Shown: one piece after another, positions 1 through 64,000 of the stretch | Layout: every line of letters starts with the position of its first letter | How positions within the stretch are numbered: the stretch's first letter is position 1 | DNA from: Pseudomonas yamanorum | GTDB taxonomy: Bacteria; Pseudomonadota; Gammaproteobacteria; Pseudomonadales; Pseudomonadaceae | Reading direction: 5' to 3' | Length of the DNA: 64,000 nt | Assembly (NCBI RefSeq): GCF_900105735.1 | Contig: NZ_LT629793.1 | Span: forward strand, 2,046,001 to 2,110,000 | Translations under genes and position numbers: made by a program | The notes under the pieces: generated by a model | Seen by the model: only the letters and a program-made list of their open reading frames with translations | Databases searched by the model: none | Told to the model about the DNA's origin: nothing

Positions 1-314
<314 letters not shown>

Positions 315-349
315 GTTTAGCGTGGGATACTTTACCGGAGAAATGGCAG

Positions 350-2853
<2,504 letters not shown>

Positions 2854-3085
2854 TTAAAGCGGTCCGAGCCGCCGGGGAAAGCGAAGGAAGGCCGAAGCCC
2901 CCGATCACCTGCATTAATCACAGTGCACCTTTCAAAAAAACCGCCGCGTTGTGACAGACCAGCAATGAAACACCGGTACGTTGATCGCTACACATTTTTT
3001 GGAATCGCCCAGCAAAGACTGCTTGGTAATCGGCAACTGCTGCGATTCAGGCGAATCCACAGAAGTTGTATCAAGAAGGGAGCGT

Positions 3086-3115
3086 AGTCTACCGGAAAGG
3101 CTCTATCAGCTCAAA
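3086..3115 (-). promoter_or_regulatory. Sigma70-type promoter for pyrG
   Basis: Read on the minus strand there is a -35 TTGAGC, a 17-base spacer and a -10 TAGACT. The -35 overlaps the tilS stop codon. Transcription would start near 3079, giving pyrG a leader of about 245 bases. Confidence 0.6.
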
Positions 3116-4425
3116 CCTTGATCGCAGGTTGGTGGCATCCAATGTAATTGCCAGTCGGTACCGCCACTTGCCGCAAGCCCCGGCAGGTTGGCCACAGCCA
3201 GCAATTGTTGGCCCTGATACAGCAGCGGCAATCTGCCACGGATGAAGCCTGGCACGGCACTTTCGTTAAGCAACCGCTTCAGGTCACGCCGGCCCCGGCC
3301 TGGCAATTCCATGATTTCGCCGCCTTGGCGATAACGGATGCTCAGGGGACCTTCGGGTGCGCTGCCGCTGAAGTGCAGTTGGCCGTTACCGGGTAACTGT
3401 AGTGGGTTTTGTGGCTGTGACCAGCTCACCGATGCGTCAGAAAAATCCGACCAACTGGCGGGTAACCACCAGATATGCCCACCGCAACGGTGCAATTGAC
3501 CGTCGGCCAGACGCCACAGCGGCTGTGCGTCTTCCTTGGCGTCGCGCAGGGTCGCCCAGCCGGCCCAGTGCTCGCTGTCGGGCAAGCGTGTCAGCGGTGT
3601 CAGCCAGTGCATGAGTGCGTTGCGCTGGCGGGCCTCGGAGAGCGCGGCAAGCGGTTCAAGGGTCAGTGAGGGCAATACGAGCCAGGGAAACGCCGGGGGC
3701 TGGCTGGCGGTCAGCAGGTCCATTTGTGCCAGTTCGTCGAGCAAGCCCTGGGCTTCGCTCAAATGTTCGGCGCTGCGGGCCATGGTACTGACGGCTTGGG
3801 GCCAACGTTCGATCAGGCGCGGGAAAACATGGTGGCGCAGGTAATTGCGGGAGAAACGCGGATCGGCGTTGGACGGGTCTTCAATCCAGTCCAATTGATG
3901 CTCGCGGGCGTAGGCTTCCAGATCGGCGCGGGATACATGCAGCAAGGGCCGCACCAAGTAGCCACCCGCCAATGGACGCTGCACAGGCATCGCCGCCAGC
4001 CCACGCACGCCGCCCCCACGCAGCAAGCGAAACAACAAGGTTTCAGCTTGATCGTCGCGGTGCTGGCCCGTGATTAGCAACTCCCCTGCCCCGGTGACCT
4101 CGGCAAACGCTTGATACCGCGCCTCACGGGCGGCGCGTTCCAGGCTCGCGCCGGGTCGCACCTGCACGCGGATCACTTGCAGGGGAACGCCCAGGGCGTC
4201 GCACACAGCCCGGCAATGCGCCGGCCACGCGTCAGCCGCAGCTTGCAGCCCATGATGGACATGGATAGCACTGAGTGGCGGGAGTGTGTCGGTTTTGGCC
4301 AGAGTGGCCAGAAGGTGCAGCAGGACGGTGGAGTCGAGGCCGCCGGAGAAGGCGATATGCCAGGCCGGAGCGCTGCGCCAGGGGGCGAGGATTTGCAGAA
4401 GTTTGGCGGTCAAGGTGGGCTTCAT
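3106..4425 (-). CDS. tilS: tRNA(Ile)-lysidine synthetase
   Basis: Attaches lysine to the wobble C34 of tRNA-Ile(CAU), so that it reads AUA and is charged with isoleucine; essential in most bacteria. About 439 residues. The PP-loop motif IAFSGGLDSTVLLHLL sits near the N-terminus and LITGQHRDDQAETLLFR follows, as expected for an N-type ATP pyrophosphatase. A C-terminal domain recognisable by LLNESAVPGFIRGRLPLLY completes it. In-frame starts exist at 4470, 4440 and 4425. I chose 4425 (MKPTLTAKLL) because it gives the family's usual short lead to the PP-loop; none of them has a clear ribosome site. It lies between accA and pyrG. Confidence 0.93.
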   Translation of the reverse strand: MKPTLTAKLLQILAPWRSAPAWHIAFSGGLDSTVLLHLLATLAKTDTLPPLSAIHVHHGLQAAADAWPAHCRAVCDALGVPLQVIRVQVRPGASLERAAREARYQAFAEVTGAGELLITGQHRDDQAETLLFRLLRGGGVRGLAAMPVQRPLAGGYLVRPLLHVSRADLEAYAREHQLDWIEDPSNADPRFSRNYLRHHVFPRLIERWPQAVSTMARSAEHLSEAQGLLDELAQMDLLTASQPPAFPWLVLPSLTLEPLAALSEARQRNALMHWLTPLTRLPDSEHWAGWATLRDAKEDAQPLWRLADGQLHRCGGHIWWLPASWSDFSDASVSWSQPQNPLQLPGNGQLHFSGSAPEGPLSIRYRQGGEIMELPGRGRRDLKRLLNESAVPGFIRGRLPLLYQGQQLLAVANLPGLAASGGTDWQLHWMPPTCDQGLS

Positions 4426-4479
4426 AGCAAAGTACGCCATCAATCCGGAATGCGATAACCCAGCATACACAAAGCAAAT

Positions 4480-4584
4480 GTGGGAGCCGGGCTTGCCCGC
4501 GATGCAGCCAACTCGGTTTATCTAGTGCACCGAGTTGATGCTATCGCAGGCAAGCCAGCTCCCACACAAGCCCGCTCCCGCATT
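4480..4584. repeat. REP pair (REPIN) plus a partial third REP between tilS and accA
   Basis: Two inverted REP units face each other: TGTGGGAGCCGGGCTTGCCC at the left and its counterpart ending in GGCAAGCCAGCTCCCACA at the right, with an inner CAACTCGG / CCGAGTTG stem. A third partial unit (AGCCCGCTCCCGCAT) is appended. Paired REPs of this type are dispersed by RAYT transposases in Pseudomonas; no RAYT gene lies in the window. Confidence 0.85.
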
Positions 4585-4599
4585 TGGCAACGCGTCGGC

Positions 4600-5547
4600 T
4601 TAGAGACCGTAGCTCATCAGTCGCTCGTAACGACGGGCCAGCAGCGCCTCGTTGTCGAACTTCTTGAGCATCGCCAGTTGCGAGCTGAGTTCAGCACGAA
4701 TGGTCGCGGCAGCGGCAGCCGGGTCACGGTGGGCGCCGCCCAATGGCTCGGCGATCACTTTGTCCACGATACCCAGGCCTTTCAGGCGATCTGCGGTGAT
4801 GCCCATGGCTTCAGCGGCATCCGGCGCTTTCTCGGCGGTTTTCCACAGGATCGAGGCGCAACCTTCCGGCGAGATCACCGCGTAGGTCGAATATTGCAGC
4901 ATGTTCAGTTGGTCGCAGACGCCAATGGCCAGCGCACCGCCGGAACCGCCTTCGCCGATCACGGTAGCGATGATCGGAGTCTTCAGGCGAGCCATCACCC
5001 GCAGGTTCCAGGCAATCGCTTCGCTTTGGTTGCGCTCTTCAGCGTCGATACCCGGGTAGGCGCCCGGGGTGTCGATGAAGGTCAGGATCGGCATCTTGAA
5101 GCGCTCGGCCATTTCCATCAGGCGGCAAGCCTTGCGGTAGCCTTCGGGACGCGGCATGCCGAAGTTGCGACGGACTTTCTCACGCACTTCACGGCCTTTC
5201 TGGTGACCGATCACCATCACTGGCTGGTCGTCCAGGCGAGCGATACCGCCCACAATGGCGGCGTCGTCGGAGAAGTGACGGTCGCCGTGCAGTTCATCGA
5301 ACTCGGTGAAGATGTGCTCGATGTAGTCCAGGGTGTACGGACGGCGCGGGTGGCGGGCCAGACGCGCGATCTGCCAGCTGGTCAGCTTGCCGAAGATGTC
5401 TTCGGTAAGAGTGCTGCTCTTGTCTTGCAGGCGAGCGATTTCATCGCCGATATTCAGCGAATTGTCATTGCCGACCAGGCGCAGCTCTTCGATCTTGGCT
5501 TGCAGGTCAGCGATCGGCTGTTCGAAATCAAGAAAATTCGGGTTCAT
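4600..5547 (-). CDS. accA: Acetyl-CoA carboxylase carboxyltransferase, alpha subunit
   Basis: Works with AccD to transfer CO2 from carboxybiotin to acetyl-CoA, giving malonyl-CoA for fatty acid synthesis; cytosolic heterotetramer. From the ATG at 5547 the product has 315 residues and begins [20 protein letters not shown], the normal AccA start; an upstream in-frame ATG at 5574 would add nine unlikely residues. Family signatures include [33 protein letters not shown] and the oxyanion-forming [15 protein letters not shown]. It lies 139 bases after dnaE, the order also known from E. coli (dnaE-accA-tilS). Confidence 0.97.
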
Positions 5548-5686
5548 AAGCGTCCGTCTTGGGTCGACGGCCAAGGGGTGCCTGGCCAGCCGGTTGTCTA
5601 TTCGCGCCCTACCTTAAGGGAGAGGCGCGGTTAGGTCGAGATTAAATGTTCGGTCGAGATCAGGCGTTCTTTGTACGGCCTGACCG

Positions 5687-8600
5687 TCAACGGTATTGGA
5701 GGAAGACGTTGTCACGCCCGAACTGGTCACGCAATGCTTGAATCAAGCCATCAGCGGGATCAATTCGCCACGTCTCACCAAACTGCAACATCGCCTTGGC
5801 ATCGTCGCGGGTGTACTCCATGGTCACCGGGCAGGCGCCACGGTGGCGTTTAAGCAAGTCACCCAACCAGCGTAGCTGATCGCCTTTGAGCGCATCGGTC
5901 TTGACCTTCAAGCGCAGGCTTTCGGCGAGGTTGGTGCGAGCATCTTCCATGCTCATCACGCGCTTGATCCGCAGGCGCAGGCCGCCGGAGAAGTCGTCGT
6001 TGCTGACCTCCCCTTCCACCACCACCATCGCGTCGGTCTGCAACAGCGACTGGGCGGAGTGGAATGCATCGGCAAACAGCGACGCTTCGATGCGGCCCGA
6101 GCGGTCGTCGAGGGTAATGAAACCCATCTTGTCGCCCTTTTTATTCTTCATCACCCGCAGCGCGATGATCATGCCCGCGACGGTCTGGGTGTCCCGCGCC
6201 GGCTTCAGGTCGATGATGCGCTGGCGGGCGAAACGCCGGATCTCACCTTCATACTCGTCAATCGGGTGACCAGTGAGGTACAGGCCCAGGGTGTCCTTCT
6301 CTCCCTTGAGGCGCTCCTTGAGGGTCAGGTCCTTGGCCTTGCGATGGTTGGCGTAGACGTCGGCGTCTTCTTCGACGAACAGCCCGCCAAACAGGTCGGC
6401 GTGGCCGCTGTCGTGGGTGCGTGCGGTCTGTTCGGCGGCCTTGATCGCTTCTTCCATGGCGGTCAGCAATACCGCGCGATTGCGATCGATGTTGGCCTGG
6501 TAAGCCTTCGGCTCATCATGGAAGTACGGACCCAGACGATCCAGGGCACCGCTTCGGATCAAGCCATCCAGGGTACGTTTGTTGATGCGCTTGAGGTCGA
6601 CCCGGGCGCAGAAGTCGAACAGGTCCTTGAACGGCCCGTCCTGACGCGCTTCGGTAATCGCCTCCACCGGGCCTTCGCCCACGCCCTTGATCGCGCCGAG
6701 ACCATAAATGATGCGGCCTTCGTCGTTGACCGTGAACTTGAACTCGGAGGTGTTCACGTCCGGCGCGTCAAGGCGCAGCTTCATGGTCCGCACTTCTTCG
6801 ATCAAGGTCACGACCTTGTCGGTGTTGTGCATATCCGCAGACAGTACCGCGGCCATGAACGGCGCCGGGTAGTGAGCCTTCAGCCAGGCCGTCTGGTACG
6901 ACACCAGGCCGTAGGCGGCGGAGTGGGATTTGTTGAAGCCGTAACCGGCGAATTTCTCTACCAGGTCGAAGATGTTACCGGCCAGGTCAGCGTCGATGTT
7001 GTTGGTGGCGCAGCCCTCAATGAAACCACCGCGCTGCTTGGCCATCTCCTCGGGCTTTTTCTTACCCATGGCTCGACGCAGCATATCCGCGCCACCGAGG
7101 GTATAGCCGGCCATGACCTGAGCAATCTGCATCACCTGTTCTTGATACAGGATGATGCCGTAGGTCGGTGCCAGTACTGGCTTGAGGCCTTCGTACTGGT
7201 AGTCGGAGTGCGGGTAAGCCAGCTCGGCACGTCCGTGCTTACGGTTGATGAAGTCATCCACCATGCCTGATTGCAGCGGGCCCGGACGGAACAGGGCCAC
7301 CAGTGCGATCAAGTCTTCCAGGCAGTCGGGCTTGAGCTTTTTGATCAGCTCTTTCATGCCGCGGGATTCAAGCTGGAACACGGCCGTGGTTTCAGCCTTT
7401 TGCAGCAGGCTGTAGGTCGGTTTGTCGTCCAGCGGGATAAACGCGATATCCAGCGGTGGCTCGTTGACCTTGGCGCGGTCCCGATTGATGGTCTTCAGCG
7501 CCCAGTCGATGATCGTCAGGGTCCGCAGGCCGAGGAAGTCGAACTTCACCAGGCCGGCCGCCTCCACGTCATCCTTGTCGAACTGGGTTACCAGGCCGTC
7601 GCCTTCTTCGTCGCAATAGATCGGCGAAAAGTCAGTCAGCTTGGTAGGCGCGATAACCACACCACCGGCGTGTTTACCGACGTTACGCACCACGCCTTCG
7701 AGCTTGCGCGCCATGTCCCAGATTTCGGCCGCTTCTTCATCGACCTTGATGAAGTCCCGCAGGATTTCTTCCTGCTCGTAGGCTTTTTCCAGGGTCATGC
7801 CGACTTCGAATGGAATCATCTTCGACAGTCGGTCAGCCAGGCCGTAGGACTTGCCCTGCACCCGGGCCACGTCGCGGATTACCGCTTTAGCCGCCATGGA
7901 ACCGAAGGTGATGATCTGGCTTACGGCGTTGCGGCCGTATTTCTCGGCCACGTATTCAATAACCCGGTCGCGACCATCCATGCAGAAGTCGACGTCGAAG
8001 TCGGGCATCGATACCCGTTCCGGGTTAAGGAAACGTTCGAACAGCAGGTCATATTCCAGCGGATCGAGATCGGTGATCTTCTGCACATAGGCCACCAGCG
8101 ACCCGGCACCCGATCCACGGCCTGGGCCCACTGGCACGCCGTTGCTTTTGGCCCACTGGATAAAGTCCATTACGATCAGGAAGTAACCGGGGAACCCCAT
8201 CTGGATAATGATATCCAGCTCGAAATTCAGCCGGTCGACGTAGACCTGGCGCTTGGCTTCATAATCTTCAGTGGTGTCCTTGGGCAGCAGGACGCTCAGG
8301 CGTTCCTCCAGGCCGTCGAAGGACACCTTGCGGAAATACTCGTCGATGGTCATGCCATCGGGGATCGGGAAGTTGGGCAGGAAGTGCTTGCCCAGCTTCA
8401 CTTCAATATTGCAGCGCTTGGCAATTTCGACGGAGTTTTCCAGGGCCTCGGGCAGGTCACTGAACAGCTCGGCCATTTCATCGGCGCTTTTGAGGTACTG
8501 CTCTTCGCTGTAGTTTTTCGAGCGGCGCGGATCGTCCAGCGCCCGGCCTTCGCCAATGCATACGCGGGTTTCGTGGGCCTCGAAGTCTTCCTTCTTGATA

Positions 8601-9208
8601 AAGCGCACATCGTTGGTCGCCACCAGCGGCGCACCAAGCTTTTCAGCCAGGGCCACGGCGGCGTGCAACTGTTCTTCATCGTTGGGGCGGTTGGTGCGCT
8701 GGATTTCCAGGTAGAAACGGTTGGGGAACACCTCCATCCACTCACGGGCGAGTACTTCTGCCTCGTGGGGATTGCCGCCCAACAGCGCGATGCCGATCTC
8801 ACCCTCTTTGGCCGCCGAGAGCATGATCAGCCCTTCGCTGGCCTCGGCCACCCATTCGCGCTCGATGATGATCGAGCCGTTGCGCTGGCCATCGATGAAG
8901 CCACGGGAAATCAGTTCGGTGAGGTTGCGATAACCCACGCCGTTCATCGCCAACAGGCTGATGCGGCTCAATGGGTTATCCGGGTCTTTGTTCGACAGCC
9001 ACAGGTCGGCGCCGCAGATCGGCTTGATGCCGGCGCCCATGGCGGCCTTGTAGAACTTGACCAGGGAGCACATGTTGTTCTGGTCAGTCACCGCCACGGC
9101 AGGCATGTTCATGCCCACCAGGGTTTTGACCAGGGGTTTGATCCGTACCAGGCCGTCGACCAGGGAGTATTCAGTGTGCAGGCGCAGGTGAACGAATGAA
9201 GCCGGCAT
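5687..9208 (-). CDS. dnaE: DNA polymerase III alpha subunit
   Basis: Catalytic subunit of the replicative DNA polymerase III core. The 1173-residue product starts at the ATG at 9208 ([20 protein letters not shown]), which begins directly with the PHP domain; the frame is open about 20 codons further upstream but that extension is not expected in the family. The polymerase palm contains [18 protein letters not shown] with the catalytic Asp pair. A helix-hairpin-helix region and an OB-fold ([20 protein letters not shown]) lie toward the C-terminus. It sits between rnhB and accA on one strand. Confidence 0.98.
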
Positions 9209-9238
9209 AGTGATCCTGTCTAAAAACGTGGAGACAAC

Positions 9239-9264
9239 AAGGCCCGGATTGTACCGGGCCTTGA
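9239..9264. terminator. Perfect hairpin between rnhB and dnaE
   Basis: CAAGGCCCGG and CCGGGCCTTG form a perfect 10-bp stem around a 6-base loop, 20 bases after the rnhB stop. The T-tract on the minus strand (TTGTTGTC) is weak, so it may be a partial terminator or an RNA-stability element. Confidence 0.5.
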
Positions 9265-9284
9265 GCAAAACATCAGCCTCGCGA

Positions 9285-9917
9285 CTAAACCTCGCTGAGA
9301 CTCTCCCGCGCTTCGTAAGCCTGGCGAACCGGGGCGAACGAGCGGCGGTGGATCGGGGTCGGGCCCAGCCGCGCCAAAGCTTCCAGATGAACGGGCGTTG
9401 GATAACCTTTGTGCCCGCCGATGCCGTAGCCCGGGTAGATCAATTCAAAAGCTGCCATTTCGCGATCTCGGCTGACCTTGGCCAGGATTGATGCAGCGGC
9501 AATCGCTGGCACCTTGCTGTCGCCCTTGACCACCGCTTCTGCGGGCATCGTCAGCTTCGGGCAGCGGTTGCCGTCAATCATCGCCATTTTGGGCGTGATG
9601 TGCAGGCCTTCAATGGCGCGCTGCATGGCCAGCATGGTGGCGTGCAGGATGTTCAGTTCGTCGATTTCTTCGACCTCGGCCCGGGCGATGTGCCAGCTGA
9701 GGGCTTTCTCACAGATCTCGTCGTAGAGCTTTTCACGACGGGCTTCGGTGAGTTTCTTCGAATCGTTCAGGCCGAGGATCGGGCGGTTCGGGTCGAGAAT
9801 CACTGCGGCGGTGACGACTGCGCCGCACAGCGGGCCGCGACCGACTTCGTCAACACCGGCAACCAGATCAAGGGCATCGGCGACCAGGCTGAAATCCAGG
9901 CCCATTTGCGTCTTCAT
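9285..9917 (-). CDS. rnhB: Ribonuclease HII
   Basis: Removes RNA from RNA-DNA hybrids, including single ribonucleotides built into DNA. The 210 residues include the family motif [12 protein letters not shown] with the catalytic Asp-Glu pair, the MIDGNRCPK strand and [11 protein letters not shown]. The ATG at 9917 overlaps the lpxB stop as ATGA, which supports the first ATG rather than the internal MGLDFSL five codons later, and implies translational coupling. It follows lpxB and precedes dnaE, as in many Gammaproteobacteria. Confidence 0.96.
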
Positions 9918-11053
9918 AGGGTTTCCTGTTTATGGCCGATCAAGGTCAGCACAGCGTCCGCCGCCTGGTTCGATGCGTCACGGCGCAAGGTGCGGTGGAT
10001 TTCGTCGAAACCACGGGTTTGTTCTTCGCCGCCGTCGATCAGCGGGAGCATGGTTTGCGCCAAGGCTTCGGGCGTCGCGTCATCCTGTAGCAATTCGGGC
10101 ACCAGCAGTCGCTGGGCCAGCAAATTGGGCAGCGAGATGTACGGGCTTTTGACCATACGCTTGAGAATCCAGTAGGTCAGCGGCGCCAGGCGATAGGCTA
10201 CGACCATCGGGCGTTTGTAGAGCAAGGCCTCCAGGGTCGCGGTGCCGGAGGCGATCAGCACCGCATCGCACGCCGCCAGGGCCAGGTGCGAGCCGCCGTC
10301 GAGCAGGGTCAACGGCAAGTTGCGACCTACCAGCAGCTCTTCAATTTGCGCGCGACGCTGAGGGCTGGCGCACGGCAATACGAAGCGCACGCCCGGCTTC
10401 AGCGCTTGCAGACGTTCGGCAGCATCAAAAAACAGCGCGCCGAGACGACCGACTTCGCCACCACGGCTACCCGGCATCAAGGCGACCAACGGCCCGTCAG
10501 GCAAGCCCAGTTCGGCACGCGCCGCAGCACGATCCGCCTGGAGCGGGATGGTATCGGCCAAAGTGTGGCCAACAAACCGCACCGGCACGCCCTTCTCTTC
10601 GTAGAACCTGGCCTCGAACGGCAGCAGGGTCAGCATCAGGTCGCAGCCTTCGCGAATCTTCAGCACGCGCTTTTGCCGCCACGCCCACACGGACGGGCTG
10701 ACGTAATGCACGGTCTTGATCCCGGCCTGACGCAACTTGAGTTCGATATTGAGGGTGAAGTCCGGAGCGTCGATTCCGATAAAGACGTCGGGCTTTTCTT
10801 CGATCAGGGTCTGGATCAGCTTTTTGCGGCGAGCCAGCAGCTCACGCAACCGGCCCAGCACTTCCACCAGCCCCATGACCGACAAGCGCTCCATGGGAAA
10901 GTAGGACGTGAGGCCTTCAGCCTGCATCAGCGGACCGCCGACACCAATGAATTCAACCGCCGGATGCTGGAGCTTGAGAGCCCGCATCAGGCCTGCACCG
11001 AGAATATCGCCGGAAGCTTCTCCGGCCACCAACGCTATACGCAGCTTGGCCAT
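9914..11053 (-). CDS. lpxB: Lipid-A-disaccharide synthase
   Basis: Joins UDP-2,3-diacylglucosamine and lipid X (2,3-diacylglucosamine 1-phosphate) into the lipid A disaccharide at the inner face of the cytoplasmic membrane. The 379 residues open with [20 protein letters not shown], the diagnostic glycosyltransferase family 19 start. The sugar-nucleotide site is seen in [15 protein letters not shown] and in the [19 protein letters not shown] stretch. It starts 2 bases after the lpxA stop and its own stop overlaps rnhB, so it belongs to the lpxD-fabZ-lpxA-lpxB-rnhB transcription group. Confidence 0.97.
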
Positions 11054-11055
11054 GA

Positions 11056-11832
11056 TCAGCGGGTGATGCCGCGAGTCGACGACTGGATCGAGTCACGGAA
11101 TATCGCGACTTCCGGAAACAATGTTGCGGGTTCCGTCAGTTCGATCAACGCCTGATCGACCGTCAACCCCTGGCGGTAAACCACCTTGTAGGCGCGGCGC
11201 AGGGCGTGAATGGCGTCTTCGCTGAAGCCCCGACGGCGCATGCCTTCGAAGTTCATGCTGCGGGCTTCGGCCGGGTTGCCGAATACCGTGACGAATGCCG
11301 GAACATCCTTACCAATGGCGGTACCCATGCCGGAAAAGCTGTGAGCGCCGATATGGCAGTACTGATGCACCAGGGTGAAGCCGGACAGGATCGCCCAATC
11401 ATCAACATGCACGTGGCCGGCCAACGCGGTGTTGTTGACCAGGATGCAGTGGTTGCCGATGACGCTGTCATGGCCGATGTGCGCGTAGGCCATCACCAGG
11501 TTGTGATCACCCAGGGTGGTCTCGGCGCGGTCCTGAACGGTACCGCGGTGAATGGTCACGCCTTCACGGATGATATTGTGATCACCGATTACCAGACGCG
11601 TTTCTTCACCCTTGTACTTCATGTCCGGGGTGTCTTCGCCTATCGATGAGAACTGATAGATGCGGTTGTGTTTGCCAATGCGCGTCGGGCCTTTGAGGAT
11701 CACATGCGGCCCGATGACTGTTCCCTCGCCGATTTCCACACCTGCGCCGACGATCGACCAAGGGCCGACCTCAACGTCGGCGGCCAGTACGGCCGTCGGA
11801 TCGATGATTGCGCGAGGGTCAATCAAACTCAT
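11056..11832 (-). CDS. lpxA: UDP-N-acetylglucosamine acyltransferase
   Basis: First enzyme of lipid A synthesis: it transfers a 3-hydroxyacyl chain from acyl carrier protein to the 3-OH of UDP-GlcNAc. The 258-residue protein is built of hexapeptide repeats (left-handed beta helix), for example [20 protein letters not shown]. The catalytic-His region is [19 protein letters not shown], and a C-terminal helical tail includes [11 protein letters not shown]. Its ATG overlaps the fabZ stop by 4 bases and lpxB follows after 2 bases. Confidence 0.97.
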
Positions 11833-12269
11833 AGTTTGCGTTCCGCACAGATGATTTCAGCCGAGCACACCGGCTTGCCGTCGACCGAAGCCTGGCATTC
11901 AAACTTCCAGATCTGGCGCTTGCAGCTGATGAACTTGGCTTCCAGGATCAACTGGTCACCCGGGGTAACCGGGTTGCGGAAGCGCAGTTTGTCGGAGCCC
12001 ACGAAATAGTAGAGCGTGCCATCGGCAGGCTTCAGGTCGAGCATTTTGAAACCAAGGATACCGGCAGCCTGGGCCATCGCTTCGATGATCAATACGCCTG
12101 GCATGATGGGATGCGCAGGGAAGTGACCGTTGAAGAACGGTTCGTTGATGCTGACATTCTTGTAGGCACGAATGCGCTTTTCCTCAACATTGAGGTCCGT
12201 CACACGGTCCACCAGCAGGAACGGGTAACGGTGAGGCAGGTATTCGCGAATCTCGTTGATGTCCATCAT
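11829..12269 (-). CDS. fabZ: 3-hydroxyacyl-[acyl-carrier-protein] dehydratase
   Basis: Dehydrates 3-hydroxyacyl-ACP during fatty acid elongation; it competes with LpxA and LpxD for the hydroxyacyl-ACP pool, which explains its placement between them. The 146-residue hot-dog protein shows the active-site segment [20 protein letters not shown] with the catalytic His and Glu. It begins [20 protein letters not shown]; the second Met is an equally good start. It overlaps lpxA by 4 bases. The 110 bases upstream to lpxD show nothing distinctive. Confidence 0.97.
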
Positions 12270-12379
12270 TTCGGGGGGAAGCCTGTAATAAAGATTGGGA
12301 GCGTGCGGACTAAGGCACGCCCCTCTAGCAAATCAAGGAGGCAGTCTAGCGGCTGTGCACACTTGATATGGAAATGGTA

Positions 12380-13435
12380 TCAGCCATCTGATGAAGCATT
12401 ACCGCCAGGGGTCACGTCCCCAACACGCTTTTCCAGATGTTTCAGGCGTCGAGCGATATCGTCGAGTTGCCTCAGACGCGCCGCGCTCTTGCGCCATTCG
12501 GCCGCAGGCTGCATGGCCGTACCGGATGAATAGGACCCAGGTTCGGTAATCGAATGGGTCACCATGGTCATGCCGGTGATGAATACGTTGTCGCACACTT
12601 CGATATGGCCCACCAGGCCAACACCGCCGGCGAGCATGCAATGCTTGCCGATCTTGGTGCTGCCGGAGATCCCCACGCAGGCGGCCATGGCGGTGTGATC
12701 GCCAATCTGCACGTTGTGGGCGATCTGAATCTGGTTATCCAGTTTCACGCCGTTACCAATGACGGTATCGGCCAATGCCCCGCGGTCAACAGCGGTGTTG
12801 ACGCCAATTTCAACGTCATCGCCGATCAACACACCGCCCACTTGGGCAATCTTGTGCCAGACACCCTTCGAGTTAGCGAAGCCGAAGCCCTCGCCGCCGA
12901 TCACGGCACCTGACTGAATCACCACACGCTCACCAATACGCACGTCGTGGTACAGGGTCACACGCGGGGCCAGCCAGCCACCGGCACCAATCTCGCTGCG
13001 GGCGCCGATAAAGCACTGAGCACCCACCGTTACGCCCGGTCCGATACGGGCGCCGCTTTCGATCACCACAAAAGCACCGATGCTCGCGGCAGGGTCAACC
13101 TGCGCGTCATCCGCGATCACCGCCGAAGGATGGATACCGGCGGCTGCCTTGGGTTTTGGATCGAACAGGTGCGATGCCCGGGCATACGCCAGGTACGGGT
13201 CGGCAACAACCAGCGCATCCCCGGCAAACCCTTCGGCATCAGCAGCCTTCAGCAACACGGCCGCGGCGCGGCTGTCGCCCAGGTATTTACGGTATTGAGG
13301 ATTTGCCAGGAAGCTCAACTGAGCTGGGCCAGCCTCCTGCAAGGTGGCTAGCCCAGTGATTTCCTTCTCCGGAGAGCCACTCAAGGTGGCACCCAGGAAC
13401 TCGGCCAATTGGCCGAGCTTGATAGTCGCAGTCAT
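12380..13435 (-). CDS. lpxD: UDP-3-O-(3-hydroxyacyl)glucosamine N-acyltransferase
   Basis: Third acylation-pathway enzyme of lipid A: it N-acylates UDP-3-O-acylglucosamine from hydroxyacyl-ACP. The 351 residues comprise an N-terminal uridine-binding domain ([15 protein letters not shown] onwards), a long hexapeptide-repeat beta helix with the catalytic-His stretch [20 protein letters not shown], and a C-terminal helix ([19 protein letters not shown]). It begins 3 bases after the skp stop. Length and domain order are normal for Pseudomonas. Confidence 0.97.
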
Positions 13436-13438
13436 GGC

Positions 13439-13942
13439 TTACTTCAGCTGATTCATGCGCTCGATCACCTGACGGGTGATGTCGTACTGAGGTTTAACGT
13501 CGATGACTGCACCGCGTTCGAATACCAGGTCAAAGGCACCTTTCTTGATGACTTCTTCCACAGCGCTGTCGAGTTTCGGCTTGAGCTGCTTGAGCATTTC
13601 GCGGTCAGCAACAGCCTTGGCTTCGTTCAGTTCCTTGGACTGGAACTGGTAGTCACGGGCCTTTTGCTTGAATTCAAGCTCCAGACGCTCGCGCTCGCCT
13701 TGCTGCATCTTGTCGCCACCGGCTACCAGACGATCCTGGATGCCCTTGGCGCTGCTTTCCAGCGTCTTCAGCTTGGTCAGCTGAGGACCGAATTTCTTCT
13801 CGGCATCTACGGCATATTTCTTGGCCGCATCGGATTCCAGCAGGGCCATCTGATAGTTCAGAACGGCAATTTTCATTTCGGCAAAGGCCGGGGTCGCTAC
13901 CAGGACAGTCGCCAGGAGAACCAATTGAGTCAACTTACGCAC
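13439..13942 (-). CDS. skp: Periplasmic chaperone Skp/OmpH
   Basis: Trimeric, jellyfish-shaped periplasmic holdase that carries unfolded outer-membrane proteins to the BAM complex. The 167 residues start with a clear signal peptide (MRKLTQLVLLATVLVATPAFA, cut after the second AFA Ala). A long charged, probably coiled-coil region then runs through KKYAVDAEKKFGPQLTKLKT to about residue 125. It stands immediately after bamA, its client receptor, and just before lpxD. In enteric bacteria this cluster is under envelope-stress control; I could not place such a promoter here. Confidence 0.95.
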   Translation of the reverse strand: MRKLTQLVLLATVLVATPAFAEMKIAVLNYQMALLESDAAKKYAVDAEKKFGPQLTKLKTLESSAKGIQDRLVAGGDKMQQGERERLELEFKQKARDYQFQSKELNEAKAVADREMLKQLKPKLDSAVEEVIKKGAFDLVFERGAVIDVKPQYDITRQVIERMNQLK

Positions 13943-13987
13943 GATGCACTCCTACAGAATCCGTTGTCATTATCTTGGGTCAGACGC

Positions 13988-16375
13988 TTAGAACGTCTGG
14001 CCGAGGGAGAATTGGAAAATCTGGGTTTCAGCGTTATCCGGTTTCTTGACCGGCATGGCCAGAGCAAAGCTCAACGGGCCAAGAGCAGTAACCCAAGTCA
14101 CACCGACACCGACAGAGCTTGCCAGGTTGCTGAAGCTCACATCGTTACACTGGGTGTTGGACTTCGAGCCATTCGGGTTGGTGACCTGTTCGCACTTGGA
14201 GTCGAACACGTTACCCACATCCCAGAAGACCGAAGTACGCAGGGAACGTTGATCTTTCACGAATGGCAGCGGGAACAGGATTTCCGCACCACCCTGGATC
14301 AATACGTTACCACCGAATGGCAGCGGGTCGTTGTCCGAGTCAGCCACTGTACCTTGGTTACCCGTTACACCCACACCACGGCTCGGTGTACCACGAGGCC
14401 CCAGGGTGCTGTCCTTGAAGCCACGTACCGAGTTGAAACCACCCGCATAGTAGTTCTCATAGAACGGCAAGCCGCTGGTCGAACCGTAACCGTCGCCATA
14501 ACCCAGTTCGGTGTGCAGGCGCATGGTGTAGTTTTCGCTCAATGGCTGGAACAACTGGCCACGGTAATCAAGCTTGAAGAACGACAGGTCGCTGCCCGGC
14601 GTGGTTGCTTCCAGAGTCAAGCTCTGGGAATGGCCACGGGTTGCCAACACACCTTTGTTCAGAGTCGATTCCGACCAGCCGGCCGAAGCCTTGAAGTTCA
14701 GGAACTGGTCGCCTTCTTTACGCACGAAGTTGAAGATCTCATCCACGGTGTACACACCGGTCTTGATCTTGTCCTGTTGCGCGGTCAGGCCGAAGGTCAG
14801 ACGCGAGGTCTCACTGATCGGGTAACCAATGTTGGCGCCAACACCCAGGCTGTCGATGGCATAGCTTGCAACGTCAACGTCGAGGTCTTTGTAGTCGGTT
14901 GTGCGGTAGAAGGCGTTGTAGCCCAGGCTCACACCGTCAGCTGTCCAGTAGGGGTCGACATAACCGAAGTTATAGCGGCTCTGGTATTCGCTTCGGGTCA
15001 GGCCGATGGAAACCTTGTTACCGGTACCGAGGAAGTTGTTCTGGGTGATCGAACCACCGAGGATCAGACCGGCACTCTGGGCGAAACCGACGCTGGCGGT
15101 AATCGAACCGGAGGCTTGCTCTTCTACGGCGTAGTTCACGTCAACCTGGTCATCCACGCCCGGTACAGCCGGGGTTTCAACGTTGACTTCCTTAAAGAAG
15201 CCCAGGCGCTCAAGGCGAACCTTGGACTGGTCGATCAGGTAAGTCGATGCCCAGCCACCTTCCATCTGACGCATTTCGCGACGCAGGACTTCGTCAGCAG
15301 ACTTGGTGTTGCCACGGAAGTTGATGCGGTTCACGTAGGCACGCTTGCCCGGGTCTACGACGAAGGTGATGTCTACGGTATGGTCTTCGTCGTGCGGGGT
15401 CGGTACGCCGTTGACGTTGGCGAAGGTATAGCCTTCGTTACCCAGGCGACGGGTGATCAGTTCGGACGTGGTGGTCATCAGCTTGCGCGAGAACACCTGG
15501 TCTTTCTGCACCAGCAACAGCGACTTGACCTGGTCTTCAGGCACTTTCAAGTCACCGCTGAGCTTGACGTCACGAACCTTGTACTTCTCGCCTTCGTTGA
15601 CGTTGACAGTGATATAGACGTGCTTCTTGTCCGGGGTGATGGACACCTGGGTCGAAGCGATATCCATGTTGATATAGCCACGGTCCAGGTAGTAGGAACG
15701 CAGGCGCTCCAGGTCACCGGACAGTTTTTCGCGGGCGTACTTGTCATCGTTCTTGAAGAACGAGAGCCAGTTGGTGGTCTTGAGCTCGAACAGGTCGATC
15801 AGGTCGTCATCGGAGAACTTGGTGTTACCCACCACGTTGATGTGCTGGATCGCCGCCACGGTGCCTTCGTTGATGTTGACCTTCAGGCCAACGCGGTTAC
15901 GCGGCTGCGGCACCACTTCGGTCTCGACGGTTGCCGAGTAACGGCCCTGGGCAACGTACTGGCGTTGCAGCTCGTTACGCACGCCTTCGAGGGTGGCACG
16001 CTGGAAGATCTCGCCTTCGGCAAGGCCCGATTGCTTGAGGCCTTTCATCAAGTCTTCAGTGGAGATCGCCTTGTTGCCTTCGATCTCGATACTGGCGACA
16101 GAAGGCCGCTCGACGACGGTGATGACGAGGACGTTACCTTCGCGACCCAGTTGGATATCTTGAAAGAACCCGGTTTTGAACAGCGCACGAGTGGATTCCA
16201 CCAGGCGACGGTCATCAGCCTGTTCCCCGACGTTCAACGGCAAGGCACCAAAGACGCTACCCGCGGAAACCCGCTGGAGGCCGTTGACGCGAATATCGGA
16301 GATGGTGAAGGACTCGGCGTGAACTTCGGCGATCATCAATACGGTGAGAACCGCAGTTAGCAGCAGACGTTTCAT
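13988..16375 (-). CDS. bamA: Outer membrane protein assembly factor BamA
   Basis: Central beta-barrel of the BAM complex, which folds and inserts outer-membrane proteins. From the ATG at 16375 the product has 795 residues; this start places a signal peptide (MKRLLLTAVLTVLMIAEVHA) at the N-terminus, while the open frame nine codons further upstream would bury it. Five POTRA domains are expected over roughly residues 22-420. The barrel has the lid-loop motif GGFNSVRGFKDSTLGPRG and ends in an aromatic C-terminus (FSLGQTF), the normal BAM signal. It lies between rseP and skp. Confidence 0.97.
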   Translation of the reverse strand: MKRLLLTAVLTVLMIAEVHAESFTISDIRVNGLQRVSAGSVFGALPLNVGEQADDRRLVESTRALFKTGFFQDIQLGREGNVLVITVVERPSVASIEIEGNKAISTEDLMKGLKQSGLAEGEIFQRATLEGVRNELQRQYVAQGRYSATVETEVVPQPRNRVGLKVNINEGTVAAIQHINVVGNTKFSDDDLIDLFELKTTNWLSFFKNDDKYAREKLSGDLERLRSYYLDRGYINMDIASTQVSITPDKKHVYITVNVNEGEKYKVRDVKLSGDLKVPEDQVKSLLLVQKDQVFSRKLMTTTSELITRRLGNEGYTFANVNGVPTPHDEDHTVDITFVVDPGKRAYVNRINFRGNTKSADEVLRREMRQMEGGWASTYLIDQSKVRLERLGFFKEVNVETPAVPGVDDQVDVNYAVEEQASGSITASVGFAQSAGLILGGSITQNNFLGTGNKVSIGLTRSEYQSRYNFGYVDPYWTADGVSLGYNAFYRTTDYKDLDVDVASYAIDSLGVGANIGYPISETSRLTFGLTAQQDKIKTGVYTVDEIFNFVRKEGDQFLNFKASAGWSESTLNKGVLATRGHSQSLTLEATTPGSDLSFFKLDYRGQLFQPLSENYTMRLHTELGYGDGYGSTSGLPFYENYYAGGFNSVRGFKDSTLGPRGTPSRGVGVTGNQGTVADSDNDPLPFGGNVLIQGGAEILFPLPFVKDQRSLRTSVFWDVGNVFDSKCEQVTNPNGSKSNTQCNDVSFSNLASSVGVGVTWVTALGPLSFALAMPVKKPDNAETQIFQFSLGQTF

Positions 16376-16399
16376 GAAGTCCTTTCTTATTCCAACTGG

Positions 16400-16429
16400 C
16401 AATAAACAAACTGCCGCAAAATGCGGCAG
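16400..16429 (-). terminator. Hairpin with T-rich tail between rseP and bamA
   Basis: CTGCCGC / GCGGCAG form a 7-bp stem with an AAAAT loop at 16411-16429. On the minus strand it is followed by TTTGTTTATTG, 25 bases before the bamA start. It looks like a weak internal terminator or an attenuation point within the operon. Confidence 0.45.
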
Positions 16430-16449
16430 ATTCGCAATTCAGCGAAGCG

Positions 16450-17802
16450 TTACAGTCGTCCCAGATCGTTGACCAGAGCTAACAACATCACCCCGACCAC
16501 CAAACTGATACCGATCTGTATCCCCCAACCCTGCACCCGATCCGACAAGGGGCGACCACGCGCCCACTCGACCAGATAAAACAACAGATGCCCCCCATCC
16601 AATACTGGAATGGGCAACAAATTCAGAACCCCAAGGCTAATACTCAGATAAGCCAGGAAATTCAGGAAATCTACAACGCCCGACTGGGCAGAAGCGCCCG
16701 CCACTTTAGCAATGGTTATCGGTCCACTCAAGTTTTTTACCGAGAGCTCGCCGAACAACATTTTCTTGAGGGAATCGAGGGTCAGCACACTCATGGTCCA
16801 GGTGCGTCTCGCACCCTCGCCAATTGCCGCCAACGGCCCGAAACTGACCTCTCGCACCATCGAAGGTGGCCACTCGACACCTTTCACACCGGCACCCAGG
16901 TAACCCCCGGCTGCCTTGGCCTCCCCGCGAACCGCCAGGGTCACAGGGACGTCGATTTGAGCACCATCGCGCTCAACTTTCAGCACAATTTTGGTATCTG
17001 GACGCACACGTACCAGGTCGACCACCTGCTGCCAGTCATTCAGTGCCTGGCCATCGAGGGCCAACAGGCGATCGCCGGTTTTCAGACCTGCGGCCTGGGC
17101 CGGCCCTTTCGGATCCAGCTCTGCCAGCACCGGCGGCAAGGCCGGACGCCACGGACGGATGCCCAGGGACTTGATCGGATCAGGCTCATCGGAGCCCTTC
17201 AGCCAGTGGTCCAGGGCCAGCTCGCGCGGGGTTTCGGCGGTGGAGTCCTGATCGCGCACCACCAGCTTCACGATGCCGCTTTCACCCAAGCGACGCACCA
17301 ACTGCAGATTGACCGCCCCCCAACCGGTGGTTGGCTCGCCATCAACTGAAACAATTTCCTGCCCGGCGATCAGGCCCGCCTTGGCCGCCATGCTGTCCGC
17401 CTCGACCGCACCAATAACCGGACGCACTTGCTGGCTCCCCAGCATGGCCAGGACCCAGAAAAACACCATCGCCAACAGGAAGTTGGCGATAGGGCCTGCC
17501 GCAACGATGGCAATGCGCTGACGAACGGTCTTGCGATTAAAGGATTGGTCCAACTGATCAGCCGGCACTTCACCTTCGCGCTCATCGAGCATTTTGACGT
17601 AGCCGCCCAACGGGATGGCCGCAATCACAAACTCGGTGCCACGACGGTCGTGCCAGCGCAGCAACGGCATGCCGAAGCCTACGGAGAAGCGCAGCACCTT
17701 GACGCCGCAACGACGCGCGACCCAGAAATGGCCGAACTCGTGGAAGGTGACCAGCACACCCAGAGCAACCAGGGTGCCGACAATCATGTAGAGCGCACTC
17801 AT
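16450..17802 (-). CDS. rseP: Site-2 protease RseP (MucP homologue)
   Basis: Inner-membrane zinc metalloprotease that cuts the anti-sigma factor (RseA/MucA) after DegS/AlgW, releasing the envelope-stress sigma factor AlgU. The 450 residues include the zinc motif HEFGHF at residues 21-26, two PDZ domains in the periplasmic middle (around DSMAAKAGLIAGQEIVSVDG and GPAQAAGLKTGDRLLALDG) and the distal zinc ligand in NLLPIPVLDGGHLLFYL. Four transmembrane segments are evident. It sits between dxr and bamA, the order also seen in E. coli. Confidence 0.96.
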   Translation of the reverse strand: MSALYMIVGTLVALGVLVTFHEFGHFWVARRCGVKVLRFSVGFGMPLLRWHDRRGTEFVIAAIPLGGYVKMLDEREGEVPADQLDQSFNRKTVRQRIAIVAAGPIANFLLAMVFFWVLAMLGSQQVRPVIGAVEADSMAAKAGLIAGQEIVSVDGEPTTGWGAVNLQLVRRLGESGIVKLVVRDQDSTAETPRELALDHWLKGSDEPDPIKSLGIRPWRPALPPVLAELDPKGPAQAAGLKTGDRLLALDGQALNDWQQVVDLVRVRPDTKIVLKVERDGAQIDVPVTLAVRGEAKAAGGYLGAGVKGVEWPPSMVREVSFGPLAAIGEGARRTWTMSVLTLDSLKKMLFGELSVKNLSGPITIAKVAGASAQSGVVDFLNFLAYLSISLGVLNLLPIPVLDGGHLLFYLVEWARGRPLSDRVQGWGIQIGISLVVGVMLLALVNDLGRL

Positions 17803-17855
17803 CTAATTTCTCCGCCTTTCAATCCAGTGCCTGAAGGCTCAAACACGCCTAAAGA

Positions 17856-19046
17856 CTAACGCGCATTGCGGTTCAACCACTGCTCAGCCAAGGCCCGGGC
17901 CTTTGCATCCGCTTCGAACACCGCACCCAGATCATTCACGGCGACGACGGGCTCAAGGTTTAAAACGTCCTCGATCATACTCGCGATCTGCGGAAAGCGG
18001 ATGCGCCGGTCCAGAAACGCCGCCACAGCCACTTCATTGGCCGCATTCAGCATCGCCGGGGCGCTGTTACCTGCCTCGGCAGCTTGCCGCGCAAGACGCA
18101 GGCAAGGGAAGCGTTGCTCGTCGGGCGCTTCGAAGTCCAGACGGGCGATGGCAAACAGATCCAACGGCGCAACACCCGAATCAATCCGCTCCGGCCACGC
18201 CAGGGCATTGGCGATCGGCGTGCGCATGTCCGGATTGCCCAACTGGGCCAATACCGAGCCATCCACGTAATCCACCAGGGAATGAATCACACTTTGCGGG
18301 TGGATCACCACCTCGACCTGATCCGGCCGGGCATCGAACAGCCAGCAGGCCTCGATCAGCTCCAGGCCCTTGTTCATCATGCTCGCCGAGTCCACCGAGA
18401 TCTTGCGCCCCATGGACCAGTTCGGATGAGCGCATGCCTGGTCGGGAGAAACATGCTCCAGATCGGCCAACGGTGTCTGCCGGAAAGGACCGCCAGAAGC
18501 TGTCAGCAGAATCCGGCGTACACCGACCTGGCTCAGCCCACGGGCAAAGTCACCGGGCATGCATTGGAAAATCGCGTTGTGTTCGCTGTCCAGCGGCAGC
18601 AGCACGGCGCCGCTCTTGCGCACCGCCTGCATAAAGAGCGCACCGGACATCACCAGCGCTTCTTTATTGGCCAGCAGAATCTTCTTGCCTGCATCAACGG
18701 CGGCCAGGGTCGGACGCAAGCCGGCAGCACCGACAATCGCCGCGACGACGGTGTCGACATCAGGGTCAGCCGAAACCTGACACAACCCCTCCTCCCCCAC
18801 CAACACCTGAGTCGCCAGGCCTGCAGCGCGCAGGTCATCCTGCAAACCACGTGCAACTGCCGCTTCGGGCACCACTGCGTATTGCGGTGCGTGCCGTATA
18901 CACAGTGCCAGCAGTTCGCTCAGGCGACTGAAGCCGGTCAATGCGAATACTTGATAACGCTCGGGATGACGGGCAATCACATCCAGGGTGCTTAGCCCCA
19001 CCGAGCCGGTGGCGCCCAGCACGGTCACCTGTTGCAGGCGGCTCAC
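17856..19046 (-). CDS. dxr: 1-deoxy-D-xylulose 5-phosphate reductoisomerase
   Basis: Second enzyme of the MEP isoprenoid pathway; NADPH-dependent conversion of DXP to methylerythritol 4-phosphate. I place the start at the GTG at 19046, giving 396 residues ([20 protein letters not shown] after the initiator), the standard length. This GTG overlaps the cdsA stop as GTGA. The open frame upstream to 19061 lies inside cdsA and would add an atypical leader. The NADPH motif GATGSVG, the [13 protein letters not shown] segment and the metal-site stretch [20 protein letters not shown] are all present. Confidence 0.95.
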
Positions 19047-19849
19047 GAGGCAGCCATCCACAGCAGTACGGCAAAGATCGGGATCGCGGCGGTCAGGCTG
19101 TCGATACGGTCCAGAACACCACCGTGACCCGGCAGCAGGTTACTGCTGTCCTTGATCCCGGCCTGGCGCTTGAACATGCTTTCAGTCAGGTCACCGACCA
19201 CCGAGATGAACACGACCACGGCCGCACCCACCAGGGACAGCAGCATTTCCTTGACGGTCCAGCCACGCACCACACCGACCACCAGGGTAATCACCAGGGT
19301 CAGCGCCAGGCCGCCATACACCCCTTCCCAGCTTTTACCCGGGCTGACAGCCGGCGCCAGCTTGCGCTTGCCGAAGGCACGACCAGAGAAGTAGGCGCCG
19401 ATATCAGCCCCCCACACCAACACCATCACCGCCATGATCAGCCAGTTACCCAACTGCATCTGCTTGATGTAGACCAGCCCCTGCCAGGCAGGCAGCAAAA
19501 TCAAAAGACCGATCACCAGTTTGCAGGCGACACTGGACCAGTGGCCGCTGGTGCCCGGATACGTCAGCACCAGATAGGTCGCCAACGCCCACCACAACAC
19601 CGCCGCACCCAGTACCCAGGGTGCCAAGTCCGGCAGGATGTACATCAGGAACATCAACACCGCCACGACAGCGGCGTACACCACACGCGGCAACTGCGCG
19701 GCGAAACCAGCGAGGCGCGCCCATTCCCAGGCACCGAGTGCCACCACCAGGCCAATGAACAGTGCGAAGTTTGCACCTTCAAGCAGGAAAAACCCGCACA
19801 GGGCAATAGGCAGCAGGATCAGCGCCGTGATGATTCGTTGTTTAAGCAT
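19043..19849 (-). CDS. cdsA: Phosphatidate cytidylyltransferase
   Basis: Makes CDP-diacylglycerol from phosphatidic acid and CTP, the branch point for all phospholipids; integral inner-membrane enzyme. The 268 residues contain about eight hydrophobic segments and the C-terminal signature region ending [15 protein letters not shown], with [20 protein letters not shown] in the preceding loop. The ATG overlaps the uppS stop by one base (TAATG), and the stop overlaps the dxr GTG, so uppS-cdsA-dxr are translationally coupled. Confidence 0.96.
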
Positions 19850-20604
19850 TAAACCCGGGCTCCAGCTTCGATCTGCTCGCTCGTTTTACCGAAGCGACGC
19901 TGACGGGAAGCGAAATCGGCCAGCGCATTGCGCATGGCATCGTGTTTGAAGTCCGGCCAGAACAGGTCGGAGAAGTACAGTTCGGTATAGGCCAACTGCC
20001 ACAACAGGAAGTTGCTGATGCGATGGTCGCCACCGGTACGAATACACAGGTCGGGTAATGGCAGGTCGCCGGTCACCAGACAGGTTTGTAACAGCTCGGG
20101 CGTGATGTCTTCCGGGCGCAGATGGCCGGCCTGCACTTCCCGCGCCAGGCGCTGCGCTGCCTGGGCAATATCCCACTGGCCGCCGTAGTTGGCTGCGATC
20201 TGCAGCACAAAACGGTTGCTGCCGGCAGTGATCGCCTCAGCTTCGCGCATGGCCGCTTGCAGCTCCGGATGGAACCGCGAACGGTCGCCGATGATGCGCA
20301 GGCTGATGTTGTTCTCGTTCAGGCGCTTGGCCTCACGACGCAATGCCTTGAAGAACAGGTCCATCAAGGCACTGACTTCCTCGGCCGGGCGCTGCCAGTT
20401 TTCACTGGAGAACGCGAACAGGGTCAACACCTCGACCTTGGCCTCGGCACACACCTCGATCACGGCACGCACAGCATCGACACCCGCTTTATGCCCGGCA
20501 ACGCCTGGCATAAAGCGCTTCTTCGCCCAGCGATTATTCCCGTCCATGATGATCGCGACATGGCGCGGCACCACGGAGGGCACAGTCTGCTTGGTCTTTT
20601 CCAT
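19849..20604 (-). CDS. uppS: Undecaprenyl diphosphate synthase
   Basis: Cis-prenyltransferase that extends farnesyl diphosphate with eight isopentenyl units to C55-PP, the carrier for peptidoglycan and O-antigen precursors. The 251 residues carry HVAIIMDGNNRWAKKR with the catalytic Asp, the FAFSSENWQRP substrate stretch, and DLCIRTGGDHRISNFLLWQL near the C-terminus. It begins 17 bases after the frr stop and overlaps cdsA by one base. The neighbours dxr (isoprenoid supply) and cdsA (membrane lipid) make functional sense. Confidence 0.97.
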   Translation of the reverse strand: MEKTKQTVPSVVPRHVAIIMDGNNRWAKKRFMPGVAGHKAGVDAVRAVIEVCAEAKVEVLTLFAFSSENWQRPAEEVSALMDLFFKALRREAKRLNENNISLRIIGDRSRFHPELQAAMREAEAITAGSNRFVLQIAANYGGQWDIAQAAQRLAREVQAGHLRPEDITPELLQTCLVTGDLPLPDLCIRTGGDHRISNFLLWQLAYTELYFSDLFWPDFKHDAMRNALADFASRQRRFGKTSEQIEAGARV

Positions 20605-20621
20605 GAAGGCGTCCTGACCCC

Positions 20622-21179
20622 TTATACGGCCATCAGGTCCTTTTCTTTATCTTCCGTGGCCTTGGTGATCTGGGCCTCGGCATCTTTAGTCAGCTTATCG
20701 ATATCGGCGACGGCGCGACGCTCTTCGTCTTCGCTGATTTCCTTGTCCTTGACCAGCTTCTTCAGGTCACCCAAGGCATCACGACGAATGTTGCGCACCG
20801 CAACACGTGCGTCTTCCGCTGCACTGCGCGCCTGCTTGGTCAAGCCCTTGCGGGTTTCTTCGGTCAGGGCAGGCATGGAGATCAGCAGCAATTCGCCCAG
20901 GTTGGTCGGATTGAGGTTCAGGCCGGCGCTCTGGATAGCCTTGTCGACGGCGCCAAGCATGTTGCGCTCAAAGGCCACGACTTGCAGGGTGCGCGAATCT
21001 TTTACAGTGATGTTGGCCACTTGAGTGATGGAGGTATCAGCGCCGTAGTACGGCACCATCACGCTGCCCAGAATGCTTGGGTGGGCCTTGCCGGTACGAA
21101 TCTGACCAAATGCATGGTTCAGAGACTCCAGGGATTTCTGCATGCGCTCTTGAGCGTCTTTCTTGATTTCGTTGATCAT
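20622..21179 (-). CDS. frr: Ribosome recycling factor
   Basis: With EF-G, splits post-termination ribosomes. The 185-residue length is exactly that of the family. The protein begins [20 protein letters not shown], has the [20 protein letters not shown] beta domain, and ends with the long helical arm ([20 protein letters not shown]). Its ATG overlaps the pyrH stop by 4 bases and uppS follows, the conserved rpsB-tsf-pyrH-frr-uppS order. Confidence 0.98.
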
Positions 21180-21919
21180 TGTTCAATTTCCTCGATCAGA
21201 GTCCCTTCCGCGCCGCCATGTACGATGTTCAGCAGGGCGCCGGGCTTGTTCATGTTAAATACGCGCAGCGGCATCTTGTGGTCGCGGCACAAGCAAATAG
21301 CCGTCAGGTCCATCACACCCAGCTTGCGATCCAGCACTTCATCATAAGTCAGATGATCGAACTTCTCGGCATGCGGGTCTTTGAATGGGTCCGCAGTGTA
21401 AACACCGTCAACCTTGGTGGCCTTGAGCACCACGTCCGCGTTGATCTCGATACCACGCAGGCAGGCTGCCGAATCGGTGGTAAAGAACGGGTTGCCGGTA
21501 CCGGCAGCAAAAATCACTACTTCCTTGGCATCCAGGTGGCGCATGGCTTTGCGACGATCATAGTGATCCGTTACGCCAACCATGGAAATAGCCGACATCA
21601 CGATAGCGGTGATATTGGCGCGCTCGAGGGCGTCACGCATCGCCAGGGCGTTCATCACAGTGGCCAGCATGCCCATGTGGTCGCCTGTCACCCGATCCAT
21701 GCCGGCAGCGCTCAGCGCCGCACCGCGGAAAAGGTTGCCGCCGCCGATCACCAGACCGACCTGAACACCGATACCGACCAACTGGCCGACTTCCAGCGCC
21801 ATGCGATCGAGTACCTTGGGATCGATCCCAAACTCTTCCGAGCCCATCAGGGCCTCGCCGCTAAGCTTGAGTAGAATGCGTTTATAGCGAGCCTGATGAC
21901 CACTGCCCTGCTGAGCCAT
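21176..21919 (-). CDS. pyrH: Uridylate kinase
   Basis: Phosphorylates UMP to UDP; hexameric bacterial enzyme of the amino-acid kinase family, inhibited by UTP in known members. The 247 residues include [20 protein letters not shown], the glycine-rich [20 protein letters not shown] and the [19 protein letters not shown] substrate loop. A good ribosome site (AGGAGA) precedes the ATG at 21919. The 210 bases upstream hold the tsf terminator and probably the promoter of the pyrH-frr-uppS group. Confidence 0.98.
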
Positions 21920-22072
21920 TGCGAATCTCTCCTGCGGCGTATTTTTTGAAAATTCTTGGCAAGCCGTTTACGGCCTGCGTTCACTCTAGCTTGACGCTTT
22001 CACAGCGCCATCGGAACACGGCTTTGTAAGCCAGTTCCAAAGGGAAACCAATAAAATTGATCACCCCATTTG

Positions 22073-22109
22073 AAAAGAGGCTGCGCGCGTAAGCGGGCAG
22101 CCTCTTTTG
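22073..22109 (-). terminator. Rho-independent terminator after tsf
   Basis: AAAAGAGGCTGC and GCAGCCTCTTTT form a 12-bp stem around an 11-base loop, 21 bases after the tsf stop, with an A/T run at both ends, so it could work in both directions. Confidence 0.85.
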
Positions 22110-22129
22110 GGCGACAGTTAAAAACCGTC

Positions 22130-22993
22130 TTACTTCTTGGTGGCAGCCAGCTGGGCAGCAACTTCTTCAGCGAAGTTGTCGACCGGCTTCTCGATGCCGT
22201 CGCCTACTTTGTAGTAGGTGAAGGAAACGATTTCAGCACCAGCTTTCTTGGCCAGTTCGCCAACCTTGATTTCAGGGTTCTTGACGAACGCCTGCTCAAC
22301 CAGGGAAGCCTCAGCCAGGAACTTGCTGATACGGCCTTTAACCATGTTTTCAACGATGTTTTCAGGCTTACCTTTGATTTTTTCTTCGTTCAGCTGCAGG
22401 AACACGGCTTTCTCGCGTTCGATGGCTTCAGCAGAAACTTCCGATGGCAGCAGGAATTCAGGGTTGCTGGCCGCTACGTGCATAGCGATGTCTTTGGCCA
22501 GTTCAACGTTGCCGCCTTTCAGGGCAACCACAACACCGATCTTGTTGCCGTGCAGGTAAGCACCCACAACATCACCTTCAACGCGGGTCAGACGACGAAT
22601 GTTAACGTTCTCGCCTACTTTACCCACCAGAACCAGACGATCAGCTTCTTGAGCTTCGATCAGCGGAGCGGCGTCGGTCAGTTTGTCAGCGAACGCTTTT
22701 TCAACGCTGGCAGCGACGAAGTTTTTGAAGTCGTCTTGCAGGGCCAGGAAGTCGGTCTGCGAGTTAACTTCCAGGATAACGGCGGATTTGCCGTCTTCCT
22801 TGATTGCGATAGCGCCTTCAGCAGCGACGTTGCCTGCTTTCTTGGCAGCCTTGATGGCGCCCGAAGCACGCATGTCATCAATGGCTTTTTCGATGTCGCC
22901 GCCGGCCTTGGTCAAGGCCTTTTTGCAATCCATCATGCCTTCGCCGGTACGCTCACGCAGTTCTTTAACCAACGCTGCAGTAATCTCTGCCAT
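22130..22993 (-). CDS. tsf: Translation elongation factor Ts
   Basis: Nucleotide exchange factor that reloads EF-Tu with GTP. From the ATG at 22993 the product has 287 residues beginning MAEITAALVKELRERTGEGM, the standard start; an extension of 11 codons to 23026 is open but atypical. The family core TDFLALQDDFKNFVA and the helical C-terminal domain are recognisable. It follows rpsB and is bounded on both sides by strong hairpins. Confidence 0.98.
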   Translation of the reverse strand: MAEITAALVKELRERTGEGMMDCKKALTKAGGDIEKAIDDMRASGAIKAAKKAGNVAAEGAIAIKEDGKSAVILEVNSQTDFLALQDDFKNFVAASVEKAFADKLTDAAPLIEAQEADRLVLVGKVGENVNIRRLTRVEGDVVGAYLHGNKIGVVVALKGGNVELAKDIAMHVAASNPEFLLPSEVSAEAIEREKAVFLQLNEEKIKGKPENIVENMVKGRISKFLAEASLVEQAFVKNPEIKVGELAKKAGAEIVSFTYYKVGDGIEKPVDNFAEEVAAQLAATKK

Positions 22994-23130
22994 TTTCAAA
23001 ATCCTCTTGGATAGGTTTTCAACCATTCCACCCGATTGAACGGGCGATCAATTCTTCCCGAACCACCCTTGTAGGCCGCTGCACGTTACAGATGTTGTAG
23101 CTGCGCTGCCGACAAATGGTTTTCGAGGTG

Positions 23131-23159
23131 GCAAAAAGGGGGCCAAGCCCCCTTTTTGC
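23131..23159 (-). terminator. Terminator or attenuator between rpsB and tsf
   Basis: A perfect 12-bp stem (GCAAAAAGGGGG / CCCCCTTTTTGC) with a 5-base loop lies 26 bases after the rpsB stop. Its T-run is inside the stem. It probably lowers tsf transcription relative to rpsB, as reported for the E. coli operon. Confidence 0.75.
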
Positions 23160-23185
23160 TTACTGAGTCAACGCCAAGGCGTCAG

Positions 23186-23923
23186 TTACTCAGCTGCTGC
23201 TACCGGAGCTTCTTCAACGAACTGCTCGGTGCCGCCAGCAACGTGGTTGCGACCACGGATTACAGCGTCAGCCATCGAACCCATGTACAGCTGGATAGCG
23301 CGGATTGCGTCATCGTTGCCTGGGATGATGTAGTCAACGCCTTCCGGGCTGCTGTTGGTATCGACTACGCCGATAACCGGGATACCCAGCTTGTTAGCTT
23401 CGGTGATCGCGATGCGCTCGTGATCAACGTCGATAACGAACAGTGCGTCAGGCAGACCGCCCATGTCCTTGATACCACCCAGGGAACGATCGAGCTTTTC
23501 CAGGTCGCGAGTGCGCATCAGCGCCTCTTTCTTGGTCAGCTTGGCGAAAGTACCGTCTTCGGCTTGCACTTCAAGGTCACGCAGACGCTTGATGGAAGCA
23601 CGGATGGTTTTGAAGTTGGTCAGCATGCCGCCCAACCAGCGGTGATCGACGTACGGCGAACCGCAACGTGCTGCTTCTTCAGCAACGATCTTGCCAGCGG
23701 AACGCTTGGTGCCGACGAACAGAATCTTGTTTTTGCCCTGGGCCAGGCGCTCTACGAAAGTCAGAGCTTCGTTGAACATTGGCAGGGTTTTTTCAAGGTT
23801 GATGATGTGGATCTTGTTACGCGCGCCGAAAATGTACTTACCCATTTTCGGGTTCCAGTAACGGGTCTGGTGACCGAAGTGCACACCGGCCTTCAGCATA
23901 TCGCGCATGTTGACTTGGGACAT
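23186..23923 (-). CDS. rpsB: 30S ribosomal protein S2
   Basis: Small-subunit ribosomal protein needed for S1 binding. The 245 residues begin [20 protein letters not shown] and contain the family signatures [20 protein letters not shown] and [25 protein letters not shown]. It is the first gene of the rpsB-tsf unit. A leader of about 130 bases and a good -10 box lie upstream; in Gammaproteobacteria such rpsB leaders bind S2 for autoregulation, which is inferred here rather than shown. Confidence 0.98.
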
Positions 23924-24308
23924 GATAGTTCCTTAATAAGTCGGGTTTGGCCTCCACGTATCCCAATGACCAACCAGTGGCATTCGCCTCCGGCACCCAG
24001 GTCATCGTGTCGACACGTGTGTGGATTTAAGCTTTGCGGGGTATCCCCGGAAAGCGGCGCATTTTATACCACAGAGCTTGCAAAAACGAAACCCGCATTC
24101 ACATTTGCCGTCAGTCGCTTTTGCCTAAGCCTTTGAATAGAGCCAGAATGCCCCCACCCTTATAGACAGAAGCGATCGCCAGACGCTCATGGTTTCACCC
24201 CTGCGTCTGCTAGAATCGCGTTTTTTGGGCTTGTGCGAATTCTGCAACCTTTTGTCGCACACCCGTAAACCGTATTGATTTCAGCGCGTCGCGCTAGAGA
24301 GAGCCTGT
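23924..24308. promoter_or_regulatory. Divergent rpsB/map control region
   Basis: This 385-base stretch has no gene. For rpsB (minus strand) a -10 TATAAA lies at 24063-24068, followed by the GC-rich start typical of ribosomal promoters (ATGCGCCGC); the -35 is weak. The leader between it and the ATG contains a CCGGGGATACCCCG-like stem (near 24037-24052). For map (plus strand) a -10 TAGAAT lies at 24211-24216. Both calls are by eye. Confidence 0.55.
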
Positions 24309-25091
24309 ATGACCGTCACCCTCAAAACCGCCGAAGATATCGCTGGCATGCGTGTTGCCGGCAAACTGGCTGCCGACGTGCTGGAAATGATTGCCGAACA
24401 CGTCAAGCCCGGCGTCACTACTGAAGCGCTGGACCGCATTTGCCACGACTATATCGTTGACGTGCAAAAAGCCATCCCTGCACCACTGAACTACAAGGGC
24501 TTCCCCAAGTCGATCTGCACCTCGATCAACCACGTGGTGTGCCACGGGATTCCCGGCGACAAGCCGCTGAAAGACGGCGACACCCTGAACATCGACGTCA
24601 CCGTCATCAAGGACGGCTACCACGGCGACACCAGCCGCATGTTCCACGTCGGCACCGTGCCGGTCTGGGCCGAGCGCCTTTCGCAAGTGACCCAGGAATG
24701 CATGTACAAGGCCATCGAGATCGTCAAGCCTGGCTGCCGCCTGGGCGACATCGGTGAAATCATCCAGAAGCACGCTGAAAAGAACGGCTTCTCGGTGGTG
24801 CGCGAATTCTGCGGCCACGGCATCGGCAAGGTATTCCACGAAGAGCCACAGATCCTGCACTACGGCCGCGCCGGCACCGGCATGGAGCTGAAGGCAGGCA
24901 TGACCTTCACCATCGAGCCGATGATCAACCAGGGCAAGGCCGACACCAAGGTACTGGGCGACGGCTGGACCGCCATCACCAAGGACCGCAAGCTCTCGGC
25001 CCAGTGGGAACACACCCTGCTGGTCACCGACACCGGCTACGAGATCTTCACTCTGCGGGCCGACGACACGATTCCCCGCGTTTCGGCGTAA
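24309..25091 (+). CDS. map: Methionine aminopeptidase type I
   Basis: Removes the initiator methionine from nascent proteins; essential dinuclear metalloenzyme. The 260 residues carry the metal ligands in the pita-bread fold: the two Asp in NIDVTVIKDGYHGDTSRMF, the His in REFCGHGIGKVFHEEP, the first Glu in FTIEPMIN and the second in QWEHTLLVTD. It opens MTVTLKTAEDIAGMRVAGKL. It is transcribed away from rpsB and is followed after 61 bases by glnD, the same order as in E. coli. Confidence 0.97.
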   Translation: MTVTLKTAEDIAGMRVAGKLAADVLEMIAEHVKPGVTTEALDRICHDYIVDVQKAIPAPLNYKGFPKSICTSINHVVCHGIPGDKPLKDGDTLNIDVTVIKDGYHGDTSRMFHVGTVPVWAERLSQVTQECMYKAIEIVKPGCRLGDIGEIIQKHAEKNGFSVVREFCGHGIGKVFHEEPQILHYGRAGTGMELKAGMTFTIEPMINQGKADTKVLGDGWTAITKDRKLSAQWEHTLLVTDTGYEIFTLRADDTIPRVSA

Positions 25092-25152
25092 TGTTTGCAC
25101 CGGTTTTCTAATAGCAACGCTGTGACCCATAGATAGAAAGGAAAACCGATCG

Positions 25153-27855
25153 ATGCCCCAGGTGGATCCCGAACTCTTCGACCGCGGCCAGTTTCAGGCG
25201 GAACTGGCGCTGAAGGCCAGCCCCATCGCCGCCTTCAAGAAGGCCATTCGTCAGGCCCGCGAGGTGCTCGACGAGCGCTTTCGCACGGGCCGGGACATCC
25301 GCCGGCTGATCGAGGACCGCGCCTGGTTCGTCGACAACATCCTGCAAAAGGCCTGGGAACAGTTCAGCTGGAGCGAAGACGCTGATATCGCCCTGGTGGC
25401 GGTCGGCGGCTACGGCCGTGGTGAACTGCACCCCTACTCCGATATCGACCTGCTGATTTTGCTGGACAGCGCCGATCACGAAATTTTCCGCGACTCCATC
25501 GAGCGTTTTCTGACGTTGCTGTGGGACATCGGCCTGGAAGTCGGCCAAAGCGTGCGCTCGGTGGACGAATGCGCCCAGGAAGCCCGCGCCGACCTGACGG
25601 TGATCACCAACCTGATGGAAAGCCGCACCATCGCCGGCCCCGAGCGCCTGCGCCAGCGCATGCTGGAAGTCACCAGCACCGCGCACATGTGGCCGAGCAA
25701 GGACTTCTTCCTGGCCAAGCGTGCCGAGCAGAAAGCCCGGCACCACAAGTACAACGACACCGAATACAACCTGGAACCCAACGTCAAAGGCTCCCCCGGC
25801 GGGCTGCGGGATATCCAGACGATTTTGTGGGTCGCCCGCCGTCAATACGGCACCCTGAACCTGCGCGCCCTGGCCGGGGAAGGCTTCCTGGTAGAGAGCG
25901 AAAACGCCCTGCTGGCCTCCTCCCAGGAATTCCTGTGGAAAGTGCGCTACGCGTTGCACATGCTGGCCGGTCGCTCCGAAGACCGCCTGCTGTTCGACCA
26001 CCAGCGCTCCATCGCGACCCTGCTGGGGTTTGAAGGCGAAGACGCGAAGACCAGCATCGAAAGCTTCATGCAGCAGTACTACCGGGTGGTAATGAGCATT
26101 GCCCAGCTCAGCGACCTGATCATTCAGCACTTCGAAGAAGTGATCCTGGCCCCGGAAGACGAAGCACCGCCGCAGCCGATCAACTCGCGCTTCCAACTCC
26201 ACGATGGCTACATCGAGGCTCGCAACGACAACGTGTTCAAACGCACGCCGTTCGCGATGCTGGAAATCTTCGTGTTGATGGCCCAACAACCGGAAATCAA
26301 AGGCGTACGCGCCGACACCATTCGTTTGCTGCGGGAAAACCGTCACCTGATCGACGACGACTTCCGTAACGACATTCGCAACACCAGCCTGTTTATCGAG
26401 CTGTTCAAGTGCAAGATCGGCATCCACCGCAACCTGCGGCGCATGAACCGCTACGGGATCCTGGGGCGTTACCTGCCGGAGTTCGGCTTTATCGTCGGGC
26501 AGATGCAGCACGACCTGTTCCACATCTATACGGTGGACGCCCACACCCTGAACCTGATCAAGCACCTGCGTAAGTTGCAGTACACCCAGGTGTCAGAGAA
26601 ATTCCCGCTGGCCAGCAAGCTCATGGCGCGGCTGCCCAAGCCCGAGCTGATCTACCTTGCCGGCCTGTACCATGACATCGGCAAGGGCCGCCACGGTGAC
26701 CACTCGGAAATTGGTGCGGTGGACGCCGAAGCGTTCTGCCAGCGTCACCAGTTGCCACTGTGGGACAGCCGCCTGATTGTGTGGCTGGTGCAAAACCACC
26801 TGGTGATGTCCACAACCGCCCAGCGCAAGGACTTGTCCGACCCGCAGGTGATCCATGATTTCGCCCAGGCCGTCGGCGACGAAACCCGTCTCGACTACCT
26901 GTACGTGCTCACCGTCTCCGACATCAACGCCACCAACCCGACGCTGTGGAATTCCTGGCGCGCCAGCCTGTTGCGCCAGCTCTACACCGAGACCAAGCGC
27001 GCGCTGCGTCGCGGCCTGGAGAACCCGGTGGACCGCGAAGAGCAGATCCGCCGCACCCAAAGCGCGGCCCTGGATATTCTGGTGCGTGGCGGCAACGACC
27101 CGGACGACGTCGAGCAACTCTGGTCGCAACTGGGAGACGACTACTTCCTGCGCCACACCGCCGGCGATGTAGCCTGGCACAGCGACGCGATCCTGCAGCA
27201 GCCGGCCGATGGCGGGCCGCTGGTGCTGATCAAGGAAACCACCCAGCGCGAGTTCGAGGGTGGTACGCAGATCTTCATCTACGCCCCGGACCAGCACGAT
27301 TTCTTCGCCGTGACCGTGGCCGCGATGGACCAGCTCAACCTGAACATTCACGACGCCCGGGTCATCACCTCCAGCAGCCAGTTCACCCTCGACACCTACA
27401 TCGTGCTCGACACGGAAGGCGAGTCCATCGGCGACAACCCGGAGCGGGTGAAAAAGATCCGCAAAGGCCTCACCGACGCGCTGCGCAACCCTGACGACTA
27501 CCCGACCATCATCCAGCGCCGGGTACCGCGCCAGCTCAAGCACTTTGCGTTTGCCCCTGAGGTGACCATCCACAACGACGCCCAACGCCCGGTGACGGTG
27601 CTGGAACTCAGCGCGCCGGACCGGCCTGGCCTGTTGGCGCGGATCGGCACGATCTTCCTGGAGTTTGACCTGTCGTTGCAGAACGCCAAGATTGCGACCC
27701 TGGGCGAACGGGTGGAAGACGTGTTCTTCATTACCGATGCCGACAACCAGCCGCTTTCCGACCCTGAACTGTGCCGACGCTTGCAGGAAGCCATCGTCCA
27801 GCAGTTGAGCGTCAATCAGGAGACCGGCGTCGAGATGTCACGCTTGAGCATCTGA
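25153..27855 (+). CDS. glnD: Bifunctional PII uridylyltransferase / uridylyl-removing enzyme
   Basis: Primary nitrogen sensor: it uridylylates PII (GlnB/GlnK) when glutamine is low and removes UMP when it is high. The 900 residues show the nucleotidyltransferase motif [20 protein letters not shown], an HD hydrolase domain with [17 protein letters not shown], and two C-terminal ACT domains (one starting near [20 protein letters not shown], one near [20 protein letters not shown]) that sense glutamine. Length is normal. It is followed after 46 bases by dapC. Confidence 0.97.
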
Positions 27856-27901
27856 CCGACCGCCCATTTTCAGCTTCCAATGAATTGAACGAGATTTATC
27901 G

Positions 27902-29101
27902 ATGAACAATGCCCTGAACCAACTGCAGCCCTACCCGTTCGAGAAATTGCGCGTCCTGCTGGGCAGCGTCACACCGAACCCGGACAAGCGTCCGATCGCC
28001 CTCTCCATCGGCGAACCGAAGCATAAATCTCCGCAGTTCGTCGCCGACGCGCTGGCCAACAACCTGGACCAGATGGCGGTGTACCCCACCACCCTGGGCA
28101 TTCCCGCCCTGCGCGAAGCCATTGGCGCCTGGTGCGAACGTCGTTTCAGCGTGCCCAAGGGCTGGCTGGACCCGGCGCGCAATATCCTGCCGGTGAACGG
28201 CACCCGTGAAGCGTTGTTCGCCTTCACCCAGACCGTGGTCAACCGTGGCGATGACGCGCTGGTGGTCAGCCCAAACCCGTTCTACCAGATCTACGAAGGC
28301 GCGGCGTTCCTCGCCGGAGCCAAGCCGCACTACCTGCCGTGCCTGGATGAAAACGGCTTCAACCCGGATTTCGACGCCGTATCGCCGGACATCTGGAAAC
28401 GCTGCCAGATCCTGTTCCTGTGCTCGCCAGGCAACCCGACCGGTGCACTGATTCCCGTCGACACCCTGAAAAAGCTGATCGCCCTGGCCGACGAATACGA
28501 CTTCGTAATCGCCGCCGACGAGTGCTACAGCGAGTTGTACTTCGACGAACAAACCCCGCCGCCGGGCCTGCTCAGCGCCTGCGTCGAGCTGAGTCGCCAG
28601 GATTTCAAGCGCTGCGTGGTGTTCCACAGCCTGTCCAAACGCTCCAACCTGCCGGGCCTGCGTTCGGGCTTTGTGGCCGGCGACGCCGAAATCCTCAAGG
28701 GCTTTTTGCTGTACCGCACCTACCACGGTTGCGCGATGCCGGTGCAAACCCAACTGGCGAGCATTGCCGCCTGGCAGGACGAAGCCCACGTGCAGGCCAA
28801 CCGCGATCTGTACCGGGAGAAGTTCGATGCCGTACTGGCGATCCTGAAGCCGGTGCTGGACGTGCAAAACCCCGACGGTGGCTTCTACCTGTGGCCGAAC
28901 GTGAAGGGCGACGACGCGGCGTTCTGCCGTGACTTGTTCGTGGAAGAACACGTGACCGTGGTACCAGGCTCGTACCTGTCGCGGGAAGTGGACGGGGTCA
29001 ACCCGGGCGCCGGGCGTGTGCGCCTGGCGCTGGTCGCGCCGTTGGCGGAGTGCGTGGAAGCGGCGACGCGGATTCGCGACTTTATTACCCGCAATAAATA
29101 A
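27902..29101 (+). CDS. dapC: Succinyldiaminopimelate transaminase
   Basis: PLP-dependent aminotransferase that converts N-succinyl-2-amino-6-ketopimelate to succinyl-diaminopimelate on the way to lysine and peptidoglycan DAP. The 399 residues have fold-type I features: PNPFYQIYEGAAFLAGA, LCSPGNPTGALIP, the Asp in IAADECYSEL and the Schiff-base Lys in FHSLSKRSNLPGLRSGF. The function is inferred from family resemblance and from the glnD-dapC-dapD neighbourhood known in Pseudomonas. It converges with the antiporter gene, whose stop is 33 bases away. Confidence 0.9.
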   Translation: MNNALNQLQPYPFEKLRVLLGSVTPNPDKRPIALSIGEPKHKSPQFVADALANNLDQMAVYPTTLGIPALREAIGAWCERRFSVPKGWLDPARNILPVNGTREALFAFTQTVVNRGDDALVVSPNPFYQIYEGAAFLAGAKPHYLPCLDENGFNPDFDAVSPDIWKRCQILFLCSPGNPTGALIPVDTLKKLIALADEYDFVIAADECYSELYFDEQTPPPGLLSACVELSRQDFKRCVVFHSLSKRSNLPGLRSGFVAGDAEILKGFLLYRTYHGCAMPVQTQLASIAAWQDEAHVQANRDLYREKFDAVLAILKPVLDVQNPDGGFYLWPNVKGDDAAFCRDLFVEEHVTVVPGSYLSREVDGVNPGAGRVRLALVAPLAECVEAATRIRDFITRNK

Positions 29102-29134
29102 CTGCGCTGAATGTGGCGAGGGAGCACCGCGGTG

Positions 29135-30778
29135 TTATTTGATATGACCCAGATTCGCCTCGCTCATATCCAGATCCGCCAACACCTCCCGTAGCACGTC
29201 ATCACCAATCTGGTGGTGACGGCTCAGGCTATACAGCTCCAGACGCTGCGCCCGCAGGGCCTTGAGCCGCAACTTGCGCTCCAGTTGGTCCATCTGAAAC
29301 GCCAGCGCCTGGGCTTCGGCCGAATCATTGAACACCTCCAATTGATGACGATACTCCGACATCAACCGCGCCTTGAGCTCGGTGGCCAAGGCTGCCTGGG
29401 CGGCATCCAGAGGTGCAGCTTCAGCGGGATCTTCGGTTTCGAGTGCATGGATAGCAGCCACGGCGGTCTTCTTCCAGGCCTCGCGCACTTCATTGTGGCG
29501 TTTCTCATCCGGACTCTTCTCGATGCCGCGTAACAGCAGCGGCAAAGCGATGCAGGCCGCGACCAACGACAGCAGGATCACACCGGCGGCGATGAAGATC
29601 AGCAGGTCGCGCTCGGGGAAGTCCTGCCCCGGCGCAAGCAGTAACGGTACCGACATCACACCGGCCAGGGTCACGGCACCGCGTACCCCACCGACGGTCA
29701 ACAGCCAGCAAGACCGCGCGGTGGGCACCAGTGTCAGCTCACTTTTCCCACGAATCCGGCGCAATAAACCCGACAGTCGCCAGATGCTCTGCACCCAGAT
29801 AAACCGCAACACCACCAGCACCAGGAAAATCGCGACCACGTCCAGGCAGCGATACAACAAGGTCGGCCACAGCGTCGGCTCGTGACTCACCACCGCCTTG
29901 ATAATGTCCGGCAATTGCAGGCCCAGCAGCAGGAAGATCAAACCGTTAAACGCAAACTCCAGCAGCGACCAGACACTGCGGTTGAGCAACCGGGTGCTGG
30001 TCTGGCGCGGCAGCAGGTCGAGCCAGCTTTGCATCATCCCCGCGGCCACCGCCGACAAGATGCCCGAGGCGCCAAGGCGTTCGGCCAGCACGTAGGCAGC
30101 AAACGGCAGCAGCAACATGAATACCACGTGCGTCGCCGGGTCGTCCCAGCCCCGGGCGATCATCCAGGACCGCAAGCGGCCCACCAGCCAGCTCAAGGCC
30201 ACGCCAATGGCCAGGCCACCGACGGCCACCAGCACAAATGTCAGGCTGGCATTCGCCAGGGAAAACACCCCGGTCACCGCCGCCACCAGGGCGAACTTGA
30301 AGGTCACCAGGCCCGAGGCGTCATTCATCAGCGCCTCGCCCTGAAGCATATGCATCAGCGGTGTTGGCAGACGATTCTGGGAAATGGCTGACACCGCCAC
30401 CGCATCCGTCGGCGACAACACGGCCGCCAGGGCGAAGGCCACCGGCAGTGGGATACTCGGCAACAGCCAGTGAATGAAGTAACCGGCACCGACCACGGTG
30501 AATAGCACCAGGCCCACCGCCAGCGTCAGGATCGACCCGCGCAGGCGCCACAATTCACGCTTGGGCATACGCCAGCCATCGGAGAACAGCAGCGGCGGCA
30601 GAAACAGGAAGAGAAACAACTCGGGATCGAGGGCTACATGCAGGCCTAGGGTCGGCCAGGCCAACAAGGCGCCGGCGGCGATCTGCACCAGTGGCAACGG
30701 CAGTGGGATGATGCGCCCGACGAGGCGCGAAACGCTGACCAGCATCAGCAGGATAAGTACGGTGTAGGCGGTTTGCAT
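29135..30778 (-). CDS. Na+/H+ antiporter, CPA1 (NhaP-like) family
   Basis: Predicted inner-membrane cation/proton exchanger. From the ATG at 30778 (MQTAYTVLILLMLVSVSRL) it has 547 residues; the open frame 56 codons further upstream is rejected because it places a Cys-rich tail before the first membrane helix. About 12 hydrophobic segments fill residues 1-400, including the family's LSPTDAVAVSAI and EALMNDASGLV motifs with membrane Asp residues. A charged cytoplasmic tail of about 150 residues follows, partly helical (QMDQLERKLRLKALRAQRLE). The true ion (Na+ or K+) cannot be told from sequence. Confidence 0.85.
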   Translation of the reverse strand: MQTAYTVLILLMLVSVSRLVGRIIPLPLPLVQIAAGALLAWPTLGLHVALDPELFLFLFLPPLLFSDGWRMPKRELWRLRGSILTLAVGLVLFTVVGAGYFIHWLLPSIPLPVAFALAAVLSPTDAVAVSAISQNRLPTPLMHMLQGEALMNDASGLVTFKFALVAAVTGVFSLANASLTFVLVAVGGLAIGVALSWLVGRLRSWMIARGWDDPATHVVFMLLLPFAAYVLAERLGASGILSAVAAGMMQSWLDLLPRQTSTRLLNRSVWSLLEFAFNGLIFLLLGLQLPDIIKAVVSHEPTLWPTLLYRCLDVVAIFLVLVVLRFIWVQSIWRLSGLLRRIRGKSELTLVPTARSCWLLTVGGVRGAVTLAGVMSVPLLLAPGQDFPERDLLIFIAAGVILLSLVAACIALPLLLRGIEKSPDEKRHNEVREAWKKTAVAAIHALETEDPAEAAPLDAAQAALATELKARLMSEYRHQLEVFNDSAEAQALAFQMDQLERKLRLKALRAQRLELYSLSRHHQIGDDVLREVLADLDMSEANLGHIK

Positions 30779-30991
30779 AACGCGGGATTCCCAGACAATC
30801 AACTTGCAACAACACACATCAGGCAACAACTCGCCGTTGAAGTGCCATATTAGCCGCCTATGCTGCGCGATGGCCTTTGCACAAAAGTCGCACGCGAGCA
30901 AAACGTAAGTGTGACGAGCGGCGCCGAAAGCCGCTGGCCATGGCATAATCCTTGACCTTTCATCTGCGTCAGCCCAAAGGGGGGCAATTCC

Positions 30992-31354
30992 TTGACCGCT
31001 TCAAGCAAAACGTTGCACCTTTTCGGCATAAAAGCCTGCGACACCATGAAAAAGGCGCGCACCTGGCTCGACGAGCACGCTATCCAGTATGAGTTTCATG
31101 ACTACAAAACGGCCGGTATCGACCGCGAACACTTGACCCAATGGTGCAATGAGCACGGTTGGCAGGTGGTTTTGAACCGTGCGGGCACCACCTTTCGCAA
31201 ACTCGAAGACGAACGCAAAGCCGATCTCGACCAAGCGAAAGCCATTGAATTGATGCTCGCGCAACCCTCGATGATCAAGCGCCCCGTGCTTGATCTCGGT
31301 GACAAAACCCTGATTGGCTTCAAGCCAGATAGTTATTCGGCGGCCCTCAAGTAG
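30992..31354 (+). CDS. ArsC/Spx-family thioredoxin-fold protein (YffB-like)
   Basis: A 120-residue thioredoxin-fold protein of the ArsC superfamily. It has a single N-terminal Cys in LFGIKACDTMKKARTWL and the conserved Arg in SMIKRPVLDLGDK, as in the E. coli YffB group, whose role is unclear (a glutathione-dependent reductase has been proposed). The start is a TTG at 30992, preceded by AAAGGGGGG at good distance. The first in-frame ATG is at codon 19 and would delete the first beta strand and the Cys, so the TTG start is favoured. It lies 33 bases before dapD and may share its transcript. Confidence 0.85.
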   Translation: MTASSKTLHLFGIKACDTMKKARTWLDEHAIQYEFHDYKTAGIDREHLTQWCNEHGWQVVLNRAGTTFRKLEDERKADLDQAKAIELMLAQPSMIKRPVLDLGDKTLIGFKPDSYSAALK

Positions 31355-31387
31355 GCCAGCCCACTCCATTTTTGTAGAGGTAACAGC

Positions 31388-32422
31388 ATGTCCAATTCCC
31401 TGTTCAGCCTGGGCTTCGGCGTCGGCACTCAGAACCGCCAAGGTGCTTGGCTGGAAGTGTTTTACGCACAACCGCTGCTCAATCCATCGGCTGAAATCAT
31501 CGCTGCCATCACCCCGATCCTCGGTTACACCGAAGGCAACCAGGCGATCACTTTCACCGTTACCCAGGCCCTGCAACTGGCTGACGCGCTCAAAGGCGTC
31601 GACGCCGCCCAAGCCGCCCTGTTGAGCCGCCTGGCTGAAAGCCACACGCCGCTGGTCGCCACCCTGCTGGCCGAAGACGCCGCACTGACTTCCACCCCTG
31701 AGGCCTACCTCAAGCTGCACCTGCTGTCCCATCGCCTGGTCAAGCCCCACGGCCTGAACCTGGCCGGTGTGTTCCCGCAGTTGCCGAACGTGGCCTGGAC
31801 CAGCCAGGGCGCAATCGACATCGCCGAGCTGGCCGAGCGTCAGCTGGAAGCGCGCCTGCGTGGCGAGTTGCTGGAAGTGTTCTCGGTGGACAAGTTCCCG
31901 AAAATGACCGACTACGTGGTGCCGAGCGGCGTGCGTATCGCTGATGCCGCGCGCATCCGCCTGGGCGCCTACGTGGGCGAAGGCACCACCGTGATGCACG
32001 AAGGTTTCGTCAACTTCAACGCCGGCACCGAAGGCCCGGGCATGATCGAAGGCCGTGTGTCGGCTGGCGTATTCGTCGGCAAGGGTTCGGACCTGGGCGG
32101 CGGTTGCTCCACCATGGGCACCCTGTCGGGCGGCGGCAACATCGTGATCAAGGTCGGCGAAGGGTGCCTGATCGGCGCCAACGCCGGTATCGGTATCCCG
32201 TTGGGCGACCGCAACACCGTTGAGTCGGGCCTGTACGTGACCGCCGGCACCAAGGTTGCGCTGCTGGATGAAGCAAACCAGCTGGTCAAAGTGGTCAAGG
32301 CCCGTGAGCTGGCCGGCCAACCGGACCTGCTGTTCCGCCGCAACTCCGAGACCGGTGCCGTGGAGTGCAAAACCCACAAATCGGCCATCGAACTGAACGC
32401 AGCGCTGCACGCTCACAACTAA
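31388..32422 (+). CDS. dapD: 2,3,4,5-tetrahydropyridine-2,6-dicarboxylate N-succinyltransferase
   Basis: Transfers succinyl from succinyl-CoA to tetrahydrodipicolinate, opening the succinylase branch of lysine/DAP synthesis. The 344-residue length matches the longer Pseudomonas/actinobacterial type rather than the 274-residue E. coli type. The C-terminal left-handed beta helix is seen in IRLGAYVGEGTTVMHEGFVN, GVFVGKGSDLGGGCSTMGTL and GEGCLIGANAGIGIPLGDRN. The product DapC acts on is two steps on; dapC lies 2.3 kb upstream on the same strand. Confidence 0.95.
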   Translation: MSNSLFSLGFGVGTQNRQGAWLEVFYAQPLLNPSAEIIAAITPILGYTEGNQAITFTVTQALQLADALKGVDAAQAALLSRLAESHTPLVATLLAEDAALTSTPEAYLKLHLLSHRLVKPHGLNLAGVFPQLPNVAWTSQGAIDIAELAERQLEARLRGELLEVFSVDKFPKMTDYVVPSGVRIADAARIRLGAYVGEGTTVMHEGFVNFNAGTEGPGMIEGRVSAGVFVGKGSDLGGGCSTMGTLSGGGNIVIKVGEGCLIGANAGIGIPLGDRNTVESGLYVTAGTKVALLDEANQLVKVVKARELAGQPDLLFRRNSETGAVECKTHKSAIELNAALHAHN

Positions 32423-32442
32423 GCAGCGACTCGATGCCACTA

Positions 32443-32475
32443 ACGGCCCGCTTCTTCCGGATGCGGGCCGTTTAT
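32443..32475 (+). terminator. Terminator after dapD
   Basis: ACGGCCCGC / GCGGGCCGT form a perfect 9-bp stem with an 11-base loop, followed by TTTAT, 20 bases after the dapD stop and 17 before csdA. Confidence 0.75.
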
Positions 32476-32491
32476 ACGAGTCTTGATCACC

Positions 32492-33697
32492 ATGCTTGTG
32501 CCCTCTCCCTGGCGCGCCGATTTTCCGGCCATCGCCACCCTGCAACGGCAAGACCAGACCTACTTGGACAACGCCGCCACCACGCAAAAACCTCAAGCCC
32601 TGTTGGACGCCATCAGCCATTACTACGCCAATGGCGCAGCCAATGTGCACCGTGCCCAGCATTTGCCGGGCGCCCATGCAACCCAGGCGTTCGAGGACAG
32701 TCGCAACAAGGTGGCGCAGTGGCTGAACGTCGGTGACGAGGGGCAAATCATCTTCACCCACGGCGCGACATCGGCGCTGAACCTCCTGGCATATGGCCTT
32801 GAGCACCTATTCAACCCGGGCGACGAGATTGTCATCAGCGCCCTGGAACACCACGCCAACCTGCTGCCGTGGCAGCAACTGGCCAAACGTCGCGAGCTGG
32901 CGTTGGTGGTACTGCCGCTTAACGATGACGGCTTGATCGACCTGCAAGCCGCCGCCCAACTGATCGGCCCGCGCACCCGCCTGCTGGCGGTGAGCCAACT
33001 GTCCAACGTGCTAGGTGCCTGGCAGCCGTTGCCGCAATTGCTGGCGCTGGCCAAGGCCCACGACGCACTGACGGTGGTCGATGGCGCCCAGGGCATCGTC
33101 CATGGTCGCCACGACGTGCAGGCCATGGCCTGCGACTTCTACGTGTTTTCCAGCCACAAGCTCTACGGTCCGGATGGCGTCGGCGTGCTTTACGGTCGCA
33201 CCGAAGCCCTGCATCACCTGCGCCATTGGCAGTTTGGCGGCGAGATGGTGCAGCAGGCTGACTACCAAAGCGCCAGCTTCCGCCCGGCGCCCCTCGGGTT
33301 CGAAGCCGGTACACCACCGATCGCCAGCGTGATCGGCCTGGGCGCAACCCTGGATTACCTGAGTTCCCTGGACCAGCAGGCGGTGACGGCCCACGAAGCC
33401 GCCCTGCACGACTACCTGCTGCGTGGCCTGCAGGCCCGCAACGGCGTGCGCCTGCTGGGTTCGCCGCACGTGGCCCTGGCCAGCTTTGTGGTGGACGGCG
33501 TGCACAACGCCGACCTCGCCCACTTGCTGACCGAACAAGGGATTGCGGTGCGCGCCGGCCATCATTGTGCGATGCCGCTGCTCAAGCAGATGGGATTGTC
33601 GGGGGCGATTCGGGTGTCACTGGCGCTGTACAACGACTCCGATGACCTGGAGCGCTTTTTTGAAGCGCTGGATCAAGCCCTGGATATGTTGCGATGA
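32492..33697 (+). CDS. csdA: Cysteine desulfurase CsdA
   Basis: PLP enzyme that takes sulfur from cysteine as a persulfide and passes it to CsdE; used for Fe-S clusters and tRNA t6A cyclisation through TcdA. From the ATG at 32492 it has 401 residues (a TTG three codons earlier is less likely). The PLP Lys is in FYVFSSHKLYGPDGVGVLYG and the persulfide Cys in IAVRAGHHCAMPLLKQMG. Its stop overlaps the csdE start as ATGA. Together with csdE and the convergent tcdA this forms the complete CSD system. Confidence 0.95.
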   Translation: MLVPSPWRADFPAIATLQRQDQTYLDNAATTQKPQALLDAISHYYANGAANVHRAQHLPGAHATQAFEDSRNKVAQWLNVGDEGQIIFTHGATSALNLLAYGLEHLFNPGDEIVISALEHHANLLPWQQLAKRRELALVVLPLNDDGLIDLQAAAQLIGPRTRLLAVSQLSNVLGAWQPLPQLLALAKAHDALTVVDGAQGIVHGRHDVQAMACDFYVFSSHKLYGPDGVGVLYGRTEALHHLRHWQFGGEMVQQADYQSASFRPAPLGFEAGTPPIASVIGLGATLDYLSSLDQQAVTAHEAALHDYLLRGLQARNGVRLLGSPHVALASFVVDGVHNADLAHLLTEQGIAVRAGHHCAMPLLKQMGLSGAIRVSLALYNDSDDLERFFEALDQALDMLR

Positions 33698-34107
33698 GCT
33701 TGCCGCCGGAGGCCGTTGTCGCGCTGGAAGCGTTCCAGGCAATCGGCAGTTGGGAGCAACGAGCCCGCCTGCTGATGCAATGGGGCGAGCGGCTGCCCGC
33801 CTTGCCGGACGAAGACAAGGTAGACGTCAACCTGGTGCAGGGCTGTGAAAGCCTGGTGTGGCTGGTGGGGCGCTTGCAGGATGGGCATTGGCAGTTTGCC
33901 GCCAGCAGCGATGCACGGCTGATACGCGGGCTGGTGGCGTTGTTGCTGGCGCGGGTCAACGGTGTGTCTGCTGCCGAACTGCACGCCGTCGACTTGCCCG
34001 GCTGGTTTGAACAACTGGGCCTGTCGCGGCAGTTATCGCCGTCGCGCAGCAATGGGTTGAATGCAGTGCTGCAGCGCATGCGGCAGCTGAGCCTCACACA
34101 AAACTGA
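33694..34107 (+). CDS. csdE: Sulfur acceptor protein CsdE (SufE family)
   Basis: Accepts the persulfide from CsdA and hands it on, in E. coli to TcdA (CsdL). The 137 residues have the acceptor Cys in VNLVQGCESLVWLVGRLQDG and the typical LVALLLARVNGVSAAEL helix. It overlaps csdA by 4 bases, so production of the partners is coupled. A REP pair starts directly after the stop codon. Confidence 0.94.
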   Translation: MSLPPEAVVALEAFQAIGSWEQRARLLMQWGERLPALPDEDKVDVNLVQGCESLVWLVGRLQDGHWQFAASSDARLIRGLVALLLARVNGVSAAELHAVDLPGWFEQLGLSRQLSPSRSNGLNAVLQRMRQLSLTQN

Positions 34108-34109
34108 AT

Positions 34110-34198
34110 GTGGGAGCGGGCTTGCTCGCGAAAGCGGTGTATCAGTCGACCTGTCTGGTGACTGACACTCCGCTTTCGCGAGCAAGCCCGCTCCCACA
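34110..34198. repeat. REP pair (REPIN), CGGGCTTGCTCGCGA subtype
   Basis: TGTGGGAGCGGGCTTGCTCG at the left and the exact inverse ending in CGAGCAAGCCCGCTCCCACA at the right enclose an inner CGCGAAAGCGG / CCGCTTTCGCG stem. It fills the space between the convergent csdE and tcdA genes. Confidence 0.88.
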
Positions 34199-34209
34199 TT
34201 TTGATCTTT

Positions 34210-35034
34210 TCAGGGTGCAGAGATCGGTGCTGCCTGAACTCTGTCAGCAGGCCGGCGCACCCCGGCCACAATCTTGTCTACCGCCTTGGTCGCCGCCACC
34301 ATGCCGAAGGTCGCGGTGACCATCATCACCGCGCCAAACCCACCGGCGCAGTCCAGTTTCACGCCATCCCCGACAAAACTCTTCTGCAAACAGATGCTGC
34401 CGTCCGGCTTTGGATAACGCAGCTGTTCGGTGGAAAATACGCAGGGCACGCTGTAATGGCGGGTCACGGTGCGCGAGAAGCCGTAGTCGCGGCGCAGGGT
34501 GGAGCGCACTTTCGACGCCAGCGGGTCATTGAACGTACGGTTCAAATCACACACCTGAATCAGCGTCGGATCAATCTGCCCACCCGCGCCGCCAGTGGTG
34601 ATGATCTGGATCTTGCGCCGCTTGCACCAGGCGATCAGCGCGGCCTTGGCGTTCACACTGTCGATGCAGTCGATCACGCAATCGATATTGGGCGTGATGT
34701 ACTCGGCCATCGTCTCGCGAGTGACGAAATCCGCCACCGCGTGCACGGTGCAATCCAGGTTGATGCCCTTCAGGCGCTCGGCCATGACCTCGACCTTGGC
34801 CTTGCCCACCGTGCTGTCCAGCGCATGCAACTGGCGGTTGCTGTTGCTGACGCACACATCATCCAGGTCAAACAGCGAAATCTCGCCCACCCCACAACGG
34901 GCGATGGCTTCCGCCGCCCACGAGCCCACCCCGCCCACGCCGACGATGGCCACATGGGCCGCCTTCAAGCGTTCCAGGCCTTCAATGCCATACAAGCGGG
35001 CGACGCCGGCAAACCGTGGATCTTCTGTACTCAT
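34210..35034 (-). CDS. tcdA: tRNA threonylcarbamoyladenosine dehydratase
   Basis: E1-like ATP-dependent enzyme that cyclises t6A to ct6A at position 37 of ANN-decoding tRNAs. The 274 residues carry the Rossmann motif VGVGGVGSWAAEAIARCGVG, the adenylation segment SLFDLDDVCVSNSNRQLHAL and IDCIDSVNAKAALIAWC. Starts at 35040 and 35034 are both ATG; the latter has GGGG at 8-9 bases and is preferred. It faces csdA-csdE, which supply its sulfur partner in E. coli. Confidence 0.93.
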   Translation of the reverse strand: MSTEDPRFAGVARLYGIEGLERLKAAHVAIVGVGGVGSWAAEAIARCGVGEISLFDLDDVCVSNSNRQLHALDSTVGKAKVEVMAERLKGINLDCTVHAVADFVTRETMAEYITPNIDCVIDCIDSVNAKAALIAWCKRRKIQIITTGGAGGQIDPTLIQVCDLNRTFNDPLASKVRSTLRRDYGFSRTVTRHYSVPCVFSTEQLRYPKPDGSICLQKSFVGDGVKLDCAGGFGAVMMVTATFGMVAATKAVDKIVAGVRRPADRVQAAPISAP

Positions 35035-35060
35035 GACCATTACCCCAAAAACCGGCGCGC

Positions 35061-35066
35061 ATTATA
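35061..35066 (-). promoter_or_regulatory. -10 box for tcdA
   Basis: A consensus TATAAT on the minus strand lies 27 bases upstream of the chosen tcdA start, with only an A-rich weak -35 (TTAAAA) at 18 bases. Confidence 0.5.
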
Positions 35067-35253
35067 GGGCTACGCAGCGACAAGTTTTAAGCTACAAGCT
35101 ACAAGTAAGAGAACTTACGACGAGTTGCACTGCCCAATGTCCGGTTTTTCTCGGCTTGCTGTACGGTCGGTGAAAGGCCAGTGTAGGATGCGCGCCGTTC
35201 GGCGTAGGCCGACACCTCTTTTCGTTCCACACCCTTTGGAACCCGAAATAGCC

Positions 35254-37845
35254 ATGTCATCGCGTAAATTTGGACTCAACCTGGTGGTGGTGCTGGCAAT
35301 TGCCGCGCTGTTCACTGGCTTCTGGGCGCTGATCAACCGCCCGGTCAATGCCCCTAACTGGCCCGAGCAGATCTCCGGTTTTTCGTACTCGCCGTTCCAG
35401 CAAGGCCAGTACCCACAGAAAGACCAGTATCCGACCGACGATCAAATGCGTCAGGACCTTGCGATCATGAGCAAGCTGACGGACAACATCCGTACCTACT
35501 CGGTCGACGGCACCCTGGGGGATATCCCCAAGCTGGCGGAAGAGTTCGGCCTGCGGGTGACCCTGGGAATCTGGATCAGCCCGGACCTCGAGCGCAACGA
35601 GCGCGAGATCCAGCGTGCCATCGAAATCGCCAACAACTCCCGCAGCGTAGTGCGGGTAGTGGTGGGTAACGAAGCGCTGTTCCGCGAAGAAATCACTCCG
35701 GAAGCGCTGATCGTGCTGCTGGATCGGGTACGGGCCGCCGTCAAGGTGCCCGTGACCACCTCCGAGCAATGGCACATCTGGGAACACAACCCGCAACTGG
35801 CCAAGCACGTCGACCTGATCGCCGCGCACATCCTGCCGTACTGGGAACATATCCCGGTGGACAAGGCCGGCCAGTTCGTCCTCGATCGCGCACGGGACCT
35901 GAAGAAGACCTTCCCGAAAAAGCCGCTGTTGCTGTCGGAGGTTGGCTGGCCAAGCAACGGACGGATGCGTGGCGGTGCTGACGCCTCTCCGGCCGACCAG
36001 GCGATTTACCTGCGCACGCTGGTTAACACGCTGAACCGCCAGGGCTACAACTACTTCGTGATCGAAGCGTTTGACCAGCCGTGGAAAGCCAGCGACGAAG
36101 GTTCGGTGGGCGCTTATTGGGGCGTGTTCAACGCCGCACGCCAGCAGAAATTCAATTTTGATGGCCCGGTGGTCGCGATTCCGCAATGGCGAGTGCTGGC
36201 GATCGGCTCGGTGGTGCTTGCGCTGCTGTCGCTGACCCTGCTGATGATCGACGGCTCGGCCCTGCGCCAGCGTGGTCGTACGTTCCTGACCTTTATCGCC
36301 TTCCTGTGCGGTTCAGTATTGGTGTGGATCGGCTACGACTACAGCCAGCAATACAGCACCTGGTTCAGTTTGACGGTAGGCTTCCTGCTGGCACTCGGCG
36401 CCCTGGGCGTGTTTATCGTGTTGCTTACCGAAGCCCACGAACTGGCAGAGGCTGTCTGGACTCACAAACGCCGGCGTGAATTCCTGCCGGTTGTAGGAGA
36501 TTCGGACTACCGCCCGAAAGTCTCGATCCACGTGCCGTGCTACAACGAGCCGCCGGAGATGGTCAAACAGACCCTCGACGCCCTGGCCGCCCTCGACTAT
36601 CCGGACTATGAAGTCCTGATCATCGACAACAACACCAAGGACCCGGCCGTGTGGGAGCCGGTGCGCGACTATTGCGAAACCCTGGGCCCGCGCTTCAAGT
36701 TCTTCCACGTCTCGCCCTTGGCTGGTTTCAAGGGCGGCGCGCTGAACTACCTGATCCCGCATACCGCCAAGGATGCCGAAGTGATCGCGGTGATCGACTC
36801 CGATTACTGCGTGTCGCCGAACTGGCTTAAGCACATGGTGCCGCACTTCGCCGACCCGAAAATCGCTGTGGTGCAGTCGCCACAGGACTATCGCGACCAA
36901 AACGAAAGCACCTTCAAGAAGCTCTGCTACGCGGAATACAAAGGCTTCTTCCACATCGGCATGGTCACCCGTAACGACCGTGACGCGATCATCCAGCACG
37001 GCACCATGACCATGACCCGTCGCTCGGTGCTTGAAGAGCTGGGCTGGGCCGACTGGTGCATCTGTGAAGATGCCGAGTTGGGCCTGCGGGTATTCGAGAA
37101 AGGCCTGTCGGCGGCGTACTACCACGACAGCTACGGCAAAGGCCTGATGCCCGATACCTTTATCGACTTCAAGAAACAGCGTTTCCGCTGGGCCTACGGG
37201 GCGATCCAGATCATCAAGCGTCACACCGCGAGCCTGTTGCGCGGCAAGGACACCGAGCTGACCCGCGGCCAGCGCTACCACTTCCTCGCGGGCTGGTTGC
37301 CGTGGGTGGCCGACGGCATGAACATCTTCTTCACCGTGGGCGCCCTGTTGTGGTCGGCGGCGATGATTATCGTGCCGACGCGGGTTGACCCGCCGCTGCT
37401 GATTTTCGCGATTCCGCCATTGGCGCTGTTCGTGTTCAAGGTCGGCAAGATCATCTTCCTCTACCGCCGTGCGGTGGGTGTGAACCTGAAAGATGCGTTC
37501 TGCGCGGCGTTGGCCGGGTTAGCGTTGTCCCACACCATTGCCAAGGCAGTGCTGTACGGCTTCTTCACCACCAGCATTCCGTTCTTTCGTACACCGAAGA
37601 ACGCCGATAACCACGGTTTCTGGGTCGCGATTTCCGAAGCCCGGGAAGAGATGTTCATCATGCTGCTGTTGTGGGGCGCGGCACTGGGGATTTACCTGGT
37701 GCAGGGCCTGCCGAGCAATGACATGCGCTTCTGGGTGGTGATGTTGCTGGTGCAGTCGCTGCCGTATGTGGCGGCGCTGATCATGGCGTTCCTGTCGTCG
37801 CTGCCGAAACCGGCACCGAAGCAAGAGCCTGTGGCCGCTGCTTAA
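35254..37845 (+). CDS. ndvB: NdvB-type beta-glucan enzyme: GH17 transglucosylase fused to GT2 synthase
   Basis: Large membrane enzyme expected to make periplasmic (cyclic) beta-1,3-glucans; the P. aeruginosa homologue is linked to biofilm antibiotic tolerance. The start at 35254 gives 863 residues and a first membrane helix at 10-28. A GH17 domain follows, with acid/base Glu140 in VVGNEALF and nucleophile Glu229 in LLSEVGWPSNG. Three membrane helices (about 313-333, 342-362, 370-392) then lead to a GT2 domain (420-660) with VPCYNEPPE, DSD at 515-517, ED at 605-606 and QRFRW at 642-646. More membrane helices end the protein. dapE and rlmA follow, as next to PAO1 ndvB. Confidence 0.85.
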   Translation: MSSRKFGLNLVVVLAIAALFTGFWALINRPVNAPNWPEQISGFSYSPFQQGQYPQKDQYPTDDQMRQDLAIMSKLTDNIRTYSVDGTLGDIPKLAEEFGLRVTLGIWISPDLERNEREIQRAIEIANNSRSVVRVVVGNEALFREEITPEALIVLLDRVRAAVKVPVTTSEQWHIWEHNPQLAKHVDLIAAHILPYWEHIPVDKAGQFVLDRARDLKKTFPKKPLLLSEVGWPSNGRMRGGADASPADQAIYLRTLVNTLNRQGYNYFVIEAFDQPWKASDEGSVGAYWGVFNAARQQKFNFDGPVVAIPQWRVLAIGSVVLALLSLTLLMIDGSALRQRGRTFLTFIAFLCGSVLVWIGYDYSQQYSTWFSLTVGFLLALGALGVFIVLLTEAHELAEAVWTHKRRREFLPVVGDSDYRPKVSIHVPCYNEPPEMVKQTLDALAALDYPDYEVLIIDNNTKDPAVWEPVRDYCETLGPRFKFFHVSPLAGFKGGALNYLIPHTAKDAEVIAVIDSDYCVSPNWLKHMVPHFADPKIAVVQSPQDYRDQNESTFKKLCYAEYKGFFHIGMVTRNDRDAIIQHGTMTMTRRSVLEELGWADWCICEDAELGLRVFEKGLSAAYYHDSYGKGLMPDTFIDFKKQRFRWAYGAIQIIKRHTASLLRGKDTELTRGQRYHFLAGWLPWVADGMNIFFTVGALLWSAAMIIVPTRVDPPLLIFAIPPLALFVFKVGKIIFLYRRAVGVNLKDAFCAALAGLALSHTIAKAVLYGFFTTSIPFFRTPKNADNHGFWVAISEAREEMFIMLLLWGAALGIYLVQGLPSNDMRFWVVMLLVQSLPYVAALIMAFLSSLPKPAPKQEPVAAA

Positions 37846-37863
37846 AATCCTGCGCAATGCACT

Positions 37864-37889
37864 AAACGGCGGCCTCTGGCCGCCGTTTT
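37864..37889 (+). terminator. Terminator after the glucan synthase gene
   Basis: AACGGCGGCC and GGCCGCCGTT form a perfect 10-bp stem with a 3-base loop, followed by TTG, 18 bases after the stop codon. Confidence 0.8.
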
Positions 37890-37938
37890 GCTATAAGATA
37901 ACGGCCATTTTGTGAGACTTGGCCCAGGCCATTGCTTT

Positions 37939-38045
37939 GTGTGGGAGCGGGCTTGCTCGCGAATGCGCCGGGTCAGTTCATACGTTGTTGACTGACACTC
38001 CGTATTCGCGAGCAAGCCCGCTCCCACACAAGCCCCCTCCCACAT
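37939..38045. repeat. REP pair (REPIN) with a trailing half unit
   Basis: Inverted units TGTGGGAGCGGGCTTGCTCG and CGAGCAAGCCCGCTCCCACA enclose CGCGAATGCG / CGTATTCGCG. A further short AGCCCCCTCCCACAT half unit follows. It is the same subtype as the copy at 34110 and lies between ndvB and dapE. Confidence 0.87.
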
Positions 38046-38081
38046 AAGCCTTGCGCCCTGACATGCTTCTGGAGTTTTTAC

Positions 38082-39233
38082 ATGACGGCCCACGCCGACC
38101 TTTCGCCGACCCTCCAACTCGCTATCGACCTGATCCGTCGCCCATCGGTGACGCCGATCGACGCCGATTGCCAGAAGCTGATGATGCAGCGCCTGGGCGA
38201 CGCCGGTTTTGCGCTTGAGCCGATGCGCATCGAGGATGTGGATAACTTCTGGGCCACCCACGGTAAACACGAAGGCCCGGTATTGTGCTTCGCCGGCCAC
38301 ACCGACGTGGTGCCGACCGGTCCGGTCAAGGCATGGCAGAACGACCCGTTCGACGCGCTGATCGACGAAAACGGCATGCTCTGCGGCCGTGGCGCGGCCG
38401 ACATGAAAGGCAGCCTGGCCGCGATGCTGGTCGCCTCCGAGCGTTTCGTCACTGACTACCCGGACCACAAGGGTTCGGTGGCTTTCCTGATCACCAGTGA
38501 CGAAGAAGGCCCGGCACACCACGGCACCAAGGCTGTGATCGAACGCCTGGCAGCCCGCAAGGAACGCCTGGACTGGTGCATCGTCGGCGAACCGTCGAGC
38601 ACCACCCTGGTGGGCGACGTGGTCAAGAACGGCCGTCGCGGCTCCCTCGGCGCCACCCTGACCGTGCGCGGCGTGCAAGGCCATGTGGCCTACCCGCACC
38701 TGGCGAAGAACCCGATCCACCTGGCCGCTCCGGCCCTGGCCGAACTGGCCGCCGAGCATTGGGACGACGGCAACACCTTCTTCCCGCCCACCAGCTTCCA
38801 GATTTCCAACCTCAATTCCGGCACCGGCGCCACCAACGTGATCCCGGGTGACCTGACGGCGGTTTTCAACTTCCGCTTCTCCACCGAGTCCACCGTCGAA
38901 GGCCTGCAGCAGCGGGTCGCGGCGATTCTCGACAAGCATGGCCTGGACTGGCATGTGGAGTGGGCGCTGTCGGGCCTGCCGTTCCTCACCGAACCGGGCG
39001 CGTTGCTCGATGCCGTCTCCGCCAGCATCAAGGCCGTCACCGGCCGCGAGACCAAGGCGTCCACCAGCGGAGGCACTTCCGACGGGCGCTTCATTGCGAC
39101 CCTCGGCACTCAGGTTGTAGAGCTGGGCCCGGTCAACGCGACCATCCATCAGGTCAACGAGCGCATTCTCGCCAGCGATCTAGATGTACTGACCGAAATC
39201 TACTACCAGACCCTGATCAAGTTGCTCGCCTGA
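38082..39233 (+). CDS. dapE: Succinyl-diaminopimelate desuccinylase
   Basis: Dizinc hydrolase that releases succinate and L,L-diaminopimelate, after DapC in the same pathway. The 383 residues carry the M20 peptidase motifs: [16 protein letters not shown] with the first metal His and Asp, [16 protein letters not shown] with the bridging Asp, and [12 protein letters not shown] with the catalytic Glu pair. The dimerisation region follows ([20 protein letters not shown]). Its TGA shares one base with the rlmA ATG. Confidence 0.97.
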
Positions 39234-40042
39234 TGCTCGCTTGCCCTATTTGCAGCGCACCGCTCCATGAAGTGGACAATGGCGTGGCTTGCCCGGTCGG
39301 GCACCGTTTCGACCGCGCGCGCCAGGGCTACCTGAACCTGTTGCCGGTGCAGCACAAGAACAGTCGGGACCCGGGCGACAACCTGGCAATGGTGGAAGCG
39401 CGCCGCGACTTCCTCAACGCCGGGCACTACGCCCCGGTGGCCAGGCGCCTGGCCGAACTGGCCGCAGAACGCAAACCCCAGCGCTGGCTGGATATCGGCT
39501 GTGGCGAGGGTTACTACACCGCGCAAATCGCCGACACCCTGCTGCGCGCCGACGGCTACGCCCTGGATATTTCCAAGGAAGCGGTCAAGCGTGCCTGTAA
39601 GCGCAACCCCACGGTGACCTGGTTGATCGCCAGCATGGCCCGAGTGCCGTTGGCCGATGCCAGTTGCCAGTTCCTTGCCAGTGTCTTCAGCCCGCTGGAC
39701 TGGCTGGAGGCCAAGCGCCTGCTCAGCCCGGGCGGTGGTTTGATGAAAGTCGGCCCCACCAGCGGCCACCTGATGGAACTGCGTGAGCGTTTGTACGACG
39801 AAGTGCGCGAGTACACCGACGATAAGCACCTGGCGCTGGTACCGGACGGCATGAGCCTGCAACACAGTGAAACCCTGGAGTTCAAGCTCAGCCTGGCCGA
39901 TCCCAAGGACCGCGCCAATCTGCTGGCGATGACCCCCCACGGCTGGCGCGCCAGTGCCGAGCGCCGCGCCCAAGTGATCGAGGCGGCCGAACCGCTGCTG
40001 GTCACTGTGTCGATGCGCTACGACTATTTCGTGCTTCAATAA
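39233..40042 (+). CDS. rlmA: 23S rRNA (guanine-N1)-methyltransferase (RlmA/RrmA)
   Basis: Methylates N1 of G745 (E. coli numbering) in 23S rRNA. The 269-residue product starts at the ATG overlapping the dapE stop (TGATG). Its N-terminal zinc-binding part reads [20 protein letters not shown] with CPVGHRFDRARQGYLNLL following, giving a CxxC...CxxxH ligand set. The SAM motif is RWLDIGCGEGYYTAQI. Coupling to dapE is the arrangement recalled for PAO1 (PA1161-PA1162). An older alternative name is rrmA. Confidence 0.92.
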   Translation: MLACPICSAPLHEVDNGVACPVGHRFDRARQGYLNLLPVQHKNSRDPGDNLAMVEARRDFLNAGHYAPVARRLAELAAERKPQRWLDIGCGEGYYTAQIADTLLRADGYALDISKEAVKRACKRNPTVTWLIASMARVPLADASCQFLASVFSPLDWLEAKRLLSPGGGLMKVGPTSGHLMELRERLYDEVREYTDDKHLALVPDGMSLQHSETLEFKLSLADPKDRANLLAMTPHGWRASAERRAQVIEAAEPLLVTVSMRYDYFVLQ

Positions 40043-40119
40043 CCCATTATTTGCGGGCCTCTCGGGGCCTGCGCTGAATCCGCGAATGGATTTTCAAAAT
40101 CCCGCAATGAGGAACATCC

Positions 40120-40497
40120 ATGCGCCAACCTGATATCGAGATTTACCTCAAGGACGCCGACGTCGACCACAAGGCCATCGCCGCCTGGCTGGGCGCCGCC
40201 CTGGGCCCGTGCACCGATTGGGTCCAGCGTGGCCAGACCTACAAGTGCACAGCCGGCAGCGTGCCGGTCACCTGGCTGCCGAAAGCCGTAGGCAAATGGA
40301 ACAGCCTGTACCTGGAAAGCGACCAGACCCCGTGGGAAGACGACATCGCCTGCGCTCGTGCGGCCTTTGCCGCGCTGAACGTCGAAGTGCGTTGCGCACC
40401 GGGCAGCTGGGTTGAGGAAGAAGGTGAAGAAAGCGCAGATACCTGGATTCGTATCAGCGAAGACGGTGAAGAGCAGATCACCTGGAAAACAGCATAA
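40120..40497 (+). CDS. Small acidic conserved protein of unknown function
   Basis: A 125-residue soluble protein with no signal peptide or membrane segment. It starts MRQPDIEIYLKDADVDHKAI and ends in a strongly acidic stretch (WVEEEGEESADTWIRISEDG). I do not recognise a named domain. It has a plausible ribosome site (ATGAGGAAC) and typical Pseudomonas codon use, and lies 77 bases after rlmA. The same position, between rlmA and a cold-shock gene, is occupied by a conserved hypothetical gene in PAO1 as I remember it. No function is proposed. Confidence 0.8.
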   Translation: MRQPDIEIYLKDADVDHKAIAAWLGAALGPCTDWVQRGQTYKCTAGSVPVTWLPKAVGKWNSLYLESDQTPWEDDIACARAAFAALNVEVRCAPGSWVEEEGEESADTWIRISEDGEEQITWKTA

Positions 40498-40538
40498 GGT
40501 CAGGCTAACAAGGCCTCAATGTGCAAACCCAATCAAAT

Positions 40539-40626
40539 GTGGGAGCTGGCTTGCCTGCGATGGGCCCACCTCGGTCATTCAGCCAAACCGCGGCGATGCC
40601 ATCGCGGGCAAGCCCGGCTCCCACAT
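40539..40626. repeat. REP pair (REPIN), CTGGCTTGCCTGCGA subtype
   Basis: TGTGGGAGCTGGCTTGCCTG and its imperfect inverse ending GCAAGCCCGGCTCCCACA enclose GCGATGG / CCATCGC. It lies between the acidic protein gene and the convergent cold-shock gene. Confidence 0.83.
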
Positions 40627-40669
40627 TTGACCGGGTTCCCACATTTAAAGGTGCGTCGTGCTTATCGGC

Positions 40670-40879
40670 TTACAGCCCAACCACATCCTCAGCCTGCAAG
40701 CCCTTCTCGCCCGTCACCACGGCGTACTCCACCTGCTGGCCTTCAGACAATGAGCGATGCCCTTCACCGCGAATGGCGCGGTAGTGCACAAACACATCCT
40801 TGCCATCTTCCCGCTGTATAAAGCCGTAACCCTTGGCGTCATTGAACCACTTCACATTGCCGGTTTCGCGCGTTGCCAT
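40670..40879 (-). CDS. Cold-shock domain protein
   Basis: Small OB-fold RNA chaperone. From the ATG at 40879 the product has 69 residues, the normal CspA length, beginning [20 protein letters not shown]; upstream open frame to 41056 belongs to the leader. RNP1 (KGYGFIQ) and RNP2 (VFVHYRAI) are intact. It ends [13 protein letters not shown] good sigma70 promoter and a leader of about 60 bases precede it. It is divergent from plsB. It could be any of several Pseudomonas CSPs, so no symbol is given. Confidence 0.95.
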
Positions 40880-40944
40880 CTGTTTTGCTCCCACATGCTT
40901 TTTATAAGTACGTTTATTGTTGAGTCGTCGCAGTTGAACTGCCG

Positions 40945-40972
40945 AGTATAAGACAGGCTCAAAAAGCTTCAA
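40945..40972 (-). promoter_or_regulatory. Sigma70 promoter for the cold-shock gene
   Basis: On the minus strand a -35 TTGAAG and a -10 TATACT are separated by 16 bases. The leader to the ATG would be about 60 bases. Confidence 0.65.
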
Positions 40973-41072
40973 CTCAAGATTACTTCGCCGCTTTTTTGCC
41001 GATTTTCGGCTAATACTGCACACTAGCGCACCGAGCAACCGCTCGGTTTTTCCCACTCAAAGCAGAAGCCGT

Positions 41073-43577
41073 ATGACCCGCTCTCCCTTTCGCCGTCTGG
41101 TATTTGGCACCTTGCGTCGGCTGTTGTACCTCTGGGTTCGCTCAGAGACGATCAACCAGTCGTCCCTTACCCTCAACCTCGACCGCAGTCGTCCGGTGTT
41201 TTACGTCCTGCAATCCCCGTCCCTCACCGAATTGGCGGTGGTTGATACCGAATGTACCAAGGCCGGCCTGCCGCGCCCGGTGCTGCCGGTATCGGTCGGC
41301 CCGTTGATGGAACCGGCGGCCTTCTTCTACCTGACGCCCGACCCCGACTGGCTCGGCCGCCAAGACAAGCGTGGCGCACCGCCCACCCTGACCCGCCTGG
41401 TGGACGTACTCACCGAACACGCCGAAGAGAATGCACAGATCATTCCAGTCAGCGTGTTCTGGGGCCAGTCGCCCGACAGCGAGTCCAGCCCGTGGAAACT
41501 GCTGTTCGCTGACAGCTGGGCCGTCACCGGCCGCCTGCGCCGGTTGCTGAGCATCCTGATCCTGGGCCGCAAGACCCGGGTGCAATTCTCCGCGCCCATC
41601 AACCTGCGTGAATTGATCGAACACAATAAAGGCCACGAACGCACCGTGCGCATGGCCCAACGCATCCTGCGGGTGCACTTTCGCAACCTGAAAACCGCGG
41701 TGATCGGTCCCGACCTGTCCCACCGGCGCAACCTGGTGAAAGGCCTGGTCAACATGCCACTGGTGCGCCAAGCGATCCTCGACGAGGCCGAACGCGAGAA
41801 AATCACCCCCGAAAAAGCCAAGGCCCAGGCCCTGCGTTACGGCAACGAGATCGCCTCGGACTACACCTACACCGCCATCCGCTTCCTGGAAGTGGTGCTG
41901 AGCTGGTTCTGGAACAAGATCTACGACGGCATCAAAGTCAACAACATCGAGGGCGTGCAAAAGGTCGCACAGGGTTACGAGGTGATCTATGTGCCGTGCC
42001 ATCGCAGCCATATCGACTACCTGCTGCTCTCCTACCTCCTGTTCAAGAATGGCTTGACCCCGCCGCACATCGCCGCCGGGATCAACCTGAACATGCCGGT
42101 GATCGGCAGCCTGTTGCGCCGTGGCGGGGCGTTTTTCATGCGCCGTACTTTCAAGGGCAACCCGCTGTACACCTCGGTGTTCAACGAATACCTGCACACC
42201 CTGTTCACCAAGGGTTTCCCGGTGGAGTACTTCGTCGAAGGCGGACGCTCGCGCACCGGGCGCATGCTGCAACCGAAGACCGGGATGCTGGCAATCACTC
42301 TGCGCAGCTTCCTGCGCTCCTCGCGCATGCCCATCGTGTTTGTGCCGGTGTACATCGGCTATGAGCGAGTGCTGGAAGGCCGGACTTACCTCGGCGAACT
42401 GCGCGGCGCGAGCAAGAAGAAAGAGTCGATTTTCGATATTTTCAAAGTGGTCGGCGCCCTCAAGCAGCGCTTTGGCCAGGTCGCGGTGAACTTCGGCGAA
42501 CCGATCAAGCTGGCGGAATTCCTCGACAGCGAGCAGCCCGACTGGCGCGCCCAGGAGCTGGGCCCGAACTACAAGCCGGCGTGGCTCAACGAAACCACCA
42601 ACCGCCTCGGCGAGCGGGTGGCGCAACACCTGAACGAAGCAGCAGCGATCAACCCGGTGAACCTGGTGGCATTGGCGCTGCTGTCCACCACCCGCCTGGC
42701 CCTGGACGAACAGGCCATGGCACGCCAGCTGGATCTGTACCTGGCGCTGCTGCGCAAGGTGCCCTACTCGCCCCACACCACCTTGCCCGAAGGGGACGGC
42801 CTGGCGCTGATCAAACATGTAAAGGACATGAAACTGCTGTCGGAGCAGAGCGATGCCCTGGGCAAAATCCTTTATCTGGACGAGCAAAATGCCGTCCTGA
42901 TGACCTACTACCGCAACAACGTGCTGCACATCTTCGCCCTGCCCGCGCTGCTGGCGAGTTTCTTCCAGAGCAGCTCGCGCATGAGCCGCGAACAGATCCT
43001 GCGCTACACCCGTGCGCTCTACCCGTACCTGCAATCGGAGTTGTTTATCCGCTGGTCCCTGGACGAGCTGGACGCGGTGGTCGACCAGTGGCTGGAGGCC
43101 TTCGTCGAACAAGGCCTGCTGCGCTTCGAGAATGAGGTGTACCTGCGCCCGGCCCCGAGTTCGCGGCACTTTGTACTGCTGACGCTGCTGTCCAAGAGCA
43201 TCGCCCAGACCCTGCAACGTTTCTACATGGCCATCTCGCTGCTGCTCAACAGCGGCCAGAACAGCATCAGTGCCGAAGAGCTGGAAGACCTGTGCACGGT
43301 CATGGCCCAGCGCCTGTCGATCCTCCATGGCCTGAATGCCCCGGAGTTCTTCGACAAGAGCCTTTTCCGACATTTCATCCAGACGTTGTTGGAGCAGGAT
43401 GTGCTGCGCCGCGACGAGGCCGGCAAGCTGAGCTATCACCCGCTGCTGGGCGAGCTGGCCGAGGGCGCGGCCAAGCGCGTATTGCCGGCAGATATTCGCC
43501 TGTCAATTCGCCAGGTGGCCCTGCATCGCAGCGAAGACGCGGCAGACAAGCCCGTCGTCCCCGAAGAAACACACTAG
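41073..43577 (+). CDS. plsB: Glycerol-3-phosphate acyltransferase
   Basis: First acylation of phospholipid synthesis: acyl-ACP or acyl-CoA plus glycerol 3-phosphate to lysophosphatidate at the inner membrane. The 834 residues match the PlsB length. The acyltransferase core has the HX4D motif in [18 protein letters not shown], the [13 protein letters not shown] block, and the glycerol-phosphate-binding [19 protein letters not shown]. The next enzymes in phospholipid synthesis include cdsA, found elsewhere in this window. It is divergent from the cold-shock gene. Confidence 0.97.
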
Positions 43578-43587
43578 AGTGACCGAG

Positions 43588-43610
43588 GCGCCAGGGTGTT
43601 TCTGGCGCCG
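43588..43610 (+). terminator. Hairpin after plsB
   Basis: GGCGCCAG / CTGGCGCC form an 8-bp stem with a 7-base loop, 10 bases after the plsB stop and 18 before the next gene. There is no T-run, so it may only slow or process the transcript. Confidence 0.4.
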
Positions 43611-43628
43611 CTGACAAGGAGCTGTACC

Positions 43629-44030
43629 ATGAAAAAAATCATCCTCCTGGGCCTCACCGCCCTGCTGGGAGCCTGCCAGACCATGAGCCCCGCCCCCAAA
43701 GCCAGCCTCGACGGCGAAGTGTTCTACCTGCAACGCATCGCCCTGCCGCCCGCCGCCACCTTGAGTGTGACCCTGCAAGACGTGTCCTTGATGGACGCCC
43801 CGGCCGTGACCCTGGCCGAGCAGAAAGGCCCGGTGAAAGGCCAGGTGCCGCTGCCCTTCCACCTGAGCTACGACCCGGCCCAGGTCAAGCCTGGCCACAG
43901 TTACTCGGTCAGCGCTCGCATCGAACTGGATGGCAAGCTACTGTTTATCACCACCGAACGACACTCTGTGCAGTTGAATGGCCAGGACTCTCAACCGCTG
44001 CGCGTACGCGTGGATGCGGTTGCACACTGA
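43629..44030 (+). CDS. YbaY/YscW-like small lipoprotein
   Basis: A 133-residue predicted lipoprotein. Starting at the ATG at 43629 (after AAGGAG), it has the signal MKKIILLGLTALLGAC with lipobox LLGAC; the in-frame ATG at 43596 is rejected because it lies before the ribosome site. The mature part is an all-beta domain (GEVFYLQRIALPPAATLSVT, then VPLPFHLSYDPAQV) typical of the YbaY/YscW (PF09619-like) family. Members are outer-membrane or periplasmic proteins of unknown role, or type III secretin pilotins; there is no secretion locus here. Confidence 0.8.
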   Translation: MKKIILLGLTALLGACQTMSPAPKASLDGEVFYLQRIALPPAATLSVTLQDVSLMDAPAVTLAEQKGPVKGQVPLPFHLSYDPAQVKPGHSYSVSARIELDGKLLFITTERHSVQLNGQDSQPLRVRVDAVAH

Positions 44031-44058
44031 TTAAAAATTCGAACATAAGGAAGCGTCC

Positions 44059-44748
44059 ATGCTCCGTAACTCCCTTCGCCTAACGGCCCTGTGCGCCGGC
44101 CTGCTGCTCGGTGCCAACGCCATGGCCTTGTCCCTCGGCAGCCTGTCCCAGGGCGACGCCGCCGGCGGCCTCAAGGATGCACTGACCCAAGGCGCGCAGA
44201 TTGCCGTGAAACAACTGGGCGTGCCCGGCGGTTTCAGCAACAACCCCGAAGTGAAGATCGGCCTGCCGGGCAAGTTGGGCAAGGTCGCCGACAAACTGAA
44301 AATGTTCGGCATGGGTGACCAGGTCAACCAACTGGAAGCCAGCATGAACAAGGCGGCAGAGTCTGCCGTGACCCAGGCTCAGCCGATCCTGGTAAATGCG
44401 GTGAAAAACATGAGCGTGACCGACGCCAAGGGCATCCTCACCGGCGGCCAGGACTCGGCCACCCAGTACCTGAACAAAAGCAGCCGTGACGAGATTCGGG
44501 CCAAGTTCCTGCCGATCGTCAAGGCGGCCACCGACAAGGTTGGCGTTGCCCAGCAGTACAACGCCCTGGCGGGCAAGGCGGCGACCTTTGGCGCGATTGA
44601 TGCCAAGAGTGCCAACGTCGAAAGCTACGTGACCGAACAGGCGCTGGACGGGCTGTTCAAGATGATTGCGCAGCAGGAAGAGACCATTCGCAAGAACCCG
44701 GCAGCCGCGGCTACCAGCTTGGCAAAGAAGGTGTTTGGCAGCTTGTAA
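44059..44748 (+). CDS. DUF4197 domain protein, exported
   Basis: A 229-residue protein with a signal peptide (MLRNSLRLTALCAGLLLGANAMA, likely cut after AMA). It then has a mostly helical domain matching the DUF4197 family from memory: DALTQGAQIAVKQLGVPGGF, VTDAKGILTGGQDSATQYL and QALDGLFKMIAQQEETIRKN. No catalytic motif is obvious and no function is known to me. It is probably periplasmic. It follows the YbaY-like gene by 28 bases and may share its transcript. Confidence 0.85.
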   Translation: MLRNSLRLTALCAGLLLGANAMALSLGSLSQGDAAGGLKDALTQGAQIAVKQLGVPGGFSNNPEVKIGLPGKLGKVADKLKMFGMGDQVNQLEASMNKAAESAVTQAQPILVNAVKNMSVTDAKGILTGGQDSATQYLNKSSRDEIRAKFLPIVKAATDKVGVAQQYNALAGKAATFGAIDAKSANVESYVTEQALDGLFKMIAQQEETIRKNPAAAATSLAKKVFGSL

Positions 44749-44757
44749 GCCAACAGA

Positions 44758-44790
44758 ATCGCCCCTCTGCCCGGGGGGCGATCCCTTTCT
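44758..44790 (+). terminator. Terminator after the DUF4197 gene
   Basis: ATCGCCCC / GGGGCGAT form an 8-bp stem, followed by CCCTTTCTCT, 10 bases after the stop codon. Confidence 0.65.
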
Positions 44791-44796
44791 CTGTTG

Positions 44797-45003
44797 CTAT
44801 GCGCTGCGAACGAGGGATAACGACCCCATCGCAACCAGCCCGAAGTTGATTTTTCCTACGTGGTAGTCAGAACTCGTTGAACAGGGTTTCGGCGGGCATG
44901 CGGGCTCTGGCGGCCTTGTCTCGCACGGCTTTGGCTTCGAGCACTCGGGCTGTGGCGGTTTAGGAGGGCGGGCAATCATTCGTATGATGGAACAAATACA
45001 CAT
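44797..45003 (-). CDS. Possible small Cys/Pro-rich protein
   Basis: In the 411 bases between the DUF4197 gene and mexK the only coding candidate is this 68-codon frame. From the ATG at 45003 it reads MCICSIIRMIARPPKPPQPE and continues with Cys-Pro patterns such as SKPKPCETRPPEPACPPKPC. An AAGGA ribosome site lies 7 bases before the ATG. Six Cys and twelve Pro in the first 47 residues are unusual. It may be a real unknown small protein or a chance frame; I do not recognise a family. The rest of the interval shows only a GGAACG / CGTTCC hairpin at 45107-45126. Confidence 0.35.
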   Translation of the reverse strand: MCICSIIRMIARPPKPPQPECSKPKPCETRPPEPACPPKPCSTSSDYHVGKINFGLVAMGSLSLVRSA

Positions 45004-45159
45004 AGGGCAATCCTTCAATCCATTTAGACGTCTTCACTTACCAGCTCCAGCGACCGCCAGAACCGGCAGCTCAAAATACCTGCAATCAGGTAGTCCCTAA
45101 GTGGAAGGAACGTCCGAAAGCGTTCCCTGCCCAGCCTTGGAATATGAAGGCTGCCCGCC

Positions 45160-48100
45160 TTACACCACGTCCTTCTTGATCCTGAACCAGGCCGCGTACA
45201 AGGCCGGCAGAAACAACAGCGTCAACGCCGTCGCCACAATCAAACCGCCCATGATCGCCACGGCCATCGGCCCGAAGAACACACTGCGGGACAGCGGGAT
45301 CATCGCCAGTACGGCCGCCAGCGCGGTCAGCACAATCGGCCGGAAGCGTCGTACCGTCGCCTCGATAATTGCCTGCCAGGGTGCCAGGCCCGCCTTGATG
45401 TCCTGTTCGATCTGGTCCACCAGAATCACCGAGTTGCGCATGATCATCCCCGACAGCGCGATTGTCCCCAGCATCGCCACGAACCCGAAGGGTTGGCGGA
45501 ACACCAGCAGAAACAGTGTCACCCCGATCAAGCCCAACGGAGCGGTGAGAAACACCATCGCCGTGCGCGAGAAGCTGCGCAGTTGCAGCATCAGCAAGGT
45601 CAACACCACCACGATAAACAGCGGCACACCGGCCTTGACCGAGTTCTGCCCACGGGCGGAATCCTCGACCGTGCCGCCGACTTCCAACAGATATCCATCC
45701 GGCAGTTCAGCGCGCACGCCTTCCAGCGTCGGCAGGATCTGCTGGACCAGGGTCGCCGGTTGTTCCTTGCCGTAGATATCCGCGCGGATGGTCACCGTCG
45801 GCAGGCGGTTGCGGTGCCAGATGATGCCTTCTTCAAAGCCGTATTCCAGGGTCGCGATCTGCGACAGCGCAACGCTCTTGCCGTTGTCGGTCGGCACCGC
45901 CAGGCTTGGCAGCAGCGACAGTTCAGTACGTTCGTGAACAGTGCCGCGCAGCAGGATTTCGATCAACTCGTTGTCCTCGCGGTACTGGCTGACGCTGGAA
46001 CCGGTGAGGGAACTCTGGAGGAATTTCGACAGGTTGGCAGTGCTCACGCCGAGGGCGCGGGCGCGGTCCTGGTCGACGTTGAGGTAGACGATCTTGCTCG
46101 GTTCTTCCCAGTCCAGGTGCACGTTGACCACGTAGGTATTTTCGCGAACCTTGGCCGCCACTTTCCGCGCCAGGGCCCGGACTTCTTCGATGTGCTCGCC
46201 CGTTACCCGGAACTGCACGGGGTAGCCAACGGGTGGGCCGTTTTCAAGGCGCGTGACCCGCGAGCGCAGGTCCGGGAATTGTTCGTTGAGGGTCTCGATC
46301 AGCCAGGTGCGCAGGCTTTCGCGCTCCTCGATGGTTTTGGCCAATACCACAAACTGGGCGAAGCTGGCGGCCGGCAGTTGCTGGTCCAGCGGCAGGTAGA
46401 AACGTGGCGAACCTGTACCGACATAGGCCACGTAATTTTCAATACCCGCATGTTCCTTGAGCAACGCTTCAAGGCGTTTGACCTGGTCCGCCGTGTTGCT
46501 CAAGGACGCGCCTTCCGCCAGTTTCAGGTCGACCATCAGCTCCAGTCGCCCGGAAGCCGGAAAGAACTGTTGAGGCACAAAGCGAAACAGCGCCACCGAA
46601 CCGATAAACAACAGCAAGGTCAAGACGATCACCGTCTTGCGCCGACGCACGCACCATTCCACCAGGCGCCTTACGCGCTGATAGAACGGCGTGCCGTAGG
46701 GATCCGGTCCGTCGGTGCCATGCTTGGCCGCATGAATCTTCGCCAGGTCCGGCAGGAGTTTTTCCCCCAGGTACGGCACGAACACCACCGCGGCGACCCA
46801 CGAGGCCAGCAGTGCGATGGTCACCACCTGGAAGATCGAGCGGGTGTATTCACCGGTGCTCGATTGCGCCGTGGCAATCGGCAGGAAACCCGCCGCTGTA
46901 ATCAGCGTGCCCGTCAGCATCGGGAAGGCGGTGCTGGTCCAGGCGAAACTCGCAGCCTTGAGCCGGTCGTACCCCTGTTCCATTTTGATCGCCATCATTT
47001 CCACGGCGATGATCGCGTCGTCCACCAGCAAGCCCAGTGCTAGCACCAATGCGCCGAGAGAGATTTTGTGCAGGCCGATGCCAAGGTAATACATGGTGGC
47101 GAAGGTCATGGCCAACACCAGCGGAATCGCCAGGGCGACCACCATGCCGGTGCGCACCCCCAGGGAGAAGAAGCTCACCAACAGTACAATCGCCAGGGCC
47201 TCCGCCAGTACCTGGACGAATTCGCCGACACTGGTTTTTACCGCTGCCGGCTGGTCCGACACCTTGCGCAGTTCCATGCCGGCAGGAAGGTTCTTCTGCA
47301 GGCGTGCGAATTCGTTTTCCAGGGCCTTGCCCAGCACCAGGATGTCGCCACCGTCGCGCATGGCCACGGCCAGGCCGATGGCATCGGCGCCCATGTAACG
47401 CATGCGCGGTGCCGGTGGATCGTTGAAGCCGCGATAAATCTCGGCCACGTCGCCGATGCGGAACGTGCGATCACCGACGCGGATCGGGAAGTCGCGAATC
47501 TCTTTAACGGTCTTGAAGTTGCCGGAAACCCTTAGCTGCACACGCTCGCTCGGGGTTTCAAAGAAGCCGGCGGTCGACACTGCGTTCTGCTCTTGCAGCG
47601 CCTGTTGAACGGCAGCCAGCGGCAAGCCGAGGGTGGCGAGCTTGAGGTTGGACAGCTCGATCCAGATCTTCTCGTCCTGCAAACCCAGCAGTTCGACCTT
47701 GCCGACATCCGGCACCCGTTGCAACTGAATCTGGATACGGTCCGCGTAGTCCTTGAGCACGGCATAGTCGAAGCCGTCGCCGGTCAGGGCGTAGATATTG
47801 CCGAAAGTGGTGCCGAATTCATCGTTGAAAAACGGGCCCTGGATATCCGGCGGCAAGGTCTGGCGAATATCGCTGATCTTCTTGCGCACCTGGTACCAGA
47901 GGTCCGGGATCTGCGCGGAATGCATCGAGTCCCGGGCCATGAAGGTGACCTGGGATTCGCCGGGGCGCGAGAAGGAAACGATGCGCTCGTAGTCGCCGGT
48001 CTCCATCAGTTTCTTTTCAATACGCTCGGTGACCTGGCGTGACACTTCCTGGGCGGTCGCCCCCGGCCAATTGGTCTTGATTACCATGGCCTTGAAGGTA

Positions 48101-48225
48101 AACGGCGGGTCTTCGCTTTGTCCCAGTTTGGTGTAGGACAAGGTGCCGACCACTGCCAGCAGGATCATCAGGAACAGTACGATCTGGCGATTACGCAACG
48201 CCCATTCGGAAAGATTGAAACCCAT
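45160..48225 (-). CDS. mexK: RND multidrug efflux permease, MexK type
   Basis: Proton-driven inner-membrane pump of a tripartite efflux system. The 1021 residues begin MGFNLSEWALRNRQIVLFLM and show the RND pattern of one helix, a large periplasmic loop, helices, a second loop and more helices. The proton-relay Asp pair is seen in LALGLLVDDAIIAVEMMAIK. The symbol rests on resemblance to PAO1 MexK and on identical local order (plsB ... mexK-mexJ with divergent mexL). TriC is a related pump, but it pairs with two fusion proteins and here there is one. No outer-membrane channel gene is linked, as for PAO1 mexJK, which borrows OprM or OpmH. Confidence 0.85.
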   Translation of the reverse strand: MGFNLSEWALRNRQIVLFLMILLAVVGTLSYTKLGQSEDPPFTFKAMVIKTNWPGATAQEVSRQVTERIEKKLMETGDYERIVSFSRPGESQVTFMARDSMHSAQIPDLWYQVRKKISDIRQTLPPDIQGPFFNDEFGTTFGNIYALTGDGFDYAVLKDYADRIQIQLQRVPDVGKVELLGLQDEKIWIELSNLKLATLGLPLAAVQQALQEQNAVSTAGFFETPSERVQLRVSGNFKTVKEIRDFPIRVGDRTFRIGDVAEIYRGFNDPPAPRMRYMGADAIGLAVAMRDGGDILVLGKALENEFARLQKNLPAGMELRKVSDQPAAVKTSVGEFVQVLAEALAIVLLVSFFSLGVRTGMVVALAIPLVLAMTFATMYYLGIGLHKISLGALVLALGLLVDDAIIAVEMMAIKMEQGYDRLKAASFAWTSTAFPMLTGTLITAAGFLPIATAQSSTGEYTRSIFQVVTIALLASWVAAVVFVPYLGEKLLPDLAKIHAAKHGTDGPDPYGTPFYQRVRRLVEWCVRRRKTVIVLTLLLFIGSVALFRFVPQQFFPASGRLELMVDLKLAEGASLSNTADQVKRLEALLKEHAGIENYVAYVGTGSPRFYLPLDQQLPAASFAQFVVLAKTIEERESLRTWLIETLNEQFPDLRSRVTRLENGPPVGYPVQFRVTGEHIEEVRALARKVAAKVRENTYVVNVHLDWEEPSKIVYLNVDQDRARALGVSTANLSKFLQSSLTGSSVSQYREDNELIEILLRGTVHERTELSLLPSLAVPTDNGKSVALSQIATLEYGFEEGIIWHRNRLPTVTIRADIYGKEQPATLVQQILPTLEGVRAELPDGYLLEVGGTVEDSARGQNSVKAGVPLFIVVVLTLLMLQLRSFSRTAMVFLTAPLGLIGVTLFLLVFRQPFGFVAMLGTIALSGMIMRNSVILVDQIEQDIKAGLAPWQAIIEATVRRFRPIVLTALAAVLAMIPLSRSVFFGPMAVAIMGGLIVATALTLLFLPALYAAWFRIKKDVV

Positions 48226-48231
48226 CGGGGA

Positions 48232-49332
48232 CTACTCCTTGGCCGCCAGACTTACCACTCGGTTGGAGCGATCCACCGGGCGCACTTGCTGGCCCTCATG
48301 GAGTACATGCACACCGGCAGCGATCACCCAGTCGGTAGGGTTCAGGCCTTCCAGCACCGGCACGGTCTTCTCGCCAAAGGCACCGATGCGCACCGGTGTG
48401 CGCTTGAGGGTGTTGTCGGGTTGTACCACCCAGACGTAGGACGCCCCGTTCTCCGCGCTGAGGGCAGACAGTGGCACCGCCAAAGGAATCACGCCGTCGG
48501 CCTGTATGAATACGCGAGCGCTCTGCCCCAGTTCCGCAGGCACCTTGCCGCCGGTAAACGCGACACGGGCAGCGAAGGTTCGCGACTTTGGATCGGCGGC
48601 GGGCGACAGTTCGCGGATGCGGCCGTTGAAGCGCTGGTCGGGCTGGCTCCATAACTCCACGGACACCGGCTGGCCAATCTTGAAGCGCCCGAAGCTTTGC
48701 TCCGGCAGGCTGATCAGCACTTCCCGCTCGCCGTCGGTGGCGAGGGTGAATACGGTCTGGCCGGCAGACACCACCTGGCCGACTTCCACCGCACGCTTGG
48801 CGACCACGCCATCTTGCGGCGCCCGCAGCACGGCGTAACCGGCCTGGTTATTGGCCACGTCGAATTCGGCCTTGATCTGCTTGAGGCGAGCTTCACCGGA
48901 ACGGTAGAGGTTTTCGGAATTGTCGTACTGGGAACGGCTGACCATCTGACGGTCCATCAGGGTCTTGTAGCGATCACGCTCGGCGCGCACCAGGCTCAGG
49001 TTCGCCTCAGCGGCGGCGACCTGGGCGCGGGTAGCTTCGAGTTGCAGGCGTACGTCCTGGGGATCGAGTTCTGCCAGAGGTTGGTTGGCCTTGACGCGCT
49101 CGCCCTCTTCCACCAGTCGTCGGCTGACTTTGCCGCCAATGCGAAAGGCCAGGTCGGGTTCATAACGGGCACGCACCTCACCGGGATAGCTGTCGGAAGC
49201 CTGCGCCGAAGGCTCTGGCTGAACCACCATGGCCGGGCGGACGGTGGTTTGCGCGGCTTCTTCATGGCCACAGGCAGCCAACAGGAATAACAAGCTGGCA
49301 GGCAACGCGAGTGGCAGGAAATAGCTGCGCAT
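48232..49332 (-). CDS. mexJ: RND efflux periplasmic adaptor, MexJ type
   Basis: Membrane-fusion protein linking the permease to an outer-membrane channel. From the ATG at 49332 it has 366 residues and a lipoprotein signal (MRSYFLPLALPASLLFLLAAC, lipobox LLAAC). The open frame 49 codons further upstream runs through the control region and is rejected. The barrel-sandwich half motif is seen in DLAFRIGGKVSRRLVEEGER, a coiled-coil hairpin spans about residues 95-150, and the second lipoyl half includes LRAPQDGVVAKRAVEVGQVV. It ends 6 bases before mexK, so the two form an operon. Confidence 0.85.
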   Translation of the reverse strand: MRSYFLPLALPASLLFLLAACGHEEAAQTTVRPAMVVQPEPSAQASDSYPGEVRARYEPDLAFRIGGKVSRRLVEEGERVKANQPLAELDPQDVRLQLEATRAQVAAAEANLSLVRAERDRYKTLMDRQMVSRSQYDNSENLYRSGEARLKQIKAEFDVANNQAGYAVLRAPQDGVVAKRAVEVGQVVSAGQTVFTLATDGEREVLISLPEQSFGRFKIGQPVSVELWSQPDQRFNGRIRELSPAADPKSRTFAARVAFTGGKVPAELGQSARVFIQADGVIPLAVPLSALSAENGASYVWVVQPDNTLKRTPVRIGAFGEKTVPVLEGLNPTDWVIAAGVHVLHEGQQVRPVDRSNRVVSLAAKE

Positions 49333-49361
49333 GCTGAAGGACCTTTCGCTAATAGTGCTAG

Positions 49362-49413
49362 TAATAATTATACTGGCCAGTATGTTATTAATACCAAACT
49401 CACCAGTCCAGTA
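49362..49413. promoter_or_regulatory. Candidate MexL operator and mexJ promoter
   Basis: Between the divergent mexJ and mexL starts lies a near-perfect palindrome (49362-49390) with TAATAA outer halves and an ATACTGG/CCAGTAT core. A further CCAGTAATAA half-site follows at about 49407-49416. The minus-strand -10 TATAAT for mexJ (49367-49372) lies inside the palindrome. This is the expected layout for TetR-type repression of both genes. Confidence 0.6.
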
Positions 49414-49424
49414 ATAAAGTGAAA

Positions 49425-50063
49425 ATGTCCGACAATCCTGTAAACACCAATAGCCCCGGGCGTCCCAAGGACATGGCAAAACGCCAGGCGATCCTCGATG
49501 CGGCGAAGATCCTGTTTTTGAGTAATGGGTATGCCAGTACCAGCATGGATGCGGTGGCGGTGGAGGCCGGGGTGTCGAAGCTGACGGTGTACAGCCATTT
49601 CACCGACAAGGAGACGCTGTTCTCGGCGGCGGTGGTCGCCAAGTGCGAAGAGCAGTTACCGGTGATGTATTTCGAGCTGCCCGAAGGTATGCCGGTGGAG
49701 AAGGTGCTGCTTAATATCGCGCGCGGGTTTCATGTGCTGATCAACAGCGAGGAGTCGGTGAACCTGCATCGGTTGATGATGACTTCCGGGAGTCAGGATC
49801 CGAAGTTGTCGCAGATCTTTTTCGAAGCCGGGCCGATGCGTATGTTGCAGGGGATGGAGCGGCTGCTCTGTAAGATCGACCAGAGTGGCGCATTGCGTAT
49901 TGCTAAGCCGTTCACCGCGGCGGAGCATTTTTTTTGCTTGCTCAAGGGGACGGCGAATTTTTGTTTGCTGTATGGATGCGGGGGGCAACTGAGCGCTGAG
50001 GCAGCCGAGGAGCATGTGCAGGAGGTTGTGGGGTTGTTTATGCGGGCTTATCGGGCTTTTTGA
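49425..50063 (+). CDS. mexL: TetR-family repressor, MexL type
   Basis: Predicted repressor of the mexJK operon and of itself. From the ATG at 49425 (a GTG two codons earlier is also open) it has 212 residues, the same length as PAO1 MexL as I recall it. The N-terminal helix-turn-helix is ILDAAKILFLSNGYASTSMD followed by AGVSKLTVYSHFTDKETLF. The C-terminal ligand-binding part is helical. It is transcribed away from mexJ and its stop is 2 bases from the inverted-repeat element that follows. The codon bias is normal. Confidence 0.82.
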   Translation: MSDNPVNTNSPGRPKDMAKRQAILDAAKILFLSNGYASTSMDAVAVEAGVSKLTVYSHFTDKETLFSAAVVAKCEEQLPVMYFELPEGMPVEKVLLNIARGFHVLINSEESVNLHRLMMTSGSQDPKLSQIFFEAGPMRMLQGMERLLCKIDQSGALRIAKPFTAAEHFFCLLKGTANFCLLYGCGGQLSAEAAEEHVQEVVGLFMRAYRAF

Positions 50064-50065
50064 AC

Positions 50066-50870
50066 TGAGTACATATCCGTTATTTAGGTAACGGCCACTT
50101 AGGGTTCCGCTCTTACAGCGGCTCACTTTTGAAAAGCGCAAAAGTAAGCAAAACGCTCTTGCCCCACCACTCGGCACCTCGCTAATGCTCGGTGTGCCCG
50201 CACTCCGGCTTTGGACCGTGGGCCGCCGTCATGGGCCATCCCTGGCCCAGGACGGCTAACCTGGCGTCCTGCCAGGTTACCCACGCTCCAAAGCCTGCGT
50301 TCGGCCAGCGTGGTTTAACGGGGCGCCTAAGATCAAAATCAAAAGCAAGAGCACAGCGGCCTCCCGGCCGGCTTGAGTGTTGAAGAGCAAAATCAAAAGC
50401 CAAAGCCGGCACGGTCAAGTGTGGGAGCTGGCTTGCCTGCGAGAGCATCAACTGGGTGTACCTGATACACCGAGGTGTCTGCATCGCAGGCAAGCCAGCT
50501 CCCACAGAAAAGCAGAGCCACCCCGCCCGTAGCAGCTGTCGAGCGCCAGCGAGGCTGCGTGCTTTTGATCTGCTTTTGATCTTGATCTGCGGGCCCCGTC
50601 AACCACGATGGCCGCAAGTAGGCACGGTGGAGCGGGTAAATCGGCAGGGATGCCGATTTAGCCGCGCCGGGCCATGGATGGCCCGTCGCGGCGGCCCGCG
50701 GAGCCGTGCCGGAGTGCGGGCATGCCGAGCCTAAGCGAGGCACCGAGTGGTGGGGCAAAGACCTTTTGGTTACTTTTGGCTGGGCCGGCATTCCGGGCGT
50801 TTGCCAAAAGTGACCCGCTGTAAGAGCGGAACCATAAGTGGCCGTTACCTAAATAACGGATATGTACTCA
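50066..50870. repeat. 805-bp inverted-repeat element with multi-hairpin arms
   Basis: The outer 36 bases at 50066-50101 and 50835-50870 are exact inverse copies. Each arm, read inward, continues as a homologous but diverged copy for about 280-310 bases (left to about 50345, right from about 50558). Both arms contain the same ordered hairpins: CCGTTA/TAACGG, CCGCT/AGCGG, then a GGGCCA/TGGCCC stem followed at once by a 9-bp stem. Between the arms lies a REP pair. No transposase or convincing gene is present. It fills the whole interval between mexL and rsmJ. Confidence 0.85.
50420..50506. repeat. REP pair (REPIN) nested in the centre of the inverted-repeat element
   Basis: GTGGGAGCTGGCTTGCCTGC and its inverse ending GCAGGCAAGCCAGCTCCCAC enclose a TGTACCTGATACACC-type inner hairpin. 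It is the same subtype as the copies at 40539 and 63427. Confidence 0.87.
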
Positions 50871-50874
50871 ACCC

Positions 50875-51657
50875 TCATGACTTCAGCGCCTTCTTCGGAT
50901 AAATATCATACCGACTGGACTTCCCATCCAACGCATGACTCGGCTTCACCCCCTCAATGCAAGGCGCCTTACGCGGCCGCTTAACCACCACACGATGACT
51001 GGCCAAAGCCAACGCCGCCGCCAACAACGCCGGAGCATCCGGATCATCCCCCACCAAGGGCCGAAACAACCGCATCTCCTTCTTCACCAACGCAGTCTTC
51101 TCCCGATGAGGAAACATCGGATCCAGATAAATCACCTGAGGCGGCTCCCCCTCCCAATTGCGCATCACCTCGATGGAGTTGCCCTTGAGCAACTTCATCC
51201 GCGCCACAATCGGCGCCACCTCAAAATCCTCGGCCCCGCGCGCCAGACCATCTTCCAGCAATGCCCCAATCAACGGCTGCCGCTCGATCAGGCTCATCTC
51301 GCACCCCAAACTGGCCAGTACGAAAGCATCCTTGCCCAACCCCGCCGTAGCATCCAACACCCGCGGCCGCACGCCCTGAGCTACGCCCACCGCCTTGGCA
51401 ATCATCTGCCCGCTGCCACCACCGTACAAACGCCGGTGCGCCGCACCACCCTCCACAAAATCCACCCGCACCGGCCCAGGCGCATCAGGTCCCAGCTGTT
51501 GTAACTGCAGGCCCTGCTCCCCCACCTGCAAGGCAAAGTCCGCCTCATCCAGCTGCAAAGGCAACCCAAGCTGCTCGGCCCAGTGCTGGGCGCGGGCCTG
51601 AAAACCTTCGGCCAAGGCCTCGACCCGAATGCGGCTGGCCGCTGGTTGTTCGCTCAT
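50875..51657 (-). CDS. rsmJ: 16S rRNA (guanine-N2)-methyltransferase RsmJ
   Basis: Methylates N2 of G1516 (E. coli numbering) in 16S rRNA. The 260 residues include RVRFVE-type N-terminal sequence ([20 protein letters not shown]), the SAM motif [20 protein letters not shown], the acidic segment [16 protein letters not shown], and the catalytic-type [22 protein letters not shown]-terminal [20 protein letters not shown] stretch is conserved in the family. The stop codon is 4 bases from the right end of the inverted-repeat element. Confidence 0.94.
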
Positions 51658-51753
51658 CGGTGACTACGCTCAAAAATATTAAGGATCGGCGAAAAGCGGC
51701 CGATAGAAAAAAGGATCAGGCATTTTGCCAGAGCTGAGCGACGATCGAGAGAA

Positions 51754-52374
51754 ATGTCAGACATTCCTTCGCTATTTACCGGTGTACTGCCGACCCACAA
51801 CCACTTCGGCCTGCGCAATACCCAAGCGCTGGCCGGGGTCAGTCATGTGTGGCAGGACTTCTTCGCCCAGGCGTTGGCCGAACAGCTCGGCGACACGCCC
51901 GGCGCGCTCGCCAAGTCCGTGGCAATCCCGGTAGATCCATCGGTTGAACCCAGTGAAGGCAGTGACCTGTTGTCGCAGATCGTCACCCAGCGCGCATGTG
52001 ACGTGAAAGACACCGAGATCGCCCCACCCGAGCCGCTGTTCCTGCCCATCGCCGAATTCGAATTGGAGTTGCTGCCACCGGCCTCGCCACCGTATCCGGC
52101 GGAAGAACTGGTCGCCCAGCAAAAGCAGCAAAACTTCGAAAGCGGTTGGGTGCGCCCTATTGTGCTGACCGCCGGCCAACCGCTGCCCGAGCCTGGCCCG
52201 GCGCCTCAGCCACGCCCATTGCACCTGCCGATTGCCGAATTCGAACTGGACCTGCTGCCACCACCGCCGCCGCCGTTCCCGGCAGAAGAGCTGGTTGAGC
52301 AACAAAAAGCCCTGGACTTCGACAGCCGCTGGGCTCGCCCGCTGATTATCCACAACCTGCGCCTGGCCGCCTGA
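51754..52374 (+). CDS. Unknown protein with an internal duplication of about 46 residues
   Basis: A 206-residue protein without signal peptide or membrane helix. Residues 93-138 and 154-199 are near copies: LPIAEFELELLPPASPPYPA against LPIAEFELDLLPPPPPPFPA, each followed by EELV-QQK---F-S-W-RP. The linker is Pro-rich (LPEPGPAPQPRP). The N-terminal 90 residues (VLPTHNHFGLRNTQALAGVS onwards) are unlike the repeats. I do not recognise a named domain; the proline-rich composition could attract a TonB-like label, but no TonB signature is seen. Strong Pseudomonas codon use supports a real gene. Confidence 0.8.
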   Translation: MSDIPSLFTGVLPTHNHFGLRNTQALAGVSHVWQDFFAQALAEQLGDTPGALAKSVAIPVDPSVEPSEGSDLLSQIVTQRACDVKDTEIAPPEPLFLPIAEFELELLPPASPPYPAEELVAQQKQQNFESGWVRPIVLTAGQPLPEPGPAPQPRPLHLPIAEFELDLLPPPPPPFPAEELVEQQKALDFDSRWARPLIIHNLRLAA

Positions 52375-52377
52375 CGC

Positions 52378-53076
52378 TCAGCGACACACCCACCAACGCC
52401 CCATGTCGAGATGAAAGTGGTTTCGGTGGGCGGCGTTGTAATCCGGGCTCAACACCACATTGAAATCCTTGCAGGCGCCGTCGCGTACCTGCCGCAGGAA
52501 ACGCGCACTTTCGCCGTCACCCGGCCAATCCTTGAGCACGCTGATGGTGCGCCCGTCCGCCAGGCGAAACCCGGCGATGTCCAGGGCGTTGGCCGATGCG
52601 TGCTGGCTGAGTCGCCCATCGGCACGGTTGTAGATATTGCGACAGGCAAAGCTGCCGAGATGATCGACCCGCGTCACGGCCTGGCCAAATACCGCCTGGG
52701 CCGCCGGCTGCAAGCTGTGGCGCTCGAACAGGGCGAATGCCACGGCCAGCGGGCAACTGGCGAGAAAGCTGCTGCTCAAGCCGACATCAGCGCCTTGAAC
52801 CCGCAAGGTATTACGCAGCGGGCAAGCGGCATCGACAGGGCTGTCGGCCTGATGGGTGACCCGCAACCCAGAGGTTTTCAGCACCTGGTCACACAGCGCA
52901 GGATCATCCTGAAGGCGCCCCAGTTTGAATCGGGTCAGCAGGTTCGGGCTTGCGCGCACGTCCAGCGGCGCCCACGGGTTCCAGTCATCGGGCAGCGGCA
53001 CCCAGCCCCGCCACACGCCGACCAGCAGACCACCCGCCAACACGAGCAACACCCCCAGTACCTTGAAGGAACGCAC
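52378..53076 (-). CDS. Extensin-like family protein, membrane-anchored
   Basis: A 232-residue protein with one N-terminal membrane anchor (VLGVLLVLAGGLLVGVWRGW) and a periplasmic domain of the extensin-like C (PF06904) type. Possible metal ligands are in LSQHASANALDIAGFRL and in YNAAHRNHFHLDMGRWW, a pattern related to LAS/D,D-peptidase folds, so a role in peptidoglycan is plausible but unproven. The Cys pairs in the domain could form disulfides. It begins 6 bases after the preceding gene of the same strand, so the two are probably cotranscribed. Confidence 0.82.
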   Translation of the reverse strand: MRSFKVLGVLLVLAGGLLVGVWRGWVPLPDDWNPWAPLDVRASPNLLTRFKLGRLQDDPALCDQVLKTSGLRVTHQADSPVDAACPLRNTLRVQGADVGLSSSFLASCPLAVAFALFERHSLQPAAQAVFGQAVTRVDHLGSFACRNIYNRADGRLSQHASANALDIAGFRLADGRTISVLKDWPGDGESARFLRQVRDGACKDFNVVLSPDYNAAHRNHFHLDMGRWWVCR

Positions 53077-53082
53077 GATGCC

Positions 53083-53910
53083 TCAAGCCTTGAACAGTTG
53101 ATTGGCCTGGCTGAACGGCATCGAGCGTTCGGTAAAGTTAAACGTACCCAGTTCATGAATCTCCTGGGCCGCCCTGAAGAACTCTCCATACGCCGCCAGG
53201 GCCATCGCCGAGCCGACGCTGATGCGTTTGACGCCCATCTCGCTCAACTGCGCCACGCTGAGTTTCAGGGCGCCTGACATCAAGATATTCACAGGCTTTG
53301 GCGCGACCGCCTTCACCACGGCCAACACTTCCTCGGCACTGCGCAGGGCCGGTGCATACAGCACGTCGGCACCGGCTTCGGCGTAAGCCTGGAGGCGGCG
53401 GATGGTGTCGGGCAAATCCAGCCGGCCATGCAGGAGGTTTTCCGCGCGGGCGGTCAGGGTGAAAGGAAATGGCAAGCTGCGGGCAGCGGCGACCGCGGCT
53501 TCGACGCGCTCGACGGACAGGTCAAAGGGATAGATCGGGTCGACGGCAATCCCGGTGGCGTCTTCGATGGAGCCACCGACAATGCCAGTCGCTGCGGCGC
53601 GCAGGATGGTCTCGGCACAACCTTGGGGCGTATCGCTGAAGCCGTTTTCCAGGTCGGCGGCGACGGGCAGCGAGGTGGCCTGGACGATCATCCCGGCGTT
53701 GCCCAAGGTGTCTTCCAGCGACAGCGCACCTTCGGCATCCGGGCGGCCGAGGCTGAAGGCGAAGCCGGCACTGGTGGTGGCCAGGGCTTCGAAACCCAGG
53801 CTGGCGAGCATTTTTGCGGAGCCGGCATCCCACGGATTGGGCATCACGAAGGCACGGTCACGCTCATGCAGGGCCTTGAAGGTTTCGGCGCGAAGGGTTT
53901 GGGCATCCAT
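53083..53910 (-). CDS. Isocitrate lyase / PEP mutase superfamily protein
   Basis: A 275-residue TIM-barrel protein of the PEP mutase/isocitrate lyase superfamily, likely a lyase acting on a C-C or C-P bond of an oxaloacetate-like substrate. Recognisable elements are the N-terminal FVMPNPWDAGSAKMLASLGF, the Mg2+ region VAADLENGFSD, GGSIEDATG, and TLTARAENLLHG. The KKCGH-type catalytic loop of isocitrate lyase is absent, so it is not AceA. The substrate cannot be named. It is preceded by GGAG-type ribosome bases (AGGAGTC) and followed by the extensin-like gene. Confidence 0.82.
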   Translation of the reverse strand: MDAQTLRAETFKALHERDRAFVMPNPWDAGSAKMLASLGFEALATTSAGFAFSLGRPDAEGALSLEDTLGNAGMIVQATSLPVAADLENGFSDTPQGCAETILRAAATGIVGGSIEDATGIAVDPIYPFDLSVERVEAAVAAARSLPFPFTLTARAENLLHGRLDLPDTIRRLQAYAEAGADVLYAPALRSAEEVLAVVKAVAPKPVNILMSGALKLSVAQLSEMGVKRISVGSAMALAAYGEFFRAAQEIHELGTFNFTERSMPFSQANQLFKA

Positions 53911-53937
53911 GACTGACTCCTGTCGGGGAAAGGAGCC

Positions 53938-54798
53938 TTAGAGTAACCCCAGTTGCTCCGCTTCGGGTTCTCGATGAATCTGCGGCAAGGCCGGCAAGCC
54001 GGGCAAACGCACCATCAGCTTTTCGTGAAAGCGCAGGGCCAGTTGGGCCGCCAGGCGATTGTCAGAGGTGTGGAGAAAAACATAGGGCGTGCGACCCTCT
54101 TCGATCCAGCCGGCGACCTTTTCAACCCAGGGCACCAGGAACGGGTCATTGGCTTCCAGCTCCGGATGGCCAATAAAGCGCACTTGCGGAAACTGCGTCA
54201 GCGCCGCCGGACGAGGCGGCACCTTGGGCTTTTTCGATTGGGCATGCAGCACGGCCGCGGAGGTAGACGTGCAACTGAACAGCGCACGCGGATCCAGGCA
54301 GATGCGCTCGACACCGCGGTCGCGCAGCAAGCGGTTGAGACTGCGCTCGGCGTCGCCTTTGGCAAAGAACTCCGAGTGGCGCACTTCCACTGCCAACGGT
54401 CGCTCCACGCCGTCAATGAAACCCGCCAGTTCGCCCAGGCGCTGCGGGGTAAAACTGGCCGGCATTTGCAGCCACAACGGCGAAATGCGCTCCCCCAACG
54501 GGCTCATCAAGCCAAGGAAACTTTCCGCCGCCGGCAACTGCTCAATCAGGTTGCCGCTGTGGCTGATGTCACCCGGAAACTTGGCCGTGAAGCGAAAATG
54601 CTCGGGCATGATTTCAGCCCAGCGCTGCACGGTAGCGACGGAGGGGCGGGCATAGAACGTGGTGTTGCCCTCAACGGCGTTGAAGACGTGGGAGTACAGG
54701 GCGAGGTAATCGCTGGAACGGGCGTCGGCGGGATACAGGTAGTCGCGCCAGGCGTTTTCACTCCAGGACGGACAACCGAGAAAGTAAGGCAGCCGCAT
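53938..54798 (-). CDS. DUF72 family protein (YecE-like)
   Basis: A 286-residue TIM-barrel protein of the DUF72/YecE family, whose reaction is unknown. From the ATG at 54798 it starts MRLPYFLGCPSWSENAWRDY and shows AVEGNTTFYARPSVATVQRW, FRFTAKFPGDISHSG and PLWLQMPASFTPQRLGELAG, all typical. The start overlaps the stop of the upstream small gene by one base (TGATG), which settles the start choice over the frame extension to 54837 and suggests coupling. Confidence 0.88.
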   Translation of the reverse strand: MRLPYFLGCPSWSENAWRDYLYPADARSSDYLALYSHVFNAVEGNTTFYARPSVATVQRWAEIMPEHFRFTAKFPGDISHSGNLIEQLPAAESFLGLMSPLGERISPLWLQMPASFTPQRLGELAGFIDGVERPLAVEVRHSEFFAKGDAERSLNRLLRDRGVERICLDPRALFSCTSTSAAVLHAQSKKPKVPPRPAALTQFPQVRFIGHPELEANDPFLVPWVEKVAGWIEEGRTPYVFLHTSDNRLAAQLALRFHEKLMVRLPGLPALPQIHREPEAEQLGLL

Positions 54799-55109
54799 CA
54801 GATATGGATATCGAGGCCCAGCACTTCCATATCCCATTCGACAAAGCCGGCGGTGGTCAGGTAGCTGGCCAGGGCATTGGCGACGTTTTTGCTCATGGAG
54901 CGCGGGAAGACCATATCTTGCTGGCGGGCAGGAACACCGCTGGTGCGTGCACTGCTGGACGCTTGGGAACGCGTTGAAACAGCGGAGGTGTCGGACTGGA
55001 TTTCAACAAAGTCGGGCGAGTCTTCGACGGAGTCGTCTACCGTCACGTTCGCCTTGCGAGGCTTACGCTTGAGGGGGTAGGACTGTGATGAAAAGCCGTC
55101 TATGCGCAT
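54798..55109 (-). CDS. Small unknown protein coupled to the DUF72 gene
   Basis: A 103-residue protein starting MRIDGFSSQSYPLKRKPRKA. The first 65 residues are polar and Ser/Asp-rich, probably disordered. The last 35 (SMSKNVANALASYLTTAGFV, then EWDMEVLGLDIHI) look folded. The TGA overlaps the DUF72 ATG by one base. The C-terminal part resembles Pseudomonas proteins seen upstream of DUF72 genes, from memory only. No function is proposed. The 160 bases upstream to tsaB show no clear element. Confidence 0.7.
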   Translation of the reverse strand: MRIDGFSSQSYPLKRKPRKANVTVDDSVEDSPDFVEIQSDTSAVSTRSQASSSARTSGVPARQQDMVFPRSMSKNVANALASYLTTAGFVEWDMEVLGLDIHI

Positions 55110-55269
55110 ACATGCGAACTCGGTATCGGTGATGGCATTTTAGTGGCGCTTTCCATGGCGCGCAAATGCTCTGGTGATAACTAGAACACATAATTGGTAA
55201 AAGGTTTAAAAGCGCGGGAAAATTCTGACGATTGGCTATTTTTGCCTGAATTTGCCCGCATTTTTGACG

Positions 55270-55956
55270 TCAAATAATGCCGCGTTCAGCCTTGGTCTGC
55301 GCCACTTTATCCCGCAGGTACACAGGCGCTGCCTGGTCGGCGGGAATCGCCTCGCCCCGCTCCCAGGCAAAGCGTGCCAAGGCCAGCAGGTCTTCGGCAT
55401 GGGGCAACATTGCGGCATCCTGGCCGGCAAGCGTTACGCCAATGCGCTCGCCATAGCCCCAGCCGGTGCCGGCCCCGAACCAGTCGCCGCTGGCATCAGC
55501 CGGCAAGGCCGCCGTTTCAGGCGGCAGCACGGCTTCAGCCCCCACCAGGCGCATCTCGCCAGCGGTTTCGCGGTAGCAACCCCAATACACTTCGTCCATG
55601 CGCGCATCGATGGCCGCCGCGACCTGGCTGGCGCCGTGTTCGCGAAACGCCCGCTGCGCCAGCACCGCCAGGTTGGACACCGGCAACACTGGACGCTCCA
55701 GCGCAAACGCCAGGCCCTGGACCACACCGATAGCGATGCGCACACCGGTAAACGCGCCCGGGCCACGCCCGAATGCGATGGCGTCCACCGCCGACAAGGT
55801 GGTGCCTGCGTCCAGCAGCAATTGCTTGATCATCGGCAACAGCTTCTGCGCGTGCAGGCGCGGGATCACCTCGTAGTGGCTTGTGACCTTGCCATCGTGC
55901 AGCAGGGCAACGGAGCAAGCTTCAGTCGCGGTGTCCAGGGCCAGCAAGGTGCTCAT
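55270..55956 (-). CDS. tsaB: tRNA threonylcarbamoyladenosine biosynthesis protein TsaB
   Basis: Scaffold partner of TsaD and TsaE in t6A37 synthesis; inactive ASKHA-fold paralogue of TsaD. From the ATG at 55956 it has 228 residues, beginning MSTLLALDTATEACSVALLH; a second ATG four codons upstream is possible. The family stretch IAFGRGPGAFTGVRIAIGVV and VAAAIDARMDEVYWGCYR are present. TcdA, encoded at 34210, acts later on the same t6A base. It is followed upstream by adk, the PAO1 order. Confidence 0.94.
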   Translation of the reverse strand: MSTLLALDTATEACSVALLHDGKVTSHYEVIPRLHAQKLLPMIKQLLLDAGTTLSAVDAIAFGRGPGAFTGVRIAIGVVQGLAFALERPVLPVSNLAVLAQRAFREHGASQVAAAIDARMDEVYWGCYRETAGEMRLVGAEAVLPPETAALPADASGDWFGAGTGWGYGERIGVTLAGQDAAMLPHAEDLLALARFAWERGEAIPADQAAPVYLRDKVAQTKAERGII

Positions 55957-55999
55957 CGGTGTATGCATCCACGTTGAAAAAAAAGTGCGTCAGTATAAA

Positions 56000-56027
56000 C
56001 AACAACGGCCCGCAAGCGGGCCGTTGT
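56000..56027 (-). terminator. Terminator after adk
   Basis: CAACGGCCC / GGGCCGTTG form a 9-bp stem with a GCAAGC loop (56003-56026), followed on the minus strand by TTGTTTATAC, 20 bases after the adk stop. Confidence 0.75.
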
Positions 56028-56046
56028 CAATCAAGCGGGTGAACGA

Positions 56047-56796
<750 letters not shown>

Positions 56797-56889
56797 TCAA
56801 GATACACAGCAGGCCCAAACCACACAAGCCGCCGAAAGTAGGAGAAACCCGCGCCGCGCTGGCTTTATAGGCAGGTACAACCCTGACAG

Positions 56890-56924
56890 CAAAACGCCGG
56901 TCGCCTTTTTGACGGCGACCGGCG
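56890..56924 (-). terminator. Strong terminator after ppc
   Basis: CGCCGGTCGCC and GGCGACCGGCG form a perfect 11-bp stem around an 8-base loop, followed on the minus strand by TTTTGCT, 38 bases after the ppc stop. Confidence 0.8.
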
Positions 56925-56962
56925 CGATGTATCTGCAAGCTATTGAGAACACGCCATAAATG

Positions 56963-59608
56963 TCAGCCGGTGTTGCGCAAACCAGCGGCAATACCGGCCA
57001 CAGACACCAGCAGCGCCTGTTCCAGAGGGCTGTCCTGCGCCGCTTCCTGTTGCCGTGATCGGGCCAGTAATTCGGCCTGCAGCAGGTGCAACGGGTCCAG
57101 GTAGGTGTTGCGCAAGCGGATGAACTCCAGGGTATCGGGGCTGTGGGCCAACAGTTGAGACTGGCCAGTCAGGCCAAGCACCACGCTGCACGCCTGCGAC
57201 AATAGGTCGCGTAAGTGCGCACCCAATGGCAGCAGATCGGGCTGCACCAGACGCTCGTCATACAGGCGGGCGATGTCGGCGTCGGCCTTGGCCAACACCA
57301 TTTCCAGCATATCGATGCGCGTACGGAAGAACGGCCACTGCTCGCGCATCTGCCCCAGCAACTCGCCTTCGCCCCGCTCCAGGGCCTTGCTCAACGCCGC
57401 TTCCCAGCCGAGCCAGGCCGGCAGCATCAGGCGTGTCTGGGTCCAGCCGAAGATCCACGGGATCGCCCGCAGGCTTTCGATACCACCGGCCCGGCGCTTG
57501 GCCGGGCGACTGCCCAACGGCAAGCGGCCCAACTCCTGCTCCGGCGTGGACTGGCGGAAATACTCGACAAATTGCGGATTTTCCCGCACCACGGCGCGGT
57601 AAGCGCTGACACCGTCGGCGGCCAATTCGTCCATCAAGTGGCGCCACGCCGGTTCCGGTGGGGGCGGTGGCAGCAAGGTCGCCTCCAGCACCGCTGCCAG
57701 GTACAGGTTGAGGTTTTGCTCGGCAATGTCCGGCAGACCGAACTTGAAGCGGATCATCTCGCCTTGTTCGGTGGTGCGGAAACGCCCCGCTACCGAGCCC
57801 GGCGGCTGCGACAGGATCGCCGCGTGAGCCGGGCCGCCGCCACGGCCCACGGTGCCGCCGCGACCGTGGAACAGCAGCAGTTCGACTTGTTGTTCGCGGC
57901 AGATTTCCACCAACTGTTCCTGGGCCCGGTATTGCGCCCAGGCGGCGGCGGTAGTGCCCGCGTCCTTGGCCGAATCCGAGTAGCCGATCATCACTTCCTG
58001 CGGGCCTTGCAGACGGGCGCGATAACCCGGCAACAGCAGCAGTTTCTCGATCACCGGGCCTGCGTTGTCCAGGTCAGCCAGGGTCTCGAACAACGGCACC
58101 ACCCGCATCGGCCGCTGTACGCCGGACTCCTTGAGCAGCAGTTGCACGGCCAATACATCCGACGCGGCGCCGGCCATGGAGATGACGTAGGAACCCAGGG
58201 ACGCAGCAGGTGCGGCGGCGATTTCCTTGCAGGTGTTCAGCACTTCGGCGGTGTCTGCCGACGGCTTGAAGTAACCCGGCAACAGGGGGCGACGGTTGGC
58301 CAGTTCCTTCATCAGGAAACTGATGCGCGCCTCTTCGTCCCAATCCTCGTAACGGCCGAGGCCCAAGTAATCAGTGATTTCGGTCATGGCCGCGCAGTGA
58401 CGGGTGGAATCCTGACGTACGTCGAGGCGCACCAGGAACAAGCCAAACGTCACAGCCCGACGCAGGCAATCCAGCAGCGGGCCGTCGGCAATCACACCCA
58501 TGCCGCAGGTGTGCAACGACTCGTAGCACAGCTCCAGCGGCTCGAGCAGCTCGCGGTTGTTTTGCAGCACGTCGGCAGGCGCCGGCGTGGTGGTCGTCAA
58601 CGAGGTGTGGGCCCATTGGCGTGTGGCGCGCAGACGCTCACGCAATTGCTTGAGCAACGCCCGATAAGGTTCAACGCTGTCACCCACCTTGGCCTGCAAC
58701 GCCGGGCTGGCTTGTTGCATCGACAGCTCGGAGGCCAGGTGATCGATATCGCGCAAGTACAGGTCAGCGGCCATCCAGCGCGCGAGCAGCAACACTTCGC
58801 GGGTGACCGGGGCGGTGACGTTGGGGTTGCCGTCGCGGTCGCCGCCCATCCAGGAAGCGAAGCGAATCGGCGCGGCTTCCAGGGGCAGGCGCAGGCCAGT
58901 CGCGGCATGCAAGGCGTGATCGGCCTTGCGCAGATAATTCGGGATGGCGTACCACAGCGAATGCTCGATCACCGCAAAGCCCCACTTGGCTTCGTCTACA
59001 GGCGTGGGCCGGGTGCGGCGGATTTCTTCGGTGTGCCAGGCTTCGGCGATCAGGCGTTGCAGGCGATTGCGGATTTGCTCGCGCTCGGCGGTGGTGAGGT
59101 CGCGGTGATCCTGCAGGGCCAGTTGTGCGGCGATGGCGTCGTATTTCTGGATCAGGGTGCGGCGGGCGACTTCGGTGGGGTGAGCAGTGAGCACCAGTTC
59201 GATTTCCAACCGACCCAACTGGCGCGCCAGGGATTCGCTGCTGTGCCCTTCGCTCTGCAGGCGCGCCAGCAGTTCCGGCAGCACCCGCGACTCAAAGGGT
59301 GCAGGCGTTGATTCATCACGGCGGTGGATCAACTGGTACTGCTCGGCGATGTTGGCCAGGTTGAGAAACTGGTTGAAGGCCCGCGCCACCGGCAGCAGTT
59401 CATCTTCTTTCAGTTGATTGAGGCTGGCGCTCAGTTCTTCGCCGGCCACCTGCTCCGCGGCCGCGCCACGGCGGTCGGCCTTGGCGCCTTTACGGATCTG
59501 CTCGATCTTGTCGAGGAATTCATCGCCGTACTGCTCTCGAATCGTGTTGCCCAACAGCTCACCCAGCAGGTGAACATCCTCACGCAAACGTGCATCGATA
59601 TCGCTCAT
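56963..59608 (-). CDS. ppc: Phosphoenolpyruvate carboxylase
   Basis: Carboxylates PEP to oxaloacetate, refilling the TCA cycle. The 881 residues hold the catalytic motifs: [19 protein letters not shown] with the essential His, [16 protein letters not shown], and the glycine-rich [20 protein letters not shown] followed by [17 protein letters not shown]. The C-terminus ends NTG, the usual PPC end needed for activity. It follows no other gene closely on its strand and lies between adk and a small divergent gene. Confidence 0.98.
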
Positions 59609-59795
59609 CAGCCAATCTCCAGCAGAAAATCCGGGACGCTTTGATCTTCAAGAGTGCCGCCCACGGCGACGTCTTACAAGGAACTTTAAACCTTGTGAGT
59701 TGCAGCTAGTCTCAACAGTAAGCCGCAGCGTTATCCGCGCTGGCCGGCTGGTCACTCATCATCGCCCGCGTACCGTGGGCTCCATTGAGGTTGCC

Positions 59796-60140
59796 ATGAA
59801 AATCCGAGAATTGGCCCAGCATTGGGAAGAAAACGCCAAGGGTCGCCTGACCAAAACCGAATACGCCATCCATCTGGACGTGGAAGCCGCTGCCAGACTG
59901 GCGGCGATATCCGAGATGTACCCCAAGCGCCATACCGAAGAACTGCTCGGCGAGTTGATCGGCGCAGCGCTCGAAGAGCTGGAAGCGAGCTTTCCCTACA
60001 TCAAGGGCAAGCAGGTGATTGCCACCGATGAGGAAGGCGATCCGCTGTACGAAGACGTCGGCCCAACCCCACGGTTTCTCACGCTGTCACGGCGTTATCT
60101 GCACGATCTGTCAGCTCAGTCCGACAAGCAGAAACACTAG
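59796..60140 (+). CDS. Small conserved Pseudomonas protein of unknown function
   Basis: A 114-residue soluble protein beginning MKIRELAQHWEENAKGRLTK; the ATG at 59796 follows GAGG and is preferred over an open extension to 59700. The helical N-terminal half (YAIHLDVEAAARLAAISEMY) is followed by an acidic region (DEEGDPLYEDVGPTPRFLTL). A gene at this position, divergent from ppc, is conserved in PAO1 (PA3688 as I recall). The function is unknown to me. Confidence 0.8.
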   Translation: MKIRELAQHWEENAKGRLTKTEYAIHLDVEAAARLAAISEMYPKRHTEELLGELIGAALEELEASFPYIKGKQVIATDEEGDPLYEDVGPTPRFLTLSRRYLHDLSAQSDKQKH

Positions 60141-60283
60141 TCAACCTCCGCTACAAAAATCGCTTCCCCCTGTATTCAGGGCCTCCTAGAGGCTCTGGAT
60201 ACCGCTGCGCAGTGCAAAAGTTCCAACTTTTAAACGCTGACCAATCAGTCAAATATTTTTTTAGGCAAATCGCCATCTTCGCT

Positions 60284-60311
60284 GAACTATTCAAAAAAGC
60301 CTCCGGTCACA
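60284..60311 (+). promoter_or_regulatory. Possible AlgU (sigma22)-type promoter for the lipoprotein pair
   Basis: GAACTA, a 17-base spacer and TCACA resemble the AlgU consensus GAACTT-N16/17-TCTGA, about 115 bases upstream of the DUF4398 gene. In P. aeruginosa the corresponding PA3691-lptF operon is reported to be AlgU-dependent. The match is partial. The rest of the 284-base interval 60141-60424 shows nothing else distinctive. Confidence 0.4.
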
Positions 60312-60424
60312 GCCAGTAAGCCATCACTTGGAACAGCCGTTTGAATAGGCGTCCTGAGCTTACCGCCGGGCCCCGCAGACACTGCAAGCCGGAGATGGAT
60401 TTGATGTTTTTCAGGAGTTACCTA

Positions 60425-60853
60425 ATGGAGTTGAAGACGATGAAGACCAGCACTGCCAAAACCTCGTTTAACCACCTGCGCGGGCTTAAATTGGCCGCGC
60501 TGGCAATCGGCACCAGCTTCGTACTGGCTGGCTGCGCCGGCAACCCGCCGACCGAGCAGTACGCTGTCACCCAATCTGCGGTGAACAGCGCTGTCAGCGC
60601 CGGCGGTACCGAGTTCGCAGCTGTGGAGATGAAGTCTGCCCAGGACAAACTGAAGCAAGCTGAAATCGCCATGCACGACAAGAACTATGACGAGGCCCGT
60701 CGCCTGGCCGAGCAATCCGAGTGGGACGCTCGCGTAGCAGAGCGTAAAGCCCAGGCTGCCAAGGCCGAACAGGCTGTGAAGGATTCCCAGAAAGCTGTTC
60801 AGGAGCTGCGTCAGGAAGGCATGCGCCCGGCTGTGATCCAGCCGCAACAATAA
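60425..60853 (+). CDS. DUF4398 lipoprotein, first gene of the lptF-type operon
   Basis: A 142-residue lipoprotein. The ATG at 60425 lies 7 bases after AGGAG; a second ATG five codons on (60440) is possible. The signal peptide ends AIGTSFVLAGC with lipobox LAGC. The mature part is a helical, charged, coiled-coil-like domain (AQDKLKQAEIAMHDKNYDEA, then KAQAAKAEQAVKDSQKAV) of the DUF4398 family. It probably sits in the outer membrane facing the periplasm. The OmpA-domain gene follows after 55 bases; PA3691 is the apparent PAO1 counterpart. Confidence 0.85.
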   Translation: MELKTMKTSTAKTSFNHLRGLKLAALAIGTSFVLAGCAGNPPTEQYAVTQSAVNSAVSAGGTEFAAVEMKSAQDKLKQAEIAMHDKNYDEARRLAEQSEWDARVAERKAQAAKAEQAVKDSQKAVQELRQEGMRPAVIQPQQ

Positions 60854-60908
60854 GCCGCTGCTTCTGATTGCATTGCACCCGAAACCGAATTGAAAGGACG
60901 ACACGACT

Positions 60909-61694
60909 ATGCGTAAACAATTGATGATCCCTGCCCTGCTGGCGATGAGCGTTGCTCTGGCGGCTTGCTCCACCCCGCCGAACCAGAACCTGGAAAACGC
61001 TCGGACCAACTTCTCGGCCCTGCAAGCCAACCCGCAAGCCACCAAAGTAGCGGCGCTGGAAACAAAAGACGCCAGCGACTGGCTGGACAAGGCCGACAAG
61101 GCCTACCGCGACAAGGAAGACCAGAAGAAGGTCGACCAGCTGGCCTACCTGACCAACCAGCGTGTTGAAGTGGCCAAGGACACCATCGTCCTGCGTGAGT
61201 CCGAAGCCAAGCTGAAAAACGCTGGCGACGAACGTGCCCGTGCCCTGCTGCAAGCCCGTGACGCGCAGATCAAGCAACTGCAAGACAGCTTGAACGCCAA
61301 GCAGACTGATCGCGGTACGCTGGTGACCTTTGGTGACGTGCTGTTCGCCACCAACAAGTCCGACCTGAAGTCCAGCGGCCTGGTAAACATCACCAAGCTG
61401 GCGCAGTTCCTGCGCGACAACCCGGACCGTAAAGTGATTGTCGAAGGCTACACCGACAGCACCGGTTCCGACTCGTACAACCAGAGCCTGTCCGAGCGCC
61501 GCGCCGCTTCTGTACAGCGCGCACTGGCTAACCAGGGTGTGGACATCTCACGCATCGTGACCCAGGGCTATGGCAAGGAATACCCGGTTGCCGATAACAG
61601 CAGCGTTTCGGGCCGCGCCATGAACCGTCGCGTTGAAGTGACCATCTCCAACGACAACCAGCCGGTCAAGCCACGTTCTTCGATGGCCAACTGA
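60909..61694 (+). CDS. lptF: OmpA-family lipoprotein (LptF type)
   Basis: A 261-residue outer-membrane lipoprotein. Signal MRKQLMIPALLAMSVALAAC has lipobox ALAAC. A helical DUF4398-like part (KDASDWLDKADKAYRDKEDQ) covers about residues 25-130 and an OmpA C-terminal peptidoglycan-binding domain about 138-250, with VEGYTDSTGSDSYNQSLSER, RAASVQRAL and the NRRVEVTI end. It likely ties the outer membrane to the cell wall. The symbol is by analogy with PAO1 PA3692 (LptF), which confers survival under oxidant and osmotic stress. Confidence 0.82.
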   Translation: MRKQLMIPALLAMSVALAACSTPPNQNLENARTNFSALQANPQATKVAALETKDASDWLDKADKAYRDKEDQKKVDQLAYLTNQRVEVAKDTIVLRESEAKLKNAGDERARALLQARDAQIKQLQDSLNAKQTDRGTLVTFGDVLFATNKSDLKSSGLVNITKLAQFLRDNPDRKVIVEGYTDSTGSDSYNQSLSERRAASVQRALANQGVDISRIVTQGYGKEYPVADNSSVSGRAMNRRVEVTISNDNQPVKPRSSMAN

Positions 61695-61710
61695 TCGATT
61701 GATGCTCCAT

Positions 61711-61740
61711 AAAGAACCCCGCCAATTGGCGGGGTTCTTT
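61711..61740. terminator. Terminator after lptF, probably bidirectional
   Basis: AAAGAACCCCGCC and GGCGGGGTTCTTT form a perfect 13-bp stem with an AATT loop, with A and T runs at the ends. It serves lptF and probably the convergent small gene that stops at 61791. Confidence 0.9.
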
Positions 61741-61790
61741 GCTTATGGGCACAGGCGGATCAGACCGATATTCTCACCACCTGCACACAC

Positions 61791-62039
61791 TCAACCAAAC
61801 TGAATCTGTCCGGCGTTGCCAGCCTGTTGGCCTTGGCCTTCACCACCCTGGCTTTGACTGCTTTGTTGCTCAGCTTGCATCAGCAACTTCTTGAGTACCT
61901 CCAAAAGATCGTCCCCCCCTATCCCCTTGGAGACACCGGCGCTTTGGCCAGCTTCAGCCTTGGGAGATCCGGAATCTTCGATACCCTTGCTGCCAAAATT
62001 GCCAAAGCTTTGCGCAGAAGATGAATCATTAACTTGCAT
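61791..62039 (-). CDS. Gly/Ser/Gln-rich, Cys-free small protein
   Basis: An 82-residue protein starting MQVNDSSSAQSFGNFGSKGI with a GGAG site 8 bases upstream. Gly, Ser and Gln make up 41 of 82 residues; there is no Cys, Trp or Tyr. A single amphipathic helix (DDLLEVLKKLLMQAEQQ, residues 43-59) sits between flexible ends. This composition resembles harpin-like secreted proteins, but no type III secretion gene is nearby and the likeness is only compositional. It is convergent with lptF. Unknown function. Confidence 0.65.
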   Translation of the reverse strand: MQVNDSSSAQSFGNFGSKGIEDSGSPKAEAGQSAGVSKGIGGDDLLEVLKKLLMQAEQQSSQSQGGEGQGQQAGNAGQIQFG

Positions 62040-62141
62040 ATAGATAACTCCACATTAGGTAACCGAATCAGCGACGCTGATCGGTCCGAAATCTGTGGTA
62101 ATCAATCCAGAATAGTTCCAGCGACGCTCCGGCGACCGGCC

Positions 62142-62468
62142 TTACTGCTCCAGTTGCGGCGTTTCCTGGCCCATGCAGCGCACCGCCTGTTTCTTGCTGT
62201 TGACCAGTACGCCGGTCAGGCCTTTCTGTTCAGTATCAAATAGCACCAGCACGCCATCGACGCACTGCGCCACTTGGGCAGCCGGGGTCAGGGAGATTTT
62301 GTAGTCCTCGCCCGGCACGGTCTTGAGCATGGTGAAGTCGCTGAGCAGCAACGCGTCCTCGGGCTTGGCGAAGTGCAAATAGCCGTAGTACCACAGGCAG
62401 CCGACGGTGCCGATGATGGTGCCGATGCCAGTGAGGATCAGGGGGATCATGTTGCGTTCTTCGCTCAT
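62142..62468 (-). CDS. Small membrane-anchored protein of unknown function
   Basis: A 108-residue protein with one N-terminal membrane helix (MIPLILTGIGTIIGTVGCLW), then a domain of about 70 residues (LLLSDFTMLKTVPGEDYKIS, QCVDGVLVLFDTEQKGLTGV) likely facing the periplasm. The ATG overlaps the stop of the upstream hydrolase gene by 4 bases (ATGA), so expression is coupled. No named family is recognised. Confidence 0.8.
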   Translation of the reverse strand: MSEERNMIPLILTGIGTIIGTVGCLWYYGYLHFAKPEDALLLSDFTMLKTVPGEDYKISLTPAAQVAQCVDGVLVLFDTEQKGLTGVLVNSKKQAVRCMGQETPQLEQ

Positions 62469-63370
62469 TGCGGGCTCTCTGCGTTGGAATTCGGGGCCGT
62501 CGGGTAATTGGGGATTTCCCCCAGGCGGCGCAGCCCGTTGAAGTGCTGCGGGTCGTCGAGGTAGCGCAGCATCACGGTTTGCCAGGTCTTGTCGGCAAAG
62601 GTCTGCACGTGACCACCCCGGGTCAATTGCAGCACCCTCGGTGGCGGCGCAGCTTGATACAGGCGGATGCCGTTGGACAGCGGCACGATCGGATCATCGA
62701 GGCTGTGGAACAACAACTTCGGCACCCCGGTCAGGCGGGGCATGGCATTGATTGCACTGTCGGCGTCCGGCACCAGCCACGACAACGGTACCTGGAACGG
62801 CCATGTTAGCCAGGAGGTGCTGAGGGCGAATTGTCCTACGTCACGATAACTGGCCGGCACACCGTCCAGCACCAGCGCCTTGAGTTGTGGCTGACGTTCG
62901 GGATGCTCTGCCAGATAGTGCACCACCAGCGCACCGCCCAGGCTTTGGCCCAGCACGATCAGTGGTTGACCCTGGGTCTCGGGGGCGTTGTCGATCCACT
63001 TGAAGGCCGCATCGATGTCCTGGTAGACCGCCGGCAGCGAGGGTTCACCTTCGGACAGGCCGTAACCGCGATAGTCCACCAACAGCACTTGATAGCCCTG
63101 CTCCGGCAGCCACCAACTGCCACCGAGGTGCCAGGCGAGGTTGCCGCCGTTGCCGTGCAGGTGCAGCACCGTGCCCTTGAGCGGCACACCGGCCTTGGCC
63201 GGCAGCCACCAGGCGTGCAGCTTGAGGCCATCGGCGGTGGTCAGCGTGACGTCCCGGTATTGCAGGTGGGCCTTTTCCGGGGTGAACGGCAAGCCGCGCT
63301 CCGGGTAAAACAGCAGGGAGCTGCAGCCGTTCAGGGTCAATAGCAGGCAAAGAATGCCGAGGATTCTCAT
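62465..63370 (-). CDS. Alpha/beta hydrolase lipoprotein
   Basis: A 301-residue serine hydrolase with a lipoprotein signal (MRILGILCLLLTLNGC) from the ATG at 63370; 13 extra upstream codons are open but would bury the signal. The oxyanion region is LHLHGNGGNLAWHLGGSWWL, the nucleophile elbow GQSLGG, and the likely acid and base are in LFHSLDDPIVP and TRGGHVQTFAD. This resembles the YfhR/BEM46-like group. The substrate is unknown. The coupled small membrane protein may be a partner. Confidence 0.85.
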   Translation of the reverse strand: MRILGILCLLLTLNGCSSLLFYPERGLPFTPEKAHLQYRDVTLTTADGLKLHAWWLPAKAGVPLKGTVLHLHGNGGNLAWHLGGSWWLPEQGYQVLLVDYRGYGLSEGEPSLPAVYQDIDAAFKWIDNAPETQGQPLIVLGQSLGGALVVHYLAEHPERQPQLKALVLDGVPASYRDVGQFALSTSWLTWPFQVPLSWLVPDADSAINAMPRLTGVPKLLFHSLDDPIVPLSNGIRLYQAAPPPRVLQLTRGGHVQTFADKTWQTVMLRYLDDPQHFNGLRRLGEIPNYPTAPNSNAESPQ

Positions 63371-63426
63371 CCGTTGAAGCCTCGTGAGTGGGTTGGAATA
63401 GCGTCCCATGGCTAATGGAGATCAAC

Positions 63427-63498
63427 TGTGGGAGCTGGCTTGCCTGCGATAACGGTGTTGGATTCACCATCGCCATCGCAGGCAAGCCAGCTCCCACA
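63427..63498. repeat. REP pair (REPIN), short-spaced
   Basis: TGTGGGAGCTGGCTTGCCTG and the exact inverse ending CAGGCAAGCCAGCTCCCACA face each other with a GCGATAACGG/ATCGC inner region and the shortest spacing of the six copies. Confidence 0.87.
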
Positions 63499-63527
63499 TT
63501 TTGACCCGGTTCCTTCAGGGAAATCCC

Positions 63528-64000
63528 TTAAAGGATATTGGAGTAATCCGCCTCGATCCGGTCCAGGCTCAAATGGTTGAGGAAGTTGGAGAAACACATC
63601 CACGCCGCCAACGCATTCATGTCGCGGAACTGATCCGGCAGGTATTTGGGGGGTACCACCAGGCCTTCATCCACCAGTTGGCGCAGGGTGCGCATGTCTT
63701 CCAGGGTGGTCTTGCCGCAGAACAGCAGCGGCACTTGCTCAAGTTTGCCTTTGCGCACGGCCAGCTGAATGTAGTTGTAAACCATGATAAAGCCCTTCAA
63801 GTAGGACAAATCCTTGGTAAACGGCAGACCCGTAGGCGTCGACCCACGGAAAACCCGGCTGGCGTTGCCGTAGCTTTCCGCCATCTCAAAGCCCTGCTCG
63901 CGGAAGAATTCGAACACCTGCAGGAAATCGGCACCCTGCTCCACCATATGAATGGCGCGGGTGCGGTTGGTCAGCTTGCGCAGGCGGCTGGGGTAGGAGG
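63528..64000 (-). CDS. DUF1704-type protein, C-terminal part (runs off the window)
   Basis: The last 157 codons of a longer gene; the frame is open to the window edge. The text SRLRKLTNRTRAIHMVEQGA, then YLKGFIMVYNYIQLAVRKGK and PLLFCGKTTLEDMRTLRQLV, resembles the C-terminus of DUF1704 (QEGLA-motif) proteins, a metallopeptidase-like family annotated as flavohemoglobin expression-modulating. The catalytic part would lie outside the window. The family call is from memory of this C-terminal region. Confidence 0.65.
   Translation of the reverse strand, partial: SYPSRLRKLTNRTRAIHMVEQGADFLQVFEFFREQGFEMAESYGNASRVFRGSTPTGLPFTKDLSYLKGFIMVYNYIQLAVRKGKLEQVPLLFCGKTTLEDMRTLRQLVDEGLVVPPKYLPDQFRDMNALAAWMCFSNFLNHLSLDRIEADYSNIL

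Follow-up and report, generated by a model that had tools for sequence, protein, structure and literature searches.

What kind of sequence fills the gap between two convergent genes of Pseudomonas yamanorum that the initial annotation named mexL and rsmJ? The gap lies in a 64,000-nucleotide stretch of DNA, referred to here as the window, and is occupied almost entirely by an inverted-repeat element of 805 bases: the upstream open reading frame (49419-50063, plus strand) stops 2 bases short of it, and the convergent one (50875-51657, minus strand) ends 4 bases from it. The element could be a mobile DNA, a pair of structured RNAs, a device serving the adjacent genes, an oversized repetitive extragenic sequence, or the remnant of a gene. 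These possibilities are considered below, each next to the evidence that bears on it.

Layout of the element

The boundaries given in the initial annotation, 50066-50870, are exact; the element starts with TGAGTACATATCC and finishes with GGATATGTACTCA. The terminal 36 bases are identical in the inverted sense at both ends and the first mismatch falls at base 37, just as had been described. The arms are related beyond these ends, which also bears out the first description: left and right arms can be aligned over ∼280 bases, the right arm carrying an insert of 19 bases, and the ungapped inverted stretches comprise 74 nt (93%) and 131 nt (79%). The G+C contents of the two arms are 57.5 and 62.9%. 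The features recognized in the element are as follows.

50066-50345, minus strand: left arm, putative structured RNA read outward (inverted-repeat search, copies, folding, covariation)
50591-50870, plus strand: right arm, putative structured RNA read outward (inverted-repeat search, copies, folding, covariation)
50066-50101, no strand: exact 36-bp terminal inverted repeat, left copy (sequence)
50835-50870, no strand: exact 36-bp terminal inverted repeat, right copy (sequence)
50346-50590, no strand: spacer between the arms (TTTTGATC-type tracts at both inner boundaries)
50420-50506, no strand: REPIN-like inverted repeat within the spacer (41-nt arms, 80%, 5 nt apart)
50200-50302, minus strand: TwoAYGGAY (RF01731) match in the left arm (46.0 bits, model positions 1-168)
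50634-50697, plus strand: TwoAYGGAY (RF01731) match in the right arm (48.5 bits, model positions 46-112 only)
50260-50276, minus strand: left arm, first GGA hairpin (sequence; GGA in the corresponding loop of 68 of 70 arms)
50233-50248, minus strand: left arm, second GGA hairpin (sequence; GGA in the corresponding loop of 68 of 70 arms)
50640-50657, plus strand: right arm, first GGA hairpin (sequence; loop conservation)
50669-50684, plus strand: right arm, second GGA hairpin (sequence; loop conservation)

The spacer contains a separate REPIN-like repeat that was absent from the initial account and that presumably belongs to the REP type common in pseudomonads. In two elements of another Pseudomonas genome, G059 (L276 and L282), the spacer has grown into a tandem REPIN array, with about five and about seven units, respectively. 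The whole element had been likened to a REPIN several times the usual size. The likeness holds for the layout of two inverted units plus a spacer and not for the identity of the parts, as the arms are not REP sequences. A giant REPIN, with arms that are enlarged REPs mobilized by RAYT, would agree with that layout and with the nesting of REPINs, even in arrays, in the spacer. However, the arms form a multihelix structure of ∼280 nt with RF01731 cores, and the REP-like sequence sits in the spacer rather than at the ends, which makes this explanation very improbable.

Copies in the P. yamanorum genome

The genome that includes the window (G000) is a single contig of 7,087,425 bp. Searches of this genome returned at least 40 near-full matches to the left arm plus one short match, 40 matches to the right arm (some of them partial) plus two short ones, 109 matches to the end pattern versus none for its reversed control, and 130 matches to RF01731, which had no match in any of 14 control genomes. 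From the lists of arm, end-pattern, and RF01731 matches, 72 regions were fetched. In 65 of them, each side has an inverted arm of 100 nt or more, and a full second arm is missing in L063, L071, L107, L110, L115, L118, and L132. The spacer REPIN is retained over at least 80 of its 87 nt in 66 regions. A length of 780 to 870 bp was measured for 45 regions. In 21 longer ones, inserts interrupt the arms at three positions, and the translated inserts read as insertion sequences. The element is thus clearly one copy of a dispersed two-armed Pseudomonas repeat. All 109 end-pattern matches fall within the 72 regions, so that, at this sensitivity, G000 carries no longer element with the same ends elsewhere.

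These regions also dispose of the decayed gene, the outcome that would have told against the initial description. Short open frames do exist in the element, but 72 regions, RNA covariation (see below), and alignment gap runs that are mostly not multiples of three (536 and 158 versus 139) leave a unique decayed gene with next to no probability. The same gap runs argue against protein-coding arms and agree with the earlier statement that the element has no gene of its own.

Distribution in Pseudomonas and beyond

Similar sequences had been expected to be common in fluorescent Pseudomonas, and a match to the left arm was indeed detected in 44 of the 59 Pseudomonas genomes sampled, the P. yamanorum genome included. 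Whether the arms occur singly or in pairs, a check proposed with the initial annotation, has a consistent answer in G000, with its 65 two-armed regions, and in other Pseudomonas genomes, where 33 of 40 regions, hand-picked from the match lists and some of them chosen for neighboring matches rather than at random, are inverted pairs. Five of these 40 regions have a single arm (L247, L262, L269, L271, and L272) and two have direct pairs (L256 and L267). A diverged copy resides on the P. antarctica plasmid pP27494_1, and three phage records contain partial matches.

Outside Pseudomonas, RF01731 matches at an E value of 1e-3 were found in 17 of the 273 other gammaproteobacterial genomes drawn. Among 20 hand-picked regions from such genomes, six, from two genera, contain outward pairs within 400 bp (L316, L317, L318, L321, L328, and L331), two contain wide outward pairs (L314 and L315), one contains an inward-facing pair (L322), and 11 contain one match. 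The ends in genome G205 retain a recognizable ..TACAGCGAGTnACTTTTTG..CAAAAAGTCACCAAAA.. hairpin that resembles the Pseudomonas ends. As far as the searches show, the pairing of divergent arms around a REPIN appears to be new within the literature searched, as do the divergent pairs in two gammaproteobacterial genera besides Pseudomonas. The earlier suggestion that the element has no formal description can be retained for its architecture, as no published account of a two-armed arrangement was recognized in the literature searches (search listings, with some papers in part only), and not for the core of the arm, which already bears the Rfam name TwoAYGGAY.

The arms as structured RNA

Both window arms exceed the RF01731 gathering score of 43, with 48.5 bits for the right arm and 46.0 bits for the left, and scores reach 65.4 bits in genome G017. 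The left arm covers model positions 1-168 and the right arm positions 46-112, with the outer part of the relatives aligned with large gaps. Elsewhere in the window, a t44 sRNA match of 73.4 bits is located at 23945-24041 on the minus strand.

Both arms carry the same ordered series of hairpins, as had been claimed, and, read outward, each folds at z = -6.05, with none of 200 shuffled sequences as stable. For comparative analysis, 185 partly redundant arms, 111 of them from one genome, were reduced to a less redundant set of 70, to which G000 contributed 10 and other genomes 60. RNAalifold predictions for the two strands had 51 pairs in common, on which wobble cells numbered 40 in the outward sense (in 16 pairs) versus 3 in the inward sense. 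When the pairs of the two folds were pooled (70 pairs), wobble cells were nearly as frequent in one sense as in the other, 179 outward versus 157 inward, because each fold picks the pairs that suit its own strand; the strand argument therefore rests on the common pairs. A formal covariation test used 54 outward arms, made up of both window arms plus 52 from the set of 70; the other 18, several of them shorter or more diverged, were excluded. In the resulting structure, 98.3% of the cells are paired, 34 of the 73 pairs have changed on both sides, and covariation is 0.271 versus 0.098 in shuffled alignments, none of 500 of which reached any of the measures; these numbers are inflated, as the alignment tested also served to derive the structure and the copies are related and not independent. 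Slid control structures had only 34 to 44% of their cells paired. At columns 211-254, the outward strand has a U-G pair that is UG in 49 of the 54 arms, including both window arms.

In many arms, CCUUUUGG directly precedes the GGUUACUUUUGG/CCAAAAGUGACC hairpin on the outward strand (A1 columns 201-256), and a similar arrangement is seen in G205. Judging by sequence, this tract could permit pairing in a different register or the formation of a U-rich triple helix.

Taken together, there is strong evidence for selection on the arms to fold as single strands in the direction from the center outward, with the folding evidence by itself fitting either RNA or single-stranded DNA. The proposal of a structured-RNA repeat family, one of two made initially, is well supported by the RF01731 matches, the wobble pairs on the outward strand, the covariation, and the GGA loops described next.

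GGA loops and CsrA/RsmA proteins

GGA is found in the first loop of 68 of the 70 arms, in the second loop of 68, and in both loops of 67. The motif CANGGANG occurs 240 times in the outward sense versus once in the inward sense in the 185 partly redundant arms. GGA in a hairpin loop is the signature of CsrA/RsmA binding sites. Binding of TwoAYGGAY to CsrA was proposed in a 2014 study (PMC4333381), reportedly by Gardner and Eldai, which in its accessible part also calls for validation. CsrA-family genes are encoded in all 18 TwoAYGGAY-positive genomes, with three in G000, and also in 17 of 20 TwoAYGGAY-negative genomes (20 of the 256 negatives), so that this co-occurrence says little. A crude scan of the element for sigma-70-like promoters found none. 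There is moderate support, from sequence, for the arms as candidate binding partners of CsrA/RsmA proteins. If the prediction is correct, ∼70 copies with two GGA hairpins per arm would bring up to ∼280 such hairpins to a genome, an estimate and not an individual count, and CsrA/RsmA-type hairpins would have a place in the repeat of 44 of the 59 sampled Pseudomonas genomes.

Empty sites, rearrangements, and mobility

For empty sites and REARRANGEMENT, 80 named loci of the rsmJ neighborhood were compared. In 73 of them mexL adjoins rsmJ, and 72 of these 73 have no arm, the exception being P. orientalis (L221); some of the seven loci that lack mexL are short contigs, and strongly diverged arms could have escaped detection. 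Arms near rsmJ were seen in three of the 80 loci (L163, L221, and L232). The single arm of L221 has an internally inverted core. In L163, from P. yamanorum IPO3780, first among the loci listed and with an RsmJ at 98%, a right arm is at the site and runs off the end of the contig.

In K2I15 (L164) and G095 (L135), rsmJ is joined to sequence that in G000 flanks another element, L091, at 4.761 Mb (∼92 to 93%), and the G095 junction holds a remnant of ∼80 bp with both element ends. In G059 (L136), rsmJ is joined to a flank of L094 (93%). The junction of rsmJ with the L091 flank is likely a rearrangement breakpoint and, as far as the searches show, is new. In G000, where dnaA is located at 3.416 Mb, the distance to the origin is 1.32 Mb for the window element and 1.34 Mb for the L091 site, and the two sites are on opposite replichores; judging by these similar distances, the event would have been an inversion between two copies, symmetric about the origin. 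Rearrangements of P. fluorescens genomes have been ascribed to intergenic MITE-like repeats in the accessible part of the report by Silby et al. (PMC2718517), and the present repeat offers a concrete substrate for them.

The flanks of six of the ten G059 elements match an element site of G000 (L273, L274, L277, L279, L280, and L281, with L274 matching on one side over only 66 bp), and those of L275, L276, L278, and L282 do not. Many sites are therefore old, and recent movement is not evident. Direct repeats of 2 to 9 nt at offsets of 0 to 19 were in no excess over shuffled flanks in 64 copies, which gives no sign of a target-site duplication. In the same 64 copies, both flanks are G/T rich reading inward; counted from ATATCC, position -6 is G on either side of every copy, and position -4 is G in 63 copies on one side and in all 64 on the other. 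The other initial proposal, a non-autonomous mobile element, is favored by the empty sites, the 72 dispersed regions, and the plasmid copy, and it lacks a target-site duplication, a transposase with the same ends, and a recent move among the findings. The element would have spread by transposition.

Insertion sequences within the repeat

An insertion sequence of ∼1.46 kb encoding a DDE transposase (PF01609) has 10 full-length matches in G000, all of them inside this repeat (L063, L066, L068, L071, L075, L090, L108, L116, L124, and L127). It breaks the arm at position 44/54, with arm coordinates overlapping by ∼11 nt, and is apparently specialized on the repeat. Arms of eight elements (L076, L077, L080, L100, L106, L111, L117, and L123) are broken at 134/136. 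The insert at this position in L076 belongs to the IS110 family (PF01548 and PF02371) and the same protein is encoded in L080 and L100, so the typing covers three of the eight. The P. antarctica plasmid copy (L283) is split at the matching position. Finally, breaks at 95/98 in L095, L100, L102, and L121 are each associated with the same 405-aa integrase-core (IS481-like) protein.

Orientation and genomic location

Copies were oriented by the better-scoring arm type on each side, with the terminus taken as opposite dnaA. The replication fork meets the right-type arm first in 61 of the 70 orientable copies among the 72 in G000; the corresponding P value of 1.3e-10 assumes independent copies, which these are not. 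Both arm types are clearly resolved in 37 copies, 34 of which obey this polarity rule. Genome G059 follows it in 31 of 40 copies among the matches listed. In G017, the polarity is reversed with respect to arm order in 12 of 15 hand-scored copies (3 unclear ones omitted), and the partner there is a third arm type; no clear arm order was seen in G052. Only 1 of 72 copies in G000 lies within 0.9 Mb of the origin versus 18.3 expected; the respective numbers for G059, among the matches listed, are 2 of 40 versus 10.2. Convergent-gene sites, as called by a simple home-made gene caller with genes reaching into an element dropped, account for 38 of the 72 copies; for comparison, 16 of the 209 pairs of adjacent genes in the flanks and 6 of the 53 pairs in the window were called convergent. 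The polarity rule is obeyed at 32 of the 38 sites called convergent, so that the direction of transcription alone is unlikely to cause the polarity. The replication-linked orientation, the scarcity near the origin, and an insertion sequence confined to the repeat all appear new within the literature searched, as far as the searches show.

The preference for convergent sites could mean that the copies are kept for a local function as boundary devices, acting in termination, against antisense transcription, or in replication-transcription conflicts. The fork polarity, the few copies near the origin, and the presence of 4 terminator-like sites versus 1.3 expected can be cited in favor of such a role. 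However, the same junction lacks the element in most relatives, 34 of the 72 copies were not called convergent, and termination leaves the GGA loops and the outward-strand folding unexplained, so this role is considered quite unlikely.

A somewhat better, albeit still improbable, alternative is an element that works solely at the DNA level, with hairpins that an HUH-type transposase (IS200/IS605 or RAYT-like), acting in trans, recognizes as single-stranded DNA during replication and with arms that never function as RNA. Lack of a target-site duplication, replication-linked orientation, hairpins beside both ends, the central REPIN, and the lack of a promoter-like site all count in its favor. 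On the other hand, on any one DNA strand the two arms would fold in opposite senses, one inward and one outward, whereas the outward-strand U-G pair of columns 211-254 is common to both arm types, and GGA in both loops of 67 of 70 arms would be unexpected for a mere DNA hairpin.

Proposed function and spread

The preferred reading, judged about as likely as not, is a non-autonomous, dispersed two-armed repeat that carries two predicted Rsm/Csr-type RNAs and is mobilized in trans without target-site duplication. Upon outward transcription, each arm would offer a paired docking site for a dimer of RsmA, RsmE, or CsrA, and the copies together might act as a distributed sink or as a stabilizing tail for Rsm/Csr-bound RNA. 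The repeat would spread with the help of a system acting in trans, without target-site duplication, and would be retained mainly between convergent genes. Its polarity could be kept by replication-coupled insertion or by inversions between a copy on one replichore and a copy on the other, after which the arm order relative to the fork is unchanged; one likely case of such an inversion is seen.

A bolder version, tentative and rather doubtful, is that a selfish or domesticated mobile repeat with divergent pairs of predicted Csr/Rsm-binding RNAs constitutes a genome-wide buffer for RsmA/RsmE, that its copy number tunes the lifestyle switch, and that the replication-oriented copies direct tolerated origin-symmetric inversions.

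Comparison with known systems

REPINs, which are said to have been described by Bertels and Rainey in 2011, similarly consist of two inverted units with a spacer and are intergenic, non-autonomous, and present in many copies. The arms described here, however, are ∼280 nt long and of another sequence, in contrast to the short REP, and a REPIN sits in their spacer. Published REPs of the P. fluorescens group (PMC3390384) were considered and, in the part of that source available, concern REP elements that differ from these arms; likewise, the motif of the intrastrand triplex repeats (PMC4666352, in part) is of the G/C-rich CCCTC type, a different sequence.

Similarly to MITEs, the element has terminal inverted repeats, no coding sequence of its own, and multiple dispersed copies, but it differs from them in the lack of a target-site duplication, in having no autonomous partner with the same ends found in G000, and in its long, conserved, RNA-like arms. 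Among the P. fluorescens intergenic repeats R0 to R200, the accessible part of Silby et al. 2009 (PMC2718517) lists R200 as a 320-bp repeat with 60.25% G+C and 47 copies in strain SBW25, and notes a bias of the larger repeat families to convergent genes. By description only, the size and G+C content of R200 are compatible with one arm of the present element; unlike the two-armed element, R200 is tabulated there without inverted-repeat structure.

The paired GGA hairpin loops of the arms resemble those of the RsmX/Y/Z and CsrB/C sRNAs, which are encoded by one or a few genes, whereas the arms, with predicted binding, come in tens of copies per genome within inverted repeats. The closest relative is the TwoAYGGAY RNA, which the accessible part of Weinberg et al. 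2010 (PMC2864571) presents as a probable RNA from the human gut, gammaproteobacteria, and Clostridiales. The arm core scores above the gathering score of this family and has its two hairpins with GGA-containing loops. Unlike TwoAYGGAY as published there, the copies described here are dispersed and organized in inverted pairs, and the right arm of the window matches only positions 46-112 of the model. An unexplained RNA motif thereby becomes the repeated arm of a dispersed element.
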